Assembly: GCF_013520985.1 (NCBI RefSeq)
Contig: NZ_JACDTY010000014.1
Coordinates: 62,001-126,000, forward strand
Direction: 5' to 3'
Source: Mesorhizobium neociceri
Lineage (GTDB): Bacteria; Pseudomonadota; Alphaproteobacteria; Rhizobiales; Rhizobiaceae
Length of the DNA stretch: 64,000 nucleotides
Shown here: in pieces, positions 1 to 64,000 of the stretch
Layout of the letters: each line of letters begins with the position of its first letter
Position numbering within the stretch: position 1 is the stretch's first letter
Program-made: the position numbers and the translations under genes
Notes under the pieces: model-generated
The model's database searches: none
What the model was told of the DNA's origin: nothing
What the model saw: only the letters and a program-made list of their open reading frames with translations

Positions 1-242
1 ACTGGATGTGGACAATCGCACTGCCCAAGCCAGGATCGTTCCATCAGACCGCCTCGCGGTGGTCGGCAACATTTGTTTCGAAGGCCGCTTCGACAGTGTT
101 CACGGGACGTTGTTCTCATGTTTCGAGGTCGCCGCGCATTGACAGCCATGCTGTCAGCAAGCACTCACTGAACCCAGCATGGGCTCTTTGGACTGAACGG
201 GTGGTTATTTCTGATCAACATCGATCCCGGAACCGGGATCTG
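1..242. other. Leader region upstream of the NRPS gene
   Basis: The NRPS reading frame is open from near the left edge, but residues encoded before position 243 resemble no adenylation domain and have a composition typical of untranslated DNA. I therefore treat this stretch as leader. An in-frame GTG at 201 is an alternative start. The only structure seen is the palindrome at 223-240. The upstream neighbour is outside the window. Confidence 0.4.
223..240. promoter_or_regulatory. Perfect 8-2-8 palindrome at the NRPS start
   Basis: GATCCCGG-AA-CCGGGATC is a perfect inverted repeat ending two bases before the ATG at 243, exactly where a ribosome binding site would lie. It could be an operator or an mRNA hairpin limiting translation. 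It also leaves the ATG without an obvious Shine-Dalgarno sequence, so GTG 201 cannot be excluded as the start. Confidence 0.4.
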
Positions 243-3200
243 ATGGACACGATACGTGGCCATGTGGACCGGCATGCGCGATCGCAGCAGGTGGCTCTGG
301 TGGCCACGGGCTGTGCGCCTCTCACCTATGAAGGGTTGGGGCGCCAGATTCGTTATGTCGGCGAAAGGCTGGCGCTGGAAGGCGTCGGGCCGTCGGACCG
401 CGTCGCCTTGCTGCTGCCAGAGGGCGCGCAAGCCGCGGTAGCGATCGTGACGGTTGCCGCCAATGCGGCATGCGCTCCTCTGAACCCCGGATGGCCCGTC
501 TATGAGCTTGAAGCACAGCTGGCCGCGCTGCGTGCCAGGGTGCTGATCGTGCCGCATGGCTGGCAATCGCCGCTGCTTGACGTCGCGGCGTCGCTGAACA
601 TGCGCATCCTGCACCTGCTTGCCGAGCCCGGCTTGGTGGCCGGGCTTTTCTCGCTGCAGGGCGAGGGTGGGGCGCATGGCGACGATCAGCCGTTGTCAGC
701 ACCACAGGGTGCAGCAACGCCGGACGATGCCGCGCTGCTGCTGTTCACGTCGGGCACGTCGGCGCGCCCCAAGCTGGTGCCGCTGAGCCAGCGAAACCTC
801 TGCGTTTCGGCACAGGACATCGCCGCGGCGCTGGGCCTTGGGCATGACGACCGCTGCCTGGGTGTGATGCCGCTGTTTCATATCCACGGCATCAGCTCCC
901 TTCTGGCGTCGTTGGTTTCAGGCGGCTGCTACATCAGCATGGCCGGTTTTTCCGTCGACAGCTTCTTCGGTTGTCTCGGCGAGTTCAGGCCAAGCTGGTA
1001 TTCGGCGTCGCCGACCATTCATCGCGCGGTCCTCGATCAGATCCATCTGTGTCGCACCGACCAGCGCCAAAGCGGCTTGCGCTTCGTTCGCTCGGCTTCG
1101 GCACCCATGCCGTCGCAATTGATCGCGGATATCGAAGCCGTGTTCGACGTACCGTTCGTCGAGGCCTATGGGATGACCGAGGCGGCGCCGCAGATTGCGA
1201 GCAATCGCCTTCCTCCTTTCGAACGCAAGCCTGGCTCCGTCGGCAAGGCCGCGGGTCCGGAAGTCGCCATCATGGATGAGGCCGGGCATCTCCTGCCGCC
1301 CGGCGCCAGTGGCGAGGTGGTCATTCGCGGCGCCAATGTCATGCACGGCTACGATGGCGACCTTGCCGCCAACGAAACCGCGTTTGTCGATGGCTGGCTG
1401 CGGACAGGCGATATGGGCCATCTCGATGCCGAAGCCTATCTGTTCGTCACCGGCCGGTTGAAGGACACCATCAATCGCGGCGGCGAAAAGATATCGCCGA
1501 CGCTGGTGGAGCAGGTCTTGCTCGACCATCCGGCGATCGAACAGGCGGTTGTTTTCGGCGTCCCGCATCTGGTGCTCGGCGAGACCATAGAAGCGGCTAT
1601 CGTGCTCAAACCCGGGCAGGAGGCGTCGGCTCGGCAGATCCGTGGCTTTGTCGCCAAGCGGCTGGCTGGCTCGAAGGTGCCGCAGCGCATCGTTCTGGTG
1701 GGTGAACTGCCTGTCGATGCCAATGGAAAGCTCAATCGCCGGCATCTGGCCCTGGCGCTGGCTCCGCAGAACGGTCAATCCGATCGGTCGCAAGCCGGCG
1801 AGCCGGTTGCTCCCCGCACTGCCACCGAGCGCCGGGTGGCGGCGGTTCTGGCCGAAGTGCTGGGAAGCGAGCCGCCTGGCATCCATGACGACTTCTTCGA
1901 TCTCGGCGGCCATTCGTTGACCGCGATGCAGGTTCTCGCCCGACTGCGGTCGATCTTCCAGGTCGAATTGCCGGTCGATTGCATGTTTGACAGCCCGACG
2001 ATCGCGCGGCTGTCGCAGCGCATCGGCGAAGAGATGGCCAATCTCGTCGCGGACGGCGCGGCGCGGCTGGAACAAGGATCGGCGTCTGCATCCGGCGCGC
2101 GCATTCCCCACCGTCCCGATGGGGCGTCCGCGCCGCTCGCATCCGCACAGCAACGCGTCTATTTTCTCGACCGGATGGGCGCCGGCGGCGCCTACAACAC
2201 GTCGGTCTCACTGTGGCTGACAGGTGCGCTCGACCAGCGCGCACTGGTGTTGGCGCTCGATGAAATTCGCCGACGGCACGACATCTTGCGCACCACCTTT
2301 CACATGCGCGACGGCGAGCCGGTGCAACTGGTTTCCGAATTTCGGCAAACCAGCATGGCGACGATCGACCTGACCGGCCTCGGGATGGATGCAGCCGCCG
2401 CCGAGGCAACGCGCCTTGCCGGCGAGGATAGCGCCGAACCATTCGATCTGGCGCAAGGCCCACTGTTTCGCGCCAGCCTGATCCGGCTGGCACCTGAAGA
2501 ACATGCGCTGCTTCTGACGATGCATCACATCATCTTCGACGGCTGGTCGACCGGCGTCTTGCATGCCGAACTGAAGCAGCTCTACCAAGCATTTCGTGAC
2601 GAGCGGGCATCGCCGCTGGAGGAACTGCCGCTTCAATACGGCGACTTCGCCTCCTGGCAGCAACGCGGCATCGAGACAGCGGAGATCGAGCGTCAAACCG
2701 GTTATTGGACCCGTCGGCTCGAGGGGTTGCCACCGGCCTGCACGCTGCCAAGCGACCGGTCTCGCCCGGCGACCCAATCCTATCGCGGCGGCACGCTGCA
2801 AACGAAGATCGACCGCCAGACGACGGACCGGTTGAAGGCCCTCGGTCGCAGCCATGATGCGACCCCCTTCATGATTTTTCTGGCGGCGTTCAAGACATTG
2901 CTCTTTCGCCACAACGACCAGCACGATTGCATCATCGGCGTGCCGATCGCCAATCGTCCGAGGAGGGAACTGGAACAGCTGATCGGGTTTTTCGCCAACA
3001 CGCTGGTGTTGCGCACGACGCTTGCCGGCGACCCCTCCTTTGTTGAATTGCTCGGCCGCATCCGATCGACGGCGCTCGGCGCTTATGCGCACCAGGACGT
3101 CGCGCTCGAACGCATCGTCGAGCAGCTGAAGATCCGGCGCGATCCTGGCCACCCCCCGGTGTTCCAGATCATGTTCGCGTTTCAGAATGTTCCGGATGCG

Positions 3201-6200
3201 CCATTTCAGCCAATCGACAACTCAGCGGGATCTGCCTTCGATCTCGCGCCGGGCCTCGCGGCGCGGCCGCTGCGCATCGACAAGGTAGCGGCGAAATTCG
3301 ACCTCACGCTGTACCTGTCGGAAACTCCGCAGGGGATGGCCGCGACCTGGCAATTCAACGCCGATCTGTACGAGCCGGCCACGATCGAGCGGCTGTCCCG
3401 TCAGTTCCAGGCTTTGCTCGAAGGCATAGCAAGCGATCCCGGGCAAAGACTGTCGCAACTGCCGCTGTTGCCCGAGATCGACCGTCGCCAGATCGTGATC
3501 GAGTGGAACCGCACGGATGCAGGCGAGCTGCTGGGGCAGGATTATGTCAGGCTGTTCGAGGCGCAGGTTGGACTTACACCCGGCTCCGTCGCCGTGCTCG
3601 ATCAGGATCGGCAGTTTACCTACCGCGAGCTCAACGAGCGTTCCAACCGCTTCGCCCATTATTTTCGCAGCTGTGGTGTAGTCAGCGAGACATTGACCGC
3701 GATCTGCCTGCCGAGGTCTGCCGAGACGCTGGCCGTGTTGCTGGGTGTATGGAAGGCGGGCGGTGCATTTCTGCCGCTCGACCCCGACCATCCGCCGGAA
3801 CGCATTGCCTTTATGTTGCGCGATGCAGGGGCGGCGCTGCTCATAACGGAAACTGCGCTTTTGCCGACATTCAGCGCGGCAACGGTGCAGACCATCTGCA
3901 TCGACGCCTGCCAGCCATCTGTCGCCGTGCAGGACCCTGGCAATCCCGGTATCACCCCGATGGCAGATGCACTGGCTTACGTGATCTATACGTCGGGCTC
4001 TACCGGTAAACCAAAGGGCGTGATGATCACGCAGGCCAACGTCGGTCACTATGCTCAGGCGATGGTTCGCGCTGTCGCCATTCGTCCGGACGACATCTAT
4101 CTGCACACTGCCTCTTTTTCGTTTTCCTCTTCGATACGGCAGTTTGCCGTCCCGCTGTCATGCGGCGCGGCAGTGTCCATCGCCTCGGCCCAGGAGATAG
4201 CTGACCCGCACTTGCTGTTCGAGACGGTGCGCCGCCAGCGCGTGACGGTGCTGGATCTTGTCCCATCCTTCTCGGCTGGTTGCCTGCAGGTCTTGATGTC
4301 GCTCGACCAATTCGTGCGGGCAAGACTGCTCGACAATCGGCTGCGGCTGATGCTGTCGGCCAGCGAGCCTTTGTCCAGCACGCTGGTCGAAAAATGGCGG
4401 CGCCTCTGCAAGACGGGGACGCAATTCATCAACATGTTCGGCCAGACCGAAACGACGGGGATCGTGACCGTCCATCCCATTCCGATCGAAGGCGAGGCGG
4501 CGGCGATGGTGCCGATCGGCCGGCCGATCGCCAACACGCAGGCCTATGTGCTGGACGCGTCCCTCAGCCCGGTTCCGGTTGGCATCAGCGGCGAGCTGTA
4601 TGTCGGCGGCGCCAGCATAGGCCGCGGCTACATCAATCATCTCGAGGCCAATAATTTCGTGCCGAACCCGTTCAGCGCGGACGATGGCGATTGGCTGCAG
4701 CGAACCGGCGATCTGGCGCGTTATCGGCCGGACGGGATAATCGAAATAGCCGGACGCGCCGACGAACAGGTCAAAGTTCGCGGCTTCCGCATCGAACCAG
4801 GGGAGATCGAGGCCGCGATCCATGCGCATCCGGAGGTGCGCGAGTGTCTCGTCGGTGTTGTCGAGGAAGATGATGATCTGGGCGATGGCAAACGCCTGGT
4901 CGCTTTCGTTGCGGCCAAGGAGCCTGATGATGCGCAAACGCCCGCTTTGTCCCGGCGGCTGCGCGAATTTCTGCGCCAGCAGCTGCCGCACTACATGCTG
5001 CCTCAGCGCATTGTCGTTGTGGACCGCTTGCCGCGCCTGCCGAACGGCAAGATCGACCGGCGGGTCGCGATCGCCAGGCAAATTGAGGCGCTGGCCCGGT
5101 CGAGTGAAGGCATGCTCCCCACGAGCCAGACCGAACCACGCGGGGTGGGCCAGGCCGGCGCCGAGACAATACTGGCGCAGGTCTGGAAAAAAGTCCTGCG
5201 GCTGGACGAGGTTGGGCTGCACGACAACTTCTTCGACCTCGGCGGCAATTCCATCCTCAGTATCAACATAGTCGTCGAAGCCGGCAAAGCCGGTCTGGGC
5301 GTCGAGTTGCGTCAGCTCTACCAGCACCAGACGATCGCCGATCTGGCGCGCGCCATTGCTCGGGCGAGCCTGGGAAAGGCAGTCGCGACGGTCCCGGCAA
5401 CAGCCACAAATCCAGCGAAAATCCTGGTGACGATCGAAAGCCTTCGCGCCTACGGCCGCGAAGCACTGACACGGGCCGGATTGACCCCTAGGGGTGCGGA
5501 GATCGTCACCGAAGTGCAGCTCGAGGCAAGCCTGCGCGGACAGCCGACGCACGACATGGTCAGCATCCCGCGCTATGCCTCGCGGATTGCTGCGGGCAAG
5601 ATCAACCCGCGGCCGCAAATCCGCATCGAGCATGAGAGCGCCACCATCGCGCGCATCGATGGCGACAACGGTCCGGGCCAGTGGGTCAGCACGGTGGCAA
5701 TGGACCTCGCCATCGAAAAGGCAAGCAAGGACGGCGTCGGCATTGTCAGTGTGCGCCGCTCCAACCATTTCGGCGCCGCCGGCCACTATGTCTGGCAAGC
5801 GGCCAGGAAAGGCCTGGTCGGTCTGTGCACAACCAATGGACCGCTGATCCTGGCGCCGACGGGCGGCGTCACGCCGACATTCGGCAACAATCCGCTCGGC
5901 GTCGGCATTCCCGCAGGGCGGCATTTCCCGATCCTTCTCGATGTCGCCATGAGCGTTGCGCCGCGCGGCAAGATCGGCCTGTCGGTTGCCGAAGGCAGTC
6001 CGTTGCCCGCAGGCTGGATCCTCGACCGTTTCGGGCGTCCTTCGACGGACCTCGGCGATCTCGCCGCCGGGCTCGGCGTGCCGATCGGCGGCCACAAGGG
6101 GTATGGCCTGGCCTTGGTCATGGAGGTGCTTGCCGGCGTGCTCAGCGGTGCCGGTTTTGGCGCCGACCACCATCAGGACAGGTTGCGTGAGGGCGCTCCC

Positions 6201-6497
6201 AATTACGGCCATTTCTTCATGGCGCTCGATCCGGAGCGGTTCATGCCGGCATCGGATTTCACCCGGCGTGTCGATCGGCTGATCGAGCAGACCAGGAACG
6301 GCGAGCGCGCCGAAGACGCCAGCGAAATCCTGGTTCCCGGCGAGATGGAATTGCGCACCCGCCAGCAGAGCCTGAGCGAAGGTGTGCGATTGCGCCCATC
6401 GACCTACAGGGCGCTCGTCGCCTACGCCCGCAGGGCCGGGCTCGACGCCGAACTGGATGTCGTCAGCGAAAACCAGCTCGCCGAGAGCCATGGCTGA
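243..6497 (+). CDS. NRPS, AL-PCP-C-A-PCP, with C-terminal Ldh2 oxidoreductase domain
   Basis: A 2084-residue assembly-line enzyme. Domain 1 (about 5-510) is an AMP-forming acyl ligase: TSGTS loop, MPLFHIHG and EAYGMTEAA, closer to the oxalyl-CoA/acyl-CoA synthetase type than to amino-acid adenylation domains. PCP1 carries LGGHS, Ser about 558. The condensation domain (about 632-1060) has an intact HHIIFDG at about 761. Adenylation domain 2 (about 1110-1610) has YTSGSTGKPKG near 1249, but the A4 region reads SFSFSSSIRQF, so the Asp that normally binds the alpha-amino group is absent. PCP2 carries LGGNS, Ser about 1670. Residues about 1727-2084 form a full-length malate/lactate-dehydrogenase-2 fold (SNHFGAAG near 1840, NPLGVGIP, GGHKGYG at 1949-1955), the family containing piperideine/pyrroline-2-carboxylate reductases. 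There is no thioesterase. The stop overlaps the next ATG by 8 bp, implying coupling. The product is unknown. The start codon is uncertain. Confidence 0.85.
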   Translation: MDTIRGHVDRHARSQQVALVATGCAPLTYEGLGRQIRYVGERLALEGVGPSDRVALLLPEGAQAAVAIVTVAANAACAPLNPGWPVYELEAQLAALRARVLIVPHGWQSPLLDVAASLNMRILHLLAEPGLVAGLFSLQGEGGAHGDDQPLSAPQGAATPDDAALLLFTSGTSARPKLVPLSQRNLCVSAQDIAAALGLGHDDRCLGVMPLFHIHGISSLLASLVSGGCYISMAGFSVDSFFGCLGEFRPSWYSASPTIHRAVLDQIHLCRTDQRQSGLRFVRSASAPMPSQLIADIEAVFDVPFVEAYGMTEAAPQIASNRLPPFERKPGSVGKAAGPEVAIMDEAGHLLPPGASGEVVIRGANVMHGYDGDLAANETAFVDGWLRTGDMGHLDAEAYLFVTGRLKDTINRGGEKISPTLVEQVLLDHPAIEQAVVFGVPHLVLGETIEAAIVLKPGQEASARQIRGFVAKRLAGSKVPQRIVLVGELPVDANGKLNRRHLALALAPQNGQSDRSQAGEPVAPRTATERRVAAVLAEVLGSEPPGIHDDFFDLGGHSLTAMQVLARLRSIFQVELPVDCMFDSPTIARLSQRIGEEMANLVADGAARLEQGSASASGARIPHRPDGASAPLASAQQRVYFLDRMGAGGAYNTSVSLWLTGALDQRALVLALDEIRRRHDILRTTFHMRDGEPVQLVSEFRQTSMATIDLTGLGMDAAAAEATRLAGEDSAEPFDLAQGPLFRASLIRLAPEEHALLLTMHHIIFDGWSTGVLHAELKQLYQAFRDERASPLEELPLQYGDFASWQQRGIETAEIERQTGYWTRRLEGLPPACTLPSDRSRPATQSYRGGTLQTKIDRQTTDRLKALGRSHDATPFMIFLAAFKTLLFRHNDQHDCIIGVPIANRPRRELEQLIGFFANTLVLRTTLAGDPSFVELLGRIRSTALGAYAHQDVALERIVEQLKIRRDPGHPPVFQIMFAFQNVPDAPFQPIDNSAGSAFDLAPGLAARPLRIDKVAAKFDLTLYLSETPQGMAATWQFNADLYEPATIERLSRQFQALLEGIASDPGQRLSQLPLLPEIDRRQIVIEWNRTDAGELLGQDYVRLFEAQVGLTPGSVAVLDQDRQFTYRELNERSNRFAHYFRSCGVVSETLTAICLPRSAETLAVLLGVWKAGGAFLPLDPDHPPERIAFMLRDAGAALLITETALLPTFSAATVQTICIDACQPSVAVQDPGNPGITPMADALAYVIYTSGSTGKPKGVMITQANVGHYAQAMVRAVAIRPDDIYLHTASFSFSSSIRQFAVPLSCGAAVSIASAQEIADPHLLFETVRRQRVTVLDLVPSFSAGCLQVLMSLDQFVRARLLDNRLRLMLSASEPLSSTLVEKWRRLCKTGTQFINMFGQTETTGIVTVHPIPIEGEAAAMVPIGRPIANTQAYVLDASLSPVPVGISGELYVGGASIGRGYINHLEANNFVPNPFSADDGDWLQRTGDLARYRPDGIIEIAGRADEQVKVRGFRIEPGEIEAAIHAHPEVRECLVGVVEEDDDLGDGKRLVAFVAAKEPDDAQTPALSRRLREFLRQQLPHYMLPQRIVVVDRLPRLPNGKIDRRVAIARQIEALARSSEGMLPTSQTEPRGVGQAGAETILAQVWKKVLRLDEVGLHDNFFDLGGNSILSINIVVEAGKAGLGVELRQLYQHQTIADLARAIARASLGKAVATVPATATNPAKILVTIESLRAYGREALTRAGLTPRGAEIVTEVQLEASLRGQPTHDMVSIPRYASRIAAGKINPRPQIRIEHESATIARIDGDNGPGQWVSTVAMDLAIEKASKDGVGIVSVRRSNHFGAAGHYVWQAARKGLVGLCTTNGPLILAPTGGVTPTFGNNPLGVGIPAGRHFPILLDVAMSVAPRGKIGLSVAEGSPLPAGWILDRFGRPSTDLGDLAAGLGVPIGGHKGYGLALVMEVLAGVLSGAGFGADHHQDRLREGAPNYGHFFMALDPERFMPASDFTRRVDRLIEQTRNGERAEDASEILVPGEMELRTRQQSLSEGVRLRPSTYRALVAYARRAGLDAELDVVSENQLAESHG

Positions 6498-8142
6498 GCC
6501 GGCGATGGCGTTCGACCGGGCCGAGCTGGATCAGAGCATCCCGGCACGCTTCGACAAAGTGGTGCGCGAACATGCCACGCACGTGGCGATCGGCGGCGTC
6601 CGGCCGTGGACATATGGCGATGTTGAACAGCGCGCCAATCAGTTGGCCCGGGCGATCCTCGACCGCACGCAGCAGGGGCGCGGATGTGTCGCCTATCTCG
6701 TCGACCATTCGCCTGAGATGGTGATCTGCGCGCTGGCGGCGCTGAAGGCGGCAAAGGCGTTCCTTTGCATCCACCCCGCAATGCCGCCAAACGCCCAGCG
6801 TGACATCGTCAGCGACGCAGCGCCGGATCTGCTGCTTGCCGATGCGGCGCACGCAACCGCTGCGCGCGAGCTGGTCGATGACGACAGCCGGCTTCTCCTG
6901 CTCGATGACATCGACGCGCGTTTCTCCGCGGATGCACTGCATGTTGCGGTCGCCCCTGGCGACCCCGCCGGGATCTTTTACACCTCGGGAAGCACCGGGC
7001 GGCCAAAAGGTGTGGTGAAGAGCCATCGCGCGGTGCTGCATCGGGCCTGGCTTTGTGCTCGATATGACGGGGTGAACGCGACGGACCGGCAGTCGCTTCT
7101 GACCTATTGCAGCTTCGCCTCATCGGAGGCCGACGTCTTCGGAGCACTGCTCAACGGCGCCACGCTGGAACTCTACGATGCCGCATCGCGTGGCCTCGGC
7201 GACCTCGGAGCGTGGATCGACGCGCGTCGCATCACGCTGCTTCATCCGCCCGTCATGCTGTTTCGCAAATATCTTGAGATGATCGAGGGCAGCGGCCTGC
7301 ACCCCTCGGTCCGGCTGGTGGCGCTGGCAGGTCAAACCGTCATTGGCTCCGATATCGAGCAATGGCGCCATCGCTTCTCCAGGTCCTGCGCCTTGCGCCA
7401 TCGCTTCTCCTCCACCGAAGCCGGCCATATTGCCGTGGCATCGGTGGCTCCGGGCGAGACACTTGCGCCAGGCACCGTACCGCCGCCGCGCGCGGTCGCT
7501 GACAAGTTTCTCCTGATCGTCGATGAACAAGGCCAGCCGGTCGAACAGGGAAGCGTTGGCGAACTCGTCGTTCGCAGCGCGTTTCTGGCTCACGGCTATT
7601 GGCGGCAGGCGTCCGAAACGGCGAAGTATTTCCGCAACGATCCCGATTTTCCCGACCAGCATCTGTTCCACACCGGTGACATCGGGCGTTTGTCGGGCGA
7701 TGGCAGTTTCGAATTCATTGGGCGCCGAGACGACCAGGTGAAGGTGCGCGGCTACCGCGTCGAAACGCGGGAAATCGAGCAGGCATTCATGCTGCTTCCA
7801 ACCGTCAGGGAAGCCGCTGTCGTCACCGAGCTTCGCCAGGATGCACACCAGCTTGCTGCGTTCGTGGTCATGAAGCAGGGCGCATTGTTTCGAGCCGAGG
7901 TCCTGAGGGCCGGATTGCGGCCGATCCTGCCGCAATGGAAGATTCCAGCCCGTATCCACGCGATTGAAACATTGCCGTTGACGCCGACCGGCAAGATAGA
8001 CCGGCCGCTGCTCCTGCAGTATTTGCAAGCGCGCAGACCTGCCGAAACCAGCGAGGAAGCGACTGAGGGGAATGCGGACGGGTTGGCTGCAAGACTGATC
8101 AAGATATGGCAAGGGCTTTTAGGCCGCCCTAGCAACTGGTGA
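6490..8142 (+). CDS. Adenylation-domain protein ending inside a carrier domain
   Basis: A 550-residue AMP-binding enzyme translated from an ATG inside the end of the NRPS frame. It has the YTSGSTGRPKGVVKSH loop, an acceptor region with SSTEAG, GDIGRLSGDG, and the C-terminal lid ending PTGKIDRP. As in the NRPS, the A4 region (CSFASSEADVF) lacks the usual FD aspartate, so a substrate other than a standard alpha-amino acid is likely. After the lid the protein continues ARLIKIWQGLLGRP, the recognisable first helix of a peptidyl carrier domain, then stops before the DxFFxLGGxS motif. No carrier-like sequence follows in other frames. It may act in trans on another carrier, or be a truncated module of the same assembly line. 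Confidence 0.8.
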   Translation: MAEPAMAFDRAELDQSIPARFDKVVREHATHVAIGGVRPWTYGDVEQRANQLARAILDRTQQGRGCVAYLVDHSPEMVICALAALKAAKAFLCIHPAMPPNAQRDIVSDAAPDLLLADAAHATAARELVDDDSRLLLLDDIDARFSADALHVAVAPGDPAGIFYTSGSTGRPKGVVKSHRAVLHRAWLCARYDGVNATDRQSLLTYCSFASSEADVFGALLNGATLELYDAASRGLGDLGAWIDARRITLLHPPVMLFRKYLEMIEGSGLHPSVRLVALAGQTVIGSDIEQWRHRFSRSCALRHRFSSTEAGHIAVASVAPGETLAPGTVPPPRAVADKFLLIVDEQGQPVEQGSVGELVVRSAFLAHGYWRQASETAKYFRNDPDFPDQHLFHTGDIGRLSGDGSFEFIGRRDDQVKVRGYRVETREIEQAFMLLPTVREAAVVTELRQDAHQLAAFVVMKQGALFRAEVLRAGLRPILPQWKIPARIHAIETLPLTPTGKIDRPLLLQYLQARRPAETSEEATEGNADGLAARLIKIWQGLLGRPSNW

Positions 8143-8233
8143 CATCGGGCTCCGCGGCAGCCTCGCCGATCCCGAGGGGAAACCGCTTACGGGTCGCGGC
8201 CCACCTCGGCCGGTTCAACCCAGGGAGGAAAAA

Positions 8234-8899
8234 ATGTCGATCAAGGTGATCGGAGCGGGCTTTGGCCGTACCGGCACGGATTCGATGCGCGAAGCGCTGA
8301 CCATCCTCGGCCTGGGTCCCTGTCATCATATGTCCGAAGTCATCGCCAATGAGGGGCAGAAGCGGCTCTGGCGCGCGCTGGTGAAGGGTGCTGCGCCCGA
8401 CTGGAGCGAACTGTTTGCCGGCTATGCCTCCTGCATGGACTGGCCGTCGGCGCATTACTGGCGCGAGCTGATCGAGGTCTATCCCGACGCCTCGGTCATC
8501 CTCACCTGGCGCTCGCCGGAAAGCTGGTGGCAGAGTTTCGAGAAGACCATCCTGGCCGGCATCAGCCAGCTGAGGGATGAGGAGGCGCTGGGCATTTCCT
8601 TGATCGCCAAGCAAGTCTTCGGCGGCAAGGCACATGATGGCGCGACCGCGATTGCCCTCTATGAAGCCAACGTCGCCGCGGTCATGACGTCAGTGCCGCC
8701 GGAGCGGCTGCTGGTCCACAAACTGGGCGACGGCTGGGACACGCTGTGCGCGCATCTGCGCGTTCCAGTGCCGGACCAGCCCTATCCCAATCGCAACGAC
8801 ACCAGGGAATTTCAGGCGCAATTTGGGCTGACCGGCGGCGCTGAGCAAGGCAGCGGCCCTAATACTCCTGCGCCGTCGGCCGGAACAGGATCTCGTTGA
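8234..8899 (+). CDS. Sulfotransferase-family protein
   Basis: 221 residues, preceded by AGGGAGG about 8 bp before the ATG. The N terminus [17 protein letters not shown] (about 6-22) matches the 5'-phosphosulfate-binding loop of bacterial sulfotransferase-like proteins, and [10 protein letters not shown] in the middle matches the PAPS 3'-phosphate strand region. Members of this family are often uncharacterised and may bind other substrates. The last 15 or so codons overlap the convergent SDR gene, so the low-complexity tail may not be conserved. It lies about 90 bp after the truncated adenylation gene and could decorate the NRPS product, but nothing in the sequence proves a link. Confidence 0.7.
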
Positions 8900-9599
8900 T
8901 GTCGACGTCGTCGGGCTGGCTCATGGCAAACACCACCGTTCGGGCGAAGGAATCGGCCGGGATGGCCACCCGGTCGTAAAGCGCGCGCACGCCTTCTGCG
9001 ACATCGGCCTCGGTGACGCTGTCCGGCAATTCCGTCGCCACCGCACCTGGCGAAATGATGGTGGTGCGGATGTTGTAGGGCTTCACCTCCTGGCGCAGCC
9101 CTTCCGAGATGACGCGCACCGCATGCTTGGTGGCGGCATAGACCGCGCCGCCCGGCCCGACCTTATGGCCGGCGACCGACGAAACGTTGATGATGTGGCC
9201 GCTCTTCTGCGTCTTCATGTGCGGTAGGGCAGCGGCGATGCCATAGAGCACGCCCTTGATGTTGACGTCGATCATCCGGTCCCAGTCCTCGACTTTGCCG
9301 CGCTCCAGCGGTGAGTGCGGCATCAGCCCGGCATTGTTGATGATGACGTCGACCCGGCCATGCACCTTCACCGCATGGTTGACGAGACGCCGGACCTGAT
9401 CGACATCGGTGACGTCGGTCTGCAGGATAGCGTCCTTGCCGAGTGAAAGCTCAGTTGCCAGCGCCTGCAAGCGATCGAGACGTCGCGCGCCCAGCACGAG
9501 TTTCGCGCCTTCTTTCGCCAGCAGCCGTGCGGCGGCTTCGCCAAGCCCGCTGCTGGCGCCGGTGATGACGACGACCTTGTTTTCGATACCTTGTGCCAT
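8859..9599 (-). CDS. Short-chain dehydrogenase/reductase
   Basis: 246 residues, classical SDR fold. The cofactor loop GASSGLG is at 14-20 and NNAG at 88-91. Ser140/141, Tyr154 and Lys158 form the catalytic set in a YxxxK arrangement. GARR after the second strand suggests NADP(H). The C-terminal part LFRPTAQEY matches the large group of SDRs of the YdfG/clavulanate type found beside aldo-keto reductases. It is the last gene of a minus-strand run of five reading away from the LysR gene at 11886 and starts 27 bp after the aldo-keto reductase stop. Substrate not predictable. Confidence 0.85.
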
Positions 9600-9626
9600 G
9601 ACTCTACCCTTCTGATTTCGTCGCGA

Positions 9627-10992
<1,366 letters not shown>

Positions 10993-10996
10993 GTCC

Positions 10997-11335
10997 TCAT
11001 CCCCTTCTTTCGGTGTCGGCCTGTTCGAAGACCTTGCGGGCAATGCCCACAGCCGTGGCTGCCGTCGGCCATCCGGCGTAGAAGGCGAGATGGGTGATGG
11101 TTTCGATGAGCTCGTCCCGGGTCACGCCGTTGTCGAGCGCTCGCTTCATGTGCCCCGGCATTTCATTGATACGGTAGCCCGAGATCAGGCTGGCGACAGT
11201 GATGAGGCTGCGGTCGCGCGGCGACAGGCCGGGACGCTTCCAGACGTCGCCGAACAGCACCTTGTCGGTATATTTGCCGAGGGCGGGCGCGATATCGGAG
11301 AACGGATTTTTGGGAACCGCTGGTGCATCGGTCAT
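10997..11335 (-). CDS. Carboxymuconolactone decarboxylase family protein
   Basis: 112 residues, the usual size for a single-domain CMD protein. The run [20 protein letters not shown], then [19 protein letters not shown] and HLAFYAGWP, matches the gamma-carboxymuconolactone decarboxylase branch rather than AhpD, since no CxxC peroxidatic pair is present. A role in a true protocatechuate pathway is unlikely because no other pathway gene is nearby; these stand-alone members often sit with cupins and reductases. The start overlaps the cupin stop by 4 bp, indicating coupling. Confidence 0.82.
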
Positions 11336-11736
11336 GATGGCTTAACTCCGTATTGTTCGTCGGTGACTTTCTCCATCCAGTCGACGACCTTGCCGTCGAG
11401 CGCTTCGGCGATGGCGATGTGGCTCATCGCCGTGGTTGGCGCCGCACCATGCCAGTGCTTCTCGCCAGGCGCGAACCAGACGATGTCGCCGGGACGGATG
11501 TCTTCGATCGGCCCGCCTTCGCGCTGCACCAGGCCGGCCCCTGAAAGCACGATCAGTGTCTGGCCGAGTGGATGCGTATGCCAGGCGGTGCGCGCGCCGG
11601 GCTCGAAGGTCACGGTGGCGCCGCCGACCCGGGCAGGCTCGCTGCCCTTGAACGGTGCATCGATACGCACCGATCCCGTAAAATAGTCGGCAGGGCCTTT
11701 GGCCGAGGGCTGCGAGCCGCTTCGCTTGATGTCCAT
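11332..11736 (-). CDS. Cupin-domain protein
   Basis: 134 residues with one cupin barrel. The metal-binding motif is intact: [10 protein letters not shown] with the two His, followed by a Glu-equivalent region, and PGEKHWHGA supplying the second-motif His. Such quercetinase/pirin-like small cupins often partner with carboxymuconolactone decarboxylase-like proteins. It is the first gene of the minus-strand operon ending at 8859 and is divergent from the LysR gene, with about 150 bp between them. Confidence 0.82.
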
Positions 11737-11843
11737 GGCTCTGTTCCTTTTCGATGCCAGCGGAGATGGCCGCCGTCTTTGCTGGCGCGCGACGCTGCCC
11801 GATTTGTGATGGAGCCTATCTAGGGCCTGCGATTATTCGCGAT

Positions 11844-12779
<936 letters not shown>

Positions 12780-12885
12780 GCCCAACCTTCGTTGGCCTTC
12801 GGCGAAATAATCGCACGTGCAGCGGATGCAGCGGCGGGGTCGGCGCGTTAGCGCGGGGTGCCGGTTGCGCTTTTCGGAACCATGC

Positions 12886-13617
12886 TCAGACATGCACGGT
12901 GCCATGCGACAGCTCGCCCTCGTCGCTTGAAATGAGGAAGGCGGCGGCGAGCAGGCCGACATAGAACAACCCGACCATGCACACCACATAGATGCCCGGG
13001 ACCGGGCCCAGCTGCGCCACGCGCGCGGCGTCGAGGAATGACGCGCCGAAGCCGATCGGCGATCCTTCGCGCTGCAGGCTGGGCGTTGTGATCTTCAGCA
13101 CCCAGGCCAGCATCAGGATCGTGTACATAAAAATGTATGTGCGGCGCAGTCGGCGCACCAGAGCCGCGCGCTGCGAGATCAGAAAGCGCGGCGATCGCAG
13201 GCCTTCACCAACGATGGCCAGCCAGTTGGAGGCGTAGTCAGGCTGCGGCGAGAAGATTTGGGCGAAATAGTAGCGCTCGAACTGGCGTACCCTGGCCCGG
13301 TAGACGTCGAAGAAGCGGTAGCGCCGCGCCTCGATCCACAGAAGCAGCGTGATCAAGAGCATGGCAAACAGCAGCACGCCGTGATGGGCGCTTGGCGTCG
13401 ATAGCGAGACAGAGAGCATGGCGGCGACGACAGTGATTGCCCAGTTGCTGGTGCGGTCCAGCCGGTCGCGCCAGCCAGCCATGCGGGCGATTTCTGCGCG
13501 GTGGAAATGTGACATGGTGGTCGCGAGTTCCGATGAGGTGAGCTTCAGCGCAAACGCATCCGACACCCGCGGCGGCGCCGCCGCCTCGTCGGGCTTCACG
13601 GTCTTGACCTGCGACAT
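12886..13617 (-). CDS. DUF2270 membrane protein
   Basis: 243 residues. A cytosolic N terminus of about 55 residues is followed by two close membrane helices (WAITVVAAMLSVSL and LLFAMLLITLLLW), a soluble stretch with RRYRFFDVYRARVRQFERYYFAQIF, a third helix near YIFMYTILMLAWVL, and a fourth near the C terminus (IYVVCMVGLFYVGLLAAAFL). The ARRYRFFDVYRAR motif is characteristic of DUF2270, whose function is unknown. A GGCCGGC/GCCGGCC hairpin lies about 30 bp upstream of the start (13646-13667). It appears monocistronic. Confidence 0.8.
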   Translation of the reverse strand: MSQVKTVKPDEAAAPPRVSDAFALKLTSSELATTMSHFHRAEIARMAGWRDRLDRTSNWAITVVAAMLSVSLSTPSAHHGVLLFAMLLITLLLWIEARRYRFFDVYRARVRQFERYYFAQIFSPQPDYASNWLAIVGEGLRSPRFLISQRAALVRRLRRTYIFMYTILMLAWVLKITTPSLQREGSPIGFGASFLDAARVAQLGPVPGIYVVCMVGLFYVGLLAAAFLISSDEGELSHGTVHV

Positions 13618-13778
13618 TCCCCGCCACGCGCCTCCCTAACGCCATGGCCGGCCGAAACAAGCCGGCCTTCACCCCAATAGACGCAACGCGCGGCGGGCCG
13701 AAACGTTCCAGCCTCTTTCCTTGGAGGGGCTTATGCGCTCAGCCAGGCCCGCCCGGCTACGCGATCGAATGCGGTGCG

Positions 13779-14009
13779 CTAAGGGTCGCTTCCCGCGACC
13801 TTTTGCCGACGAGACCTGACTGCTTCCAGCAGTTCGCGCTCGCTGGTGCGAGCATTTCGAAAAATGGCCACAACCATCACCGCCAGGATTTCGGCGTCCG
13901 GGCCCAAGGGGTTGAGATGTTCATCCGCGCAGACCTGATCGAACACGTGTTCGCAAATAGCCAGATCGTGGGGGCTGAGGCAGGTGCGGTTGAAGCGCCC
14001 ACGCGGCAT
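13779..14009 (-). CDS. Conserved small hypothetical protein
   Basis: 76 residues beginning MPRGRFNRTCLSPHDLAICEHVFDQVCA. The pattern of an FNRxCLSPHDLxxCxxVFD start, an acidic middle and a C-terminal ERELLEAVRSRR helix is familiar from small rhizobial hypothetical proteins, which supports a real gene despite the short length. No catalytic motif or signal peptide. The last codons contain a GGTCGC/GCGACC hairpin (13784-13800) followed by TTTT on the plus strand. Function unknown. Confidence 0.55.
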   Translation of the reverse strand: MPRGRFNRTCLSPHDLAICEHVFDQVCADEHLNPLGPDAEILAVMVVAIFRNARTSERELLEAVRSRRQKVAGSDP

Positions 14010-14102
14010 TTGTGCGAACCTTTCAGGGCCCGCTGCCCGACGAGCCGCTGAGGCGATGGAATGCTCCAGCGATAATATCGTCGACAGTGTATTGCTGTGA
14101 GT

Positions 14103-14405
14103 TTACTCGTTTCCTGACGATTGAACGGTCAGAAGTCCCAAAATTTGCGCGCATTCACGAGCTTTATACTGACCAATGTTCATCAGCTGGTAGTAATCAT
14201 GTCGCTTGTTTTCCGGGATATGAAAGCCACGCCTAAAATCGGCCGCCTCCTTCGGAGTTCGAGTGCAGCCGATTTTACTGGCTGTGACCTTCAAACTTGC
14301 CAGTGAGCATCCGATCTTGGCCGCAATATCCTTCAACGGCTCGTTGTTAATGTATCCGTCAAGAATTATCTTGCGACGAGCTTCGCTGTTGAGCTTTGCG
14401 TTCAT
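14103..14405 (-). CDS. Small HTH-like protein in AT-richer DNA
   Basis: 100 residues. Residues about 18-47 (NEPLKDIAAKIGCSLASLKVTASKIG) read as a helix-turn-helix, and a repeat-like KRHDYYQLMNIGQYKARECAQILGL segment may form a second helical motif. Base composition from roughly 14060 to 14460 is visibly richer in A and T than the surrounding genes, and codon choice (AAA, AAT, ATA, TTA) differs from neighbours, suggesting transfer from outside, for example from a phage or plasmid. I do not recognise a named family. Confidence 0.5.
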   Translation of the reverse strand: MNAKLNSEARRKIILDGYINNEPLKDIAAKIGCSLASLKVTASKIGCTRTPKEAADFRRGFHIPENKRHDYYQLMNIGQYKARECAQILGLLTVQSSGNE

Positions 14406-14707
14406 TTCGACGGTCTCCCCAACTACGCTTCCACAATGCTCAATTATATATGCAGCCGGCTGAAGAGTGTCGTTAGCGTCGCATCCAGAAACTTATCTCG
14501 GAATGCATTTCTTGCTGTAGCCAGGGTGATCGCCTGCTCTGTCGACGCGAGTTCCGCTGCCGTCGGCAGCAGTTTCGGCTGTGGTCACCGAACGGCTTGA
14601 TCCGGCTGGTTTGTCGATATCGGCCTCAAAGCCTTGCCAGATACCCGAGATAGACCACATGATTGCGAGGGGCATGGGCATAGCCGATTCGGATATGGCA
14701 CCACGCG
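14406..14707. other. Gene-free stretch before the AraC gene
   Basis: About 300 bp without a supportable gene. The first part continues the AT-richer segment. One minus-strand frame (14493-14861) is open but has no family resemblance and overlaps the AraC start, so I do not call it. No repeat or clear promoter was identified. Confidence 0.4.
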
Positions 14708-15850
14708 ATGGACGCAAAAAGGCAAGGCAAGACCCCTGCGAAGCAGCCGCCGGAGCGTGATCGACGTCGTTGGCCGCGCGAAGCTCAACCTCATAACGAG
14801 TCAGCTTCGCCACTCGGGCCGGCGCTCCAGCCTTTGTCCTTTTCAACGCTCGAACTGGCACCAGAGGATCAATTCGCCACCTGGCAAGCGCACATGGCTC
14901 CGCTTGTCGAGGTCAAGTTGCCGGATGACAAGTCGCCGGACGATGGCTTTCCCGCCGACCACACGGCTTGGAACCTCGGTGGCATGCTGATCGTCCAACA
15001 GCACGCTCCGGCACATAGTTACATCCGTTCTGCCGCCAAGCTTCGGTCCAGTTCGATCGATCACTGGTATATCGCCTTGCCACGTACTGGCCGGTCGTGG
15101 ACGGAGGTCGATCGCCGCGTTGCAGAAGGCCAGCCGGGCAAATTGGAGATCAGGTCGCTTGGCTATCCGTTTCGCGGGAGGACAACGGACTCCGAAAGTC
15201 TCTTTCTCTATCTGCCGCGTGATTTGTTCTCTGATGTGGCCGCAACCCTCGACGCGAAGAACAATTCAAGTCTGATCGGCAACTTTGCCAGCCTCTTGGT
15301 TGACTACGTCAACAGCATCGAAGCAAGACTGCGCAGTCTCACGGCCGAAGATCTGCCCCGCATCGTGCACGCAACACGCAGCATGATCATTGCCTGCCTC
15401 GCGCCGCCGGCGGAACATGCTGCCGCCGCCGAACAACTGGCGGGTGTCGCGCTGATGGAGCGAGCGCGCCGATACGTCCAAAACAATCTGGATACGCCTC
15501 ATCTGACACCGGATTCAATGTGCCGGGCGCTGGGCGTATCGCGCTCTCGTCTCTATCAGTTATTCGAACCAAGCGGTGGTGTTCTCCATTACATACAAAG
15601 CCGCCGGCTTCTGGCAGCCCATATTGCGCTTAGCGATCCGGCGGACAGCCGGCGCATCGTTGAAATTGCCGAAGCCTTCGGGTTTAGTTCAGCCGCTAAT
15701 TTCAGCCGGGCATTCAGCAAGGAATTCGGTTACAGCCCCCGCGAAGGCCGCACCACTGTGGTGTTGCCGCGCTCCGCCAACTCTGTTTCGCCTGCTGGGC
15801 ACGAGAAGGCCTCTTCCTTTGAAGGTTGGCTCAGATCGCTCGGAAGCTGA
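14708..15850 (+). CDS. AraC-family transcriptional regulator
   Basis: 380 residues as written. Recognisable family sequence starts around residue 42 (LSFSTLELAPEDQFATWQAHMAPL), so the true start may lie downstream of 14708; the first 40 residues are charged and low in similarity. The middle is a sensory cupin-like AraC-binding region. The C-terminal 100 residues contain two helix-turn-helix motifs: LTPDSMCRALGVSRSRLYQLFEPSGGV, then IVEIAEAFGFSSAANFSRAFSKEFGYSPRE. No target gene is adjacent, and the DNA ligase remnant downstream is probably unrelated. Confidence 0.8.
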   Translation: MDAKRQGKTPAKQPPERDRRRWPREAQPHNESASPLGPALQPLSFSTLELAPEDQFATWQAHMAPLVEVKLPDDKSPDDGFPADHTAWNLGGMLIVQQHAPAHSYIRSAAKLRSSSIDHWYIALPRTGRSWTEVDRRVAEGQPGKLEIRSLGYPFRGRTTDSESLFLYLPRDLFSDVAATLDAKNNSSLIGNFASLLVDYVNSIEARLRSLTAEDLPRIVHATRSMIIACLAPPAEHAAAAEQLAGVALMERARRYVQNNLDTPHLTPDSMCRALGVSRSRLYQLFEPSGGVLHYIQSRRLLAAHIALSDPADSRRIVEIAEAFGFSSAANFSRAFSKEFGYSPREGRTTVVLPRSANSVSPAGHEKASSFEGWLRSLGS

Positions 15851-16148
15851 GTACGGGATCGGCGATGGTCGAGCCGGGCGGCGATGCCGCCATCGGCGCG
15901 AACGTGGGCTGGCGGCAACCTGAAACAGCGTGGGCCAGCCAGGGACGGACCAGAGCGCCGCACCGAGAGCGAGATATGTACGCAAGGATAAGTATCTGGA
16001 TGCGAAGCTAACGACATTCCGGCCTCGTCCGTAGATGTTCGCAATGGGTCTGGCGGGGGCTCGGCACAGGCGGCAGGCGTCCAGATAGCTGGGGTGTCGC
16101 TGCCTGTGCCGGCAACGCCTCCCGCTACGCGGTCAAAGGTGTCCGTCA
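15851..16148. other. Gene-free stretch before the ligase remnant
   Basis: Roughly 300 bp between the AraC stop and the ligase ATG. Open frames here have no family resemblance. No clear promoter, terminator or repeat was found. Confidence 0.4.
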
Positions 16149-16972
16149 TTGAGTAAGCGTGGCAAGGTCAGCGGCGGCCGGCTGGAGTTCATTCCGCCGC
16201 AGATTCCGACTCTGGTCGAGCAACCGCCCGAAGATGAGGGATGGGTTCACGAGGTCAAGTTCGACGGCTATCGGACGCAGCTCATCATCGATCAAGGCGG
16301 CGTGCGTCTTTTCAGCAAGAACGGCCATGACTGGACGGCAAAATACTGGCCCATCGCGCTGGCAGTCGAGCTGCCATGCAGGGCTGCCATTCTCGATGGC
16401 GAGGTCATTGTAGCGGGCGAGCGGGGCGCTCCCGATTGCCCTGCGCTGGAAACCGCGATCTGGAATGAGCCGAGCCGGCTGGTGTTCGTGGCGTTCGACA
16501 TCCTCCATCTCGATGGACGCAATCTTGCTCCCTTGCCCCTGCTGCAGCGCAAGCAGGCGCTGTGGCAACTGGTTGAGCCTGGCGCCGGCAAGATCCGGTA
16601 CAGCGAGCATTTCGACGGAGATACACTGGCGATCCTCCGCACCATCGACAAGATGGGGCTTGAGGGCATCATCTCGAAGCGCGCCGACAGCCGCTACCGG
16701 AGCGGACCGTCGACCACATGGCTGAAGGCCAGTTACTTCGAGGAAGGCGATTTCCGCATTGCCGGGCGTCATTCGCGAGCCTGGCACGGCTCCAATGGCC
16801 CTGATGGCCACGCGTGACGGCGAGAGACGATATATCGGCAGCGCTGTCATCGCAATGAAACCAGTCAATTCGCCTCCGCCTGTGGCAGCGGGTCGAAAAG
16901 ATGGCAGGCTCGCCGCCGAAGGATGGCGACAGGGCCAGCCAATGCGGCTACTGCGCTGGGGGGAGGGCTTAG
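16149..16972 (+). pseudogene. ATP-dependent DNA ligase with two frameshifts
   Basis: The first 206 or so codons encode an intact LigD/LigC-type nucleotidyltransferase domain: EVKFDGYR with the adenylated Lys37, LDGEVIV, VAFDILHLDG and EGIISKRADSRY, then a WLKA lysine motif. The frame breaks near 16768 in a GGG run; in the +1 frame the OB-fold sequence resumes as GVIREPGTAPMALMATRDG and GERRYIGSAVIAMKP. A second shift near 16870 is needed to reach LWQRVEKMAG and a stop at 16972. Read in its own frame, the first ORF stops at 16817 without an OB fold. Either the gene is dead or the sequence contains two single-base errors. A second ligase, LigD, lies at 62436. Confidence 0.75.
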
Positions 16973-17069
16973 AAGCGCGAACACGGACGAAACAGTGCGA
17001 AGTTTGCCGCCCGGCGGCCGGCAGGCCCTGTGCCCGCCGGCTCCCGTTCGTAGCCGAGAAATCATTTCT

Positions 17070-17492
17070 CTAGGCAGGTATCAGGACGGCGATCCGATGC
17101 ACGCCGACCTCCTTGCTCGTATTCGTCGCCTCGTCAGTTTTGCCCTTGGCGCAAGTGTACATGTCGCCCGTCTTGAGCTTGAATTCCTTGTCCGCCTTCT
17201 TAATGGTGAATGCGCCGGAAGTAATGGTGCACACCATGTCGTTGTCCATAACGGTTTGAGGCGCGTGTGCTCCCGGCTGAAACACTACATCGACAATCGC
17301 GATGCTCTTGTAAGCGGGAATGTCGGCGTTCCCGGTGCCGACCTCCACCACTCTGACGCCGGGCGCAATCTCCTTGCCTTCCTTCGGGCCGTATTTCTTG
17401 GTCTTTGCAGATGCCGCCAGGGCGAACAAGGGCGATACCGCGGCAGCCGTCACACCGAGAGCAATTGCAGACCTGCGATTCATGGTTTTCAT
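17070..17492 (-). CDS. Exported cupin-like protein
   Basis: 140 residues. The start MKTMNRRSAIALG is backed by GGGAGGATGCG immediately upstream. The N terminus carries NRR followed by a hydrophobic stretch ending ALAASA, a Tat or Sec signal, so the protein should be periplasmic. The mature part has a single cupin-type barrel with VFQPGAHAPQTVMDND and a Lys-rich second half (FTIKKADKEFKLKTGDMYTCAKG). It is the last gene of the copper/thiol block, 154 bp after the 8-Cys protein gene, with its own likely promoter and the hairpin at 17515. Confidence 0.65.
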   Translation of the reverse strand: MKTMNRRSAIALGVTAAAVSPLFALAASAKTKKYGPKEGKEIAPGVRVVEVGTGNADIPAYKSIAIVDVVFQPGAHAPQTVMDNDMVCTITSGAFTIKKADKEFKLKTGDMYTCAKGKTDEATNTSKEVGVHRIAVLIPA

Positions 17493-17514
17493 CGCATCCT
17501 CCCATTGTATTAGC

Positions 17515-17532
17515 CACGCACGAAAGTGCGTG
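17515..17532. promoter_or_regulatory. Perfect 7-4-7 inverted repeat upstream of the cupin
   Basis: CACGCAC-GAAA-GTGCGTG lies 23 bp upstream of the minus-strand cupin ATG, with AT-rich sequence (TAAAATATTTTG) just upstream of it on that strand. Position and symmetry fit either an operator overlapping the promoter or a GAAA/TTTC-loop hairpin in the leader. Confidence 0.4.
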
Positions 17533-17646
17533 ATCAAAATATTTTAGCACAGACGCAAATAGGCCGCAGAGGATTCCGGAAGCGCGAGCCAGTACCGTGA
17601 CAGCGGTCCGCCTCGCTTTTCAGATCGCAGCCGCCAATTCCGTCTG

Positions 17647-18210
17647 CTAGGGATGGTCTTCCGAGTTACATCCCTCCGCCGCAGCCGTCGGAAAGTCCCA
17701 CACATCCACGATCTGCTTGCCGGTGAAGCCGTGCTCGTGGATCAGGTATTTCGCCAGTCCGCCATACACCTTCCAGCGCCAGCATGGACAGCAGCACGGG
17801 CCTTTCTCCTCGGAATTGGCCATTGCGTAGTCGTAGGCCATCTGCTCGTCGCCGCTGAGGTTCAGGTCGTAGTAAGGCATCATCTTCTGAGCGATGCCCG
17901 CCGGAATGACATAGGGATCGCTCGGGATCATCGCGATGTCGCGGTATTTGGCCAGGCCGTTCACCTGGTCGGCATATCGTTTCATTTCCATCGGGCTGCA
18001 ACATGAGCCTGTAATCCGTGACATCGCAGGCAGGGTCGCGATCGACTCTGTAAACTTGGCCGAACAGGTGCTGTTGCCGTTCTGGCTGAGATCCTTGAAA
18101 CGGGCCGCCAGGTCGTCCGTAGCCATAGCCTCGTCCTCGAATAGGCCAAGGGCCGTGGCGGCGCCGATTGCGCCGAGAACGACCGTTCGCCGGTTTGGGT
18201 TCGCCGTCAT
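17647..18210 (-). CDS. Cys-rich exported protein of unknown function
   Basis: 187 residues with a twin-arginine-like N terminus (NRRTVVLGAIGAATALG). The mature part has eight cysteines: Cys49, a CC pair at 70-71 in GSCCSPMEM, a CCCxC cluster at 139-143 in GPCCCPCWRWKVYGG, and Cys181. HEHGFTG near 158-163 adds possible metal ligands. I do not recognise a named domain. It overlaps the DsbA stop/start by 4 bp and sits downstream of the SCO, TlpA, DUF411 and multicopper oxidase genes, so a periplasmic copper-binding or thiol-redox role is a reasonable inference. Confidence 0.7.
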   Translation of the reverse strand: MTANPNRRTVVLGAIGAATALGLFEDEAMATDDLAARFKDLSQNGNSTCSAKFTESIATLPAMSRITGSCCSPMEMKRYADQVNGLAKYRDIAMIPSDPYVIPAGIAQKMMPYYDLNLSGDEQMAYDYAMANSEEKGPCCCPCWRWKVYGGLAKYLIHEHGFTGKQIVDVWDFPTAAAEGCNSEDHP

Positions 18211-18995
18211 TTGCCGCTCCTTGCCTGCCGGATCAGTTTCTTCATCGTCTCAAGATCGGTAGCACCCGGAAAAATCTGATCGCCGACGACGAAGCCCGGC
18301 GTTCCGGTGATCCTCAGCGCCTGGGCCAACTCCGTGTTGCGGTCGATCAATGTTTGGATGTCGGGCTGCTGCATGTCGGTCTTCATGCGCTCGACGTCGA
18401 GCCCGACCTCGCCGGCGATCCTGAGTACGGCCGCCTCGGTCACCCTGGTCCGCGCACCGATTAGCGCCTTGTGAAAAGCGCCATATTTGCCTTGAAGTTG
18501 CGCCGCCAGCGCTGCCTTGGCCGCGAACAGGGAATCCGGACCGAGAATGGGAAATTCCTTGTAGACGATTTTGAGCTGCGGATCGTCGGCTGCGGCCTGT
18601 TCCATGATCGGCGCCATCTGCCGGCAATAGGGGCAATTGTAGTCGAAGAATTCGACCAGGGTGACGTCGCCCTGCGCGTTGCCGCCGACGGGGCTTTGCT
18701 TGTCGCGGAAGATGTCGTCGGCGCGCGACGCCAGCACCTGCTTTGCCTGGGCCGCCTCTGCTTCACGCTGACGCTGGTCCAGGCTTTGCAGTGCTTGCAT
18801 GAGAACCTCAGGATGCGCCAGGATGTAGTCATGGATTTGCTGATCGAGCTGGTCCTGGGACATCTCGCCGGCCGCACGCGCCGATATGCCTTGCAAACCC
18901 GGATTGAGCAGTAGCCAACCTGTCAGCGTGGCAATAAGGAGCGTGCAGAGGATGCCGCCACGGGAAGGGCTTGCCTGTCTTGGCCTGATGAACAT
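18207..18995 (-). CDS. DsbA-family thiol:disulfide oxidoreductase
   Basis: 262 residues. MFIRPRQASP is preferred over an upstream ATG because a gAAAAGGAGAAAG-type ribosome site precedes it. One membrane/signal segment (about 15-33), then a helical N-terminal extension rich in Gln (ScsC/BdbD-type trimerisation-like stalk), then the thioredoxin fold with CPYC at 121-124 (FFDYNCPYCRQM) and the cis-Pro loop TGTPGF. It belongs to the DsbA/DsbG-like group with a stalk, often in copper-resistance gene sets. It acts in the periplasm. It overlaps the following Cys-rich gene by 4 bp. Confidence 0.85.
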   Translation of the reverse strand: MFIRPRQASPSRGGILCTLLIATLTGWLLLNPGLQGISARAAGEMSQDQLDQQIHDYILAHPEVLMQALQSLDQRQREAEAAQAKQVLASRADDIFRDKQSPVGGNAQGDVTLVEFFDYNCPYCRQMAPIMEQAAADDPQLKIVYKEFPILGPDSLFAAKAALAAQLQGKYGAFHKALIGARTRVTEAAVLRIAGEVGLDVERMKTDMQQPDIQTLIDRNTELAQALRITGTPGFVVGDQIFPGATDLETMKKLIRQARSGK

Positions 18996-19036
18996 GTGCC
19001 TTTCTCCTTTTCTCGCAGTTGCCCGGTGCTCTCGCC

Positions 19037-19750
19037 TCAAAACAGGTCCCTCAACTTCGCCAGCCAGCCTTCGTCCGGCTCGGCGTGCGGGCGCTCGACA
19101 TTGTTGGTCAGCGCGTTGACAAAGGTGACGAGATTGACGGGCGCGAAGTTCAGGCCGTGGAAATTCGCCCGCCAGCGTCCTTCCTTGTCGATCACATGGG
19201 TGACGATGCCATGCATCTGGTAGCCGTCATCGGTCATGCTGAACTTGTGACCGAAGGCTTCCGCCAGCTTGCGGGTCGCATCCTCCGGCTGATCGGGGGT
19301 CGTGGTCAGGAACAGCCAGTTGGCCGGGTCGAGTCCATGCGCCGGTCCGTACGCATTGAGCACATCTGGCGTATCCTTTGTAGGGTCGGTGGTGATGGTC
19401 ACGAAGGTAACCTGATCCTTCATCGGCGCGCCATTCACCATCTTCTGGATCTCGGCGATCTTCTCGGTATGGAGCGGGCACACGTCTGGGCACGATGTGT
19501 AGATGAAATGAAGCACGACGACATTGCCGAGGAGATCGGCCGGTCGCACGGTGCGACCGTCGGCGGTACGCAGCGTGAAATCGGGCGCAGGCTTGTCGAT
19601 CGGCTGGAAATATTTCTCGTCGTTCTGCAGCATGGCGTCGACATCGTCGAGCGAGTGCGCCCGAGCACCGTGAGTGAAGCCAGCGACCAGCGCCGCGAGC
19701 GCGACCAGCAGCACACGCGTCCATTCGTTCCAACTCGATTGGATGTGCAT
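19037..19750 (-). CDS. SCO1/SenC-family copper chaperone-like protein
   Basis: 237 residues with a signal or anchor helix (VLLVALAALVAGF). The thioredoxin-like core holds YTSCPDVCP with Cys87 and Cys91 and the distal His in the MHGIVTHV segment, the three copper ligands of SCO proteins. SCO proteins deliver copper to cytochrome oxidase CuA or act as periplasmic thiol reductases. No oxidase subunit gene is in the window, and the partners here are TlpA (start 3 bp from the TlpA stop) and DsbA, which favours copper handling or cuproenzyme maturation. Confidence 0.88.
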   Translation of the reverse strand: MHIQSSWNEWTRVLLVALAALVAGFTHGARAHSLDDVDAMLQNDEKYFQPIDKPAPDFTLRTADGRTVRPADLLGNVVVLHFIYTSCPDVCPLHTEKIAEIQKMVNGAPMKDQVTFVTITTDPTKDTPDVLNAYGPAHGLDPANWLFLTTTPDQPEDATRKLAEAFGHKFSMTDDGYQMHGIVTHVIDKEGRWRANFHGLNFAPVNLVTFVNALTNNVERPHAEPDEGWLAKLRDLF

Positions 19751-19753
19751 CGC

Positions 19754-20299
19754 TCATTTCCTTTCCGGGTTGGCGGCGATGCGGCCGCGGATGAAGTCGA
19801 CCATATCGGGCGCATCCCATTCGGCCGACCCGATCAGCCGGCCGATTTCCTTGCCGTCACGGTCGATCAGCAAAGTCATCGGCAGGCCCACCGCGCCGAG
19901 CGTGAACATGGCCTTGGCCGAAGTGTCGATGTTGACTTCAAGGTGCTCTATGCCGATCTCGGTAAAGAATTTCTTGACGGCGTCGGGGCCCTTCCTGTCC
20001 ATCGACAGCGCGACGACCTCGAAGCCCTGTCCGCCGAGTTTTGCCTGCAGCCGGTCGAGCGTCGGCATTTCCTTGCGGCAAGGCGCGCACCATGTCGCCC
20101 AGATGTTGAGCAGCACCACCCTGCCGGAATAATCGGCCAGCGTTCTCGGCTGGCCGGCGGCGTCCGTGAAGCCGATCTCAGGCACTGCAGCGGGCGTGTC
20201 GACAACCGCAAAGTTCTGCGGCGCCTCCGCCGCAGAAGCGGGCAGCGCCGCGGCGAGCAACGCGCCGAATATCGCCATCGTTACTCTGCTTATGACCAT
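19754..20299 (-). CDS. TlpA/ResA-like thioredoxin
   Basis: 181 residues from MVISRVTM; the longer frame upstream is Arg/Ser-rich with no similarity. A signal peptide (about 1-23, ending ASA) is followed by a redoxin domain with WATWCAPC (Cys71, Cys74), EMPTLDRLQ and the cis-Pro VGLPMTLLID. This type reduces cysteines in apo-cytochromes, CuA sites or SCO proteins in the periplasm. It is sandwiched between DUF411 (7 bp) and SCO (3 bp), a TlpA-SCO pair known to cooperate in copper delivery in rhizobia. Confidence 0.88.
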   Translation of the reverse strand: MVISRVTMAIFGALLAAALPASAAEAPQNFAVVDTPAAVPEIGFTDAAGQPRTLADYSGRVVLLNIWATWCAPCRKEMPTLDRLQAKLGGQGFEVVALSMDRKGPDAVKKFFTEIGIEHLEVNIDTSAKAMFTLGAVGLPMTLLIDRDGKEIGRLIGSAEWDAPDMVDFIRGRIAANPERK

Positions 20300-20306
20300 C
20301 GGGCTC

Positions 20307-20747
20307 TCACTCCGTCGCGTAGACGGTTGGCGCCTTGCCGTCCTTGGTGAAGGCGTAGATCGTCCAGGTGCCATCCTTTTCGCCGCCCATGCCGGGGGCG
20401 CCTGTCGGCATGCCGGCCAGCGTGATGCCGGTGATGGCGGGCCGTTCGGTCAACAGCTTCTTGACGATGTCGACCGGCACCAGACCGTCGACGACGTAGC
20501 CGTCAACCATCAGCGTGTGGCAGCCCTCAAGGTCGGCGGGCACACCTGCATCGCTGCTGATCTGCGACAGATTGTTGACCGGCTTGATGTCCACTTTGAA
20601 TCCGTTGTGCTCAAGGTAGTTGGCGTAGGATTCGCAGCAGCTGCATTGCGGGTTCTTGTACATGACCGCCTGGATCGTCGCCGCGACTGCGGGCAGGGGC
20701 GTTGCGACAAGGGCGGTGAGGGCGACTAGGCGATAGATCAGTTTCAT
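20307..20747 (-). CDS. DUF411 metal-binding protein
   Basis: 146 residues, signal peptide about 1-22. The mature N terminus has MYKNPQCSCCESYANYLEHNGF (Cys35, Cys37, Cys38), and LEGCHTLMVDGYVVDGLVP follows with Cys76-His77, the arrangement of DUF411/CopG-like periplasmic proteins. These accompany copper-resistance oxidases and are thought to bind copper. It starts about 30 bp after the multicopper oxidase stop and precedes TlpA by 7 bp, so it belongs to the same transcript. Confidence 0.85.
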   Translation of the reverse strand: MKLIYRLVALTALVATPLPAVAATIQAVMYKNPQCSCCESYANYLEHNGFKVDIKPVNNLSQISSDAGVPADLEGCHTLMVDGYVVDGLVPVDIVKKLLTERPAITGITLAGMPTGAPGMGGEKDGTWTIYAFTKDGKAPTVYATE

Positions 20748-20777
20748 TTCAGTCTCCTTTGGGTAAGCGGTTCAACT

Positions 20778-22214
20778 TCATTTGACGCGGAGCACGGTCA
20801 TCAGGCCGGCCATCTGGTGGTCGGCGACATGGCAGTGCAGCATCCAGTCGCCGGGATTGTCGGCGACGAAGGCGCATTCGATCGTGTCCTTGGGGGCGAG
20901 CAGCACCGTGTCCTGCCATTGCCGGTGTGGCACGGCCGCGCCGTTGCGCGACAGCACCAGCATGCTGAAGCCGTGGATGTGCATGGGATGCCACCAGGCG
21001 GTCTCGTTGCGGATGGTGAGGTGGCAGGTGGCGCTCCGTTCGAGCGTGAACTGCGGCGCCATGCCGGCGTGGCCGTCGCCGGTCATCGACATGCCGTTGA
21101 TCGCCCAGGCGGCACCCCCGTTCATGCCGGGCATTCCCATGCCCATCATGCCGCCGACGCCCTTCAGCTTGCCGCCGCCCATCATGCCGCCCTGCAGCAT
21201 GATCTCTTGGTGCACGGCGTTCGCGAGGTCCGGCGCGGGTAGCGGATTGCGCGGCAGGCCGACAGGCGCGTCGAGAGGATGGGCGCGCAACGGCGCCGCT
21301 TTGTCATAGGCGAGATTGGTCAGCGTATAGGCAAGGCCGTCATAGAAGTCGTCTATGACCGCGTGGCTGCTGCCGGGGTCACCTTGCAAGTCGAGAACGA
21401 TGTCGATGCGCATGGCCGGCGCCAGCACCAGGCGGCCGTCCTCCGGCTCATGCGGGTCGCAGGGCTGGCCGTCGACCGCGACGACGACCGGGCGGTGGCC
21501 TTCGAAGCGAAGCGCCATCATGCGGGCCAGCGAGGCATTGGCGAGCCGCAGCCTGACGCGCTCGCCCGCCCTCACATTCTGATCGCCCGGCGCGGTGCCG
21601 TTGATGGTGATGAGGTTGCCGACGCGGCCGGACATCGACGCATCCATGGCGCTGCCGAAGCCGCCGGCGATCTGGCCGTCGGCGGCGAGTCGCCAATCTT
21701 GCAGCAACCAGAGCAGGTCGCGGTCGACGGCGACGGGCTCGGCCTCCTCGACGATGAGCGGGCCGGCAAGACCGCGGCCGAGTTGCACCAGGCTGTCGGC
21801 ATGCGGGTGGTACCAGAAGGTGCCCGCGTCTGGCGGCGTGAACTCGTAGATGAAGCTTGTTTCCGGCTTGATGGGCGATTGGGTCAGGCCGGGCACACCG
21901 TCCATGGCGTTCGGCAAGCGGATGCCGTGCCAATGAACCGTTGTGTCCTCATCCAACCCGTTCTCGATGGTGATGCGGACGGGCTCGCCCTGCCGCAGCC
22001 GCAGCGCCGGCCCGGGGACGATGCCGTTGTAGGTCCAGACAGCGGTAGATTGGCCGTCGACGCCGTTCAACGGCGCCTGGCCCGGCGCAACCTTGATCTG
22101 GCGTTGGTCCACGGCCGAGGCGCGCGCGGGACGCAGCGAAGCGGACACGGCAGCGCCCGCCACTGCCGCGAGAAGCCCGCGGCGCGATATGGAATAATGG
22201 AAATCGTAATTCAC
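20778..22214 (-). CDS. Multicopper oxidase, CopA/CueO-like
   Basis: 478 residues with a twin-arginine signal (SRRGLLAAVAGAAVSA), so exported folded. All four copper-binding motifs are present: HWHG (His94, His96), WYHPHAD (His136, His138), HPMHIHGF, and the C-terminal HCHVADHQMAGLM. A Met/Gly-rich loop at roughly 360-395 (MMGGGKLKG, GMMGMGMPGMNGG) resembles the copper-binding methionine segment of CueO and CopA. It likely oxidises Cu(I) in the periplasm. It heads the run MCO-DUF411-TlpA-SCO-DsbA-Cys-rich. Confidence 0.9.
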   Translation of the reverse strand: MNYDFHYSISRRGLLAAVAGAAVSASLRPARASAVDQRQIKVAPGQAPLNGVDGQSTAVWTYNGIVPGPALRLRQGEPVRITIENGLDEDTTVHWHGIRLPNAMDGVPGLTQSPIKPETSFIYEFTPPDAGTFWYHPHADSLVQLGRGLAGPLIVEEAEPVAVDRDLLWLLQDWRLAADGQIAGGFGSAMDASMSGRVGNLITINGTAPGDQNVRAGERVRLRLANASLARMMALRFEGHRPVVVAVDGQPCDPHEPEDGRLVLAPAMRIDIVLDLQGDPGSSHAVIDDFYDGLAYTLTNLAYDKAAPLRAHPLDAPVGLPRNPLPAPDLANAVHQEIMLQGGMMGGGKLKGVGGMMGMGMPGMNGGAAWAINGMSMTGDGHAGMAPQFTLERSATCHLTIRNETAWWHPMHIHGFSMLVLSRNGAAVPHRQWQDTVLLAPKDTIECAFVADNPGDWMLHCHVADHQMAGLMTVLRVK

Positions 22215-22348
22215 CCTTCAACCCTTTGCGATCTCGATCGATGGCGGGCATGCCGACATCGAACTGGATTGCCATGCGTGCCCGCGGCGCTTCTTGCGCG
22301 CGCAGGCGATCAGGCGCCGGGGTCAGCCGTAAGACGGCTGAATCGGCG

Positions 22349-22747
22349 TCAGGCGCTGGGTCTGGGAGGGTATGGGTCGGGCAGGGAACTTCGCCCGTAC
22401 GGGAACGGTGTGGGCAGCGCTGCCGGCTGCCGCAAGCGGGGAGCTGTCGTCATGGCAAGGCCCTGCGGCAGCACCGCAAACACGGGCGCGATGCAGGTCG
22501 GCGAACAGTGCATCGGATTGCCATTGTCACCGGCATCCTTGAGGCAGGCCTTGCAGTCGCCCTTCATGCCGACATCGGCCATCTTGCCCATGCCTGCACC
22601 GGCGGGCATCGCCATGCTGTCGTCGGCTGTCATTGTCATCGTTGCGGACATGGCGCTGGCTTGAGCGGCGGACAGGCTGAACCCGGCGGTCAGAAAGACC
22701 GCGAGCAGCATGACGAGCAGATGTTTTGGCGAAAGCCGGGCCACCAT
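22349..22747 (-). CDS. Met-rich exported hypothetical protein
   Basis: 132 residues from MVARLSPKHLLVML, chosen because this gives a normal signal peptide (about 8-32, ending AQASA); an upstream ATG at 22819 would add 24 residues. The mature part is Met-rich (MSATMTMTADDSMAMPAGAG) and contains GDCKACLKD and HCSPTC, giving two Cys pairs, then a Pro-rich tail. Met and Cys clusters fit periplasmic copper binding. It lies 134 bp upstream of the multicopper oxidase on the same strand. No named family. Confidence 0.55.
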   Translation of the reverse strand: MVARLSPKHLLVMLLAVFLTAGFSLSAAQASAMSATMTMTADDSMAMPAGAGMGKMADVGMKGDCKACLKDAGDNGNPMHCSPTCIAPVFAVLPQGLAMTTAPRLRQPAALPTPFPYGRSSLPDPYPPRPSA

Positions 22748-22849
22748 CCCTTTAGGCTGACCGCAAAGCGCGGCTTTTGCAAGTCCCAAGCCCGTGATCG
22801 CCAGCTGCTGCGACATCACGGCCGCTCGGCTTCGCTTGGCGTGAACTCG

Positions 22850-23089
22850 TCAACCCTGACAATCCTTGCCGCCGCACGACGCCGGCGGTCCTCCGGCACG
22901 CGCCTCCTGGACCGGCGGACACGGCACATCTCCGTACGAGCAGAAAACGCAACAGTATCCCGCCTTCAGCCGGAGCAACGTCCCGCAGCGTCTGCATTCG
23001 TAAAAGAACTGGCAAGCATCGACCGGCATCGTCTCGCTGGCTTGATGCCCGCAATTCGGACAGGTGAGGGTGGATGTGAGTTGCGTCAT
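22850..23089 (-). CDS. GDCCVxC-like Cys-rich small protein
   Basis: 79 residues with 11 cysteines. An N-terminal zinc-ribbon-like pair (CPNC at 10-13, CRRC at 32-35) is followed by GYCCVFCSYGDVPCPP at 45-59. This matches the family named for GDCCVxC, in which the first Cys is selenocysteine in some members; here Asp is replaced by Tyr. The family frequently sits near mercury or copper genes. It is cytosolic by sequence. It is in line with the copper block and may share its promoter. Confidence 0.75.
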   Translation of the reverse strand: MTQLTSTLTCPNCGHQASETMPVDACQFFYECRRCGTLLRLKAGYCCVFCSYGDVPCPPVQEARAGGPPASCGGKDCQG

Positions 23090-23244
23090 GCGGATCGCAC
23101 CGGTTCAGCAATCAGTAGTGGCAACGCTCGCACCGACCATGACCGCGCCGACACAGGCGCGAGTGCATCGGCCTCCAGTGAGGTTATGCGTACATCACCA
23201 TCTCACATGCTTTCCGCTAAGCACATAGCTGATCGGGCGAAAGC

Positions 23245-25464
23245 CTAGCCCTTGATGTCCACACTCGCTTTCGCGGCCGATACCAGCTGGATCGCGGGCC
23301 GCTCGCCGGGCGCGCCGCTCTTGGCGACGACGACGCGGTCGCGTCCTTCGCCCTTGGCCTCATAAAGCGCATGATCGGCGGCATTGGTGATTTCAGCCCA
23401 GCCCGCTCCATGCTCGGGGTAGGCGGCGACCCCGAACGAGACCGTCACGGTGCCCAGCGTGCGGCCGCGATGCGTCAGGTGAAGCTGCCTGATAGCCTGG
23501 CGCAGCGCTTCCGCCCGTTCGGCGCCTTCCTCGAGCGAGCATCCCGGCATGACGATGGCGAATTCCTCGCCGCCGTAGCGCGACACGACATCGCTGTCCC
23601 TGGCGTGCTCGATCAATGTCGCGGCGACCTGCTTCAAGACGAGGTCGCCTGCTTCGTGCCCGAACGTGTCGTTGAACTGCTTGAAGTGATCGACGTCGAG
23701 CATGAGGATCGTCAGCGGCTGGGCCGAGCGTTCCATCCGGCGCAGTTCGCGGCTGCTCGTTTCCTCGAGATAGCGCCGGTTGAACAGGCCGGTGTTCGGA
23801 TCGCGGATCGATTGCTGCCTGAGCGTCTCGCGCAGCCGAAGATTGGCCAGCGCCAATGCCAGCGTGTCGACGACGCCGCGCAGGATCTGTTGCCGTTCAG
23901 CCAGCCACTGCGGTCTCTCGGCCGCATTCGGCTCGCACAGATGCAGGATGCCCAGCGTCTCGCCTTGCGCCGCCAGCGGCATGCAGACATAGCCCTTCTT
24001 GCCGTTCTCGGTGATATGGGCGCAGCGCGGCGTCAGCATGCCAGGGCCGGCGACATGCTCCTGGCCGCGTCTCAGGGCCCAGCAGTCTTCCGGCGCAAAT
24101 TGCCCGACGCTCGACCGAATATCGCCCCAATGCGCCATTTCCTCGACCAGGTTGCGCGAGGCACTGGTCAAGTGGACGGTTCCGCTCAGGCCACCAAGGA
24201 ACTCGGCCATGGCGGTGCCGACCACTGAAAACGCTTCGGGGAAAGTCACGCAGGCCTGCAGCAGCTCCCCAAGCTTGACCAGACGGGTCGTGGTCTCCGA
24301 CTTCTCGTGCAGCTCACGGTTGAGCACCGCAAGCTGATCGGCACGCTCGTTGACCACCCCCTCGGCGCGGCGCAGCTCGCTGATGTCGCTCAGCGTCAGC
24401 ACGAGACCGCCGTCGGACCTGCTGAGCGGACTGCAGCTCGCGATCACCGGCACATGCGAGCCATCCGACTTGGCCAGGCGCACTTCGCTTTGGTGCTGGC
24501 GGCCGGTGGTCAAGGCCTGCTCGACAGGCGACGCGCCGCCGGCGAACTCACCGCCTCTGGGATCACGCATTGTCATCACCGAGGCCCAGTCCTGCCCGAC
24601 GATCTTGTCGGCGCGCCGTCCGATCATCGCCGCCGCCGCGGGATTGACGCTGGCGACGCGGCCATCGGCGTCCAGCACGGCAATACCTTCGGCCGCCGTC
24701 TCGACGATGTCCTCGGTGTGAGCTTTTGCGGAGGCAAGCTGGTCGGCCATCATGTTGAAGCCGTGCGCCAATTGCCCGAACTCGTCCTTGCGGGTGTGAT
24801 CTATGCGCGTCATGGCATCGCCTTTTGCCAGCGATTGCATGCCTCGCATCATGTCGGAAAGGCCGGCGCCGAAACGGTTGAGCAGCAGCCATGCGAATGC
24901 CGTCGCTACCAGCATTGCGGCCGCCGCGCTGAGGCCAACCAGCCAGAGCATGTCGTTGGTGCGCTGTTCGGCGGCGCGCAGCAGGGGATCGTATTCCAGC
25001 AGCACGGCGCCGGCGATCGCACCCTCGGCATTCTGTATCGGAACGGCAAGTATCTCGTTTGCCTCATGGGCATCGGAAAACTTGCGCGGGACGCCGTCCG
25101 CCAGGGTCTGGCCGACTTCGTTATTGGGGTCGTGATCGAACTTCTCGCCGATCGTGTGTTCCTCGTCGGCGGCATGGGCGAGGAGGACCTTGTTGCGGTC
25201 GACGACCAGGAAATCCCTGAGCGAGCGATGGTGCTGCAACTCCAGGAATTCGCGCAGCGCGTCAGGCCGCTCGAGCAGCGAAGGCGAACCGTCGGATGAT
25301 TTGAAGACGATGGTGTCGGCCAGTTCGCGCGCGACGTTGGTCGCTTCGGTCAATCCCAGCGAGTTGGTCGCTGCTTTCTGCGTAAAAATGGCAACGCCGC
25401 CAACCAGCCCGATCAAGGCCGCGGCGCTCACCATGCTGAGGATGATCTGGCTTCTAATGCGCAT
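23245..25464 (-). CDS. Membrane diguanylate cyclase with HAMP, PAS and GAF domains
   Basis: 739 residues. Transmembrane helices about 7-28 and 173-195 flank a periplasmic sensor region; HAMP follows (about 196-248), then PAS (about 255-370), a GAF domain (about 400-545, GYVCMPLAAQGETLGILHL) and a GGDEF domain starting RDPNTGLFNRRYLEE. The active site reads GGEEF near 631 and an inhibitory-site RDSD lies five residues before it, so the cyclase should be active and product-inhibited. No EAL domain. It appears monocistronic; the sensed signal is unknown. Confidence 0.9.
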   Translation of the reverse strand: MRIRSQIILSMVSAAALIGLVGGVAIFTQKAATNSLGLTEATNVARELADTIVFKSSDGSPSLLERPDALREFLELQHHRSLRDFLVVDRNKVLLAHAADEEHTIGEKFDHDPNNEVGQTLADGVPRKFSDAHEANEILAVPIQNAEGAIAGAVLLEYDPLLRAAEQRTNDMLWLVGLSAAAAMLVATAFAWLLLNRFGAGLSDMMRGMQSLAKGDAMTRIDHTRKDEFGQLAHGFNMMADQLASAKAHTEDIVETAAEGIAVLDADGRVASVNPAAAAMIGRRADKIVGQDWASVMTMRDPRGGEFAGGASPVEQALTTGRQHQSEVRLAKSDGSHVPVIASCSPLSRSDGGLVLTLSDISELRRAEGVVNERADQLAVLNRELHEKSETTTRLVKLGELLQACVTFPEAFSVVGTAMAEFLGGLSGTVHLTSASRNLVEEMAHWGDIRSSVGQFAPEDCWALRRGQEHVAGPGMLTPRCAHITENGKKGYVCMPLAAQGETLGILHLCEPNAAERPQWLAERQQILRGVVDTLALALANLRLRETLRQQSIRDPNTGLFNRRYLEETSSRELRRMERSAQPLTILMLDVDHFKQFNDTFGHEAGDLVLKQVAATLIEHARDSDVVSRYGGEEFAIVMPGCSLEEGAERAEALRQAIRQLHLTHRGRTLGTVTVSFGVAAYPEHGAGWAEITNAADHALYEAKGEGRDRVVVAKSGAPGERPAIQLVSAAKASVDIKG

Positions 25465-25672
25465 GACACGAATCCGCCGAGGATACCGGCATCCTATACG
25501 CTGGATCGAGCCTGTATTTCATTGTCTGTCTTTTATTACCAAATGCTTATCAACGTGCTAACGGCGAGCCCGAACCTTGTCCCGTCGAACGCGATTAAAG
25601 ACAGGCGATTGCCGGCTCGTCAGCCGATGGCATGCCGAGGCCGCTCCTACCCGAAGCGGCCTCTTCGTGGGA

Positions 25673-25858
25673 CTACCGCAGCCTTGCCGACCGTGGAAAA
25701 TCCACCACCTCCGCCGGCCGTGTGTACTGGGCCGCAACGATCGCCTCGATCAACAGGTCGAGCGCCGCAAGGGCCTCGCTGCTCGTTTCGTCGTCGCCTC
25801 GCAGATAGTGGCAGGCCCGCTCCAGATGCAGCCGGGCGGCGGCAAAGTCGCTTTTCAT
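25673..25858 (-). CDS. 61-residue hypothetical protein
   Basis: A short gene starting MKSDFAAARLHLERACHYLRG and ending in FPRSARLR. The ATG at 25858 has a strong AAGGAGAAG eight bases upstream, which singles it out as the real start within a much longer, compositionally odd frame that is the antisense of the antiporter gene. The protein is mostly helical (LHLERACHYL, SEALAALDLLIEAIVAA). No catalytic motif or membrane segment. It is divergent from the antiporter gene. Confidence 0.6.
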   Translation of the reverse strand: MKSDFAAARLHLERACHYLRGDDETSSEALAALDLLIEAIVAAQYTRPAEVVDFPRSARLR

Positions 25859-26057
25859 TAGCTTCTCCTTATTGCCCGCCGTGCGCCGAACATGTGCGAC
25901 TCGCTTTACCCGAAAGCAAACATCCACAGCCGCATTTGAATCGAATTGTCGCAGTGCCGCCGGCCGCGCGCGACCGTGCAATCGATGTCGCATGTAACCG
26001 TTATTTCGGGCAGAATGAGAGGCGCATGTCCTGCTGGTCGGCCGCGGCATTGGCGAG

Positions 26058-28175
26058 TTGCTGGAGCGCCTCGGCCAGCCGGCGGTGATGGGCCAGCTCA
26101 TCGGCGGCATCCTGCTTGGGCCGTCGCTGCTCGGCTGGCTATGGCCGGAAGCAGAACGCGTGATCTTTTCAGGCGACGCCGCGCAGAAGAGCATGATCAA
26201 CGCCATCGCACAGCTCGGCGTATTGATGCTTTTGCTGCTTACCGGCATGGAGACGGATCTGCGGCTGGTGCGCCGTGTCGGACGCGCCTGTTTTTCCATC
26301 TCCGCCGCTGGTGTCGCCGTGCCTTTCGCGCTCGGCTTCGCCGCCGCCCAGTTCATGCCGGCCACGCTGCTGGCCGAGGGAACCGAGCGCATCGTCGCCG
26401 GCCTTTTCCTCGGCACGGCGCTGTCGATCTCCTCGGTCAAGATCGTCGCCATGGTGGTGCGCGAGATGAACTTCATGCGCCGCGACCTCGGCCAGATCAT
26501 CGTCTCGTCGGCCATCATCGAGGACACGATCGGCTGGGTGATCATCGCCATCACCATCGGCATCGCCACCAAGGGGCGCATCGAGCTCGGCAGCCTTGTC
26601 TTCACCATTGTCGGCGTCGGCGCCTTCATGGCGTTTTCCTTCACGCTCGGCCGCCGCATCGTTTTCGATGCCATCCGCTGGACCAACGACACGTTCCGCA
26701 GCGAATACGCCGTCGTCACCGTCATCCTCGCCATCATGGGCGCGATGGCATTGATCACCGATTTGATCGGCGTCCACACCGTGCTCGGAGCTTTCGTCGC
26801 CGGCATATTGGTCGGCGAGTCGCCGATCCTGTCGCGCCACATCGAGGGGCAGTTGCGTGGCGTCATCACAGCGCTGTTCATGCCGGTGTTCTTCGGCGTC
26901 GCCGGCCTTTCTGCCGACCTCACCGTGCTTGTCGACCCGCAGCTGGCGCTGCTCACCGTGGCGCTGGTCGCGATCGCCAGCTTCGGCAAATTCGCCGGCG
27001 CCTTCATCGGCGCCGAGCTTGCCGGCATGAGCCGCAGGGAAGGCATCGCCGTTGGTTGCGGCATGAATGCGCGCGGCTCGACCGAGGTCATCGTCGCCTC
27101 GATCGGCCTGTCGATCGGCGTGCTCTCGCACACCCTCTTCACCATGATCGTCACCATGGCCGTCATTACCACCCTCGCCATGCCGCCGACCTTGCGATGG
27201 GCGCTTGGCCGCCTGCCGATGGGCGAGAACGAAAAGAAGCGGCTGGAGCGCGAGGAGATCGACCAGCGCGGCTTCATCGCCAATCTGGAGCGGCTGCTGG
27301 TGGTGACCGACGAGGGCGTTATCGGCCGCTTCGCTGCGTACCTCGCCGGCGTTATCGGCGCGGGCAGGCCGACGACGGTGTTGCATGCCCGCGGCGAGAG
27401 CGAAGACGCCGAGCCCAACGTGGAACCACTCGATAAGGGCGCCGAGGACAGCCGCGAGGCCGCCAGGAGTTCGGACGAGGAGCCGGCTCGCGCGGCGCTC
27501 GTCACGCGCCGCCATGAGGTCGAACTTTCAGCCGAAATGGTCGCCAGGGAGGCGCGCAAGGGCTACGGGCTGCTGCTGATCGGGCTCGGCCGCGCGGTCA
27601 CCTCGAAGGGCGGCTTCACACGCCGCCTCAACGAGATCGCCGGCGCCTTCGAGGGGCCGCTCTGCCTGGTGCTGAAACCGGCCGGCGCCGGCCGCCAGAT
27701 GCCAAGGCTAGGCCCCGGAACCGGCAAGATCCTGGTGCCGGTCAACGGCACCGCGATCGCGCGCCGCGGCGCCGAATTGGCGCTGGCCATCGCAGCCGTA
27801 ACCGGTGCGCCGGTCAAGATGCTCTATGTCGCGCGCGTCGGCCGCGACGAGCCGCGCGACACGGTCTCGCATCGCCGCAGGGAGGCGGTGTTGAAGGATA
27901 TCGTAGCACTTGCCGACCGCTACGGCGTCGAGATCGAGACGGCCATCCGCAGCCGGGCCGCCGCCGCCGATGCCATTGCCCGCCAGGCGGGCAGGGGGGC
28001 GGCGTTGATCGTCATGGGCGTGGCGCGGCGCACCGGCGAGGAACTCATCTTCGGCGAGACGACCACCGGCGTGCTGCAGCGCTGCCAATGCCCGGTGGTG
28101 CTGATCTCCGATTCCAGGCTGCGTCGGGACGACGAGGATCGCGAGGCGCTGCGGTCTGGCACGGGAACCGGGTGA
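26058..28175 (+). CDS. Kef-type cation:proton antiporter with C-terminal Usp domain, 5' end damaged
   Basis: 705 residues from a TTG. The first 390 or so residues form a CPA2 antiporter membrane domain of a dozen helices (GQLIGGILLGPSLLG, TALSISSVKIVAM, GVHTVLGAFVAGILVGE, GCGMNARGSTEVIVA). A charged linker follows, and the last 150 or so residues are a universal-stress-protein domain (KILVPVNG, GAALIVMGVARRTGEE, CPVVLISD). Family-like sequence continues upstream of the TTG in frame (VLLVGRGIGE) until a TGA at 26016, yet no ATG or GTG is available there. An ATG at 26026 with GAGAGG before it is one frame off, so a single-base loss after that ATG is possible. Expression in this form is uncertain. 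Confidence 0.75.
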   Translation: MLERLGQPAVMGQLIGGILLGPSLLGWLWPEAERVIFSGDAAQKSMINAIAQLGVLMLLLLTGMETDLRLVRRVGRACFSISAAGVAVPFALGFAAAQFMPATLLAEGTERIVAGLFLGTALSISSVKIVAMVVREMNFMRRDLGQIIVSSAIIEDTIGWVIIAITIGIATKGRIELGSLVFTIVGVGAFMAFSFTLGRRIVFDAIRWTNDTFRSEYAVVTVILAIMGAMALITDLIGVHTVLGAFVAGILVGESPILSRHIEGQLRGVITALFMPVFFGVAGLSADLTVLVDPQLALLTVALVAIASFGKFAGAFIGAELAGMSRREGIAVGCGMNARGSTEVIVASIGLSIGVLSHTLFTMIVTMAVITTLAMPPTLRWALGRLPMGENEKKRLEREEIDQRGFIANLERLLVVTDEGVIGRFAAYLAGVIGAGRPTTVLHARGESEDAEPNVEPLDKGAEDSREAARSSDEEPARAALVTRRHEVELSAEMVAREARKGYGLLLIGLGRAVTSKGGFTRRLNEIAGAFEGPLCLVLKPAGAGRQMPRLGPGTGKILVPVNGTAIARRGAELALAIAAVTGAPVKMLYVARVGRDEPRDTVSHRRREAVLKDIVALADRYGVEIETAIRSRAAAADAIARQAGRGAALIVMGVARRTGEELIFGETTTGVLQRCQCPVVLISDSRLRRDDEDREALRSGTGTG

Positions 28176-28273
28176 GGCTTCCGCGCAAAGCAATCGCGAT
28201 GCCATTATGATAGCAAGCGGCCAAGCTTCAAAATCTCTCCCGATTGGTTATCCTCGGTGTCGGAGAGGTCACG

Positions 28274-28840
28274 ATGAGCTTCAGCGCAAAACCCCTCGAC
28301 GAAAACACCTGGCCGCAGTTCGCCACGCTGGTCGAGCGGCACAATGGCGTCTGGGGCGGCTGCTGGTGCATGGCCTTCCACGCCAAAGGCGTCGGCGCCG
28401 CAGGGAACCGCGCCGAGAAGGAGGCCCGGGTCCGCGAGGGCCATGCACATGCGGCCCTCGTTTTCGATGGCGCGGCCTGTGTCGGCTGGTGCCAGTTCGG
28501 CCCGACGCAGGAGCTGCCGCGTATAAAGCACCGGCGCGCCTATGAGGAAGGGCTGACGAGCCTGCCGGACTGGCGCATCACCTGCTTCTTCTCCGACAAG
28601 GCCTATCGCGGCAAGGGTGTGGCGGCGGCAGCACTTGCCGGCGCGCTCGCCGAGATCGCCCGCCTCGGCGGCGGCACGGTGGAAAGCTATCCCGAGGATG
28701 CGGAAGGCCGCTCGGTCGCTGGCGCCTTCCTGCACAATGGCACGCTGGCGATGTTCGAACGCCAAGGTTTTCAGCGCGCCCGCAAGATCGGCAAGCACCG
28801 CTGGGTGGTCGCAATAACGGTGGAGGCCGGCGGCGTTTGA
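28274..28840 (+). CDS. GNAT-family acetyltransferase
   Basis: 188 residues from MSFSAKPLDENTW, preceded by GGAGAGG. The acetyl-CoA loop region reads FSDKAYRGKGVAAAALAGALAEI (the RGKGV form of the R/QxxGxG/A motif). The N-terminal GGCWCMAFH and CVGWCQFGP segments are typical of a distinct cytosolic GNAT subgroup found in many Actinobacteria and Proteobacteria. Substrate unknown. It follows the antiporter by about 100 bp. Confidence 0.82.
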   Translation: MSFSAKPLDENTWPQFATLVERHNGVWGGCWCMAFHAKGVGAAGNRAEKEARVREGHAHAALVFDGAACVGWCQFGPTQELPRIKHRRAYEEGLTSLPDWRITCFFSDKAYRGKGVAAAALAGALAEIARLGGGTVESYPEDAEGRSVAGAFLHNGTLAMFERQGFQRARKIGKHRWVVAITVEAGGV

Positions 28841-28972
28841 CGCCAGGTTCCTCTCCTGCTTCCATAGGGTGGGGAACCCAAATTCTGGCAGCTCCGTTTT
28901 CCGAATTCAGCTTCAGTATGAGCAAGTTCTAATATATTATTGCGATTGTCGACGGTCTTTGGGATTTCCCTG

Positions 28973-29509
28973 ATGGTTGGCCAGGAGTTGCAGTACCGGA
29001 CAGCGACACGCGACGACATGGCGGGGATTTCGGCGCTGATGGCGCTGGCGATTGCCGAGCTGCAGAAACCCTTCCTCGACGACGCCCAGATCGAATCCAG
29101 CCGTACGATCATGGGCCTGGACACGCAGCTAATCGATGATGGAACCTATTTTGTCGTGACCTGCGGTGGGGCTCTTGCTGGCTGCGGTGGCTGGAGCCGG
29201 CGCGCGACTATGTATGGCGGCGATCAGTCGCCCGAACGCAACGCGGCGCTGCTCGATCCCGCCAAGGACGCGGCGCGCGTCAGGGCGATGTATACGCATC
29301 CCGATTTCGTGCGGCGCGGCATTGGCCGCCTTATCCTCGCCATTTGCGAAAGTGCGGCAAGGGACGAAGGCTTTCGTCGTGTCGAGCTCGGAGCAACAAT
29401 GGCCGGAGAGCCGCTCTATCGGGCCTGCGGCTACCAGCCCGGGAAAAAGATCTTCGACGACAGCGGCGGCGCGCCGGTTCCGATCCTGATGATGTGGAAG
29501 ACAATTTGA
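28973..29509 (+). CDS. GNAT-family acetyltransferase
   Basis: 178 residues from MVGQELQYRTATRDDM. The core contains MYTHPDFVRRGIGRLILAICESAARDEGF, a complete RRGIG acetyl-CoA loop, and a C-terminal LYRACGYQPGKK turn typical of GNAT enzymes. Starts farther upstream (TTG 28940) are possible but add atypical sequence. It is followed after 15 bp by the DUF1330 gene, probably in one transcript. Not closely similar to the GNAT protein immediately upstream. Confidence 0.8.
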   Translation: MVGQELQYRTATRDDMAGISALMALAIAELQKPFLDDAQIESSRTIMGLDTQLIDDGTYFVVTCGGALAGCGGWSRRATMYGGDQSPERNAALLDPAKDAARVRAMYTHPDFVRRGIGRLILAICESAARDEGFRRVELGATMAGEPLYRACGYQPGKKIFDDSGGAPVPILMMWKTI

Positions 29510-29524
29510 GAAGGGAGAACGCCG

Positions 29525-29827
29525 ATGGCGGCCTATCTTATCGCCGATGTCGATATCACCGACGCGGCCGTATTCGATCAATACAGGCGTGAGGTTCCGG
29601 CCACCGAGGAGCGCTACGGCGGCCGCTATCTCGCGCGCGGCGGCGCGACCAAGGTGTTCGAGGGCGACTGGCACCCGCACCGCCTCGTCATCATCGAATT
29701 TCCCGACATGGCATCGCTTTCGGCCTGGTATGACTCGCCGGAATACGAGCGTTTGAAGGAGATCCGCTTTCGCAGCGCCAGGACACGCATACTGGCTGTC
29801 GAAGGGATCGCTTTGTCACCGATCTAG
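29525..29827 (+). CDS. DUF1330 family protein
   Basis: 100 residues, GAAGGGAGAA before the ATG. MAAYLIADVDITDAAVFDQYRR, GGRYLARGG and a WYDSPEYERLKEIR C-terminal half are diagnostic of DUF1330, a small dimeric alpha/beta barrel (ferredoxin-like) family of unknown function. Full length for the family. Probably co-transcribed with the acetyltransferase upstream. Confidence 0.88.
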   Translation: MAAYLIADVDITDAAVFDQYRREVPATEERYGGRYLARGGATKVFEGDWHPHRLVIIEFPDMASLSAWYDSPEYERLKEIRFRSARTRILAVEGIALSPI

Positions 29828-29876
29828 GCCGTGATCTGTCGCGCTGGGAGAAATGTGCCGGAGCGATCTGACGCGC

Positions 29877-30506
29877 TTACTTGCCTTCGAAGAAAGCGTG
29901 GATCGCGGCTTCCAGCTTCTCGATAAGCTCGGCATTGCGGGTGCTGCCGGCCCAGATCAAGGCATTGAGCCGCATGTCCTTGTTGAGGAAGTTCACCTTC
30001 CTCGTTTCCAGCAGATATTGCGCCACGTCATAGTGCCGCCCCTTGATCGCCTCGATGAGCGCGCTGTTGCGGCCGGTCTTGTCGGCCGCATTGACGTCGG
30101 CGCCGTGTTCGACGAGCAGCTTGACGATATCCAGATGCCCGGTCCTTGCCGCCTCGATCAGCGCTGTCCGGCCATAGTAGTCGGCGCGCGCGTCGATATC
30201 GATGTCGGGATGCTTGACCAGCGCCGTCACGGCGGCGTGGTGTCCCTTGGCCGCGGCGAGGCTGAGCGGCGTGCTCTTCCACTTGTTCCTGGAATTCACG
30301 TTGATCTGCGGATGCGAAATCAGCGCTTCGAGCACCGGGCCGCGGGCGTTGTGGGCCGCCAGATGCAATGCCGACCAGCCGCCCTCATCCGTCTGGTTGA
30401 TGTCGGCCCCGGCAGCCAGCTCGGCGCGGAGGGTCTCGATGTCGCCTTTCTCCGCCGCACCCAACAGGGTCGACCAGCCTTTCGCGTCCTCGGCTTCCAG
30501 GCCCAC
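29877..30506 (-). CDS. Ankyrin-repeat protein
   Basis: 209 residues. The GTG at 30506 is preferred because GGAGG lies nine bases upstream and the protein then starts right at the first repeat; ATG 30602 would add 32 residues. About five ankyrin repeats are visible, including GWSALHLAAHNARGPVLEALISH, STPLSLAAAKGHHAAV and TALIEAARTGHLDIVKLL with consensus GADVNAADKTG. No signal peptide or membrane segment. Likely a cytosolic protein-interaction module; partner unknown. Confidence 0.82.
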   Translation of the reverse strand: MGLEAEDAKGWSTLLGAAEKGDIETLRAELAAGADINQTDEGGWSALHLAAHNARGPVLEALISHPQINVNSRNKWKSTPLSLAAAKGHHAAVTALVKHPDIDIDARADYYGRTALIEAARTGHLDIVKLLVEHGADVNAADKTGRNSALIEAIKGRHYDVAQYLLETRKVNFLNKDMRLNALIWAGSTRNAELIEKLEAAIHAFFEGK

Positions 30507-30540
30507 TGCAACTGCCTCCGTGAACAGACTTGGCCAAGAC

Positions 30541-30565
30541 CGCACGCCGGCCTGGCCGGCGTGCG
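30541..30565. terminator. 12-bp perfect inverted repeat
   Basis: CGCACGCCGGCC-T-GGCCGGCGTGCG forms a very GC-rich hairpin between the MFS stop (30647) and the ankyrin start (30506). No T-run follows on the minus strand, so it may act as a weak or factor-assisted terminator, or simply be a repetitive palindrome. Confidence 0.4.
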
Positions 30566-30646
30566 GTATCTTCGGTCGGAAGCCTTTCATATTCGCATGC
30601 ATCGGGCAAACAGATTTCCGCGCCGCCAGGGCGGAAACCAGGGACT

Positions 30647-31855
30647 TCAAGCCGCTTGCAGCCGCTCCCGGCCGGGCTGCGGCGGGAAGGCGATGGCGAT
30701 GCCGGCAGCACCCAGGCCAATCAGCGCCGAGCCGATGAACAGCCAGGAGTAGCTGGCATAGGCGTCGAAGATCATGCCGCCGGCGAGCGGTCCGAACGAC
30801 ATGCCGAGGCTGGACAGCATCGTGGCGGCGCCAAGCACCGTGCCGATGATGCGCGGTCCGAAATAGTCGCGCGCCAGCACCGCATAGAGCGGCATGACGC
30901 CGCCATAGGTGGCGCCGAAGATGATGGCCAGGAGATAGAACTGCTCGAGATTGCCGACGGCGAGATAGGCGGCAATCACCACCGCCTGGATGACGAGGCC
31001 CACGATCAGCACCGGCTTGGCGCCCAGCCTGTCGCCGAGAACGCCGTAGAGCACGCGCCCGCCAAGGCCGGCAAGGCCCTCGACGCTGTAGATCGACACC
31101 GCCGCCATCGGCGCCACGCCGCAGGCCATGGCATAGCTCACCATGTGGAAGATCGGCCCCGAATGCGCCGCGCAGCAGGCGAAAAAGGTCATGCCCAGCA
31201 CCAGGAATTGCGGCGAGCGCAACGCCTGGCCGACGCTCATTCCGGGATCGGCGGCAAGCGTCGGCGCGCTGCCATCCGATGCCGCGACCGCCGCTGACGG
31301 CTGGCGCACCAGCAAGACGGCCGGCAGCAACAGCACCCAAGCCATCACGCCGATGTCGAACATCGCCGTGCGCCAGTCATAGGCCGTGATCAGCCAGCGC
31401 GCGAAGGGCGAGATGGTCATCGGCGCCACGCCCATGCCGGCCGAGACAAGCGACACGGCAAGGCTGCGATGGGTGTCGAACCAGGCGGTGGTCAGCGCGA
31501 TCATCGGCGCGAAGAAGGCGCTGGCCGCGAGGCCGACGATGACGCCATAGCTCAGCTGGAAGACCAGCAGCGATTGGGCGCGGCTTGCCACCACCAGCGA
31601 CAGGCCAAGCAGCACCGCGCCGGCAAGGACGACGGGTCGGGCGCCGACGCGGTCATAGATGGCGCCCCAGGCGAAACCGCCGGCGCCCATCACCAGAAAG
31701 TTCAGCGTCATGGCGCTGGAAATGCCGGTGCGCGACCAGTTGGTGTCGAGCGCCATCGGCTCGAGAAAGATCGCCAGCGAAAACATCGCGCCGAGCGCCA
31801 CACAGGTCATCAACGCGCCAGCCGCGACGATGACCCAACGGTAGGAATTGTTCAT
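30647..31855 (-). CDS. MFS transporter
   Basis: 402 residues from MNNSYRWVIV, with GGGAGAAGACC before the ATG; a longer frame upstream is not membrane-like. Twelve hydrophobic segments are visible with a short central loop near PSAAVAASDGSAPTLA. The GAIYDRVGARPVVLAG loop matches the conserved MFS A motif, and GDRLGAKPVLIVG the equivalent in the second half. Closest in feel to oxalate/formate- or monocarboxylate-type MFS porters, though the substrate is not predictable. It is divergent from the VOC gene. Confidence 0.85.
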   Translation of the reverse strand: MNNSYRWVIVAAGALMTCVALGAMFSLAIFLEPMALDTNWSRTGISSAMTLNFLVMGAGGFAWGAIYDRVGARPVVLAGAVLLGLSLVVASRAQSLLVFQLSYGVIVGLAASAFFAPMIALTTAWFDTHRSLAVSLVSAGMGVAPMTISPFARWLITAYDWRTAMFDIGVMAWVLLLPAVLLVRQPSAAVAASDGSAPTLAADPGMSVGQALRSPQFLVLGMTFFACCAAHSGPIFHMVSYAMACGVAPMAAVSIYSVEGLAGLGGRVLYGVLGDRLGAKPVLIVGLVIQAVVIAAYLAVGNLEQFYLLAIIFGATYGGVMPLYAVLARDYFGPRIIGTVLGAATMLSSLGMSFGPLAGGMIFDAYASYSWLFIGSALIGLGAAGIAIAFPPQPGRERLQAA

Positions 31856-31952
31856 GGTCTTCTCCCGAAATCGGTTCGATGCGGCGCGATTTTTTCCAGC
31901 CTCGTCACGCCACTTGCGTCCGAAGGACGTTGGCGGGATTTCGAATCCGACA

Positions 31953-31982
31953 ATCCGGTTGCATTTTTTATCCGGTTTGCAT
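31953..31982. promoter_or_regulatory. Tandem near-identical 12/13-mers upstream of the MFS gene
   Basis: ATCCGGTTGCAT and ATCCGGTTTGCAT occur as direct repeats with starts 17 bp apart, separated by a T-rich spacer, about 100 bp upstream of the MFS start in the 256-bp divergent region shared with the VOC gene. Tandem spacing near one and a half helical turns could be a regulator site. Confidence 0.3.
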
Positions 31983-32111
31983 GGAAGTCCATCCGGAGGC
32001 CGCAAAAGCAGGCGGCGCAAGGGCTGCGACGCGCCGACAAAATACACAGCCGAATTGACGAGCCATTCTGCGGCACTAGGTTTGTGATCTCGTAAACGGG
32101 AGAGATCGCTC

Positions 32112-32531
32112 ATGGAGCTGCATCGCGGCCGCCTCATCGACCACATCCAGCTGGTGGTCAAAGACCTGCAGGCCAGCCGGCGCTTCTACGAAGCCGTTTT
32201 TGCAGTGCTCGGCATTCCGATCGGCGGCGAGGCGGAGGACTATTTCTGGGCCGACGAGCTGTTCATCTCCAGCCTCGATAGCCGGGCGGCGAGGGGGCAA
32301 CTGACCGGGCGCCATCATCTGGCCTTCCAGGCCAGGGACAACGCCATGGTCGATGCCTTTTACACGGCCGGCCTTGATACCGGCGGCACCGACAACGGCG
32401 CGCCGGGCGAGCGGCCCTACCATCCCGGTTACTACGCCGCCTTCCTGCTTGACCCCGACGGCAACAACATCGAGGCGGTGTTTCACGGGCCGGCAAAGCG
32501 CAGTGCCGCTTCGGTCGAGATTAATTTCTAG
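32112..32531 (+). CDS. VOC-family (glyoxalase/dioxygenase-like) protein
   Basis: 139 residues. DHIQLVVKDLQASRRFYEAVF at the N terminus and AAFLLDPDGNNIEAVFHG at the C terminus are the paired beta-alpha-beta-beta-beta motifs of the vicinal-oxygen-chelate superfamily. His near position 11, the HHLAF segment and the C-terminal Glu are plausible metal ligands. The Shine-Dalgarno GGGAGAG lies inside an inverted repeat (GATCTC at 32086, GAGATC at 32102). A hairpin follows the stop. Confidence 0.85.
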   Translation: MELHRGRLIDHIQLVVKDLQASRRFYEAVFAVLGIPIGGEAEDYFWADELFISSLDSRAARGQLTGRHHLAFQARDNAMVDAFYTAGLDTGGTDNGAPGERPYHPGYYAAFLLDPDGNNIEAVFHGPAKRSAASVEINF

Positions 32532-32541
32532 GCAATCCCAA

Positions 32542-32563
32542 GGAAACCGCGAAGCGGCTTTCC
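32542..32563 (+). terminator. Hairpin after the VOC gene
   Basis: GGAAACCGC-GAA-GCGGCTTTCC folds with one bulged base 11 bp downstream of the VOC stop. There is no long T-run, so termination strength is uncertain. Confidence 0.4.
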
Positions 32564-32632
32564 GTATGTGAAAACAAAAAGTTGCAGCGGTTCATCGATT
32601 CAATAATTGAGCCGCTTGTCTCTTTGACTAAC

Positions 32633-32699
32633 GCAATTCCCAACGGAAAGCGCGACGCGCTTTTCCCGGGAAAACCGTTCAAACCTTTCCTGGAATTGC
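32633..32699. repeat. Intergenic palindromic element
   Basis: GCAATTCC at 32633 and GGAATTGC at 32692 form the outer arms; inside are a GGAAAGCGC/GCGCTTTTCC hairpin and a GGGAAAA/TTTCC pair. This layout, ending GGAATTGCTCTAG, is familiar from dispersed rhizobial intergenic repeats. It lies between the convergent VOC and reductase genes. Confidence 0.5.
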
Positions 32700-32705
32700 T
32701 CTAGG

Positions 32706-33290
32706 TCAAGCCGGGGCGTAACGGTTCACCACCATGCCGCAGGCATAGGCTTTCGAGCCGACGAGGCGCAGTTGCCTGAAGCCGCCGCGGTCGAAAATCC
32801 GCTCGCCGTCGCCGAGCGCCGCCGGATTGATGAACAGCTGGAATTCGTCGATCAGCCCCGCGGCAATCAGCGCCGAGGCAAAGCCGGCGCCGCCGAACAC
32901 CGCCATGTTGCCGCCGCCCTCGGCTTTCAGCACTTTGACCTCGCGCGGCAGGTCGCCGCTGGCAAGCATCGTGCGCTCCCACCGCGAAGCCGCGAGCTTG
33001 TCAGTCAGCACCACCTTGCGCGCCTCGACGATACGCTGCGCGAAAGCATAGAAGGGATCGCGCGGATAGTTTTTCGCCGCATTGCCCCAATGGCTGAGGT
33101 AGCCTTCTTCGGCCATCTTGCGGCTGAGCAGAATGGTGTCGATGCCGGCAAACACCGCGTTGAAATCCTGCTTCAATTCGTCGTCCCACGGGCAGTTGTC
33201 GCCCCATTCCCAGAGCTGCCAGTGTTCGTTGCCGGCAGCGCCGACAAAACCGTCGACAGACATCTGCATTTGCAGGATCAGCTTCCTCAT
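32706..33290 (-). CDS. RibD/dihydrofolate-reductase-like protein
   Basis: 194 residues from MRKLILQMQMSVDGFVG, with GAGGAGAACG upstream. The N-terminal SVDGFVG, DTILLSRKMAE, and C-terminal GGAGFASALIAAGLIDEFQLFINPAALGDG motifs match the RibD C-terminal reductase fold, a frequent stand-alone family of unknown substrate. NADPH use is expected from the family. It is divergent from the HxlR regulator, with matching operator-like arms between them, so it is the likely target. Confidence 0.85.
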   Translation of the reverse strand: MRKLILQMQMSVDGFVGAAGNEHWQLWEWGDNCPWDDELKQDFNAVFAGIDTILLSRKMAEEGYLSHWGNAAKNYPRDPFYAFAQRIVEARKVVLTDKLAASRWERTMLASGDLPREVKVLKAEGGGNMAVFGGAGFASALIAAGLIDEFQLFINPAALGDGERIFDRGGFRQLRLVGSKAYACGMVVNRYAPA

Positions 33291-33328
33291 CGTCGTTCTC
33301 CTCGCTCGATCTGAGTGCTTGAAAAATG

Positions 33329-33379
33329 CTTTACTTTTGAAACCATTGACGCAAGGAGAAAATGATGTCAATAGTAAAG
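33329..33379. promoter_or_regulatory. Operator-like dyad between the reductase and HxlR genes
   Basis: CTTTACTTTTGA (33329-33340) and TCAATAGTAAAG (33368-33379) are inverted copies matching at 11 of 12 positions; an additional ATTGAC/GTCAAT pair sits inside. The region is far more AT-rich than its surroundings. HxlR-family regulators usually bind AGTAAA-like dyads in their own divergent promoters, so autoregulation is a good inference. Confidence 0.5.
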
Positions 33380-33403
33380 TGATTTAAAAATGGAACCATA
33401 GAA

Positions 33404-33820
33404 ATGTCGACCAGGGAAAGATCCGGCTGTCCCATGAGCCTGTCGCTCGAATTGCTTGGCGACCGCTGGACGCTGCTGATCGTTCGCGACATGATTTTCG
33501 CGGGGAAGACGCACTTCCGGGAGTTTTTGCAGTCCGACGAGGGCATCTCGTCGCGCACGCTGGCCGAGCGGCTGCAGACCTTGCAGGACGAGGGCATCGT
33601 CACCAAAAGCGACGACCCCACGCACAAGCTCAAGGCGATCTACCGGCTGACCGAGGCGGGCATCGACCTGTTGCCGGTGCTGTCGACGCTCGGCGCCTGG
33701 GGCAGCAAATACCGCAAGGCCGATAACGAACTGGCCAGGATCGCCGACGAGTTGGCCGCAGGCGGTGAGGTAGCCCTTGAGCAGATGAAGAAGAAGCTGC
33801 GGGCCGAGCATATCGGCTAG
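33404..33820 (+). CDS. HxlR-family transcriptional regulator
   Basis: 138 residues. CPMSLSLELLGDRWTLLIVRDMIFAGKTHFREF and the wing GISSRTLAERLQTLQDEGIV are diagnostic of the HxlR winged helix. Cys9 lies in the position that senses electrophiles or oxidants in relatives such as YodB and HypR. The C-terminal third is helical and may extend the dimer interface. It is divergent from the RibD-like reductase and probably represses it through the dyad at 33329-33379. Confidence 0.88.
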   Translation: MSTRERSGCPMSLSLELLGDRWTLLIVRDMIFAGKTHFREFLQSDEGISSRTLAERLQTLQDEGIVTKSDDPTHKLKAIYRLTEAGIDLLPVLSTLGAWGSKYRKADNELARIADELAAGGEVALEQMKKKLRAEHIG

Positions 33821-33857
33821 GGCGCAGCCCTAGCTTCCTTTTCGCGATGCCTGTGGC

Positions 33858-34106
33858 TCAGCGGCGCCAGAACGGCTTGGCGATCTCGGCCTCTACCTCC
33901 TTCATCGTCAGCCCGATGTCGTCGATCAGTTCGGGTGTATCTCCGGCCATTCGTGCCAGTTGGCGGCGGTAGTAGGCACGGTCGTCCCAGGCCTTGATCA
34001 GGCCCCACAAGCTGAGCCGGTTTTTCGCGCCTGCAGCCAATTTCGCCTCTGTTTCGCTGGCGTCGAAGCGTATCGCGCCATCGACATCGGATATGTTCGT
34101 CAGCAT
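33858..34106 (-). CDS. DUF1127 small protein
   Basis: 82 residues from MLTNISDVDG; AAAGGAG ends nine bases before this ATG, which rules against the upstream ATG codons that overlap it. The C-terminal half, LIKAWDDRAYYRRQLARMAG followed by ELIDDIGLTMKEVEAEIAKPFWRR, is the DUF1127 (YjiS-like) motif, an Arg-rich helical domain common in alphaproteobacteria and in some cases linked to RNA binding or phosphate/colonisation phenotypes. The N-terminal 35 residues are unconserved. Confidence 0.85.
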   Translation of the reverse strand: MLTNISDVDGAIRFDASETEAKLAAGAKNRLSLWGLIKAWDDRAYYRRQLARMAGDTPELIDDIGLTMKEVEAEIAKPFWRR

Positions 34107-34279
34107 GGATCTCATCTCCTTTGGCATGGCTTTCCCGATCTGCGGGACATGCTCGGAATCTGGACTTCGACGAGCAGGCTCACCATCGGTCAGATGCGGT
34201 GTTTGGGATCATGCATTTGTAGTATTTTGCAGCAGTCGCGGTTGAAACCGCGCCGATCCGATGGCAGGACTCATTCCCG

Positions 34280-35707
34280 ATGAACCGCATCGCGACGTCT
34301 TCACCGGCTGACGCGTTATCGGACCGCGAGCGCGCGGTGGCGGAGAAATTTGCCTCGGGCCTGACCTATCGCGAGATCGGCGAGGCGCTGTTCATCGCGC
34401 CTTCGACGGTCCGCACCCATCTTGCCGCGGTCTACGAAAAGCTTGGCGTCCGCAACAAGATCGCGCTCGCTTCGCATTTTGCGGTCGGCTCCGTCGCGCA
34501 ACCGGCCTCTTATCCACCGGACGGGCTGCCGATCCTTGCCATATTCCCGATAGAAAGCCTGAGCCCGGAAGAACGCTGGGGCCGCTTCGCCGATGGCCTG
34601 TCATCCGACATCACCATCGATCTTGCGCGTTACGGGGATCTGCCGGTCATTGGTTTTCACACCATGAAAGCGCTGGGCAGCATACCTGCTGATTTCGCCG
34701 CCGACAGCAAGGCGCTTGGCGCCACCTATATCGTGTCCGGCCAGTTGCGCGCCGACGACCATCGCATCCGCCTGACCGTCGAACTGGCCGATGCGCTGAA
34801 CGGCGTCAGCCTGTGGAGCGATCGCTTCGACCGCCCGATCGAGGACGTGTTCAGTCTGCAGGACAGCCTGACCGAAAGCGTCATCAATGCGGTCGCCGGC
34901 AGTTATGGAGCGCTGGCCACCATCGGCCGCAATGAAATCCGTCGCAGGCCGCCCGCCAGCTTGCGCGCCTATGACCTCTATTTGCTCGGCGTCGAACATC
35001 ACAACACGTTCAGCCGCGCCGGCAATGCCGAGGCCATACGGCTGCTTTCACGCGCGCTCGAGCTCGACGCCAGCTTTGCCAGGGGCTGGGCCGAGCTCGC
35101 CTACGCCTATTCGATCCAGTGCTGTCACGGTCTCGATGGCGATTTGAAGGGAGCGATCGAAAGATGGCGGGCGGCCGTCGAAAATGCGGTCCGGCTCGAC
35201 CCGATGGATAGCAGCGCCCAGGCTTGCCTTGGCGATCTCATGGCATGCCTGGGCGACCTCGAGGCGGCGGAACGCGCATTCCGGCGCGCGTTCGAATACG
35301 GTTCCAACCATGCCGACACGCTGGCGCTGCTGGCCGGCAGCAGGGCGCTGGTGGTTGGCGATCCGACCGAAGCGATGTCGCTCATGGAGCGCGCCATGCG
35401 CCTCAATCCGCTGGCGCCGTCCTGGTATTTCGGTATGCAGGGCCGCATCCTGTTCGGCGGCGGCAGGCATCGCGAGGCCATCGCATCGCTGCGCCGGGGC
35501 GCGCCGGATTCCCCCGATTTGCTGATGTTCCTGGCGTTGGCGCACGCGGTGGTTGGGGAGGCGTCGCAGGCTGCCGCCGTGGCGGCGCGTCTGCGCGCCG
35601 AATTTCCCGAGTTTTCGGTCGAACGCTTCATCGCCGGATATCCCATAGCCAACCCGGATGCTGCCAAGACCATCCGTCATGCGGCAAAGCTGGCGAAGCT
35701 CGACTGA
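34280..35707 (+). CDS. LuxR-type HTH regulator with TPR repeats
   Basis: 475 residues. The N terminus has a LuxR/GerE helix-turn-helix (LSDRERAVAEKFASGLTYREIGEALFIAPSTVRTHL, VYEKLGVRNKIALASHF). A linker and FPIESLSPEERWGRFADGLSSDITIDLARYGDLPVIG follow, a TolB-N-like segment seen in CadC/adenylate-cyclase-associated proteins. The second half is TPR-like helical repeats (AEAIRLLSRALELDASFARGWAELAYAY, MSLMERAMRLNPLAPSWYF). No cyclase catalytic domain is present. A cytosolic regulator; targets unknown. Confidence 0.85.
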   Translation: MNRIATSSPADALSDRERAVAEKFASGLTYREIGEALFIAPSTVRTHLAAVYEKLGVRNKIALASHFAVGSVAQPASYPPDGLPILAIFPIESLSPEERWGRFADGLSSDITIDLARYGDLPVIGFHTMKALGSIPADFAADSKALGATYIVSGQLRADDHRIRLTVELADALNGVSLWSDRFDRPIEDVFSLQDSLTESVINAVAGSYGALATIGRNEIRRRPPASLRAYDLYLLGVEHHNTFSRAGNAEAIRLLSRALELDASFARGWAELAYAYSIQCCHGLDGDLKGAIERWRAAVENAVRLDPMDSSAQACLGDLMACLGDLEAAERAFRRAFEYGSNHADTLALLAGSRALVVGDPTEAMSLMERAMRLNPLAPSWYFGMQGRILFGGGRHREAIASLRRGAPDSPDLLMFLALAHAVVGEASQAAAVAARLRAEFPEFSVERFIAGYPIANPDAAKTIRHAAKLAKLD

Positions 35708-35730
35708 GATTCGCCAGTTGTGAAGACCGG

Positions 35731-36951
35731 TCAGCCCCATCCCGCAAATCGCTGTGGCCTGAGCCATGCCTGCTGCGGATTGCCGTCGCCTGAAAGCACA
35801 GCCTCTGCCAGCCAGCGCGCGGTGGCGGGGGCAGCGTGCATGCCGATCGAGCCCATTCCGCCATGCAAGTACAGCCCTTCGACCGCAGTCCGGCCGGCGA
35901 CGGGCAACCCGTCCGACAGCATCGGGCGGTTGCCGGGATAGACATTCGTCACCCGGGGCGAGCCGAGACCGGGCAGCATGCGCAGTGTGCGCGCCGCGAT
36001 GCGGGCAGCCATATCGGTGTTGCGCACCAGATCGCGAAAGGCCGGCTGCAGCGAGGCGCCGAGCCTGGCGTCGCCGCCGCGCATCGGGTTGAGGCAGATC
36101 GCCTCCACCGCCGGCTGGTCGTCGCGCTGGGCCGCGACATCGGCGAGGCCCGACAGGCTCATGCGCCGCCCGAGTTCCTCCTGGTCCGGCCATGTCAGTT
36201 CCTCGACGATCCACGGCAACTCGAAATCGAGCTTGCCGAGCTGGATCAGCCAGCCGCGGCCGGCGGTGAAGGGCAGGCCGGGCAACGGTCCATCGCCGAT
36301 GGTGCGCCGGAGCAGGTCGGACATCCACAGGCCATTAGCGATGAAAACCAGATCGGCCGGGATGATGCCCTGGTCGGTCAGCACACCCTCGACCTTGCCG
36401 TTGCGCGAAAAAATCTGGGCGACGCGCAGGCCGGTGCGGATTTTGGCGCCCGCCTCGCGCGCCGCGTGCGCGAAGGCATGCGTTGCGCCCATCGGCTCCA
36501 GCGTCCAGGCGCGGCCGACATGGTAGCCGCCAGCGACGTTGAAGCCGATGCGCTTGTACTCGCGCGCCAGATCCGCGCCGCTGATCCTGTCCATCGTGAC
36601 CCCGGCGGCGCGGTAGCGCTCGGCAACAGCGGCCGCCGCGTCGAAGCTTTGCTCGTCTTCCGAGATCAAGAGATGGCCGATCCGCGCGAACTCGAACGGC
36701 ACCGGGCCGGCGGCAAGCTCCTGATAGATCGCGGCGCAGGCATCGAGCATTTCGACCACCTCCGGCTGCGGCCCACTGAGCAAGGTGCCAGTGTTGCGCC
36801 CTGAGGATTCGGCCGCGATCAGGGTCTGCTCCAGGATCAGCGTCTTGACGCCTCTGGACGCCAGTTCCCAGGCCAGCGTGCAGCCGGCGATGCCGCCGCC
36901 GATGACGATAGCGTCGACCGGGGTGCCAATGGCGGAAGCGGTTTGCGCCAC
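35731..36951 (-). CDS. FAD-dependent DAO-type oxidoreductase
   Basis: 406 residues. The dinucleotide site VDAIVIGGGIAGCTLAWELASRG is near the N terminus, and the C-terminal ...YPGNRPMLSDGLPVAGRT followed by GLYLHGGMGSIGMHAAPATARWLAE is the second FAD contact of the D-amino-acid oxidase/glycine oxidase superfamily. RIGHLLISEDEQ and ESSGRNTGTLL are typical of this group. It probably oxidises an amine or amino acid. The GntR operator-like palindrome lies 20 bp upstream of its ATG and the gene is divergent from that regulator. Confidence 0.85.
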   Translation of the reverse strand: MAQTASAIGTPVDAIVIGGGIAGCTLAWELASRGVKTLILEQTLIAAESSGRNTGTLLSGPQPEVVEMLDACAAIYQELAAGPVPFEFARIGHLLISEDEQSFDAAAAVAERYRAAGVTMDRISGADLAREYKRIGFNVAGGYHVGRAWTLEPMGATHAFAHAAREAGAKIRTGLRVAQIFSRNGKVEGVLTDQGIIPADLVFIANGLWMSDLLRRTIGDGPLPGLPFTAGRGWLIQLGKLDFELPWIVEELTWPDQEELGRRMSLSGLADVAAQRDDQPAVEAICLNPMRGGDARLGASLQPAFRDLVRNTDMAARIAARTLRMLPGLGSPRVTNVYPGNRPMLSDGLPVAGRTAVEGLYLHGGMGSIGMHAAPATARWLAEAVLSGDGNPQQAWLRPQRFAGWG

Positions 36952-36970
36952 GATCTCCTCCCTATGTGTC

Positions 36971-36988
36971 TCGTATACCAGTATACGA
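36971..36988. promoter_or_regulatory. Perfect palindrome, likely GntR operator
   Basis: TCGTATAC-CA-GTATACGA is a perfect 8-2-8 inverted repeat 20 bp upstream of the FAD oxidoreductase start and within the divergent region shared with the GntR/FCD regulator (37250). GTATAC-containing dyads are typical binding sites of FCD-type GntR repressors. A shorter GTACGCGTAC palindrome lies at 37125-37134, closer to the regulator. Confidence 0.6.
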
Positions 36989-37249
36989 AATACATATATT
37001 CGCGCAAGCTCATGTTTGTTGTGTAAGGTTGTCGTCGGCGCTGCCGTTTACCTCTCCCGTGAAGAATTGGGGAGCGAGCGCTGGGGCAGGAGCTTTGGCC
37101 TTCTCTCCGTCACAATCTGGGAGTGTACGCGTACGGATGAAGAGCCAATCGCCTGGCTTTCGAACGTCTAGCGCCGGCAGGCGGATGAAGGGCAGCGCCC
37201 ATGACGTTGGCGGCAGAAGCCGCTGAAGCAGCTGGCAGGAGGGGATCGC

Positions 37250-37912
37250 ATGCGTGGATTTGCCGAAATGCAGCGGCCGCAGACGGTGGCCGAACAAGTT
37301 GCCAATGTGCTGCGCGAGGCGATCGCCGATGGCAGCCTGGCGGACGGCACGGCGCTCCGCCAGGACGACCTTGCGCTGCGCTTCGGCTTCAGCCGCATGC
37401 CGATCCGCGACGCGCTGCGCCAGCTCGAGGCCGAAGGCATCGTGCAGATCCACCCGACCAAGGGCGCGCATGTCGCCCGTATGGACGCCACCGAGATCAG
37501 GGAGATCTTTGCGTTGCGCGACCTGCTCGAAAGCCAGGCGCTCAGCCTGTCTGTCCCAACGCTTGGCAGTGAAAAGCTCGACGAGGCAGCGCAGGTGCTC
37601 GCCCGCATCGACGCCGAGCCTGATGTCGCCCGTTGGGGTGCGCTGAACCGGACCTTCCACCTGGCGCTCTACAGCGCCTGCGGCAACGCCCGGCTGCTCG
37701 GCCTGATCGAAGCGCACCACAATGCCGCCGACCGTTATGTCCGCATGCTCCTGTCCAGCCTCGACTATCGCGGCGTCTCGCAGGCCGAACACCGCGAACT
37801 GCTCGCCGCCTGCCGCAAGCGCGACGCGGCGGAAGCCGTGCGTGTGCTGAAGAAACATCTCTGCGATGGCATGGAGACGCTGGCCAAGGCCGGGATGCTC
37901 AGGAGGGGGTGA
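37250..37912 (+). CDS. GntR-family regulator, FCD subgroup
   Basis: 220 residues with AGGAGGGG before the ATG. The winged helix comprises TVAEQVANVLREAIADGSLADGTALRQDDLA, FGFSRMPIRDALRQLEAEGIV and QIHPTKGAHVA. The C-terminal FCD effector domain shows EIREIFALRDLLES, NRTFHLALYSACGN and AEHRELLAACRKRD, with the His/Asp metal-binding pattern of that family. Probably represses the divergent FAD oxidoreductase, and perhaps the downstream FMO. Confidence 0.88.
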   Translation: MRGFAEMQRPQTVAEQVANVLREAIADGSLADGTALRQDDLALRFGFSRMPIRDALRQLEAEGIVQIHPTKGAHVARMDATEIREIFALRDLLESQALSLSVPTLGSEKLDEAAQVLARIDAEPDVARWGALNRTFHLALYSACGNARLLGLIEAHHNAADRYVRMLLSSLDYRGVSQAEHRELLAACRKRDAAEAVRVLKKHLCDGMETLAKAGMLRRG

Positions 37913-37924
37913 GAAGTTCGCTCC

Positions 37925-38072
37925 CCCTTCTGCCCTTGTGGGAGAAGGTGTCGCCGAAGGCGACGGATGAGGGGTTGTTCCAGGGAACGCCAAGGCCTCA
38001 CTCCGCTGGAACACCCCTCATCCGTCTCGGCGCTATCGCGCCGATCCACCTTCTCCCACAAGGGGAGAAGGG
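37925..38072. repeat. Intergenic mosaic palindromic repeat
   Basis: The two ends are inverted copies: CCCTTCTGCCCTTGTGGGAG on the left and its near-complement ending CACAAGGGGAGAAGGG on the right, with shared AAGGTG...CGGATGAGGGG segments and a TGTTCCAG core. This is the layout of rhizobial intergenic mosaic elements. It fills most of the gap between the GntR gene and the FMO gene. Confidence 0.7.
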
Positions 38073-38141
38073 AAGGCGCCCCCACTTGTCCCGCCTGTGC
38101 CTCCGCGCATAGCTTTAGCCAGCCGGCGGGAGGAGAATCGC

Positions 38142-39245
38142 TTGGACACCACTGTCGTCATTGTCGGCGCCGGCCCGGCCGGCCTTGCGGTCGGCGCCTG
38201 CCTGAAGCGGGCAGGGGTGAATTTCGTCATCCTCGAAAAAGCCCGGGAGGTGGCGCCCGCCTGGCGGCGGCACTATCGTCGGCTGCATCTGCATACGGTC
38301 AAGTCGTTCTCTTCGCTGCCGTTCCAGCCATTTCCCAGGGACTATCCGCGCTACGTGCCGCGCGAACTGGTGGTCCGTTACCTCGACGACTACGCGCAAA
38401 AATTCGATCTGCGCCCGCGCTTCGGCGTGACGGTGAGATCCATTCGCCGCGACGACAGCGGTTTTCTGGTCGAGGCGGAATCGGATAGCCTGACAGCGCG
38501 CCATGTCGTCATTGCCAGCGGCAACAATGCAGAGCCGATCGTTCCCAAGCTTGCCGCCATCGAGGACTTCAGGGGCGAGGTCCTGCACAGCGCCGACTAT
38601 ACGCAAGCCGCACCCTTTGTCGGCCGCTCGGTGCTGATCGTCGGCATGGGCAACACCGGCGCCGAGATCGCGCTCGACCTCGCCGAAAGCGGCGCCAAGC
38701 CTACCATTTCGGTGCGCAAGGGCGTCCACATCGTACCGCGCCAACTGTTCGGCGTGCCGATCCAGATGGTCGGCATCGCCAGCCGGCCAATGCCGCAGGC
38801 GCTGAACGACTGGATGTTCCCGATCATTCTCGATTTCGCCCTGGGCAAGCTCGACAAATACGGCATCGTCCGGCCCAGGCAAGGCATCCTGCAGCAGATC
38901 GACGAGGTCGGGCGCATCCCGGTCATCGATGTCGGCACGGTGGACGCGATCACCAAAGGCGCCATCAAGATCGCTCCCGACATCGCGCGCTTCGCCGAAC
39001 ACGGCGCGGAGTTTACCGATGGCAGGCGGGAGAACTTCGACGCGGTCATCCTCGCCACCGGCTACCGACCGGGCTACGAGAAATTCGTTCCAGCCGAACT
39101 GCAGCCGGAACGCAGCGGCGTCAACGCCCGCGCCTCGCAGCTCGGCCTCTACCTCGTCGGCTTCTACAACCCGGTCACCGGTCTGTTGCGGGAAATCGGC
39201 CGCGAGGCGATTGCAGTGGCGGCCGACATTGCGCGGCGTGGGTGA
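38142..39245 (+). CDS. Flavin-containing monooxygenase-like protein
   Basis: 367 residues from a TTG with GGGAGGAGAATCGC directly before it, the only well-placed ribosome site. FAD motif VVIVGAGPAGLAVG, the FMO-identifying FRGEVLHSADY, the NADPH motif VLIVGMGNTGAEIALDLAESG and the ATGYRP segment are all present, in the order of YUCCA-type/bacterial FMOs. It should oxygenate a soft nucleophile (N or S) or a keto acid with NADPH and O2. It follows the GntR gene and the mosaic repeat; a shared regulon is possible. Confidence 0.83.
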   Translation: MDTTVVIVGAGPAGLAVGACLKRAGVNFVILEKAREVAPAWRRHYRRLHLHTVKSFSSLPFQPFPRDYPRYVPRELVVRYLDDYAQKFDLRPRFGVTVRSIRRDDSGFLVEAESDSLTARHVVIASGNNAEPIVPKLAAIEDFRGEVLHSADYTQAAPFVGRSVLIVGMGNTGAEIALDLAESGAKPTISVRKGVHIVPRQLFGVPIQMVGIASRPMPQALNDWMFPIILDFALGKLDKYGIVRPRQGILQQIDEVGRIPVIDVGTVDAITKGAIKIAPDIARFAEHGAEFTDGRRENFDAVILATGYRPGYEKFVPAELQPERSGVNARASQLGLYLVGFYNPVTGLLREIGREAIAVAADIARRG

Positions 39246-39271
39246 AAGAAGCGCTGTCGGCCAAGCTGCCA

Positions 39272-39294
39272 ATCTCCCCCGCAAGGGGGGAGAT
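39272..39294. terminator. Bidirectional hairpin, partial mosaic repeat
   Basis: ATCTCCCCC-GCAA-GG(G)GGGGAGAT folds into a strong hairpin between the convergent FMO stop (39245) and LysR stop (39294-39296). The sequence TGCCAATCTCCCCC also occurs, inverted, in the element at 59069-59225, so this is probably half of that repeat family reused as a terminator. Confidence 0.55.
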
Positions 39295-40193
39295 CAGCTA
39301 TCTTTCACCGCCCCCTCATCCAGCAGCCATTGCCGCACCGCTTGCGTCGGCTCGGGGTGCCGTTGTTTGCGAGGCACCACGACATAGAAATCCTGCGTGC
39401 CGCGCATCTCTGCATCGAGCGGCTGCACCAGCCGGCCGGCGGCAATGTCGGCTGCGACGAGGAAGCGGCTGGCCAGCGCGATGCCCTGGCCGGCAATGGC
39501 CGCGTCGATCGCCAGGCTGGTCTGATTGAAGCGCATGCGTTTTGCCTCTGTGGCCATCTTCAGGCCGAGTGCCTTTTCCATGAACTCCGGCCATAGATTG
39601 TGCGCGTCGTGCAAAAGCACGTGGTGCTGGATGTCGGTCGGCACGATCTCGTTTTCACCGGCCGGCAGCAGGGCAGGGCTGCAGATGGCGACGATCTGCT
39701 GCGGAAACAAAAGGTCGACCATCAGGCCGGCACCGAAGGGCGGGCGGCCTTGCCTGACCGCAATGTCGACGCCATCGGCCTGAAAACTCGACAGGCTTTC
39801 GCTGGCGAGAATCCTGAGGTCGACCAGCGGATTGTGCGCCACGAACTCCGGCAGTTTCGGGATCAGCCATTTGGTGGCAAAGCTCGGCGTGACGCTGATG
39901 GTCAGCCGCGCCGGTTCGGGCCGCAGCAGCAAGGTGGCCTCCGAGATCAGGTCGAAGGCGCGGCGGATGTTCGGCACGTAGGCGCGGCCCTCGTCGGTCA
40001 GTGCCAGGCCGCGCGGCAGCCGCTCGAACAGTTTTGTGCCGAGATCGGCTTCCAGCCCGCGTATATGCTGCGCCACCGCCCCTTGCGTCACGTTCAGTTC
40101 CTCGGCGGCGATGCGGAAGTTGAGATGGCGCGCGGCGGCCTCGAAGGCGCGCAGCGCATTCAACGGCGGCAGGCTCAGGAAGGCTTCGGGCAT
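39294..40193 (-). CDS. LysR-family regulator, GcvA-like
   Basis: 299 residues. LPPLNALRAFEAAARHLNFRIAAEELNVTQGAVAQHIRGLEADLG is the helix-turn-helix of the GcvA subgroup, and GLALTDEGRAYVP the wing. The effector domain contains PEFVAHNPLVDLRI, GQGIALASRFLVAADIAAGRLV and ends normally, so it is full length. It is divergent from the SDR at 40324, about 130 bp apart, and probably controls it. Confidence 0.88.
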   Translation of the reverse strand: MPEAFLSLPPLNALRAFEAAARHLNFRIAAEELNVTQGAVAQHIRGLEADLGTKLFERLPRGLALTDEGRAYVPNIRRAFDLISEATLLLRPEPARLTISVTPSFATKWLIPKLPEFVAHNPLVDLRILASESLSSFQADGVDIAVRQGRPPFGAGLMVDLLFPQQIVAICSPALLPAGENEIVPTDIQHHVLLHDAHNLWPEFMEKALGLKMATEAKRMRFNQTSLAIDAAIAGQGIALASRFLVAADIAAGRLVQPLDAEMRGTQDFYVVVPRKQRHPEPTQAVRQWLLDEGAVKDS

Positions 40194-40323
40194 GCAGGAG
40201 TTTTTCTACAGCTTGATTTCAGGCTTTCTGGTTCGAACCAGAGAGCAAAACCAGTTATAGCATTGCTCGAACGTCGGAAACATGGGCTTTCAGAGTCCCG
40301 CCAACCCGCGAAGGAAAATCTTC

Positions 40324-41028
40324 ATGAGTGTAGAAAAAGTGGCAGTGGTCGTCGCTGGTGGCAGCGGCATGGGCGCGGCAGCGGCCAAGCGCCTGGCGGC
40401 GGACGGTTTCAAGGTTGCGATCCTGTCGTCCTCCGGCAAGGGCGAGGCGCTGGCCAAGGAGCTTGACGGCCTCGGCGTCACCGGTTCCAACCAGTCGAAT
40501 GACGATCTGCAGCGCCTCGCCGACCTGACGCTCGAGCGCTACGGCCGCATCGACGTGCTGGTCAACAGCGGCGGCCATGGGCCACGCGCGCCGATCCTCG
40601 AGATATCAGACGAACAATGGCACACCGGCATGGACGTCTACCTGCTCAACGTCATCCGGCCGGTGCGCATCGTGGCGCCGCAGATGGTCAAGCAGAAGGC
40701 CGGCGCCATCATCAACATTTCGACGGCCTGGGTGGTCGAGCCGAGCCCGATGTTCCCGACCTCCGCCGTGTTCCGCGCCGGCCTTGCCGCCTACACCAAG
40801 ATATTCGCCAACACCTACGCCGCCGACAATGTGCGCATGAACAATGTGCTGCCCGGCTGGATCGACAGCCTGCCGGCCACCGAGGAGCGCCGCGACAGCG
40901 TGCCGATGCAGCGCTACGGCACTTCGGAGGAAGTCGCCGCCACCATCGCCTTCCTCGCATCTGAAGGCGCCGGCTATATCACCGGCCAGAACATCCGCGT
41001 CGACGGCGGCATCATCCGCGCCATCTGA
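40324..41028 (+). CDS. SDR-family protein with an altered active site
   Basis: 234 residues from MSVEKVAVVVAGGSGMG; the 14 residues upstream in the same frame look like leader. Cofactor motif GGSGMG is intact, but NNAG is NSGG and the active-site segment reads TSAVFRAGLAAYTK, so Phe replaces the catalytic Tyr and there is no Lys four residues later. NVRMNNVLPGWIDSLP and the C-terminal YITGQNIRVDGG are SDR-like. A group of SDRs with exactly this FRAGL segment exists; whether they are catalytic is unclear. Divergent from the LysR gene. Confidence 0.75.
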   Translation: MSVEKVAVVVAGGSGMGAAAAKRLAADGFKVAILSSSGKGEALAKELDGLGVTGSNQSNDDLQRLADLTLERYGRIDVLVNSGGHGPRAPILEISDEQWHTGMDVYLLNVIRPVRIVAPQMVKQKAGAIINISTAWVVEPSPMFPTSAVFRAGLAAYTKIFANTYAADNVRMNNVLPGWIDSLPATEERRDSVPMQRYGTSEEVAATIAFLASEGAGYITGQNIRVDGGIIRAI

Positions 41029-41087
41029 TCAAGGCGGCTCAAGGCGTGATCGCCAGATCGCGAAAGATCGTGGTCAAACAGAGAGAT

Positions 41088-41122
41088 AGAGCGCCATCCT
41101 GAATCGGTTCGCGATGGGCTCT
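41088..41122. terminator. Hairpin between convergent genes
   Basis: AGAGCGCCATC (41088) and GATGGGCTCT (41113) pair with one bulge around a 14-base loop, between the SDR stop and the DUF922 stop. Good position for a shared terminator; no long T-run. Confidence 0.45.
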
Positions 41123-41762
41123 ATTTCCCGGTCATCAGATTAAAGACCAGCTGCCGCAGATTGCCGCCGGGACCGAATTCGACCTTGTCGAAGTCCCGGC
41201 TGGCCTGCCGCTGCGCCAGCGAGATTTCGGCGAGTTGCCGGGTCAGTTCGGTCCTGATCTTGCTGCAGCCGGGGTCGTCCGCGACAGTCAAGCCGACACT
41301 TATCGCTTCGATCTTGCGCACCATCTCGACGATGGCCGCGCCATGCACCTTTTCATGGGCGGCGAGCCCGGCGGCGAAAATCTCCCAGCTCTTCTGCACG
41401 GCAGGGGCCAGCGGCGCGGCCGGCTTGGGCAAGGTGTAGGTGATGATGAGTTTCGGCCGCGCCGATTTAAGCACGCAGGCGCCACCTTGCGGCTTGTAGT
41501 CCCTGGTCCAGGTCAGCTTGAAATTGGTGTGCGCAATGACCCGGCCCTTGCCGAGCAACGGCCCCGCTTCGCCGATCGAGGCATAGAGATCGGGGCCGCT
41601 CTGCCCTGATATGGCATAGGTTTCGACCTTCTCGACCGGCTTCCAGTCGGCGCGCGCCGGCGTGGCAACGAGCAAGGCCGCCAGCAGGGCGAACAGAATG
41701 CCGGGTCTCATGACCAAGCGAAGCTTTCCGATCGGACGCATCATGAGCGTGGGGAAGCGCAT
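41121..41762 (-). CDS. DUF922 secreted protein
   Basis: 213 residues as given; internal ATGs at residues 7, 8 and 18 are alternative starts, the last giving a shorter signal peptide (RPGILFALLAALLVATPARA). The mature protein contains TYAISGQSG, HTNFKLTWTRDY and HEKVHG in LAAHEKVHGAAIVEMVRKIE, a HExxH-like pattern with Lys in place of the usual third residue, characteristic of DUF922 proteins, sometimes described as possible Zn proteases. Periplasmic or secreted. Function unproven. Confidence 0.8.
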   Translation of the reverse strand: MRFPTLMMRPIGKLRLVMRPGILFALLAALLVATPARADWKPVEKVETYAISGQSGPDLYASIGEAGPLLGKGRVIAHTNFKLTWTRDYKPQGGACVLKSARPKLIITYTLPKPAAPLAPAVQKSWEIFAAGLAAHEKVHGAAIVEMVRKIEAISVGLTVADDPGCSKIRTELTRQLAEISLAQRQASRDFDKVEFGPGGNLRQLVFNLMTGK

Positions 41763-41770
41763 CGTGGCAT

Positions 41771-42709
41771 TCAGGCCACCAGCTCCGCACGGGCGTTGCG
41801 CCGGATCACCTGAGGGGGCTGTCCGAAGGCGCGCAGGAAGGCGCGGCGCATGCGGTCACGATCGGCAAAGCCCGTTTGCCGGGCAATAATGTCGATGGAA
41901 TGGCGGCTCTGCTCCATCATCAGCCGGGCGGCCTCGACCCGCAAATTCTCGACCGCCTTGGCCGGCGATTGGCCGGTTTCGGCACGAAAGGCACGGCTGA
42001 ACTGGCGCGGGCTGAGATGCGCCGCCTCGGCAAGCTCGCCGACCGTCAGCGGCGTATCGAGATTGCGCTTGGCATAGGCCAAGGCGTTCTGGATACGGTC
42101 GGACTTGGGCGCCAGCGCCAACAGGGCCGAATGCTGCGACTGACCACCGGCGCGCCGGTGATAGACGACCAGTTGCCTGGCAACCGCACGAGCAACGTCT
42201 GCGCCGAGATCCTGTTCGACCATCGCCAGCGCCAGGTCGATCCCGGCGGTCATTCCGGCTGAGGTCCATACCTGGCCGTCGACGATGAAGATACGGTCTT
42301 CCTCCACCTTCACTTTCGGAAACCGGGCCTGCAAGTCGCGGGCGCGGTTCCAGTGCGTGGTCGCGCGACGGCCGTCGAGCAGACCCGCCTCGGCGAGAAT
42401 GAAGGCGCCGAGGCAGGTCGCCGCAATCCGCCGGCATCGCGCGGGCGCTTGCCGCGCAAATTCGATCAGGCCCGGCGTTGGCGCTTCGGTGCCGCGGCCG
42501 AAAATCAGCGTATCGAAATTCGCAGCGCCGAACGGCTCCGTGGCGACGCTCATGCCAAGCGAGGTGCGGACCGAACCGCCGGTCTCGGACAGCAGGTGCA
42601 CCTCATAGACAGGCTCACCCATTTCGAAATTCGCAAATTCGAACGCCGAGGCCACCGCAAAGCTCATCACCCGGAAACCGGGGGAGACGACGAAGCCGAT
42701 GCGTTGCAT
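41771..42709 (-). CDS. GlxA-type regulator (DJ-1/PfpI plus AraC)
   Basis: 312 residues from MQRIGFVVSPGFRVMSF; the longer frame upstream is not family-like. Residues 1-190 form a class-I amidotransferase/DJ-1 domain with ATCLGAFILAEAGLLDGRRATTHW, where Cys sits at the nucleophile-elbow position. Residues about 215-310 form an AraC-type domain: LTVGELAEAAHLSPRQFSRAFRAETGQSP and IARQTGFADRDRMRRAFLRAFGQPP. It is divergent from the SDR at 42827 and probably controls it. Confidence 0.88.
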   Translation of the reverse strand: MQRIGFVVSPGFRVMSFAVASAFEFANFEMGEPVYEVHLLSETGGSVRTSLGMSVATEPFGAANFDTLIFGRGTEAPTPGLIEFARQAPARCRRIAATCLGAFILAEAGLLDGRRATTHWNRARDLQARFPKVKVEEDRIFIVDGQVWTSAGMTAGIDLALAMVEQDLGADVARAVARQLVVYHRRAGGQSQHSALLALAPKSDRIQNALAYAKRNLDTPLTVGELAEAAHLSPRQFSRAFRAETGQSPAKAVENLRVEAARLMMEQSRHSIDIIARQTGFADRDRMRRAFLRAFGQPPQVIRRNARAELVA

Positions 42710-42826
42710 GGGGACCCTCGCACAATGTCCTAAAACGTCGGTTATATGACATTTGGGCCTCGTCGTCACAAGCCTAATCTCCCCCGGCAAACACCGACGG
42801 CTCGTTGGAAGACAGGGAGACAAAAT

Positions 42827-43651
42827 ATGAGCGCTACTGAAAGCAAGGGCACGGCGCTGATTACCGGCGCCTCCTCAGGCATTGGCGCGGTCTATGCCGA
42901 CCGTCTGGCCAGACGCGGCTATGACCTGATCCTTGTTGCCCGCAACGGGAGCCGGCTCGCGGTGTTGGCCCAACGCCTGAAAGACGAGACAGGCCGATCG
43001 GTCGAGACGATCGCAGCCGATCTCAACGACAGTCAGGAACTGGCCGGGATCGAGAAGGTCCTGCGTTCGGATGCAGGCACTGCCATGCTGGTGAACAATG
43101 CCGGCGTCGGCGCGACGACACCGCTGCTAAATTCAGACGTCAAGAAGATGGAGGAGATGATCCAGCTCAATGTCAGCGCGCTTACCCGGCTGACCTACGC
43201 CGCGGCACCCGGCTTCGTCGCGCGAGGCGGCGGCACCATCATCAACATCGCTTCGATCGTGGCGATTTCGCCGGAAACACTGAACGGCGTCTACGGCGCC
43301 AGCAAAGCCTTCGTGCTGGCTCTCAGCCAATCCCTGCACCATGAACTGGCAGACAAGGGCGTGCGTATCCAGGCGGTCCTGCCCGGGACGACGGCGACGG
43401 AATTCTGGGATATCGCCGGACTTCCGATCAAGAACCTGCCGACCAAGATCGTGATGTCGGCGGAGGATATGGTCGACGCCGCCCTTGCCGGGCTCGACCA
43501 GGGAGAGATCGTCACGATTCCCTCCCTGGCTGACAAGGTTCAGTGGGATGCATTCGAGACGGCGCGCCGTGCGATGTCGCTCGAGAAGCTTTCGACGGCT
43601 GTGCCGGCCCGCCGATACAACCTCGGCCATCTTGAACCAGCCGACCCATGA
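42827..43651 (+). CDS. Short-chain dehydrogenase/reductase
   Basis: 274 residues from MSATESKGTALITG, with AGGGAGAC upstream. GASSGIG cofactor loop, VNNAGVG, Ser of NIASIVA, and the YGASK catalytic pair (GVYGASKAFVLALSQSL) are all intact. VARN after the second strand points to NADP(H). The family resembles DltE/SadH-like SDRs with a longer C terminus. Divergent from the GlxA regulator with about 115 bp between; likely a GlxA-controlled pair. Confidence 0.87.
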   Translation: MSATESKGTALITGASSGIGAVYADRLARRGYDLILVARNGSRLAVLAQRLKDETGRSVETIAADLNDSQELAGIEKVLRSDAGTAMLVNNAGVGATTPLLNSDVKKMEEMIQLNVSALTRLTYAAAPGFVARGGGTIINIASIVAISPETLNGVYGASKAFVLALSQSLHHELADKGVRIQAVLPGTTATEFWDIAGLPIKNLPTKIVMSAEDMVDAALAGLDQGEIVTIPSLADKVQWDAFETARRAMSLEKLSTAVPARRYNLGHLEPADP

Positions 43652-43781
43652 GCTGACGGCTTCTGCTGCGCTAGCCGGTCGCAACGCTCTCGACCGCAAA
43701 TCTTCGATCAAAAAGGCTGCCCGGCAAGGTGGCGGGTGAGTTCGCGGGCACTGAATCCCCCCGTATGGCATGGAGGAAACT

Positions 43782-44252
43782 ATGGCCCTCACAATCAAGG
43801 TCAACGGCGTCGACCGGGCGGTCGATGTCGAAGGTGACATTCCACTCTTGTGGGTGTTGCGCGACGTGCTCGGCATGACCGGGACGAAGTTCGGTTGCGG
43901 CGCGGCGCTCTGCGGCGCCTGCACAGTGCATATCGACGGCGTCGCCACCCGTTCGTGCATCACGTCGATCGACAGCATTGGCACCTCTGCGATCACGACG
44001 ATCGAAGCAATCGGCGCGACGGCGGCGGGCGCCGAAATCCAGAAGGCCTGGCTCGACCGGGAAGTGGTGCAATGCGGCTACTGCCAGTCCGGCCAGATCA
44101 TGTCAGCCGCGGCGCTCATTGCCAGCAACCCGCATCCGACCGATGCCGACATCGACGACGCGATGTCCGGCAACATCTGCCGCTGCGGGACTTATGTGCG
44201 CATCCGCGAAGCGATCAAGCAAGCCACGCAATCGAACGGGCAGGGAGGTTGA
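43782..44252 (+). CDS. 2Fe-2S subunit of a molybdenum hydroxylase
   Basis: 156 residues; GGAGG precedes the ATG. The first cluster is coordinated by Cys39, Cys44, Cys47 and Cys59 (KFGCGAALCGACTVH). The second has Cys98/Cys101 (QCGYCQSGQ) and Cys133/Cys135 (NICRCGTY). This is the short, two-cluster subunit of the xanthine-oxidase family, most like isoquinoline 1-oxidoreductase alpha. It passes electrons from the Mo subunit (next gene, 2 bp away) to a cytochrome. No FAD subunit gene is present, as expected for this branch. Confidence 0.9.
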   Translation: MALTIKVNGVDRAVDVEGDIPLLWVLRDVLGMTGTKFGCGAALCGACTVHIDGVATRSCITSIDSIGTSAITTIEAIGATAAGAEIQKAWLDREVVQCGYCQSGQIMSAAALIASNPHPTDADIDDAMSGNICRCGTYVRIREAIKQATQSNGQGG

Positions 44253-44254
44253 CG

Positions 44255-46465
44255 ATGATGCTCCACAAGCTGATTTCCGAAGGCGCCGTCACGGATAGGT
44301 CGCCATGGGCGGACGGTCTCTCCCGGCGCAGGTTCCTGCAGGCAGGAGCGGCCGCGGGCGGCGGTCTGATGCTGAGCCTGAACCTGCCATTCGCGAGCGG
44401 CGACGCCCAGGCAGCCGACGCCGAAGGCTTCGCGCCCAATGCGTTCATCCACATCCCAGGCGACGGGCAGATTGTCCTGACCATGCCCTATGTCGAGATG
44501 GGCCAGGGAACCTACACCGCCATTCCGATGCTGATCGCCGAAGAACTGGAGGTGGATCTGAGCGAGGTGCGGCTGGAACATGCGCCGCCCAACGAAAAGC
44601 TCTACGGAAATCCGGCACTGGGCGGGATACAGGCAACCGGCAATTCGAACGCGATACGCGCGGCGTGGCAGCCCATGCGCGAGGCTGGTGCGACGGCGAG
44701 GACCATGTTGGTACAAGCTGCGGCAAAGCGCTGGAATGTCGATCCGGCATCGTGCAGCGCGCAAGGCGGGGAAGTAGTTCACGCGCCGACGGGCAGGCGT
44801 GCCAGCTATGGTGACCTTGCCGCTGACGCCGCCCGCATACCCGTTCCCGCTCCCGAAACCGTGGCGCTCAAGCGACCGGAGGAATTCAGGCTCATCGGCA
44901 CCCCAGCCAAGCGTCTGGACGCACCGGCCAAGGTCAATGGGACGGCCGTCTATGGCATCGATGCCCGGCCGCCGGGCGTCAAGATCGCCACGCTGGCGCA
45001 ATCGCCGGTCTTCGGCGGCCGTGTGAAGAGCGTGGATGACGCGGCAGCCAAGGCGGTCAAGGGCGTGCGCCAGATCGTGCGGCTCGATGACGCCGTCGCG
45101 GTCGTGGCCGACCATATGGGCGCTGCCAAGAAAGGGCTGGAGGCGCTGGCGATCGAATGGGATGACGGACCGCACGCCAAGCTCGGCACCGACGCGATCG
45201 TGGGCGAGCTCGAAAGGGCGACGCTGAATGCGGGGCCGGTTGCGGAGAATATCGGCGATGTCGACGCCGCCCTGTCGGGCGCCGCCACCAAGGTCGAGGC
45301 GATCTACCAGGTTCCGTTCCTCGCGCACGCTGCCATGGAGCCGATGAACTGCACCGTCCATGTTCGCAAGGATGGCTGCGAGATCTGGGTCGGCAGCCAG
45401 GTCCTTGCCCGAGCCCAGGCAGCAGCGGCAGAAGCCGCCGGCCTGCCGCTGGACAAGGTTGTCGTCCACAATCATCTGATCGGCGGTGGCTTCGGGCGCC
45501 GCCTGGAGGTCGATGGCGTCACGCGCGCCGTCGAGATCGCCAAGCATGTCGACGGCCCGGTGAAGGTCGTCTGGACGCGCGAGGAGGATATCCAGCACGA
45601 TATGTACCGGCCCTATTTCTTCGACCGAATATCGGCTGGCCTCGACAGCAAGGGAAAGCCGATCGCCTGGAACCATCGCTTCGCCGGTTCGTCGATCATC
45701 GCGCGCTGGCTGCCGCCTGCGTTCAACAATGGTCTCGACCCCGACACTACCGACGGTGCGATCAATCTCGCCTATGGTCTGGCGAATACGCATGTCGAGT
45801 ATCTGCAGGTGGAACCCGCGGGTATTCCGACTGCCTTCTGGCGCAGCGTCGGGCCGTCGCACAATGTTTTCGTGACCGAAAGCTTCATGGACGAGCTGGC
45901 GGCTGCGGCCAGGCACGATCCTGTCGCCTATCGATTGGCTCTGCTCGACAACGCGCCGCGTGCCAAGGCCGTCCTCGAACTGGCCGCTGAAAAGGCCGGC
46001 TGGGGACAGCCCCTGCCGGAACGGGTTGGCCGGGGCGTGTCCCTGCAGTTTGTCTTCGCCACCTATATGGCGCAGATCGCCGAAGTCGAGGTGTCGAAGG
46101 ACGGCACGGTTCATGTCCGGCGTGTCGTCTGTGCTGTCGATTGCGGCACCGCTGTCAATCCAGATACCGTCCGGGCGCAGATCCAGGGCGCGATCATGTT
46201 CGGCATCACGGCGTCGCTCTATGGCGAGATTTCGCTCAAGGACGGACGTGTCGAGCAAAGCAATTTCGACACCTACCAGATCCTTCGCATGAACGAGGCG
46301 CCGGCGGTCGAGGTGCACATCGTCGGCAGCACGGAGCCTCCAGGCGGAATGGGCGAGGCCGGAACGTCGGCCATCGTTCCGGCCGTGACCAACGCCATCT
46401 TCGCCGCCACGGGCATACGGCTGCGCAAACTGCCGATCGACACCGAGCAACTGAAATCGGCTTGA
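44255..46465 (+). CDS. Molybdopterin-binding subunit of an aldehyde/N-heterocycle oxidoreductase
   Basis: 736 residues from MMLHKLISEGA, start set by GGGAGG about 8 bp upstream. A Tat-type segment SRRRFLQAGAAAGGG suggests export with the cofactor already inserted. GQGTYTAIPMLIAEELEV, LIGGGFGRRLEVDG, a QGAIMFGITASLYGEI segment and GGMGEAGTS with the catalytic Glu follow the order of the isoquinoline 1-oxidoreductase beta group. The likely reaction is hydroxylation or oxidation of an aldehyde or N-heteroaromatic in the periplasm, passing electrons to the cytochrome c encoded next. Substrate unknown. Confidence 0.88.
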   Translation: MMLHKLISEGAVTDRSPWADGLSRRRFLQAGAAAGGGLMLSLNLPFASGDAQAADAEGFAPNAFIHIPGDGQIVLTMPYVEMGQGTYTAIPMLIAEELEVDLSEVRLEHAPPNEKLYGNPALGGIQATGNSNAIRAAWQPMREAGATARTMLVQAAAKRWNVDPASCSAQGGEVVHAPTGRRASYGDLAADAARIPVPAPETVALKRPEEFRLIGTPAKRLDAPAKVNGTAVYGIDARPPGVKIATLAQSPVFGGRVKSVDDAAAKAVKGVRQIVRLDDAVAVVADHMGAAKKGLEALAIEWDDGPHAKLGTDAIVGELERATLNAGPVAENIGDVDAALSGAATKVEAIYQVPFLAHAAMEPMNCTVHVRKDGCEIWVGSQVLARAQAAAAEAAGLPLDKVVVHNHLIGGGFGRRLEVDGVTRAVEIAKHVDGPVKVVWTREEDIQHDMYRPYFFDRISAGLDSKGKPIAWNHRFAGSSIIARWLPPAFNNGLDPDTTDGAINLAYGLANTHVEYLQVEPAGIPTAFWRSVGPSHNVFVTESFMDELAAAARHDPVAYRLALLDNAPRAKAVLELAAEKAGWGQPLPERVGRGVSLQFVFATYMAQIAEVEVSKDGTVHVRRVVCAVDCGTAVNPDTVRAQIQGAIMFGITASLYGEISLKDGRVEQSNFDTYQILRMNEAPAVEVHIVGSTEPPGGMGEAGTSAIVPAVTNAIFAATGIRLRKLPIDTEQLKSA

Positions 46466-46487
46466 AGCAACCCGCTGGAGAATAGCA

Positions 46488-46856
46488 ATGCGCCATCCCT
46501 TGTCGCTCGCTCTCATACTGTCGGCGGCCATCGTTTCCACAGCTGCGGCCCACGGAAATGCCGATCACGGAAAGACGCTGTTCAGCCGTTGTGCGGCCTG
46601 TCACGCCGCAACGGACCAGAACAAGGTCGGTCCAGGACTGGCTGGTGTATTTGGACGGCCAGCGGGGACAGCGCCAAACTTCCGCTATTCGAAAGCAATG
46701 ATCGCCTATGCAAAGCCTTGGGACGAACAGACACTCGATGGCTTCCTGACAGCGCCCGCCAAGGCAATACCGGGCACATCAATGACAATTGCGGTGTCCA
46801 AGGCATCGGACCGCGCGGACATCATCGCCTACCTCAAGTCCCTCGGCTCTCCGTGA
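46488..46856 (+). CDS. Cytochrome c
   Basis: 122 residues with a signal peptide (about 1-21). The haem site CAACH is at 35-39, and the axial Met is Met99 in PGTSMTI. GPGLAGVFGRPAGT and YLKSLG are class-I cytochrome c2-like. It starts 22 bp after the Mo-subunit stop with a GGAG ribosome site, and should accept electrons from the hydroxylase in the periplasm. Confidence 0.9.
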   Translation: MRHPLSLALILSAAIVSTAAAHGNADHGKTLFSRCAACHAATDQNKVGPGLAGVFGRPAGTAPNFRYSKAMIAYAKPWDEQTLDGFLTAPAKAIPGTSMTIAVSKASDRADIIAYLKSLGSP

Positions 46857-46958
46857 TGACCGGCGGCTGAAACGCGCGACTGCTCGTGCCGGTGGCGCCG
46901 GGCGAACGGCGGGCGTGACAAGCCCTGTGGCAAGCGACGGCGGGATGGGTTACCGGGT

Positions 46959-48227
46959 TCAACCGCCACGGCAGGCAGCGTCGTAGTCCGCCAGCACCGC
47001 ACCGATCGCCGCATGGAAAATCGCCTCCGGATTGCCTGCCGGTCCGAGCCTGGCCGGCAGCGTCGGCAGAAACTGCCGCATCAGCGTTTCAGGAATGGCG
47101 ACGCCGTCCAGCGCCCTGCGCAACCGATCGACGGCGGCAACAGCAATGGGGTTGCTCCAATAGTAGCGGATGCGGTCGCTGTAGCTGTAGTGCCGCTGCA
47201 AATAGAGGTCCGCTTCGCTGCCGTGGTAGTGATTGTGCCAGTGCCCAGGAGCGGCCACCATCACGCGCTCCATCGTCCGGGCAAGCGATCTGTCGCCATA
47301 GTCGGCAACCATTTCGGAGGCGATCAGGTCGAGGCCGTAAAGTGCCTCGCGCAAGGCGAATGTCAGGCCTGGGCCGACCTTGAGGATAGGAAAGCCGTTG
47401 GCGACAAGCGCCGTCAGCGCCGCGCGACTCTGGTAATCGGTCGAATGCGCCTCGTAGACGAGCGAGGGTTGCTCATCGAGCAGCCCGGTCAGGCCTTGCG
47501 ATTTTTCGGGATTGTAGGTGACCACGTTCTGGCTGCCGAATTCCACGCCGGGCTGCACCACGACGGCGAGGACACGCGCAAAGGCATCCGTCAGGCCTTC
47601 GCGGGCAAAGATGTCGCGGTGAACGTCGATCGTGCGCCGCGCCGCTGCCGCTTCGGTCGGCTTCAGATCATTAATCGCGTGATCGACGCCTCCGGGGGCG
47701 GGCACTTCGGTGCCGATGATGTAGACCGGCAACGCGCTACCGATTGCTCTCGCCGCCGTTTCGGCCGCTTGGGCCAGCCGCGCCGCGCGTGTGGCAATGA
47801 GCTCGTCATCGAGCGCCGCCGGCTCGCCGGCGCATCCCATCGAGGCGTCGAGATGGATCTTGCTGAAGCCGGCTTTGACATAGGCGCTGACCATCGCCTC
47901 GGCCTTGTCCATCGCCTGCGCCGCCGGCTCGCCGCGCCACGGGTTCGGTCCCAAATGATCGCCGCCGAAGATGATGCGCGAGGCGTCCAGCCCCTTGCCG
48001 GCGATCTCCAGCACGAAGGCCACGAACATTTCCGGCGTCATGCCGGTATAGCCGCCGAACTGGTTGACCTGGTTGCAGGTCGCCTCGATCAGCAGGTATT
48101 TCTCTTTGCTTGCGGCGGCGCGCCGTATTGCCGTCTGGATCACCAGCGGATGCGCAGAGCAGATCGAGGTGATGCCGTAGGGCGTTCCGTTTCGGTGGGC
48201 AGTAGCGAGGCCTGCAAGCGGGCTCAT
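46959..48227 (-). CDS. GatZ/KbaZ-like protein, probable D-tagatose-6-phosphate 4-epimerase
   Basis: 422 residues, full length for the family. [77 protein letters not shown] and a C-terminal [12 protein letters not shown] segment are diagnostic of the class-II tagatose-bisphosphate aldolase non-catalytic subunit family. In Agrobacterium a member acts alone as a tagatose-6-phosphate epimerase; no class-II aldolase catalytic subunit (GatY/KbaY) is present here, which favours that activity. It overlaps the kinase gene by 4 bp. Confidence 0.85.
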
Positions 48228-49210
48228 GTCCGCCTCGCAGTGCCGGCGATGAATTGGTCAAGCACGTCGAAGCCTGCAACGCCTTCCATCGGGCCGCGCC
48301 GGGTGACGTTGCGGGCGCCGGCGGCATTGGCATAGAGCAGGGCCTTGCCGGGCTCCATTCCCTGGCGGCGGCAGGTCAGATAGGTGGCGCCGAAACAATC
48401 GCCGGCTCCGGTCGGGTCGACTTCTTCGACCAGAAAGCCGGCGCAGTCGATCCTTGCGCCATCGGCGCCGAACCAGGAAGAGCCGTCAGCACCGCGCTTC
48501 AGCACGATCTCGCCGACGCCCCGGGCAAACAGCGCCGTCACCGCCTGTTGCTCGTCGTCGATGCCTGCAGCCGCCAGCAATTCGTCGCCGGACGGCAGCA
48601 GCAGGTCGGCATCGTCGACCAGCGCCGAAAACAGCGCGCCATCGGCGCCGGCGATCAGCTCCTTGCGCATGTTGGGGTCGAAGGAGGTCGAGCCGCCGCG
48701 CGCCCGCACCGCCTTGCCAGCATAGGCGACGATTTCCTTCAGCCCGGCAATCGACAGCGTCGATCCCATAATGTGCAGATGGCCGGCTTTGTCCGCCAGA
48801 ACGCGTGCGGCGGTGGTGAGATGGATCTGGCCGGCGGCGGATTCGGCGATGTTGTAGACGAAGTCGCGGCCGCCATCGGGCCTATAGCGCACGAAGGCAC
48901 ATCCGGTCGGGAAGCGGTCGCTTATATCGACGGCAGCGACGTCGACGCCGTCTCGCTTCAGTCTTTCCAGATTGAGCGTGCCGAAATCGTCGCGGCCGAC
49001 GCAGCCGATGATGCCGGCGCCGCCGCCCAGCCTGCCGACCTGGTCGATGAAGATCGCCGGTGCGCCGCTAGGGAATGGCCCTGTCAGCGTCTGCGGTTCG
49101 AGGAAGCCAAAGCCCCGTTCGGTCGCCATGATCTCGACCAGGATTTCGCCGGCGACAATCGTTGGCCCCACGGCCTCGGCGGCGATCTCGCTGCGGCGCG
49201 AAAGGCTCAT
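48224..49210 (-). CDS. PfkB-family sugar kinase, likely tagatose kinase
   Basis: 328 residues. N-terminal [18 protein letters not shown], the substrate segment [16 protein letters not shown], and the C-terminal anion-hole motif [13 protein letters not shown] with the catalytic Asp are intact. Its translation is coupled to the GatZ-like gene downstream (4-bp overlap). By analogy with Agrobacterium, phosphorylation of D-tagatose at C6 is the most probable reaction, but other ketohexoses are possible. It is divergent from the binding-protein gene, and presumably LacI-controlled. Confidence 0.85.
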
Positions 49211-49515
49211 GCTTACAATTCCTTCTCTCCCCGCCGGAACGGGACACTGGCGGCGTGCGGGTCGTACGATAGCTCCCGGCTGTAGCCGAGGTAAATCGCG
49301 CCGAGCGCGAAGTCAACATAAACTACACGTACGTACACTTTATCTACTGCGCGTGCGGCCTTTACAGTGCGCCATACGGCGGGGTCGTCAAGCGCCGAGC
49401 CTGGGCCAGACACCAAATATCAGGCCTAGCGTGGCTTGACTTGACGGTCTTCAAGCGCAATAAAATATGCACGCATGTTCACTTACACATGCGCATTCGT
49501 AAAGGAGGAGACGAA
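49211..49515. promoter_or_regulatory. Divergent control region of the hexitol cluster
   Basis: 305 bp between the kinase (minus) and binding protein (plus), AT-richer in its middle. A TTGACT/TTGACG pair at 49436-49446 and TAAAAT at 49461 are promoter-like for the plus strand, though spacing is not ideal. A GTACGTAC palindrome lies at 49329-49336 and the 7-8-7 dyad at 49472-49493. No open frame of note. Confidence 0.5.
49472..49493. promoter_or_regulatory. Dyad upstream of the binding-protein gene
   Basis: CGCATGT-N8-ACATGCG, perfect arms of 7 bp, begins just after the candidate -10 and ends 22 bp before the ATG at 49516. This is a typical repressor position; the LacI protein encoded at 52970 is the best candidate, although the arms do not show the central CG of classic LacI/GalR operators. 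Confidence 0.45.
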
Positions 49516-50835
49516 ATGCCAATTGGTAAGCGTATGGGAATTCTTGGCCTGTCGGTCGCTGCTTTGGCGCTGACAGCGGGTGCCGCCCTGTCCGAGGAGA
49601 TCACGGTTGCGACTGTCAACAATGGCGACATGATCATCATGCAGAAGCTGTCGCCCGAATGGGAGAAGGCGACAGGCAACAAGGTCAACTGGGTGGTGCT
49701 CGAAGAAAACGTGCTGCGCGAGCGGGTCACCACGGACATCGCCACCAAGGGCGGACAGTTCGACGTGCTGACCATCGGCGGCTATGAGACGCCGATCTGG
49801 GGTAAGAGCGGCTGGCTGACGCCGCTCAACGATCTCGGCGCCGACTACGACTATGACGATCTGATCGCGCCGGTCCGCAGTGGCCTGACGGTCGACGGCA
49901 ACCTCTACGCCGTGCCCTTCTATGCCGAAAGCTCGTTTACACTCTACCGCAAGGATCTTTTCGACGCAGCCGGCCTGAAGATGCCGGAGCAGCCGACCTA
50001 TGACCAGATCACGGAATTCGCCGACAAGCTCACCGACAAGTCGAAGGAACAGTATGGTCTGTGCTTGCGCGGCAAGCCGGGCTGGGGCGAGAACATGGCA
50101 TTCCTCGGCACGCTGGTGAACACGTTCGGCGGCCGCTGGTTCGACATGGACTGGAAGCCGCAGCTCAATTCACCTGAGTGGAAGAAGGCGATCGGCTGGT
50201 ATGTCGACACCATGAAGAAGGATGGACCTCCGGGCATCAGCTCCAACGGTTTCAACGAGAACCAGACCTTGTTCGCCTCCGGCCATTGCGCCATGTGGAT
50301 CGACGCCACGTCCGCGGCGGGTCGCGTCTATGATCCGAAGCAAAGCCAGGTTGCCGACAAGGTCGCCTTCGCCAAGGCGCCGGTGGCGGTGACGCCCAAC
50401 GGCTCGGCCTGGGGCTGGGCATGGAGCCTCGCCATCCCGACCTCGACCAAGAAAGCGGATACAGCAAAGTCCTTCGTCAAATGGGCGACTTCGAAAGCCT
50501 ATGTCCAGCGCGTCGGTGAGACGGAAGGCTGGGTTGCGGCACCCCCTGGAACGCGCAAGTCCACCTATGCCAGCGCCGACTACCAGAAGGCAGCGCCCTT
50601 CGCCGCGACGGTGCTTTCGGCGATCGAATCCGCCGATCCGACCAAACAGACCAAGGACCCGGTTCCCTATACCGGCATCCAGTTCGTCGCCATTCCTGAG
50701 TTCCAGGGCATCGGAACTGAGGTCGGTCAGGCGATTGCCGCAGCGGTCACCGGCCAGCAGTCGGTCGATGATGTGCTGAGCGGCGCCCAGGCCTCGGTGG
50801 AGAAGACGATGACCGAGGCTGGCTACATCAAATAG
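49516..50835 (+). CDS. ABC sugar/polyol-binding protein
   Basis: 439 residues with AAAGGAGGAG before the ATG. A signal peptide (about 1-26, GILGLSVAALALTAGAALSEE) is followed by a family-1 solute-binding fold with EWEKATGNKVNWVVLEENVLRERV, FDVLTIGGYETPIWGKSGWL, and AVPFYAESSFTLYRKDLF, most like the sorbitol/mannitol SmoE type. In related clusters two permease genes and an ATPase gene follow at once; here the next gene is the SDR. The protein may use transporter parts encoded elsewhere. Confidence 0.88.
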   Translation: MPIGKRMGILGLSVAALALTAGAALSEEITVATVNNGDMIIMQKLSPEWEKATGNKVNWVVLEENVLRERVTTDIATKGGQFDVLTIGGYETPIWGKSGWLTPLNDLGADYDYDDLIAPVRSGLTVDGNLYAVPFYAESSFTLYRKDLFDAAGLKMPEQPTYDQITEFADKLTDKSKEQYGLCLRGKPGWGENMAFLGTLVNTFGGRWFDMDWKPQLNSPEWKKAIGWYVDTMKKDGPPGISSNGFNENQTLFASGHCAMWIDATSAAGRVYDPKQSQVADKVAFAKAPVAVTPNGSAWGWAWSLAIPTSTKKADTAKSFVKWATSKAYVQRVGETEGWVAAPPGTRKSTYASADYQKAAPFAATVLSAIESADPTKQTKDPVPYTGIQFVAIPEFQGIGTEVGQAIAAAVTGQQSVDDVLSGAQASVEKTMTEAGYIK

Positions 50836-51016
50836 GCGCGTTCAAGCCAGGGACCGTGCGTGTGCCGTCCCTGGTGATCCGGGCCTAAAAAACCTCCCGT
50901 TGCAGCAGGCCCGGAGGATGCACGGACCCGTCCACAGCGGGTCCGTGCTTTCCTTGCAGGCGACGAAAGCCGCCATTTGGCGGTACATCTTTTCGAGAAA
51001 CGCGGAAAAAATTGAA

Positions 51017-51786
51017 ATGAGATTGAAGAACAAGATTGCCCTGATAACCGGCGGTGCGCGCGGCATTGGCCTCGGCTTCGCGCAAGCCTATGCGCGCGAA
51101 GGCGCCACCGTGGTGATTGCCGATATCGACATCGAGCGTGCGACGCGGGCGGCCGCCGCGATCGGTGCTTCGGCCAGCGCCATCAAGCTTGACGTCACTG
51201 ACCTCGCAGCGATCGACAGGATCGTCGCCGAGGTCGATCACGATTTCGGCGGTATCGACATCCTCGTCAACAATGCGGCCATCTTCGACATGGCGCCGAT
51301 CACCGAGATCACCGAAGCGAGCTACGACAGGGTGTTCGCTATCAATCTCAAGGGGCCGCTGTTCATGATGAAGGCGGTGGCCAATGTGATGATCGCGCGC
51401 GGCCGCGGCGGCAAGATCATCAACATGGCGAGCCAGGCCGGCCGCCGCGGCGAGGCGCTGGTGACGCTTTACTGCGCCTCCAAGGCAGCGATTATCTCGG
51501 CGACGCAGTCGGCGGCATTGGCGCTGGTCAAGCACGGCATCAACGTCAATGCCATCGCGCCCGGCGTCGTCGACGGCGAGCATTGGGATGTCGTCGACGC
51601 CCACTTCGCCCGCTGGGAGGGCCTGAAGCCCGGCGAGAAGAAGGCCGCTGTCGCGAAGTCGGTCCCGATCGGCCGCTTTGCGCAGCCCGAGGATATTGCC
51701 GGGCTCGCCGCTTCCTGGCCTCGTCCGACAGCGATTACATTCTGGCGCAGACCTACAACGTCGATGGCGGCAACTGGATGAGCTGA
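51017..51786 (+). pseudogene. Polyol SDR (sorbitol/galactitol dehydrogenase-like) with a 3' frameshift
   Basis: Starts MRLKNKIALITGGARGIG. GGARGIG cofactor loop, VNNAAI, YCASK active site (TLYCASKAAIIS) and INVNAIAPGVVDGEHWD are intact and very like SmoS/polyol dehydrogenases. Near 51710 the frame slips: the open frame ends WRRPTTSMAATG at 51781, while the expected C terminus FLASSDSDYILAQTYNVDGG and NWMS continues in the next frame to 51786. One missing base in GCCGC(C)TTCC explains it. About 26 conserved C-terminal residues are lost. Could be a sequencing error. By context the enzyme would oxidise a hexitol. Confidence 0.7.
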
Positions 51787-51822
51787 AGCGCTCTCTGAGC
51801 CGCATCGCCAAGGGAGACTGAA

Positions 51823-52836
51823 ATGAAGGCCATCCGATTTACCGCCGCAGGCGTTGCCGGCATGGCGGAGCTGGACCTGCCAAAGATCAAGCCGGGGCAC
51901 GTTCTGGTACGGGTCCGCGCCGCCGGGCTTTGCCACACCGACATCGAGGTCCTGCATGGCCGCTACGGGGAGGGGGCGTTTCCGCTGGTTCCCGGTCATG
52001 AATATGCCGGCACGGTGGAAGTGGTCGCCGACGATGTCACCACCGTCAGGCCCGGCGACCGGGTCGCCGTCGATCCAAACATTCCGTGCGGGCATTGTCC
52101 CGCCTGCAGGAAAGGCCTCACCAATCTGTGCGTCAGCCTGAAAGCCTATGGTGTCACCGCCGATGGCGGCTTTGCCGAATTCAGCTTGGTTGCCGTCGAC
52201 CATCTGCATGGGATCGGCGATCTCGGTTTCGCCACGGCAGCCCTTGCCGAACCGCTCGCCTGTGTCCTCAACGGTCTCGGTGCCGCTGGGCTCGAGGCCG
52301 GCAAGAACGCGCCCAACAACGCGCTGGTCTTCGGCGCCGGGCCGATCGGCTTGTTGCTTGCCCTCTCGCTCAGGGCCAAGGGCGTCAAGAATGTGGCGGT
52401 CGCCGACATCAGCGAACAACGCCTCGCCTTTGCCGAAACGCTCGGGCTGGAACCGTTGGTGTCGGGATCGCAGGCTCTCTCGGCACGGGCGCGGGGCTTC
52501 GATTTCGTCGCCGACGCCACCGGCGTCGCCAAGGTGGTCGAGGGCATGATCGGCTTCACCTCCGATGGCGGCACCGCGCTCGTCTTCGGCGTCTGCGCCC
52601 CCGATGCCAGGATATCGGTCGCACCGTTCGAGATATTCCGCCGCCAGATCCGATTGGCGGGGTCGCATTCGCTCAACCGCAACATTCCGCAGGCGCTCGA
52701 TATTCTCAAACACGACGATGGCACGATGGCGCGGCTTGTCAGCCACCAGTTGCCGCTTGCCGAACTGCTGCCGTTTTTCGCCAAAGCCGGCGGCGACCCA
52801 ACGACGATGAAAGTACAGTTTTCCGCGGAGTCATAA
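51823..52836 (+). CDS. Zinc-dependent medium-chain alcohol dehydrogenase
   Basis: 337 residues. Catalytic zinc ligands Cys37 and His59-Glu60 (AGLCHTD, PGHEYAG) and the structural-zinc Cys89, Cys92, Cys95 and Cys103 are present, and GAGPIGLLLALSL is the NAD-binding loop. Closest in type to polyol/altritol 5-dehydrogenases. In Agrobacterium such an enzyme feeds D-tagatose into the kinase/epimerase route encoded here. It starts 36 bp after the SDR and precedes the LacI gene by about 130 bp. Confidence 0.86.
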   Translation: MKAIRFTAAGVAGMAELDLPKIKPGHVLVRVRAAGLCHTDIEVLHGRYGEGAFPLVPGHEYAGTVEVVADDVTTVRPGDRVAVDPNIPCGHCPACRKGLTNLCVSLKAYGVTADGGFAEFSLVAVDHLHGIGDLGFATAALAEPLACVLNGLGAAGLEAGKNAPNNALVFGAGPIGLLLALSLRAKGVKNVAVADISEQRLAFAETLGLEPLVSGSQALSARARGFDFVADATGVAKVVEGMIGFTSDGGTALVFGVCAPDARISVAPFEIFRRQIRLAGSHSLNRNIPQALDILKHDDGTMARLVSHQLPLAELLPFFAKAGGDPTTMKVQFSAES

Positions 52837-52969
52837 ATCAAGGCAGGGCGGCCACGCCCATGGAGCAGCAAGCTTGCTCATGCGCCCGGAAAGAACGGTC
52901 CTCCTCCTTTCCGCGAAAAGGTGACTCAAGTAGACAGTGGCGACGGCAGTTCGAACAGGGAGCCCATGG

Positions 52970-54001
52970 ATGGCAAAGACGATCAGGACGATGGAGGACT
53001 TCTCGGCCTTTGTCGGCTTGTCTCGCACCACGGTTTCCAAATATTTCAACGACCCTAGCTCGGTGCGGAAAAACACGCGCGGCACAATTGAGGCGGCGCT
53101 GAAGAAATCCGACTTCCGGCCGAGCATGTTCGCCGTCAATCTCAACCGCCGCCGCAGCAACATTTTGGGCGTCATCATTCCGAATTCGACCGATCCGTTC
53201 TACATGGCACTGACGCGCCGCATCGAGCGGATCGCCAACGAAGCCGGCTTCTTGGCGTTTGTGCTGTCGTCCGACGGACGTGCCGAAATGGAAGACCAGG
53301 CGATCCAGACCTTCAAGTCGATGAACATTGCCGGCGCCATCATCGCGCCACTCGGCGTGCAGTCGCACCACCGGATCCTGGCCGAACTCGGATCGAGCAT
53401 CCCGCTGATCTATGTCGACTCGCCGCTTGACGAGACCTCGTCATTCGTCGGCACCGACAACAGGCAGAGCTTCAGGCTGATCGTCGACTATCTCTGCAGA
53501 TCCGGCGAGCCGCCCTGCTACTTCGCCATGCCGCTGGTCAACAACAACGCCTCGGCGCGGCAGGATGCTTATGTCGAGGCCATGCACCAATTGAAGATGA
53601 CGCCGAGCATCGCGCCTGTTGCCGACGCGCAGTCGTGGGATTTCGAGAAATTCGGTTACGATGAAGCTTTGCGCATCCTGAAGGGGCAAGGCTTCCCGAC
53701 GAAGACCGTGCTTTGCGCCAACGACCGTGTTGCCTTCGGCGTGCTTGCCGCCGCCTATCAGCTCGGTCTGAAGGTCGGTCATGGCGCGGATTGCGACCTC
53801 AGGGTCGCCGGGCACGACGACCATCCGCTGTCGCGCTATGCCTGCCCACCGATCACGACGGTGGCGCAGAACTACAACGAGATCGGCCGGCTGGCGATCG
53901 AACTTCTGCTGGAGCGGCTGGATGAAAAATCCCCGGCGGCCAAACCGGCAAACGGCCGCATCCTGCTCAACGCCGAGTTGATGCTGCGCAGTTCGGCCTG
54001 A
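52970..54001 (+). CDS. LacI-family transcriptional regulator
   Basis: 343 residues from MAKTIRTMEDFSAFVGLSRTTVSKYFNDP, with GGGAG upstream. The N-terminal helix-turn-helix and the hinge (PSMFAVNLNRRRSNILGVIIP) are followed by a ribose-binding-like effector domain (DPFYMALTRRIERIANEAGF, LCANDRVAFGVLAAAYQLGL, VAGHDDHPLSRYACPPITTV). It is the last gene of the plus-strand hexitol run and the probable regulator of both halves of the cluster. Confidence 0.9.
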   Translation: MAKTIRTMEDFSAFVGLSRTTVSKYFNDPSSVRKNTRGTIEAALKKSDFRPSMFAVNLNRRRSNILGVIIPNSTDPFYMALTRRIERIANEAGFLAFVLSSDGRAEMEDQAIQTFKSMNIAGAIIAPLGVQSHHRILAELGSSIPLIYVDSPLDETSSFVGTDNRQSFRLIVDYLCRSGEPPCYFAMPLVNNNASARQDAYVEAMHQLKMTPSIAPVADAQSWDFEKFGYDEALRILKGQGFPTKTVLCANDRVAFGVLAAAYQLGLKVGHGADCDLRVAGHDDHPLSRYACPPITTVAQNYNEIGRLAIELLLERLDEKSPAAKPANGRILLNAELMLRSSA

Positions 54002-54089
54002 ACCGGAGCGTGTCCATCACCGCAAGAATCGGGTGGCGCGTACTGTGGCAGTGTGCAAATCCGACTGCGACCGCTGCGAAAGGACGACC

Positions 54090-54719
54090 ATGCTTACGCT
54101 TCACGATTATCTGCCGTCGCAAAATGGCTGGAAAGTCCGGGTCCTGCTCGGGCTGCTCAAGATCCCGTACAACAGCCGCATGGTCTCGATCTTCGAGGGC
54201 GAGAGCCACACCGACGCCTTTCTGAAGCTCAACCCGGCCGGCGCCGTCCCGGTGCTCGAACTGGAGGATGGCCGCGCGATCGCTGAATCGAATGCGATCC
54301 TGATCTATCTCGCCGAGGACACGCCGTTGCTGCCGGCCGACCGCTACACCAACGCCAAAATCATGCAATGGCTGTTCTTCGAGCAATATCATGTCGAGCC
54401 GGTCATCGGCTCGCTGCGTTTCTGGACATTGACGGGAAGGCTGGAGCGCAATCAAGCGATGGTCCCTGCCAAGCGCGAGGCCGGCGCCCGCACGCTCGCC
54501 GCGCTGGAGCGCAGCCTGGCCGACACGCCCTTCCTTGCCGGCGACGATTTCACGATCGCGGATATCGCCGTCTATGCCTATGGCCATCGGGCGCAGGATT
54601 GCGGCTTCCTGTTGACCGACTATCCGGGATTCTTTGCCTGGACCGGCCGCGTGCAGGAGGCTATCGGTCCGGGCTACCCCGTGCATCCCTACGCGATCGA
54701 CCCGCATTCCGGCGCGTGA
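54090..54719 (+). CDS. Glutathione S-transferase-like protein
   Basis: 209 residues from MLTLHDYLPSQNGWKVRVLL, with GAAAGGACG upstream. The N-terminal thioredoxin-like domain has NPAGAVPVLELEDGRAIAESNAILIYLAE with the cis-Pro and ES glutathione contact; the C-terminal helical domain has FLAGDDFTIADIAVYAY. Ser/Asn near residue 10-12 (PSQNGWK) is in the position of the activating residue. Cytosolic. No operon partner is evident. Confidence 0.87.
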   Translation: MLTLHDYLPSQNGWKVRVLLGLLKIPYNSRMVSIFEGESHTDAFLKLNPAGAVPVLELEDGRAIAESNAILIYLAEDTPLLPADRYTNAKIMQWLFFEQYHVEPVIGSLRFWTLTGRLERNQAMVPAKREAGARTLAALERSLADTPFLAGDDFTIADIAVYAYGHRAQDCGFLLTDYPGFFAWTGRVQEAIGPGYPVHPYAIDPHSGA

Positions 54720-54755
54720 GCAGCCGGGCGCGCGAGGCGCCCGGCGTCGATATTG

Positions 54756-55292
54756 TCAGTGCTTGCTCTTGCCGGTTCCGGCTTTGTCGCCACCGATCGG
54801 AATGCGCCTGGATCTGGCCTGGGCTCGCTGGGTTTTGGGCAACGTCACGGTGAGCACACCATTGTGGAAAGCGGCGCGGACCTTGTCTTCCTCGACTTCG
54901 GTACCGAGCGGGATGCGCCGCTCGAAGCGGCCGTAGAAGCGCTCGGAGAACTGCTTGTCGTTGTCCTCGGTCTCGGCGTGCCTTTCGCCGCGCAGCGTCA
55001 GCATCCCGTCATCGAGCATCACCTCGACATCCTTTTCCTCCATGCCCGGGATTTCGGCGGTCACGCGGATTTCGGTTTCGCCGTCGGAGATTTCCAAGCT
55101 CGGCCAGTTGGCATTTGCGCCAAGGGCCCGGCCGAGCGACGGCAGTCGTGTGTCGAAGCCGCGCAACGCATCATCAAACAGGCGGTTCATCTCGCGATGC
55201 AAGGTCATGAAGGGATCGCGCTCGCCTTCGCGATAGAAGTTCGGGGCCTGACTGCCTTCCCGGCCCCAGGGTATGAGATCACGAATAGCCAT
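54756..55292 (-). CDS. Hsp20/alpha-crystallin small heat-shock protein
   Basis: 178 residues from MAIRDLIPWGRE, with AAAAGGAGACC before the ATG. The alpha-crystallin domain runs from about 68 (WPSLEISDGETEIRVTAEIPGMEEKDVEVML) to the HNGVLTVTLPK strand, and the IPI motif (RRIPIGG) is near the C terminus. A class-A/HspA-C-like holdase that binds unfolding proteins. No ROSE-type thermometer could be recognised in the leader. Confidence 0.9.
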   Translation of the reverse strand: MAIRDLIPWGREGSQAPNFYREGERDPFMTLHREMNRLFDDALRGFDTRLPSLGRALGANANWPSLEISDGETEIRVTAEIPGMEEKDVEVMLDDGMLTLRGERHAETEDNDKQFSERFYGRFERRIPLGTEVEEDKVRAAFHNGVLTVTLPKTQRAQARSRRIPIGGDKAGTGKSKH

Positions 55293-55598
55293 TTTATTGG
55301 TCTCCTTTTCTCGACTGGTCACATAAGGCGATGCCGGCAACCCCGCATCCGTGTGTTCAGCCTGGATCCGCAGACTCTCAAGTCGAACCGTGCCATCGCT
55401 CCGGGTTCGAAGCAGGGCGGCCAAAGAGCCGGCGCTCCCTGTGCCGGTTCCGTTCGGCAAACCGACAAATGTCGATCTGGAGGTTGTCGGCCTGAAGTCA
55501 AGACCCAGATACCATCCAGCAGCAGATTTTATTCCCGATGCCGGTCTATGGCTGAGTGCATCTCGACGACAGGCCGGCACCTTTGCATGGAGGTCATC
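55293..55598. other. Divergent region between hsp20 and the 77-residue gene
   Basis: 306 bp with no supportable gene. On the minus strand CTTGAGAG and CTTATGT resemble heat-shock sigma elements but are not correctly spaced relative to each other. No palindrome or repeat stands out. Confidence 0.35.
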
Positions 55599-55832
55599 AT
55601 GACACGCGACGACATCATTTCGGTGTTGGGGCCGGTAGACGAGGCGGTCATTGCCGACATCGCGCTGACCGGCGCCAGCCTTGAAGAACTGCGCGAGGCC
55701 TTCGCCTGGCTCGGTGCCGACGAGGCGCTGCTCAACGAGGGCCGCCCCTTGCCGGGAACGAAAGTGGCGCGGCTGATCGAGATCCTCGACATGCCGGAGG
55801 ATGAGGACGGCCGGCAAGCGGCGGCGGAGTAG
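55599..55832 (+). CDS. Conserved small hypothetical protein
   Basis: 77 residues from MTRDDIISVLGPVDEAVIADI; ATGGAGGTC places GGAGG eight bases before this ATG, so the upstream in-frame ATG is part of the ribosome site. Acidic and helical with TGASLEELREAFAWLGADEALLNEGRPLPG, a pattern shared with small rhizobial hypothetical proteins. No membrane segment or known domain. It is divergent from Hsp20, so a stress connection is possible but unproven. Confidence 0.7.
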   Translation: MTRDDIISVLGPVDEAVIADIALTGASLEELREAFAWLGADEALLNEGRPLPGTKVARLIEILDMPEDEDGRQAAAE

Positions 55833-55838
55833 GCAGTA

Positions 55839-55873
55839 GGGAGTAGGGACTGGGGGGTAGGGAGTGGGGAGGG
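55839..55873 (+). repeat. G-tract array
   Basis: Six runs of three or more G within 35 bases (TAGGGAGTAGGGACT units, then GGGGGG, GGG, GGGG, GGG), forming imperfect GTAGGGA repeats. The plus strand could fold into a G-quadruplex, just downstream of the 77-residue gene. Similar GTAGGGA repeats are common between rhizobial genes. Confidence 0.5.
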
Positions 55874-55925
55874 TACCCGGTCCACGCCTTGTTACTCCTC
55901 ACTTCTTCACCTCTGCACTCCCTCG

Positions 55926-56423
55926 TCACGCCCTCGACAGCAACCGGCGCATGATCAGCGAGGCGTGGCCGCCGACGCCGTGCGCGGCAGGCCGGTGCTC
56001 GACCACTTCGAAGCCATGCTTCCGGTAGAAGGCGATCGCCCGGTCGTTGCCTTCGATTACCTCCAGCGCAATGCTGGGAATGCCGGCATGGGCGGCGAGC
56101 ACGGCGTGCAGCAGGTCGGTGGCGAGCCCGCTGCCGAACTCGGTCTTGTCGATATGCAGCCGGTCGAGCAGGACGTCGCCCCGATCGTCCATCGCCGCCA
56201 TCGCATAGCCTGCGATCGAACCGTCCGGCCGCTCGGCCACGAACGACATCTTGTTGTCATCCAGCAATTCGGCCGCCAGCCGCTCGGGCGCATGCTTGTC
56301 GTCGGAAAGCTGCGCGGTGGTCTCGGGTCCCATGATCGGTGAATAGGTGCGCCGCCAGGACTCGCCCAACAGCCGCGACACCGCCGCCACATCCTTCCCG
56401 GTCATCGCCCTGATCTGAACCAT
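55926..56423 (-). CDS. GNAT-family acetyltransferase
   Basis: 165 residues. MVQIRAMTGKDVAAVSRLLGESW at the N terminus, LLDRLHIDKTEFGSGLATDLLHAV for the acetyl-CoA loop (FGSGLA in place of RGxGxA) and NDRAIAFYRKHGFEVVEHRP near the C terminus define the fold. The start is 10 bp after the permease stop, so it is probably co-transcribed with the ABC importer upstream; why is unclear. Confidence 0.82.
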   Translation of the reverse strand: MVQIRAMTGKDVAAVSRLLGESWRRTYSPIMGPETTAQLSDDKHAPERLAAELLDDNKMSFVAERPDGSIAGYAMAAMDDRGDVLLDRLHIDKTEFGSGLATDLLHAVLAAHAGIPSIALEVIEGNDRAIAFYRKHGFEVVEHRPAAHGVGGHASLIMRRLLSRA

Positions 56424-56433
56424 CGCCGAACCC

Positions 56434-57450
56434 TTACCGCCTGACCCGCGACTTCAGCCAGCGGTCGAAGGCCACCGCCAGGATCAGGATCAGTCCGATG
56501 ACGATGCTTTGCGTGTAGGACGAGACATTGTTGAACTGCAGCCCGTTCTGCAGCACACCGATCAGCGCCGCGCCGACCACCGTGCCGCCGACCGAGCCGA
56601 TGCCGCCGAACAGCGAAGTGCCGCCGATGACGACGGCGGAAATCACCGTCAGTTCGTAGCCGATGCCGGCGACGGCCTCGGAGGAGTTCAGTCTTGCCGA
56701 CAGCACGAAGGCGGCCAGCCCGGCGAAGAAGCCGACGATGACATAGACCGAGATCAGGATGCGGTCGACGCGCAGACCCGACAGCCTTGCCGCTTCGGCA
56801 TTGCCGCCGACGGCATAGACGGCGCGGCCGTAGCGCGTGTAGCGCAGCACGATGTGGCACAGGATCGCGGCGACCGCGAAGATGATCGCCGGCACCGGCA
56901 CCGGCCCGATCAAACCCGTACCGAACCAGCGCATCGAGGCGTCGAAGCCGGAGATCGGGCCGCCATTGGAGATGGTCAGCGTAAGGCCGCGAAACACCGT
57001 CAGCCCGCCCAGCGTGACGACGAAAGGCGGCACTTTCAGCCGGGTGATGGCGAAGCCTTGCATACCACCGGCGAGCGCCCCGACGATGACGGCGGCAAGC
57101 AGGGCGGCGAACCAGCCATATCCCTGAGTCCCCGAGGTCGACAGCGACAGCGTGTTGGCGGCGCCGCCCTTGGCCACCACCGCCGCCACCATGCCGCAGA
57201 AGGCGAGCAACGAGCCGACCGAGAGATCGATGCCGGCGGTGAGGATGACAAAGGTCATGCCGAGCGCGATCAGCCCGGTGATCGAGATCTGTCGCAAAAT
57301 GTTGAACAGGTTGATCGGGTCGATGAAGCTCGGCTTCAAGACGGTGAAGATGATGATCAGCACCGCCAGGAACATCAGCGGCCCAAAGCTCATCAGAAGC
57401 CGCGCGACGTTGATGCCGCTACGCCCGGTCTGTTCGGTGGTGCTGGTCAT
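56434..57450 (-). CDS. Ribose-type ABC transporter permease
   Basis: 338 residues with eight to ten membrane helices. ILRQISITGLIALGMTFVILTAGIDLSVGS is the signature N-terminal region of the RbsC/AraH/XylH family, and GRAVYAVGGNAEAARLSGLRV plus GGTSLFGGIGSVGGTVVGA are its conserved cytoplasmic loops. It overlaps the ATPase gene by 4 bp. It forms the channel with the ATPase and binding protein; the sugar is not predictable from this subunit. Confidence 0.92.
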   Translation of the reverse strand: MTSTTEQTGRSGINVARLLMSFGPLMFLAVLIIIFTVLKPSFIDPINLFNILRQISITGLIALGMTFVILTAGIDLSVGSLLAFCGMVAAVVAKGGAANTLSLSTSGTQGYGWFAALLAAVIVGALAGGMQGFAITRLKVPPFVVTLGGLTVFRGLTLTISNGGPISGFDASMRWFGTGLIGPVPVPAIIFAVAAILCHIVLRYTRYGRAVYAVGGNAEAARLSGLRVDRILISVYVIVGFFAGLAAFVLSARLNSSEAVAGIGYELTVISAVVIGGTSLFGGIGSVGGTVVGAALIGVLQNGLQFNNVSSYTQSIVIGLILILAVAFDRWLKSRVRR

Positions 57451-59012
57451 TGCGTCGCTTCCTGCTTCCGGTCGAGCGCCATCAGTTCCATCAGTTTTTC
57501 CTCGGTCGCCTCGACGCCCGGCATCTCGCCGGTGATGCGGCCGCGCCGCATGGTGACGATCCGGTCCGACACCGCCAGCACTTCCGGCAGTTCCGACGAG
57601 ATCATCATGATGGCGATGCCGCGAGCTGCCAATTGCACCAGGATCTGGTGCACTTCGGCCTTGGCGCCGACATCGACGCCGCGCGTCGGCTCGTCGACGA
57701 TCAGCACCTTTGGGTCGCGCGCCAGCCAGCGGGCCAGGATGACCTTTTGCTGGTTACCGCCCGACAGGCCCTCGATCGCCTGTTCGGGCGAGGCCATGCG
57801 GATCGACAGCGCCTTGCGGTAGCCAGCCAGCGCCTCGCGCTCGCGCCGCTCGGCCATGAAGCCGGCGCCATTGCTGTAGCGGCCAAGCGAGGCGATGGAG
57901 AAATTGTTGAGGATGCCAAGTGCTGCAAAGATCGCCTGGTGCTTGCGGTCTTCCGGCACTAGGCCGATGCCGAGTTTGATGGCATCGGCGGGCGAAGCTG
58001 GCGCGATCGGCTGGCCGTCGAGCGCAATCGTGCCGGCAGCGATGCGGTCGGCGCCGAAAATGGCGCGGGCAAGCTCGGTGCGGCCGGAGCCGACGAGGCC
58101 GGCGACGCCAAGGATTTCGCCGGCCTTGAGGTCGAGATCGACGCCTTCGAGCACGATGGCATGCGGCGCCAGCGGATCGCGCACTGTCCGCAAGCCGCGC
58201 ACCGAGAGCCTGACCGCGCCGGCAACATCGCGCTGCGTCGGTCGCGCGTAGAGTTCGGATGCGGCGCGGCCGACCATCTTCTCGATGATTTTCGGAATCT
58301 TGATCGGCTGGCCGTCGCGGTCGAGATGGCCGGCCAGCCTGCCGTCGCGCAGCACGGTCATGCGGTCGCAGATAGCCGACGCCTCTTCCAGCCGATGGGT
58401 GACGAACATGATGGCGACGCCGTCCTGGCGCAGCCGGTCCATGATCGACATCAGCTTCTGCACCTCGGTCTCGGTCAGCGCCGAGGTCGGCTCGTCCATG
58501 ATGATGAGGCGGCTTTTCAGCGACAAAGCACGGGCGATCTCGACCAGCTGCTGCTCGGCCACCGACAGCGACGACACCGGCGTCGACGGATCGATGGCGA
58601 GGCCGACGCGAGCGATGATCGCGCGCGAGGCGTCCTCCATCTTGCGCCAGCTGACCAGCCCGAGCGGCCCGAGCGGCGCGCGGCCGATAAAAATGTTTTC
58701 CGCCACCGCCAACGTCGGGATCAGGCTGAGTTCCTGGTAGATGGTGACGATGCCATGGCGCTTGGCGTCCTGCGGGCTGGAGGGCGCGTAGTCGGCGCCG
58801 TCGAAGACGATGCGGCCGCTCGACGGCGGCATCACGCCGGACAGGATTTTCAACAGCGTCGACTTGCCGGCGCCGTTCTCGCCGAGCAGGCCGAGGATCT
58901 CGCCCGGCCAGACCTCGAGCGAGACGTCGCTGAGCGCGGTGACGCCGGAAAAGTGCTTGGTCACGCCTTCGACGACGAGGAGCGGGGGCGATGATGCGGC
59001 GGCTTCAGCCAT
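57447..59012 (-). CDS. Ribose-type ABC transporter ATPase, two ABC domains
   Basis: 521 residues from MAEAAASS; a TTG 21 bases upstream is possible. The first domain has Walker A GENGAGKST, signature LSVAEQQLVEIARAL and Walker B LIIMDEPTSAL. The second has the family-typical degenerate Walker A (AGLVGSGRTELARAIFG), LSGGNQQKVILARWL and LIVDEPTRGVDVGAK. This is the RbsA/MglA layout. It couples ATP hydrolysis to import of the sugar bound by the protein encoded at 59267. The mosaic repeat separates it from that gene. Confidence 0.92.
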   Translation of the reverse strand: MAEAAASSPPLLVVEGVTKHFSGVTALSDVSLEVWPGEILGLLGENGAGKSTLLKILSGVMPPSSGRIVFDGADYAPSSPQDAKRHGIVTIYQELSLIPTLAVAENIFIGRAPLGPLGLVSWRKMEDASRAIIARVGLAIDPSTPVSSLSVAEQQLVEIARALSLKSRLIIMDEPTSALTETEVQKLMSIMDRLRQDGVAIMFVTHRLEEASAICDRMTVLRDGRLAGHLDRDGQPIKIPKIIEKMVGRAASELYARPTQRDVAGAVRLSVRGLRTVRDPLAPHAIVLEGVDLDLKAGEILGVAGLVGSGRTELARAIFGADRIAAGTIALDGQPIAPASPADAIKLGIGLVPEDRKHQAIFAALGILNNFSIASLGRYSNGAGFMAERREREALAGYRKALSIRMASPEQAIEGLSGGNQQKVILARWLARDPKVLIVDEPTRGVDVGAKAEVHQILVQLAARGIAIMMISSELPEVLAVSDRIVTMRRGRITGEMPGVEATEEKLMELMALDRKQEATQ

Positions 59013-59068
59013 AGACAAAGGTTGCTTCCTCAATGCAGTTCATGCGGCCTCCAATGCCGAGCTTGAAC

Positions 59069-59225
59069 ACCCCCCTCTGTCCTGCCGGACATCTCCCCCT
59101 CAAAAGGGGGGAGATTGGCAGCGTCCCTGCCGGCGCGTTTTCCTGCAACGCTGGAGGTTGGCGAAAGCGGTCGAACGCTCAATCTCCCCCCGTGAGGGGG
59201 AGATGGCCGGCAGGCCAGAGGGGGT
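59069..59225. repeat. Intergenic mosaic palindromic repeat
   Basis: Inverted ends ACCCCCTCTG...CCTGCCGG and CCGGCAGGCCAGAGGGGGT, each followed inward by CATCTCCCCCTC and a GGGGGGAGATTG segment. The arms match closely over about 45 bp. It lies between the binding-protein stop and the ATPase start, so the importer transcript must cross it. Shares TGCCAATCTCCCCC with the hairpin at 39272. Confidence 0.7.
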
Positions 59226-59266
59226 GCTGTCCCGCCGGCCTCGCCAACTAGCGGCCGTCGAGCGCC

Positions 59267-60214
59267 CTACTTCGTCTCGTTCAGCCTCTCCGCCTTGTCG
59301 AGATTGTCCTTGCCGATCACGATCGGCGTCAACAGCACCAGCTTCTCCTTCGGCTCGGTCTTGTCCCTGGCGAAGGCGACCGCGATCTGCACCGCGGTGC
59401 GCGACTGCTGGCCGGGGAACTGTTCGACCGTGCCGGCGAGCTTGCCGTCACGCACGGCGACGAGTGCTTCCGGCAGCGCGTCAAAACCGTAGATCTTGAC
59501 GTCGTTGAAGTTGCGCGCAGCACATGCCTCGAGCGCGCCGAGCGCCATGTCGTCATTGGCGCAGATGATGGCGTCCGGCTTGCCGTTGGCGGCAAGGCCG
59601 GCCTCGGTCACCGACAGCGCTTCGGCGCGGGCGAAGTTGGCGGTCTGCTCGAAGATGATCTGGTATTTGTCCTTGAGCGGATCGAGCACGTTGTGCACGC
59701 CCTTGTTGCGGTCAATCGCCGGACCGGCGCCCGGCTGACCCTGCAGATGGAACAGCTTGGCGCCATTCGGGAACGCCGCCACCATGGCCTGTGCCTCGGC
59801 CTCGCCGCCCTTGACGTTGTCGGCGCCGACATGGGCGAGAATGCCTTCGACACCATCGACGCGGCGGTCGATGGTGACCACGGGAACGCCGGCCTTGACT
59901 GCTTCCTCGATCGCCGGCGCCAGCGCGTTGACGTCAAGCGGCGAGATGACGATGGCGTTGACCTTCTGCACCAGTGCCGCCTCGATATCGGCGGTCTGCT
60001 TCGGCGCCGAGTTCTGGCCATCGCTTTCGGTCAGGTTGACGCCCTGCGCCTGCGCCTCCGCCTTGATCTCGTTCAGCATGTGCACGAAGAACGGAAAGCC
60101 GAGATTGGGCACCGAACCCAGTATGGTCAGCTTGTCGGCGGCGAAGGCCGTGGGCGCGGCCAGCGCCATTGCGCCGGTCGCCACGGTCGACAGCAGGAAT
60201 TCACGTCTGTTCAT
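59267..60214 (-). CDS. Ribose-type ABC sugar-binding protein
   Basis: 315 residues from MNRREFLLSTVATGAMALAAPTAFA, with GTGGAGGA upstream; the signal has a twin-arginine-like NRREF. The type-I binding fold shows TILGSVPNLGFPFFVHMLNEI, AIVISPLDVNALAPAIEEAVKAGVPVVTIDRR, AIICANDDMALGALEA and GFDALPEALVAVRDGKLAGTVEQFPGQQ. The hinge and ligand residues are those of RbsB-like proteins for pentoses or hexoses. First gene of the importer operon. Confidence 0.9.
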   Translation of the reverse strand: MNRREFLLSTVATGAMALAAPTAFAADKLTILGSVPNLGFPFFVHMLNEIKAEAQAQGVNLTESDGQNSAPKQTADIEAALVQKVNAIVISPLDVNALAPAIEEAVKAGVPVVTIDRRVDGVEGILAHVGADNVKGGEAEAQAMVAAFPNGAKLFHLQGQPGAGPAIDRNKGVHNVLDPLKDKYQIIFEQTANFARAEALSVTEAGLAANGKPDAIICANDDMALGALEACAARNFNDVKIYGFDALPEALVAVRDGKLAGTVEQFPGQQSRTAVQIAVAFARDKTEPKEKLVLLTPIVIGKDNLDKAERLNETK

Positions 60215-60241
60215 CTGGTATCCTCCACAAAGCGCAGGACC

Positions 60242-60263
60242 CCCGAACCGGGAGCGGTTCGGG
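60242..60263. promoter_or_regulatory. Perfect 8-6-8 hairpin in the importer leader
   Basis: CCCGAACC-GGGAGC-GGTTCGGG lies 28 bp upstream of the binding-protein ATG. It could be an operator or an mRNA leader structure. An AATCGATT palindrome lies further upstream, at about 60389. Confidence 0.4.
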
Positions 60264-60422
60264 ACCATCTTGCGTCGATTCAAAAATGGAGTGTCCTGTG
60301 AGCGCCCAAAGGGACGCGACGGCGCTCCAGCCGGTCCGCCGCAACGTCTCCTCCGCCCGGCGCCGACGGCGGGATGCTAGCCAAGGAAAATCGATTACGC
60401 AAGAACGGGTGGGACTGCGCCT

Positions 60423-61460
<1,038 letters not shown>

Positions 61461-61629
61461 TTATAGGAGCCGCTCGCTCCGTTTCCATAGTCGCTCGGCA
61501 GATTGCGCGTCGACCGCATAGGGCATCACGCCCAGCGTCCCGGTCAGGCGGGCGCCGCCCTGGCAGCACGCCGTCATCTTGTTTTCGGACCGGCGCGATG
61601 TCGACGTTTTCGCAATAGACGCCACCCAT
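61461..61629 (-). pseudogene. 3' remnant of an SDR gene
   Basis: On the minus strand GGVYCENVDIAP, then (after a single-base slip near 61588) ENKMTACCQGGARLTG, GVMPYAVDAQSAERLWKRSE, RLL and a TAA at 61461. This matches the conserved C terminus of a family of NADP-dependent SDRs (GGVYCE-DIA then GVxPYAVD-AExLWxxSE). Nothing SDR-like precedes it: upstream sequence belongs to the AraC remnant on the other strand. Missing its first 80 percent and frameshifted, so not functional. Confidence 0.65.
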
Positions 61630-61849
61630 GCGTGCCGGCGTCGCGCCGCTCGCCTATCTCACGCAATGGCGCATGCGGCTCGCCGAACGGGCGCTGCGCG
61701 AGGACACCCTCGCCGTCTCTGGCCTCGCCCGCCGGCTCGGCTACACCTCCGACAGCGCTTTTTCCAACGCCTTCAAGCGTGTCACCGGCAGCGCCCCGAA
61801 CGTCTATCGCAGTACGGTGCGGGGACGCTCCCAGCTGGCGGCGGAATAA
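61628..61849 (+). pseudogene. 3' remnant of an AraC-family regulator
   Basis: The open frame encodes GVAPLAYLTQWRMRLAERAL and REDTLAVSGLARRLGYTSDSA then FSNAFKRVTGSAPNVYR, the last helix of the first HTH and the full second HTH of an AraC-type domain. The effector domain and first HTH are missing, and a TAG closes the frame upstream at about 61615. It abuts the SDR remnant head to head, so both lost their 5' parts. Confidence 0.7.
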
Positions 61850-61918
61850 GGGCTTGGCTTGACAAAGCCCGGTTAGAAGCGCCCCGTGCCGGCGGCCATT
61901 GGGGCTATGGGGATATCG

Positions 61919-62005
61919 ATGAAGAAAATTTATGAAAAGCCGACGCTGAACAGGCGTCAGCAGCTCTCGCGCGCCATTGCGCTCCAGCTTCCTTCGACGT
62001 TCTAG
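61919..62005 (+). CDS. 28-residue RiPP-precursor-like peptide
   Basis: MKKIYEKPTLNRRQQLSRAI followed by ALQLPSTF. The YEKPTL start with a following basic NRR and a Leu-rich amphipathic helix resembles lasso-peptide leaders (Y-x2-P-x-L) and the small orphan leader-type peptides that genome pipelines call putative RiPP precursors in Mesorhizobium. The lasso Gly and penultimate Thr of the leader are not evident. GGGG lies six bases before the ATG, a TTGACA is at 61859 but without a good -10, and a rho-independent terminator follows 20 bp after the stop. No RRE, cyclase or protease gene is in the window. The gene call itself is moderately supported; the RiPP assignment is tentative. Confidence 0.5.
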   Translation: MKKIYEKPTLNRRQQLSRAIALQLPSTF

Positions 62006-62024
62006 CCACGATCGCAGTCACTGC

Positions 62025-62056
62025 AAAGCCCGTTGCCTAGAGGTAGCGGGCTTTTT
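62025..62056 (+). terminator. Rho-independent terminator after the 28-codon gene
   Basis: AAAGCCCGTTGCC-TAGA-GGTAGCGGGCTTTTT forms a hairpin of about 13 bp with two mismatches and a T5 tail on the plus strand. It is the strongest intrinsic terminator in the window and marks the end of a short transcript, either the 28-codon gene or a small RNA containing it. Confidence 0.75.
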
Positions 62057-62164
62057 ACTGCCGCCGGTCGTCATGCCCGCAGGCGGTCAAAATTGACAGA
62101 GCACCCGATCTCCAGCATCCTAATAGGGCCGCCATGTCTTGCGGCGCTTGTGTATGAGTGAGCC

Positions 62165-62389
62165 ATGGCCAGTTCCGTCACCAGCCAGAATTCCAAGCGC
62201 GCCGCGGTGCGCAAGGCGCTCGACCGCCACAAGGTGTACGTCACCGCGCAAAGCTTTTCCGGCGGCGTCTACTCGGCCCGCGTGCTGGTCGACGGCGAGG
62301 CCTATTGGGTCGATGAATTCCGGCTGAGCCAGCTTCAGGGCGGCCTTTCGCCGGCCGAGCTCGACCTGACGCCGGCCACCGACGATTGA
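62165..62389 (+). CDS. Conserved small hypothetical protein
   Basis: 74 residues starting MASSVTSQNSKRAAVRKALDRHKVYVTAQSFSGGVYSARVL. A compact alpha-beta pattern (helix, then VYVTAQ, YSARVLVDG, YWVDEFRLSQLQGGL), with no membrane segment, suggests a small globular protein. It lies 47 bp upstream of ligD on the same strand and may share its transcript. No function recognised. Confidence 0.55.
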   Translation: MASSVTSQNSKRAAVRKALDRHKVYVTAQSFSGGVYSARVLVDGEAYWVDEFRLSQLQGGLSPAELDLTPATDD

Positions 62390-62435
62390 GCTGCCATCGA
62401 TTGAGCAGTTGCCGCATCCCGCCTAGCATGCGGAC

Positions 62436-64000
62436 ATGACCACCCCGCCCAAGCTCAAAGCCTATCGCGCCAAGCGCGAATTTTCGAAGACGCCGGAACC
62501 GGCGGGCGGGTTCATTTCAGGCGATGGCAATCGCTTCGTCGTTCACAAGCATCACGCCACCGCCGACCATTACGATTTGCGCCTGCAGGTCGGCGGCGTG
62601 CTGAAAAGCTGGGCGGTGCCGCGCGGGCCGTCACTCAACCCGGCCGACAAGCGCCTCGCCGTCGAGACCGAGGATCATCCGCTCGAATATATCGACTTCG
62701 AAGGCGTCATTCCCGAAGGCGAATATGGCGGCGGGCCGATGATCGTCTGGGACACCGGCACCTGGGCGCCGATGGACGATGTCGAAAAAAGTCTGAGGAC
62801 CGGCGCCTTCAAGTTCCGGCTGGCCGGCGAAAAACTCACTGGTGGCTGGATGCTGACGCGTCTGAAACCAAAGCCCGGCGAGGACGAGAACAAGAAAAAC
62901 TGGCTCTTGTTCAAGGAGCGCGACCTCGCTTCCGACACCGAGCTCGATATCCTCGAAGCGCGGCCGGAAAGCGTGAAATCCGGCAAGCGCATCGAGGAGT
63001 TGGTGGCGCCGCCGAAGAAGCCGGCGCGCCTGCCGCCCAGACCCGGCACGCTGAAACCCGGCGCGTTGCCCGGCGCTGTGAGGGGCGATCCACCGTCACG
63101 CATCGAGCCTCAACTTGCAACCCAGGTGCCGAAGCCACCGGGCGGGCCGGTGGAAGACACAGGCGAACTCTGGCTGCATGAAATCAAGTTCGACGGCTAT
63201 CGCACCATGGCGCATATCATCGATGGCGAGGTCCGGCTGATCACGCGTGGTGGCATCGACTGGACGAAACGCTATGGCGACCTGCCGCAAGCCTTCTCGC
63301 GGCTGCCGCTCAGCCAGGCGATCATCGACGGTGAGATCATGGTGCTGGACGAGAAGGGCATTTCCCGTTTCGCGCTGCTGCAGGATGCCCTGTCGGCGGG
63401 CGCCGGCAGCAAGTTGCATTTCTACGCTTTCGACCTCCCGCATCTCGACGGCTGGGACTTGCGCAAGGCGCCGCTCTTAAAACGCAAAGCCCTGCTCGCC
63501 GAGCTTCTCGCCGGCGCCGGCGCCAACTCCGCCATTCAGTTGAGCGATCATGTCGAGGGCGACGGGCAGGGGCTTTACGATCAGGCGACCGAACTCGGGC
63601 TGGAAGGCGTCGTCTCCAAGCGCGCCAACGCCATTTACCAGAGCGGCCGCACCAAGAGCTGGACCAAGGTCAAGGCGCTGCAGAAGGGCGATTTCGTCAT
63701 AGCCGGCTACACCATCTCCGACGCCGCCGAAGGACTGGCCGCGCTCGGCATGGCCGAATTCGAGAATGGCGAACTGCACTATCGCGGCAAGGTGGGCACC
63801 GGCTTCGACGCAGCGACGGCAGCCGAATTGCTGGCGCGGCTGGAGCCGCTGCGCGACGGCGCGACGGCGCCCGAAGGCGTGCCGCGCGAGATCATGCGCG
63901 AGATGAAATGGGTGCGGCCGCTGCTGTCGGCCCGCATCCACTACGCCAACCGCACGGCGGACAATTCGCTGCGCCATGGCGTGTTCCGTGGCCTGCGCGA
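62436..64000 (+). CDS. ligD: DNA ligase D (5' part)
   Basis: 521 complete codons from MTTPPKLKAYRAKREFSKTP, running off the right edge. Residues about 1-165 form the 3'-phosphoesterase domain with HHATADHYDLRLQ (His40, His45, Asp47, Arg49) and IPEGEYGGGP. The ATP-dependent ligase domain follows: EIKFDGYR with nucleophile Lys251, IDGEIMVLDEKG, FYAFDLPHLDG, EGVVSKRANAIYQSG and WTKVKAL, then the OB fold with YRGKVGTGF. The primase-polymerase domain, normally C-terminal in rhizobial LigD, is beyond the window. With Ku it repairs double-strand breaks by end joining; no ku gene is visible here. Confidence 0.92.
   Translation, partial: MTTPPKLKAYRAKREFSKTPEPAGGFISGDGNRFVVHKHHATADHYDLRLQVGGVLKSWAVPRGPSLNPADKRLAVETEDHPLEYIDFEGVIPEGEYGGGPMIVWDTGTWAPMDDVEKSLRTGAFKFRLAGEKLTGGWMLTRLKPKPGEDENKKNWLLFKERDLASDTELDILEARPESVKSGKRIEELVAPPKKPARLPPRPGTLKPGALPGAVRGDPPSRIEPQLATQVPKPPGGPVEDTGELWLHEIKFDGYRTMAHIIDGEVRLITRGGIDWTKRYGDLPQAFSRLPLSQAIIDGEIMVLDEKGISRFALLQDALSAGAGSKLHFYAFDLPHLDGWDLRKAPLLKRKALLAELLAGAGANSAIQLSDHVEGDGQGLYDQATELGLEGVVSKRANAIYQSGRTKSWTKVKALQKGDFVIAGYTISDAAEGLAALGMAEFENGELHYRGKVGTGFDAATAAELLARLEPLRDGATAPEGVPREIMREMKWVRPLLSARIHYANRTADNSLRHGVFRGLR

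Follow-up and report, generated by a model that had tools for sequence, protein, structure and literature searches.

A 28-codon gene of Mesorhizobium neociceri probably encodes a precursor of a dispersed peptide family served by a distant, cyclase-less enzyme locus

What is the product of a gene of only 28 codons that carries its own expression signals and lacks an evident biosynthetic partner? The question was raised by a 64,000-nucleotide stretch of M. neociceri DNA (G000:C5:62001-126000), referred to here as the window, to which all positions refer unless stated otherwise. The gene lies on the forward strand at 61919..62005, with its ATG start codon at 61919-61921 and its TAG stop codon at 62003-62005, and encodes the peptide MKKIYEKPTLNRRQQLSRAIALQLPSTF. 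A GGGG ribosome-binding site (61909..61912, +) is located 6 nt 5′ of the ATG, and a TTGACA box resembling a −35 element (61859..61864, +) starts 60 nt before it. In a scan of the peptide-gene strand with the sigma-70 consensus, the −35 box alone scored well; no complete promoter was found and a −10 box was not identified. An intrinsic terminator hairpin (62025..62056, +) begins 19 nt 3′ of the stop codon. Folding showed 13 pairs, two of them G-U, in the arrangement AAAGCCCGTTGCC-TAGA-GGTAGCGGGCTTT (62025-62054), followed by TT; this hairpin is absent from the output of a simple terminator scan. The reading frame, ribosome site, upstream box and terminator described in the original prediction were thus all found in the sequence or its fold.

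The surroundings of the peptide gene, which make up part of the 64 kb, were inspected for modifying enzymes and, as had been predicted, none was seen. Downstream, a 74-aa open reading frame (62165..62389, +) without a Pfam match and a LigD-type DNA ligase gene (62436..63998, +; PF13298, PF01068 and PF04679), which extends past the end of the window, lie outside the system and served as synteny anchors. The 74-aa frame follows an orthologous peptide gene at four other loci (L003, L004, L005 and L018; genomes G031, G010, G028 and G009). The ligase gene was additionally matched at L003, L004 and L005 (G031, G010 and G028), and the G009 locus stops at the 74-aa frame. All four syntenic orthologues retain the leader, the TTGACAAAG box and a GGGG-type site, and each, as judged by eye, is followed by a terminator hairpin of its own sequence. 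The C-terminal parts read LQLPSTF in the window and VYVGSAPPT, LTVLSGKE, SPIPSAAT and LIISSGR in the orthologues, with serine at the fifth position in all five peptides. In two further genomes (G018 and G008; L006 and L007, about 1300-1495) the position of the peptide gene holds a different 64-aa open reading frame (MIANRTTAEDMARTVGVDPDTFRAALRS...), which represents turnover of small genes at this site; since these genomes carry a different frame there, no clean empty site is available for comparison. Just 5′ of the peptide gene, a 73-aa frame (61628-61849) covers no more of an AraC-type regulator than its C-terminal HTH_18 domain and is probably a regulator remnant. Further upstream, a palindromic, intergenic repeat (59070-59242) matches three other genomes (L003, L010 and L012) over ~70-170 bp in both orientations, and we take it to resemble rhizobial mosaic elements.

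Contrary to what the original prediction had assumed, the peptide is not an orphan at the scale of the genome. A family profile (A1) was built from 29 peptides of this genome and 12 relatives. Searching the genome with it gave 11 members at an E value of 0.01 or better and 17 at 10; the window peptide, itself one of the 29 rows of the profile, matched at 7e-15. Across the genus, 891 matches at E 0.01 were found in 101 of 146 genomes (1-29 per genome), 13 of the 101 being positive by construction. The search for leader-sharing peptides in the genome and its relatives that had been suggested was therefore answered in the affirmative. No Pfam or NCBIfam family matched the window peptide, and a match to IR1-M (E 0.06) was dismissed as weak. 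The profile match, the syntenic orthologues and the codon-position pattern described below rule out a chance open reading frame. In four plasmid records, where the gene table is incomplete, family genes are unannotated or hypothetical.

An alignment on the leader tyrosine of 130 distinct peptides (134 genes) from fetched loci revealed a conserved leader followed by a variable core. This is a non-random set, consisting mostly of best-scoring matches and their neighbours, and the profile columns include part of the core. Conservation reaches 100% for Tyr at −17, 99% for Pro at −14 and 99% for Leu at −12, in peptides that were selected partly by the YxxPxL motif itself, as well as 99% for Leu at −6 and 98% for Ala at −1. 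Position −2 is occupied by Thr (55%), Val (25%), Ala (17%) or Ile (2%), giving the leader consensus YxxPxLxKRxKLSxVTA. Between −1 and +1 the information content drops from 4.13 to 1.17 bits, and this boundary after Ala −1 is the predicted cleavage point. In the window, the 21-aa leader (61919..61981, +) has Y5 at −17, P8 at −14, L10 at −12, A21 at −1 and, at −2, the rare Ile (I20); with the predicted cut shown by a slash, the peptide reads MKKIYEKPTLNRRQQLSRAIA/LQLPSTF. The predicted core, placed by the same drop in information, occupies 61982..62002 (+). Core lengths range from 5 to 26 aa, with 7-11 aa in 109 of 130. Serine is present in every one of the 130 cores (2000 shuffles: mean 98.1, maximum 109) and falls within +3 to +6 in 124 of them, and the codon of Ser +5 at 61994..61996 (+) marks the predicted phosphorylation site of the window peptide. 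Threonine occurs at chance level (61 observed, 62.3 expected). Among peptides of the enzyme loci described below that were picked by the leader motif alone, serine is likewise found in 29 of 29 distinct cores (shuffles: mean 21.7, maximum 27). In 47 of the 130 cores a serine is placed between two cysteines.

These alignments also bear on whether the locus is instead a small RNA in which the open reading frame is incidental or secondary. Such a reading draws on the compactness of the unit with its −35 box and terminator, and on a fold z-score of −2.17 (4 of 200 shuffles folded equally well, and the longest stem is the terminator hairpin). In the leaders of the 134 family genes, however, variability is highest at third codon positions (1.30 bits compared with 0.78 and 0.70 at the other two). 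Sequence is thus conserved as peptide and not merely as DNA, the comparison for which the original prediction had asked, and its suggestion of a small RNA that also codes is disfavoured. Moreover, the orthologues retain reading frame and leader while their cores change, and terminator hairpins show just a weak excess in the family as a whole (31 of 134 genes versus 14 of 134 control windows); the terminator belongs to the orthologue group of the window gene and is not a family-wide feature. We therefore regard the small-RNA explanation as extremely unlikely. Of the other signals, GGGG-type hexamers are the most frequent 6-mers directly 5′ of family genes, and TTGACA lies within 100 nt upstream of 55 of 133 genes, compared with 11 of 665 random windows from the same loci, with TTGAC starting mostly 55-63 nt 5′ of the ATG.

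Around the peptide clusters that were inspected first, no common enzyme was seen. The lead came from a Transglut_core3 search of the genus, which returned two kinds of protein resembling the lasso peptidase B2. One of them belongs to a locus at about 397-402 kb of contig C22 in the same genome (L075), where three divergent members of the peptide family (MTKK-YExPVLRKAGKLSS...) are encoded 3.3 kb away from the B2 gene (C22:401201-401533). The score of the divergent members there against the lasso_leader_L3 model falls just short (17.9 bits, cut-off 19). Encoded at L075 are a PqqD-type RRE protein (PF05402, 42.1 bits, cut-off 23.4), B2 (lasso_biosyn_B2, NF033537, 67.5 bits, cut-off 33), a HprK-like kinase (K), a formyltransferase and an NTP_transf_5 protein (N; E 5.7e-28); a lasso cyclase is absent. 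K falls far short of the curated thresholds (29 bits for TIGR04352, which requires 200; Hpr_kinase_C under its gathering score), and its assignment as a remotely related HprK-like kinase follows from conserved motifs (HMLH, APSGTGK and SDD) and these sub-threshold matches. Conserved motifs were also seen in B2 (RRCLREGLL, AHCWVCLDG and VVSD) and in N (DRPFTDIDILV). In a sequence search of solved structures, PqqD had one good match, TfuB1 (E 1.2e-5), and otherwise weak ones, K gave only chance-level matches and B2 none. The AlphaFold model of K is poor (pLDDT 48). The nearest matches to K in named records are from Mesorhizobium, at 93% identity. Neither an ABC transporter match among the five genes of this locus nor a signal peptidase among six proteins scanned there was found.

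Using K, 68 loci were collected, of which 64 are titled Mesorhizobium and 8 end early at contig ends. All 68 contain PqqD, B2, K and N; a PqqD-like protein, for which a search had been suggested, is thus encoded at a distance from the window gene. The flanks fetched around each of the 68, which span 8 kb or stop where the contig does, contain no lasso cyclase; a narrow search pattern detects one or more family peptides in 22. ABC matches (E 1e-4) occur in 41 of 68 loci, with 43 of 44 matches at the edges of the stretches and away from the enzyme genes. The formyltransferase-like gene (L075, 8982-10166), which is also present in 9 of 68 enzyme loci, might add a formyl group to a sugar or to the peptide. 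Two groups of family peptides with LDRIAA/LDRITA leaders, three at L247 (G384) and five at L248 (G531), have no enzyme locus within the 19 kb fetched; both genomes carry K elsewhere, and in G384 it adjoins another family peptide. One alternative is that B2 cleaves the peptides while kinase and nucleotidyltransferase do something else, leaving a plain linear peptide. The remote relationship of K to known HprK-like kinases would allow this, but K and N accompany PqqD and B2 at all 68 loci with their motifs conserved, and every core holds serine while threonine stays at chance; we consider this outcome unlikely.

To relate enzymes and peptides, K was scored as present at E below 1e-100, and three genomes with weak matches only (G016, G091 and G104) were counted as K-less. 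Among 146 genomes, 97 have both K and peptides, none has K only, 4 have peptides only and 45 have neither. All 97 K-positive genomes thus contain peptides (3-29 each, median 9), compared with 4 of 49 K-less genomes (two peptides in G076, one each in G077, G146 and G159). Fisher's test, which takes no account of relatedness, gave p 2e-33. An rpoB tree was built for 100 of the 146 genomes, namely 53 of the 97 K-positive and 47 of the 49 K-less ones; K presence requires seven changes on it. Peptides follow K in 6.1 of the 7 independent contrasts on average and the reverse never occurs, and the sign test is modest (median p 0.031, range 0.016-0.063). The association survives the phylogenetic test. 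Three of the four peptide-bearing K-less genomes cluster with two that have neither (support 89), and the fourth is placed, with poor resolution, among three that have neither; these placements fit peptide loss after enzyme loss.

Outside the genus sample, K was found in 18 and peptides in 13 (6 of this genus, 7 not) of 397 genomes of the order, all 13 being among the 18; three of these, the genome studied here, G471 and G275, contributed to the K alignment and are hence K-positive by construction. Five K-positive genomes of this sample gave no peptide match. Two of them (G221 and G420) have YxxP-type small open reading frames near K, and near K in the other three (G296, G302 and G303) no convincing one was seen. 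In the class sample K was present in 1 of 270 genomes, our own; the phylum sample, taken in part from this order, had K in 8 of 269, each of them belonging to this genus or order. The conserved lasso-type leader over a variable core, together with an enzyme locus that tracks the family, strongly supports both the RiPP-precursor reading and the suggestion that the peptide is matured by enzymes encoded elsewhere. Alternatively, the short peptides might work without modification in signalling or regulation, their link to the enzymes being indirect. The genes are indeed small and often have their own promoter-like box. Yet the leader is strongly conserved against a variable core, no core lacks serine, genomes tend to have both enzymes and peptides or neither, and some peptides adjoin the enzymes. 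An unmodified role is thus quite unlikely.

The same genome carries a canonical lasso gene cluster (L118, 7143-12985; G000:C22, about 427-433 kb), which is separated from the enzyme locus by about 26 kb. It comprises a lasso precursor, a PqqD-like gene (PqqD2), B2 (68 bits, cut-off 33), a cyclase (NF033535, 797.7 bits, cut-off 525), a kinase-like gene and an ABC transporter named from sequence; the precursor (33.5 bits, cut-off 33) has the core GGSGTTALDASFPAHTPVGELTFS, which ends in serine. Nearby genes, named in the same way, are presumably of sugar-dehydrogenase and sugar-transferase type. With cyclase, B2 and precursor all above cut-off, and YxxPxL common to both leaders, the family peptides could be substrates of this cluster and become lasso peptides. 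However, none of the 130 cores is ring-capable, i.e. at least 13 residues long with Asp or Glu at 7-9. Five genomes with 6-16 peptides (G073, G088, G100, G150, which is only 79% complete, and G153) have the enzyme-locus B2 only, so the lasso cluster seems not to be required. Conversely, 15 genomes have the lasso-cluster type of B2 alone; 11 of these are peptide-free and 4 have one or two peptides. Peptides are, in addition, linked in cis to the cyclase-less locus. The lasso-cluster B2 query matched 15 of the 68 K loci, nearly always in its 5′ repeat-like extension outside the B2 domain, and the match at L226 may be a B2 fragment. Maturation into lasso peptides is therefore very unlikely, and the canonical cluster is a separate system.

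Our preferred reading is that the window gene encodes a RiPP precursor, one of a multicopy family whose genes are dispersed, and that the distant cyclase-less enzyme set matures it in trans, for which we estimate a probability of roughly three in four. The family members are most likely precursors of short linear phosphopeptides. The PqqD-type RRE from the distant C22 locus would bind the YxxPxL leader and present the precursor to the kinase and to the B2 cysteine peptidase; the kinase would phosphorylate the core serine, +5 in the window peptide, and B2 would cut after Ala21 to release LQLPSTF. These roles and the cut are proposed by analogy with BsfA, in which YxxPxL spans −17 to −12, Ile is at −2 and B1 assists both kinase and peptidase (PMC10368454). 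N probably decorates the phosphate further, similar to PsmN of pseudomycoidin, a nucleotidyltransferase-like decorator reported to place hexose on phospho-Ser (reviewed in PMC9266682). Since the locus lacks a macrolactam cyclase and the core an Asp/Glu that could close a ring, the product would stay linear; cores with two cysteines could alternatively be disulfide-looped.

Among the top-ranked papers returned by broad queries of the open-licence literature, no description of this family was found. Several known systems share parts of it. Prochlorosins combine one enzyme set with many dispersed precursors of conserved leader and diverse core, as in the Mesorhizobium family; they differ in having a lanthipeptide synthetase, Nif11-type leaders and unrelated chemistry. 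The leader motif is also common to the PQQ precursor. Two features of lasso systems recur in the family: the YxxPx[L/V/I] leader, in which Thr, Ile or Val occupies −2, and the pair of B1 (RRE) and B2. It lacks both a cyclase in the same locus and ring-capable cores. The phosphorylated lasso system bsf of Bradymonas sediminis has equal leader spacing, discrete B1 and B2, a HprK-like kinase acting on an internal core serine and a predicted nucleotidyltransferase, but also a cyclase and a Gly1-Asp8 ring, neither of which the Mesorhizobium locus offers (PMC10368454). Paeninodin and pseudomycoidin clusters likewise contain a HprK-like kinase, and differ in their C-terminal serine, true lasso fold and cyclase (PMC9266682).

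The nearest described system found is that of the linear polyphosphorylated peptides (LPP; Popov et al. 2026, PMC13381572), and the Mesorhizobium system, judged by its genes, appears to work like it. LPP clusters are reported to have an RRE, a HprK-like kinase and an NTP transferase without a cyclase, the final structure of their products being unknown, and the authors describe them as restricted to Bacillota. Both systems have a discrete RRE, a YxxP leader, a HprK-like kinase (here assigned by motifs and sub-threshold HMM matches), an NTP transferase and variable cores, lack a macrolactam cyclase, and often have a lasso cluster in the same genome (PMC13381572). The LPP leader peptidase is the SipW-like signal peptidase LppS (SpI), whereas a lasso-type B2 cysteine peptidase takes its place in Mesorhizobium and no SipW-like peptidase is among the six own-locus proteins scanned. 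LPP clusters contain 1-3 precursors of 35-200 aa and a core gene set that includes an MsbA-like transporter (PMC13381572); in Mesorhizobium, a median of 9 mostly scattered precursors of about 30 aa per K-positive genome have cores mostly of 7-11 aa. The leader consensus YxxPxVLxHQxIxFETxxS of LPP has only YxxP in common with the consensus given above, and the hosts are Bacillota in one case and Alphaproteobacteria in the other (PMC13381572). Given these differences in peptidase, leader, size and number of precursors, gene dispersal and host phylum, we do not file the Mesorhizobium system as an LPP member. Relative to LPP of Bacillota, its apparent novelty, as far as gene content indicates, lies in B2 and the dispersed substrates.

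A broader picture, to which we give even odds, is that Mesorhizobium and some related genera of the order run a combinatorial phosphopeptide system. One cyclase-less, lasso-derived enzyme set would serve a library spread over the genome: about ten, and up to 29, mostly separate genes encoding peptides of 7-11 residues. Each peptide would centre on a phosphorylated serine, perhaps decorated further, that in about a third stands between two cysteines, with possible disulfide loops; cores would diversify more quickly than leaders. The system would combine a logic like that of prochlorosins with lasso-derived chemistry and be a proteobacterial counterpart of LPP of separate origin. If true, hundreds of genes of roughly 30 codons in a genus of nitrogen-fixing symbionts would gain a common function and a testable enzyme set, and cyclase-less phosphopeptide RiPPs would extend beyond Bacillota. 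Two lasso-type RRE systems in one cell would pose the question of leader discrimination that is raised in the LPP report (PMC13381572). Finally, a single set of lasso-type enzymes would be seen to suffice for many dispersed substrates.
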